DNA of 5,115 nucleotides, taken from the NCBI GenBank assembly GCA_003647525.1, contig QMMZ01000202.1, positions 1 to 5,115 on the forward strand, given 5' to 3'. The DNA comes from Deltaproteobacteria bacterium. GTDB lineage: Bacteria; Desulfobacterota; Desulfobacteria; Desulfobacterales; ETH-SRB1. Under the pieces are notes generated by a model. The model did not search any database and was not told the origin of the DNA. It saw only the letters and a list, made by a program, of their open reading frames with translations. Both the position numbers and the translations under genes were made by a program. Below, in pieces: positions 1 to 5,115 of the stretch (positions are counted from its first letter, which is position 1; each line of letters opens with the position of its first letter).

Positions 1-442
1 ACCCCGGCCCATGACATGGTGCAACACGCCCGGGGCATCTAATCTTGCTAATCTCGGCATACCCTGTAATTTTTAATACTTACTATTAATCGTCAAGCAC
101 TTTCTGCACGAACGTCCCCCATTACAAGTTGTTTTGGAATCAACGTCCCCTTTTAAGGTTATCTATCCAGACTATCAGATTTCTTATCGTAATGTGAAAT
201 TTCGAGGCAATGGATTTGGTTACTACTGGCAAACGTAACATGATAAATTATTGGAATTGCCGTTAATAGCAGCAGTCTTCACTAATACGAGACTGGAGAC
301 TGAGTATCGTACGCTGGAATTTATAAAGCCGCAAGAGTTGCGATCGGCTAACGTAATCGTGAACTTTTAACAGCTGTCACAAAACAATCGATGAAAGCAG
401 GAATCATCACCGACCCTACCTTTTAAACCTAATTCTCCTTTT
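1..442. other. Gene-free tail with repeat copy 1 and a possible degraded reading frame
   Basis: No intact gene is seen here. On the plus strand one frame is open from 77 to 370 except for a single TAA at 236-238; the peptide includes GNGFGYYWQT before the stop and LETEYRTLEFIKPQELRSAN after it. No good start codon is evident and the family is not recognised, so a decayed gene is possible but not shown. AACGTCCCC occurs twice (111-119 and 142-150). A G/C stem with one bulge (2-8 with 28-35) lies at the left edge. No convincing attC or terminator follows the TPR-CHAT stop codon; GTTACGT at 233-239 and TATTAAC at 262-268 (minus strand) resemble attC outer boxes but lack pairing arms. Confidence 0.35.
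183..230 (+). repeat. Diverged dispersed repeat, copy 1
   Basis: Aligns in direct orientation with 2888-2938: 39 of 48 positions are identical, plus a single three-base gap. It begins CTTATCGTAATGTGAA and ends ACTACTGGC. The two copies bracket the TPR-CHAT gene. In one frame the copies translate to similar peptides (YRNVKFRGNGF and YRIVKFRDIRF), and the only indel is a whole codon, so they may derive from a coding sequence. Family not recognised. Confidence 0.55.
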
Positions 443-2722
443 TTATTGCGCTGATCCTGTTATTTGGAACGCTGCCCAATAGTAAGGGTGAGGATATTTT
501 TTCTTGGTCTCCATCTGGGCTGTCCGTAAGGCCTCTTGGTTGTTGGTCTTTTCCATCTCCTTGTAAAAACAGGTCATGAGGTGGGCCGTTGCAAGGTCAT
601 CCACTTTCCAGAGGCTCGCCACGATGGAGCTGCATCCAGCGTAGAGGAATCCCCTTGTCAATCCCACAAGATCATCACCAGTGGTAATTTCGCCCAAGCC
701 TGTTTCACATGCGCTCAAGGTAGCGAGATCCGCATCCATATTGAGTGAATAGAGTTTATCCACCGTTAGCATTCCGTTGTATTGGGTATCCGGAGCCAGT
801 AAGAGCGCCGACTGCAGTGGGGTTTCATGGTTGAACTGGCCGTGGGTTGCGAAGTGGATATATCTGTAACTGTCACAATTCTTGCGCAGAGCCCCTTCGG
901 TAGCTTCCTTTCGCATGAATACTCTGGACCCGGGACGGATATTGGCAATATCCGCCGCCTCCTTCTCGGCATACTTCAGATCATTCCTGGGATCACCGAG
1001 ATCAGGATTACCGAAGATCAGGATGCCGCCTGACTTGTCCGCCCTCCTCTCTCGCAGGTACTTTATAGCGCTGGCGCTGGGCATCATTCGGATACTAAAG
1101 CGATCAATAAGATAGCCGTTTCCGTCATAGAGGGCATTCATGGGCAGGTAATGCAATGTGCCGTGGGGAACGATGATGATACTGTGTTTGCTCAAGACGT
1201 TTTCCAAGGGCAGAAAAAGACGTCTATAGAGTTTCTTTGAAACCTCTATGAACTGAGTTGAACCAGGGTTTACGATGAGTTTGCGTAATTGCTGGATTTC
1301 CTCAGTTAGACCTTTGCTGTCAAGTTCAACAACATGCAGCTTGCTTCCGGAAATGATGAAAGCATACATGTCCTTATCACGATAGTAATACTCGATCAGG
1401 GCTTCCTCATCTGGAATAAGGGATTGAAGTTCGGCCATGGGCAGGAAGGTAACGGCAACCAGAGAAGCGAGTTCCGGCGCCTTACTCTTCAGCTCTTTTC
1501 TTGCCGTGATCTGGATGCTTCTTGTCTGGTTCTTGTCAATGGATGCATCCTGAATGATCGCCTCAGCGTCGGCTGAATCAATCATGGCGAGGACTGTTTT
1601 AATCTCCTTTTCGTTGCCCCCTTTAACCGCAAAGTCTTTCTTTGATGCAAGCAGGTCAACCAGAGCCCGTGATTTGGCCCGTTCCACGTATTCAAAAGCT
1701 TTTTCATACTGGCCATTCTGATATAAACCGCGGACAAGGTTATGATAGAGTGCCTGCTTCTCACCGACAAAACCGATCTTGCTCGCCTCGGTATTGATAC
1801 TCGCTCTTTGCTGTTCTACCACATCAACGGCTTGTGCATAAAAGTTAATGGCTTCCTTTAGATTACCTTCCTTTTCGGCGATCTTGCCGCGATCAAACAG
1901 TATATTCCAGTATATTTCTCCCTGATTGAGAATATGCGGATATCGTAAAAGAATATCATAACCCTCCTTTGCCTCGGCCATCCTGCCGACTTCGAGAAAA
2001 CTTTTATTTTTCATAAATTCAAACTGGACTTTACAACCCATAAAAACATCCCAGCCTGTTATTGCCTTTACCAACGTATTCGAATCCTCAAATTTATAGG
2101 AAAGAACGTTTATCGCTTCCGGATATTTTTTCAGCGTAATATAAATTCTTGCCAGAGCAATGTTTATGTCATCTTCCAGTGAGCCAAGAGATCCCGAATA
2201 TAATATCGCTTTAATCTTTCCTATTATGACCTCTGCTTTAGGACTCATTCCGGCAAGACCATAGGCCATTCCGAGAACTCCTAATGTTTGAACCTGATCA
2301 TATCTTTCCAGGTTCTTATCAATGATAATTTTATAGGAGGTTTCCGCTGCTTTTATGGCCTCCTCATACTGACCAAGTTCAATATATGCGACTGCCTTCA
2401 TTCTCAAAGGAAAAGCCGAGTGATTCCAGAGGTCTGCAACACACTCACCAGTATTTACTTTTGTCTGCGCAGCATCAAGACAGGGAAAAAGATTTTGATA
2501 ATTTTTTAATCCCGCATAAGCTGAACATAAATATATTAATTCAGAGAAGGGCATTCTAGAAAAATTCTTATCCGGTGGCTCAAATTCTGTTACCAACTGC
2601 GAATAATTTCCGCTTCCCGCTTGACTTAAAGCTCTGCTATGAAAGATTGAGCCACAACCTGAAACAACAAAGGCCAATGTAAAGGAAGCAAGATAAAAAA
2701 GTATTTTCTTCCCGGGCGTCAT
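443..2722 (-). CDS. TPR-CHAT caspase-like protease, predicted lipoprotein
   Basis: Likely a cysteine peptidase of the CHAT family (caspase HetF associated with TPRs), anchored to the envelope. Seen: a lipoprotein signal at residues 1-23 (basic MTPGKK, hydrophobic stretch, lipobox VSGC with Cys23; Gly at +2 favours the outer membrane). Helical TPR-like repeats run over about 105-360, for example near 106-133, 186-208, 268-306 and 322-359, ending in ERAKSRALVDLL, a usual lead-in to CHAT domains. The CHAT domain covers about 495-755, with HFATHG (catalytic His627), LSACETG (catalytic Cys672), then GDDLVGLTRGFLYAG and SLWKVDD. The dyad is intact and the length is normal for a full TPR-CHAT protein. 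The start is supported by AAGGA eight bases before ATG. It has its own promoter and lies beyond attC-like site B. No gasdermin, Cas or other substrate gene is visible, so the target is unknown. G+C falls from the CHAT half to the TPR half. The family is confident; the secreted location and substrate are inference. Confidence 0.93.
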   Translation of the reverse strand: MTPGKKILFYLASFTLAFVVSGCGSIFHSRALSQAGSGNYSQLVTEFEPPDKNFSRMPFSELIYLCSAYAGLKNYQNLFPCLDAAQTKVNTGECVADLWNHSAFPLRMKAVAYIELGQYEEAIKAAETSYKIIIDKNLERYDQVQTLGVLGMAYGLAGMSPKAEVIIGKIKAILYSGSLGSLEDDINIALARIYITLKKYPEAINVLSYKFEDSNTLVKAITGWDVFMGCKVQFEFMKNKSFLEVGRMAEAKEGYDILLRYPHILNQGEIYWNILFDRGKIAEKEGNLKEAINFYAQAVDVVEQQRASINTEASKIGFVGEKQALYHNLVRGLYQNGQYEKAFEYVERAKSRALVDLLASKKDFAVKGGNEKEIKTVLAMIDSADAEAIIQDASIDKNQTRSIQITARKELKSKAPELASLVAVTFLPMAELQSLIPDEEALIEYYYRDKDMYAFIISGSKLHVVELDSKGLTEEIQQLRKLIVNPGSTQFIEVSKKLYRRLFLPLENVLSKHSIIIVPHGTLHYLPMNALYDGNGYLIDRFSIRMMPSASAIKYLRERRADKSGGILIFGNPDLGDPRNDLKYAEKEAADIANIRPGSRVFMRKEATEGALRKNCDSYRYIHFATHGQFNHETPLQSALLLAPDTQYNGMLTVDKLYSLNMDADLATLSACETGLGEITTGDDLVGLTRGFLYAGCSSIVASLWKVDDLATAHLMTCFYKEMEKTNNQEALRTAQMETKKKYPHPYYWAAFQITGSAQ

Positions 2723-2730
2723 GATGATAT

Positions 2731-2735
2731 TCCTT
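2731..2735 (-). promoter_or_regulatory. Ribosome binding site of the TPR-CHAT gene
   Basis: AAGGA on the minus strand lies eight bases before the ATG at 2720-2722. It fixes the start that gives a complete lipoprotein signal peptide. Confidence 0.6.
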
Positions 2736-2757
2736 ATTTCATGATTTCATGTAATTA

Positions 2758-2784
2758 CCAGAATCCGGTACTTTCTAATTCTGG
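2758..2784. promoter_or_regulatory. Inverted repeat at the predicted transcription start (possible operator)
   Basis: CCAGAAT (2758-2764) and ATTCTGG (2778-2784) form a perfect seven-base inverted repeat around 13 bases. It touches the predicted -10 box and covers the likely start of transcription. This is the position of a classical repressor operator. It could instead form a small hairpin in the 5' leader. No regulator gene is in the window. Confidence 0.4.
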
Positions 2785-2812
2785 TTATAATCTATCAAAA
2801 TCCCAAATTCAA
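2784..2812 (-). promoter_or_regulatory. Predicted sigma-70-type promoter of the TPR-CHAT gene
   Basis: On the minus strand, TTGAAT (2807-2812) and TATAAC (2784-2789) are separated by 17 bases. They match the bacterial housekeeping consensus at four and five of six positions. Transcription would start near 2777, giving a leader of about 55 bases. The surrounding DNA is AT-rich, so chance matches are possible, but the spacing is ideal and this is the best candidate before the gene. Confidence 0.5.
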
Positions 2813-2887
2813 GACTACCCAAATAAATATTTAATCAGAAAATTTATTTCGATAATTTTTCAAATCATCCCCTATTATTGTGAACTA

Positions 2888-2938
2888 CTTATCGTATTGT
2901 GAAGTTTAGAGACATCAGATTTTGTTCTGACTGCTGGC
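2888..2938 (+). repeat. Diverged dispersed repeat, copy 2
   Basis: Partner of 183-230. It starts six bases beyond the R' box of attC site B, and therefore lies at the very beginning of the unit that carries the TPR-CHAT gene. Its left part also contains a local direct repeat: ATTGTGAA occurs at 2877-2884 and 2896-2903, 19 bases apart. Such short spaced repeats occur at the ends of some insertion sequences, but no terminal inverted repeat or transposase is visible here. Confidence 0.55.
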
Positions 2939-2944
2939 AGAAAT

Positions 2945-3003
2945 CATTAACGATCAAAATGTGCCGCCCGGCTTTTTGGGTCGGCACCATTTGTTGGTTC
3001 GCT
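2945..3003 (-). other. attC: attC site B (integron cassette recombination site)
   Basis: Read on the minus strand: R'' AGCGAAC (2997-3003), spacer CAAC, arm AAATGGTGCCG (2982-2992), loop region rich in A and G/C, arm CGGCACATTT, spacer TGATC, R' GTTAATG (2945-2951). Arm pairing is complete except for one extra G in the gene-proximal arm, the same polarity as sites A and C. It begins three bases after the stop of the nuclease gene. The G/C stem (GTGCCG with CGGCAC) followed by ATTTT could also work as a weak terminator, so the hairpin alone is ambiguous. The exact match of AGCGAA to the TTCGCT opening the same cassette decides for attC. Confidence 0.75.
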
Positions 3004-3926
3004 ACCTTACGTCGTTGATTGTGCAAATTCGACCCTCAACCTATAACAAACAATTTCGATTTTCGGTTTTTTCTTTGCCGCTCGGATAACGTCTGTAGCA
3101 AGTTTTTGGGCACCCGAATGCACTAGTATCCCTCTTGCATTTTGCCCTGTTTGTTTTTCCAGATTCAAGACATAGCTGCGAAGCTGATTAATTTGCTTAA
3201 CTGACGCTGTATGTTGCTTGCATTCAACGATAACAGGTACTCCTCGGCGATCTAACAACAGAACATCAAGACGAGACTTGTCTTTGAATACCATTTCCCT
3301 GATCTTCATATTTGGGTGTGGTAAAAGTCCGTCTTCCAAGTGATTGGGATAAGTAGCTATATAATCGGACAGTGATTTTTCATACCCGAACTTGCCCAAC
3401 AGGCCAACCCAATTACGAGGATCATTCATTACCTTACGGACTTGAGCGATTGTTCGGGAATGAATTTTGCTTATCGTTGGACGCAGTTCCCCAATCGTAA
3501 ACGTAAATCTAGGTGGAATTTGTATGACCATATCAGTATCTTCGGGGCCTGTTGTCAACTCCCATCGAACCAGAATCCGTCGGCCCTTGTCTCCATGAGG
3601 CATCAAAGGTCCTTTGGGAACGAGGGGGTCCCATTCGTCATCCGCGATTCTTTTTCCAACAATCTCTCCCAGCCTACCAATCCTGTGACCTTTCAATGCA
3701 ACAAGAATAAGATCTCCCATAGCCATTTCTTTGATGGCATTACGTGCAGCGCTCCAACCCCTGCTGCTTCCCTCACTTTTTCCATCCAATTTATAGCCAC
3801 GCTCACTCGACCATCCAACAGCTACGCACTGGTTCTTGAACCATCTTTGCCACATTCCAGGATACTCATGTTCTTGGCAAGCAACCTTCCAGAGTGTTGT
3901 CATTATATTTTCCTATATTAAGCGAA
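2951..3926 (-). mobile_element. Integron gene cassette carrying the EVE-NucS-like nuclease gene
   Basis: A unit of 976 bp between the crossover points in the R' boxes of sites A and B. It opens with TTCGCT, and its own distal R'' is AGCGAAC, a perfect complement. It contains one gene with a 23-base leader and its attC. The leader holds a ribosome site but no room for a full promoter, so transcription probably comes through from the preceding cassette. Confidence 0.8.
3007..3903 (-). CDS. EVE/PUA-like domain fused to NucS-like PD-(D/E)XK endonuclease
   Basis: A 298-aa predicted DNA endonuclease. Residues about 1-135 (WKVACQE, W18..W21F, CVAVGW at 26-31, GDLILVALKGHRIGRLGEIV at 63-82) look like the EVE/PUA-type fold that in other proteins reads modified bases; this is the less certain half. 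Residues about 165-290 match the C-terminal nuclease domain of NucS/EndoMS (DUF91): an acidic residue in HLEDGL (Glu190), RLDVLLLD (Asp213), VIVECK (Glu227, Lys229) and QLRSY (Gln240, Tyr244). These give a complete PD-(D/E)XK site with the Q-x3-Y motif. It is not an orthodox NucS, since the N-terminal half differs. A modification-dependent (type IV-like) restriction enzyme is the best inference; a repair nuclease is the alternative. AGGA lies seven bases before ATG. The gene fills a 976-bp cassette: its start is 18 bases from the incoming GTT core, and its stop lies just before site B. No methyltransferase is in the window, which fits a modification-dependent enzyme. Confidence 0.88.
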   Translation of the reverse strand: MTTLWKVACQEHEYPGMWQRWFKNQCVAVGWSSERGYKLDGKSEGSSRGWSAARNAIKEMAMGDLILVALKGHRIGRLGEIVGKRIADDEWDPLVPKGPLMPHGDKGRRILVRWELTTGPEDTDMVIQIPPRFTFTIGELRPTISKIHSRTIAQVRKVMNDPRNWVGLLGKFGYEKSLSDYIATYPNHLEDGLLPHPNMKIREMVFKDKSRLDVLLLDRRGVPVIVECKQHTASVKQINQLRSYVLNLEKQTGQNARGILVHSGAQKLATDVIRAAKKKPKIEIVCYRLRVEFAQSTT

Positions 3927-3986
3927 CGCTGCGCCTGACCAGCGGGCGCGGTTTTTAGCCCGGCTGCGTCCAGGCGATTGTTAGCA
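3921..3986 (-). other. attC: attC site A (integron cassette recombination site)
   Basis: Read on the minus strand: R'' TGCTAAC (3980-3986), spacer AAT, arm CGCCTGGAC (3968-3976), an inner imperfect stem, arm GTCAGGCG (3932-3939), spacer CAGC, R' GTTCGCT (3921-3927). The arms pair perfectly except for one extra G in the gene-proximal arm, which is the extrahelical base that orients attC sites. The site exactly fills the gap between the stop of the HARE-HTH gene and the ribosome site of the nuclease gene. Its outer boxes do not match each other well but match those of the cassettes on either side, as expected for a junction of two cassettes. Being a long hairpin, it may also attenuate transcription. 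Confidence 0.85.
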
Positions 3987-4995
3987 TAATCATTTTTTCG
4001 AACCTATTACGAGATTGTCTACTACTTTTAAAACTGACGTATCCCAAGGGTAGTCCTCCTTTCTTTTCATCCATTGTTCTGCCTTCGAATAAAAAATTGT
4101 ATCGGAGGCAACGGGGATAAAAAATTGGGATATAATTTCTTTCATGATGAGCCATTCGCCTTCCAAATCATTTTTTATAGTTGTATTTCCACGTAAAAAC
4201 CAAAGAGTATATTCGCGATCGATAGGCGGTATGACATTTGGTAACATGTGATGCATAACTTTTGAATTTCCAACAAGGGAAGTCCCACTTGCCATCACCT
4301 TAACACCACAAAATATTTCTTCTAACACGGCCCACTTAATTTCGGACATTTCGCGAAAGTCGAATGTTTGTGCCTCAGCAATCCTGCCTTTTAGTGTCTG
4401 GACGCTTTGGGAAAAAACTTCAAAGCTGCGCATTTTAGAACCACCTCTACCCATTCTATGCATGCCCCAAGAGGAAAGAGTTGCGTAGACATATTCCAAG
4501 TGAGTCAATGATGCTGGATCATACCGGGTGGCCAAAGCGCGTTCATGAAAGTAAAGACTAGGACCGCGAAAGGTCTCAGCTTTGTAGTAAGCATCATGAC
4601 AATTCTCAGCGTTTGACAGTATTTTTCTGATTTTATCGTCGTACATGATTTTTCTTCCACCGGGAGTTCTGTGGCGAGGTGCTTCTGAGCCTACCTTGGG
4701 TCTGTGCGTCAGATTTTCAAAGTTAGATAGGGAAATTTTCATTGGTTTGGTGCTTTTGTCGCATTGGAAAATATCACTTGTCCCAGTAAGGCTGTAAATT
4801 TGTGCCAAGAGTGCATGATCGAGATCTTTGTAATGGCCTTTTTCAACATTTCTATGATGTGAAGGGGTTCCGTAGAAATCAGGATGGTTCATTTTCACTT
4901 GGTCCCTGATCTCTTGCGGTGTCATTGGATCGGAGATTGATGATAAAATATTTTTGACAACATCACTGAATTTCATTTTTCCTCTATGATGCTAA
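3927..4995 (-). mobile_element. Integron gene cassette carrying the HARE-HTH-like gene
   Basis: A unit of 1069 bp, bounded by the expected crossover points between G and TT in the R' boxes of sites C and A. It opens with TTAGCA, and the R'' of its own distal site is TGCTAAC, a perfect complement, so the circular form would have a symmetrical outer box. It contains one gene, almost no leader (18 bases) and its attC, which is the standard cassette layout. No promoter is apparent in the leader, so expression probably depends on upstream transcription. Confidence 0.8.
3990..4976 (-). CDS. HARE-HTH-like protein with conserved C-terminal domain of unknown function
   Basis: A 328-aa protein. Residues about 1-85 resemble the HARE-HTH winged helix (MKFSDVVKNIL, PMTPQEIRDQV at 17-27, GTPSHHRNV near 36-44, LLAQIYSL at 56-63, IFQCD at 69-73, then a strand at KISL), a domain found in some restriction systems and chromatin factors and thought to bind DNA. 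Residues about 105-328 form a second domain that I recognise only as a conserved, unnamed family, with YFHERAL at 142-148, WGMHRMG at 170-176, LVGNSKVMHHMLP at 234-246 and PPIDREYT at 250-257. The conserved His, Asp, Arg and Lys could line an active or binding site, but no known catalytic motif is complete and no function is claimed. GAGG lies only four bases before ATG, a rather short spacing. The gene fills a 1069-bp cassette, with the stop four bases before the R'' core of site A. Its neighbour in the array is a putative nuclease, so a defence role is possible but unproven. Confidence 0.85.
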   Translation of the reverse strand: MKFSDVVKNILSSISDPMTPQEIRDQVKMNHPDFYGTPSHHRNVEKGHYKDLDHALLAQIYSLTGTSDIFQCDKSTKPMKISLSNFENLTHRPKVGSEAPRHRTPGGRKIMYDDKIRKILSNAENCHDAYYKAETFRGPSLYFHERALATRYDPASLTHLEYVYATLSSWGMHRMGRGGSKMRSFEVFSQSVQTLKGRIAEAQTFDFREMSEIKWAVLEEIFCGVKVMASGTSLVGNSKVMHHMLPNVIPPIDREYTLWFLRGNTTIKNDLEGEWLIMKEIISQFFIPVASDTIFYSKAEQWMKRKEDYPWDTSVLKVVDNLVIGSKK

Positions 4996-5080
4996 CGACA
5001 AGCTAACTTGGCGCGGCGCTCCAAATGTTATATTTCGCAACCGCTGTCATTCCGCGATCAAGTTAAGCGACAGGTTCTGC
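4990..5080 (-). other. attC: attC site C (integron cassette recombination site)
   Basis: Read on the minus strand: R'' GCAGAAC (5074-5080), five-base spacer CTGTC, arm GCTTAACTTG (5059-5068), a variable middle of about 50 bases with a further short pairing (CGCGG with CCGCG), arm CAAGTTAGC (5001-5009), five-base spacer TTGTC, R' GTTAGCA (4990-4996). The arms pair except for one extra T in the gene-proximal arm. An alternative reading uses GCTTAAC and GTTAGCT as the outer boxes; the wider reading is preferred because GTTAGCA is then matched by TGCTAAC at the far end of the next cassette. The HARE-HTH gene starts 13 bases after it. Confidence 0.75.
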
Positions 5081-5093
5081 GGCGGCCATGCCT

Positions 5094-5115
5094 TTAATCA
5101 TCTGAAATTCTAACT
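5094..5115 (-). CDS. Possible 3' end of the preceding cassette gene (partial)
   Basis: Upstream of attC site C the end of another cassette gene is expected. One minus-strand frame reads VRISDD and stops at 5094-5096, 13 bases before the R'' box. A second frame stays open to a TAA at 5063-5065, inside the site. With only about 20 bases available, neither choice nor product can be supported further. Confidence 0.2.

Follow-up and report, generated by a model that had tools for sequence, protein, structure and literature searches.

Structurally recognised attC sites that almost certainly bound two single-gene cassettes in a 5.1-kb stretch of bacterial DNA

Closest described integrons and the layout of the locus

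The consensus of the attC cores is RYYYAAC and GTTRRRY. A published study describes the extra bases of the attC bottom strand as lying on one side (PMC3053210). The sedentary chromosomal integrons and CALINs share the following features with the window (the whole stretch of DNA that was analysed, 5,115 nt): attC sites defined by structure, one gene per cassette, a single strand, short leaders and cargo of unknown function; they differ in that the window shows only three sites, which are mutually unlike in sequence, and that neither an integrase nor an attI was seen in it. The class 1 mobile integrons (represented by the arrays L110-L113) share the spacing of the cores, the arms and the extra base, with the proviso that their sites are contained in both covariance models described below (R1 and R2). 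They differ from the window in that the window cargo includes no named resistance gene and in that class 1 attC sites score up to 77 bits, against 19-28 bits for sites 1-3 of the window. We regard the array as part of an integron or as an orphan cluster; it is a new example of a system that is well known.

The window holds three long genes, each of them coded on the minus strand. These genes are: a CHAT-TPR gene (443-2722, minus; an open reading frame with a CHAT match at E 2.5e-69), gene B (3007-3903, minus; 298 aa, with a NucS_C-type nuclease domain at the C-terminal end) and gene A (3990-4976, minus; an open reading frame of 328 aa that belongs to an unnamed family). At the right edge, a stretch on the same strand (5063..5113), open in one of three frames and too short to identify, is the possible C-terminal tail of the preceding cassette's gene; its stop codon falls inside site 3. 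The three sites lie after gene B (site 1), after gene A (site 2) and before gene A (site 3). Site 1 starts 3 nt past the stop codon of gene B and site 2 likewise 3 nt past that of gene A, and site 3 is the attC of the preceding cassette; the right edge of the window truncates the gene of that cassette. Measured between the G^TT points, cassette B (2951..3926, minus, 976 nt) runs from site 2 to site 1, by which it is bounded, and has a leader of 24 nt, and cassette A (3927..4995, minus, 1,069 nt) runs from site 3 to site 2 and has a leader of 20 nt. That the three attC sites bound two complete single-gene cassettes is, in our judgement, close to certain, and because the sites bound them the two complete genes are likely to be portable.

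Every site is read from the minus strand. Site 1 (2945-3003) is composed of AGCGAAC, 9 nt, GTGCCG(A)CCC, a loop, GGG.CGGCAC, 9 nt and GTTAATG; site 2 (3921-3986) of TGCTAAC, 9 nt, GAC(G)CAG(C)CGGGC, a loop, GCCCG.CTG.GTC, 9 nt and GTTCGCT; and site 3 (4990-5080 with R1, 4991-5080 with R2) of GCAGAAC, 9 nt, AACTTG(A), 47 nt, CAAGTT, 8 nt and GTTAGCA. The AAC and GTT cores are present in all three and the outer core letters deviate (e.g. GTTAATG and GTTCGCT). In the R1 and R2 alignments every site has paired inner arms with one or more extra bases on the gene-proximal side, the extra base being A in sites 1 and 3. The original prediction, made from the letters alone, that a common attC layout recurs on the minus strand between positions 2945 and 5080 is thereby borne out, since the models place all three sites there. 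It had further specified one extra base on the gene-proximal arm of each site: the side is right for all three and the number is exact only for site 1, because the gene-proximal arm of site 2 holds more than one extra base (read as G, then C) and a mismatch adjoins the extra base of site 3. The sites had also been said to differ almost completely in sequence, and indeed their pairwise identities (50, 45 and 52%) are those of unrelated sequences, as judged from the maxima reached by 100 shuffles per pair (57, 51 and 52%). Three sequences without detectable likeness are here recognisable as attC by their structure.

Covariance models and folding of the three sites

We collected known attC sites from the class 1 plasmid arrays (L110-L113) and from two contigs (L047 and L103; one integrase-bearing genome). 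The 15 aligned sites of the known type showed AAC, a spacer of 9 nt, an arm of 6 nt and one extra base (A in nearly all of them), then a stretch that varies, the arm that pairs with the first, a second spacer, of about 9 nt, and finally GTT. The covariance model R1 was built from these 15 sites with 15 base pairs, with no site of the window included, and was searched without filters. It returned six matches in the window at E up to 10, the top three of which are the three sites: site 3 (20.2 bits, E 0.0015), site 1 (18.8 bits, E 0.0032) and site 2 (7.3 bits, E 1.5). R1 is thus significant for two of the three sites and leaves site 2 at noise level; R1 alone is no proof of site 2, because the fourth match, located inside gene B on the other strand, scores nearly the same (7.2 bits, E 1.6).

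The second model, R2, was made from 41 sites, recovered from 33 other loci as R1 matches with E no higher than 0.006, with the window and L001 (the contig with the closest gene A relative, see below) excluded. It gave 27.7 bits for site 1 (E 1.1e-5), 22.6 bits for site 3 (E 2.1e-4) and 21.6 bits for site 2 (E 3.7e-4), in a total of five matches, the fourth of which stood at 7.1 bits (E 1.6). For comparison only, a published metagenome pipeline takes attC sites at 20 bits or more under its own model if another lies within 4,000 nt (PMC7370490). Covariation in the training alignment was strong: 11 of the 15 pairs changed on both sides and the covariation score was 0.512 versus a shuffled mean of 0.120, in an alignment that was itself fitted to that structure. 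When ten integrase loci of genomes that had not contributed to its training (L124-L133) were searched, R2 detected attC in six of them. It is partly dependent on the gene A family, because seven of its training loci are gene A loci (L009, L021, L031, L042, L043, L047 and L057); none of the 41 training sites is one of the site-2-like sequences that were aligned with site 2. The proposal that an attC covariance model should find the sites on the minus strand therefore held for all three sites with R2 and for two of the three with R1.

Single-strand folding, which had been suggested as a second check, gave support for site 1, weak support for site 2 and none for site 3: of 200 shuffles, 4, 16 and 125, respectively, folded as well as the bottom strand of the site, and two class 1 attC sites beat 200 of 200 shuffles. 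For site 3 neither a shortened stretch nor the full site gave a folding signal. A hand-written attC descriptor assigned a score of 34.5 to site 1 (shuffled windows are expected to yield 0.07 matches each with a score of at least 34) and did not detect the other two sites; its top match (36.5), on the plus strand inside the CHAT gene, was discarded as a chance match. The stricter descriptor that was used to find training arrays recovered nothing in the window at its threshold. Rfam returned five matches with E no higher than 10, none of which came near its gathering score and none of which was to an attC family; one of the rejected candidates, CRISPR-DR32 on site 2, reached 22.9 bits against a gathering score of 48.

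Exchange of cassette A, extent of the array and alternative readings

The closest full-length relative of gene A for which DNA is available (81% protein identity) is encoded on L001 (QMMV01000256.1), a 4.1-kb contig of a deltaproteobacterial MAG. There, gene A is flanked by two repeats of 61 nt that are 90% alike and near site 2 in sequence. Local alignment of the gene A region of the window with L001 extends from 5016 to 3925, ending at the GTT of site 2, and blastn from 5003 to 3925. With the upstream G^TT of cassette A at 4996, the break in similarity is exact downstream and lies within 7-20 nt of the G^TT upstream. From one G^TT point to the other, the alignment has 897 identical columns out of 1,078 (83.2%); over the 60 nt beyond each point identity drops to 46.6% and 48.5%, values that lie within the range of 200 shuffles. 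L001 resembles the window in carrying cassette A, 83% identical in DNA, and an attC that is nearly the same, and differs in having other neighbouring cassettes and an integrase match that is incomplete. Judging from these alignments, cassette A has been exchanged as one block that reaches from G^TT to G^TT.

Five relatives of site 2 could be aligned with it: those before and after gene A in L001 and those after gene A in L006, L009 and L031. In the six site-2-type sequences 95.6% of the cells pair, and not one of 500 shuffles equalled them in pairing, in covariation score or in the count of cells with changes on both sides. The sequences are few and related: the three pairs changed on both sides were matched by 61 of 500 shuffles and the pair types by 230 of 500. 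Near-identical sites next to relatives of gene A secure site 2.

We then searched 62 gene A loci for attC (the 61 genomic loci, with one twin removed, and two viral ones), with two gene B loci alongside. R2 found an attC directly after gene A in 9 of the 62 (L001, L006, L009, L021, L031, L042, L043, L047 and L057), starting between -6 and +9 nt relative to the gene A stop codon; in L006 it was matched only at E 0.1, and the gene-end sites of L021, L042, L043, L047 and L057, which R1 had detected with E no higher than 1.9e-4, had been part of the R2 training. The plus strand, which is the strand of the gene in the gene A loci, carried all 15 R1 matches at E up to 1 and 19 of the 20 R2 matches at E up to 2, the lone exception belonging to a gene B locus. 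In the other 53 loci no attC match was obtained directly after the gene, so gene A is not confined to arrays that can be recognised as such. The viral contigs (two gene A loci and one gene B locus) gave no attC match at E up to 2. An integron integrase was found in 10 of 48 gene A genomes and in 131 of 395 genomes of the phylum of G001 (the genome that contains L001) at large; as the former is no higher than this background, the integrase counts were dropped as evidence for a link between gene A and integrons. As nine genomes have an attC where gene A stops, this widespread unnamed family is now placed among integron cargo.

To the right the array continues past the edge of the window, since the cassette of site 3 is cut there. 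To the left site 1 is likely to be the last site, at the far end of the array, because the CHAT-TPR gene has a leader of 229 nt (the distance from site 1 to the next start codon) and no further attC match was obtained, R2 finding none after the CHAT gene. A repeat next to the CHAT gene was weighed as a possible additional attC and rejected, R2 giving no match there. The description of the window as an interior slice of an integron accordingly stands for its right side and probably not for its left. From what is known of integron biology, an integron integrase encoded elsewhere would likely excise and insert the cassettes by cleavage of the folded bottom strand at G^TT; the extra bases would choose the bottom strand (the plus strand of the window) and so set the orientation of the cassette; and an integrase in cis would be expected to the right of the array, because the cassettes read leftward.

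It is a serious possibility, to which we give somewhat less than an even chance, that the attC sites are real and form an orphan cluster (CALIN) that has no neighbouring integrase and is moved only in trans or no longer. Profile searches placed no integrase among the three long genes of the window, site 3 folds poorly, and the integrase match of the sister contig L001 (TIGR02249, 319 bits against a cut-off of 265), which diverges from the cassettes, covers positions 110-315 only and has one internal stop. CALINs rather than full integrons are also reported for most of 28 hypersaline metagenomes (PMC7923331). On the other hand, a longer integrase match is present elsewhere in the genome of L001, on contig G001:C20, and the window is too short to tell, as the array leaves it at the right edge, where an integrase would lie.

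That the sites are chance hairpins, transcription terminators or other intergenic palindromes resembling attC could be argued from the noise-level score of site 2 with R1, from the folding of site 3, which is no better than that of shuffles, and from the chance matches given by simple descriptors. We hold this to be very improbable, as three R2 matches of at least 21.6 bits fall within 5.1 kb on one strand and in the expected gaps with the next at only 7.1 bits, the similarity of cassette A breaks at G^TT, and relatives of gene A carry attC at the stop codon. IS200/IS605-type elements and group IIC introns use folded single strands or lie at attC, which could recommend the three sites as hairpin ends of such insertion sequences or as intron targets, but this is the least probable reading of all, given that none of the three long genes matched a transposase or reverse transcriptase and that each unit is made up of one unrelated gene and one site that has the attC cores and the extra bases. 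PMC7923331 describes group IIC introns as well as an IS200/605 element that adjoins a CALIN. The original interpretation of the sites as attC in an array of integron cassettes is thus upheld by the covariance models, by strand and position, by the paired changes among the relatives of site 2 and by the break of cassette A at the exchange points.

The cargo genes and their possible function

The main interest of the locus lies in cassette A, in which a winged helix is predicted to be joined to a DNA-glycosylase-like domain. Gene A had no match in Pfam, PADLOC, NCBIfam or PHROGs. The models predict a winged helix (residues 1 to about 85) followed by a helical C-terminal domain that appears DNA-glycosylase-like. 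Foldseek with both models of gene A gave no match at E 0.001, and comparison of the profile of the C-terminal domain with solved structures, by sequence, retrieved nothing credible. The archaeal and Thermotoga 8-oxoguanine DNA glycosylases are 8-12% identical to this domain, with a Foldseek E of 1.4 at best, and gene A differs from them by the added winged helix. Ogg-type glycosylases have a catalytic lysine and aspartate, and an invariant K and D are present in the gene A family. We recovered 1,036 homologues of gene A. In plasmid records gene A matched only across its first 85-87 residues, in two records; the window DNA had no match among plasmid records, nor did 3900-5115 among phage records.

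According to a metagenome survey, about two thirds of integron genes are of unknown function and defence genes are over-represented (PMC7370490), and such cassettes are therefore places to seek new defence enzymes. That the cargo found here serves to defend the cell from foreign DNA can only be guessed. More specifically, cassette A might found a new integron-borne family of defence enzymes, in which the winged helix would pick the DNA and a diverged Ogg-type glycosylase would remove modified bases from DNA that enters the cell. The family would have spread among phyla in the form of a ready cassette, and the NucS_C-domain nuclease beside it here would cut the resulting damage; we consider this scenario unlikely.

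Gene B matched PF01939 (NucS_C) at its C-terminal end with 32.5 bits (cut-off 24). It remained below the full-length NucS equivalog (NF003270, 50.3 bits against a cut-off of 216, residues 169-273 only) and had no match in plasmid records. Matches to it were found in 3 of 395 genomes, one of them full-length (L123), and as partial matches in 3 of 47 further genomes. The full-length match has no attC at the gene, the sole attC match of that locus lying about 4.8 kb off on the 5' side, and these genomes did not show gene B as a cassette. In all, 880 homologues of gene B were recovered, and among solved structures it matched NucS (2vld) at E 2e-9.

Apparent modular make-up of the cassette cargo gene

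The N-terminal 85-87 residues encoded by the cargo gene of cassette A (gene A; 3990-4976, minus strand) are shared with plasmid proteins that are annotated as GIY-YIG nucleases (NZ_CP041744.1 and NZ_CP100184.1), while the C-terminal part alone is matched in many of the gene A loci, and judging from these sequence comparisons the two halves of the protein therefore seem to have been swapped as modules. In one relative (locus L016, 2083-2778) the matched stretch contains an in-frame stop codon.

Integron integrases in related genomes

An integron integrase scoring above the family cut-off was found in 131 of the 395 genomes sampled from the phylum of G001, the genome whose contig QMMV01000256.1 (L001) carries cassette A at 83% DNA identity. 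The integrase match on this sister contig covers positions 110-315 only, contains one internal stop and is adjoined by at least three attC matches.

The CHAT-TPR gene and its flanking repeat

Past the likely end of the array the minus strand encodes a CHAT-TPR protein (443-2722), which has a weak NCBIfam match, below cut-off, to the type III-E CRISPR protease Csx29 (62.5 of 300 bits). The N-terminus of this protein, by our reading, resembles a lipoprotein signal. Local alignment revealed an imperfect direct repeat on either side of the gene (132-262 and 2857-2966; score 63, where the best of 200 shuffles reached 49), with a core that is 76% alike (183-228 and 2888-2933). The right copy extends into the leftmost attC site (2945-3003, minus strand), overlapping its last arm and GTT core; the left copy gave no attC match in the covariance model search of the window.

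Long attC-like elements at other loci

Repeated elements of ~180-200 nt adjoin an integrase of genome G012 (locus L101, 14800-17650), and by eye these resemble very long attC sites whose two arms each carry an extra base. The attC model built from 15 known-type sites returned a single weak match on this locus, outside the repeats. In the cyanobacterium Kovacikia minuta, a plasmid (NZ_CP083584.1) carries an annotated integron integrase together with long attC-like sites in the gaps between genes; genes for a TIR-domain protein and for a DNA cytosine methyltransferase lie beside them.
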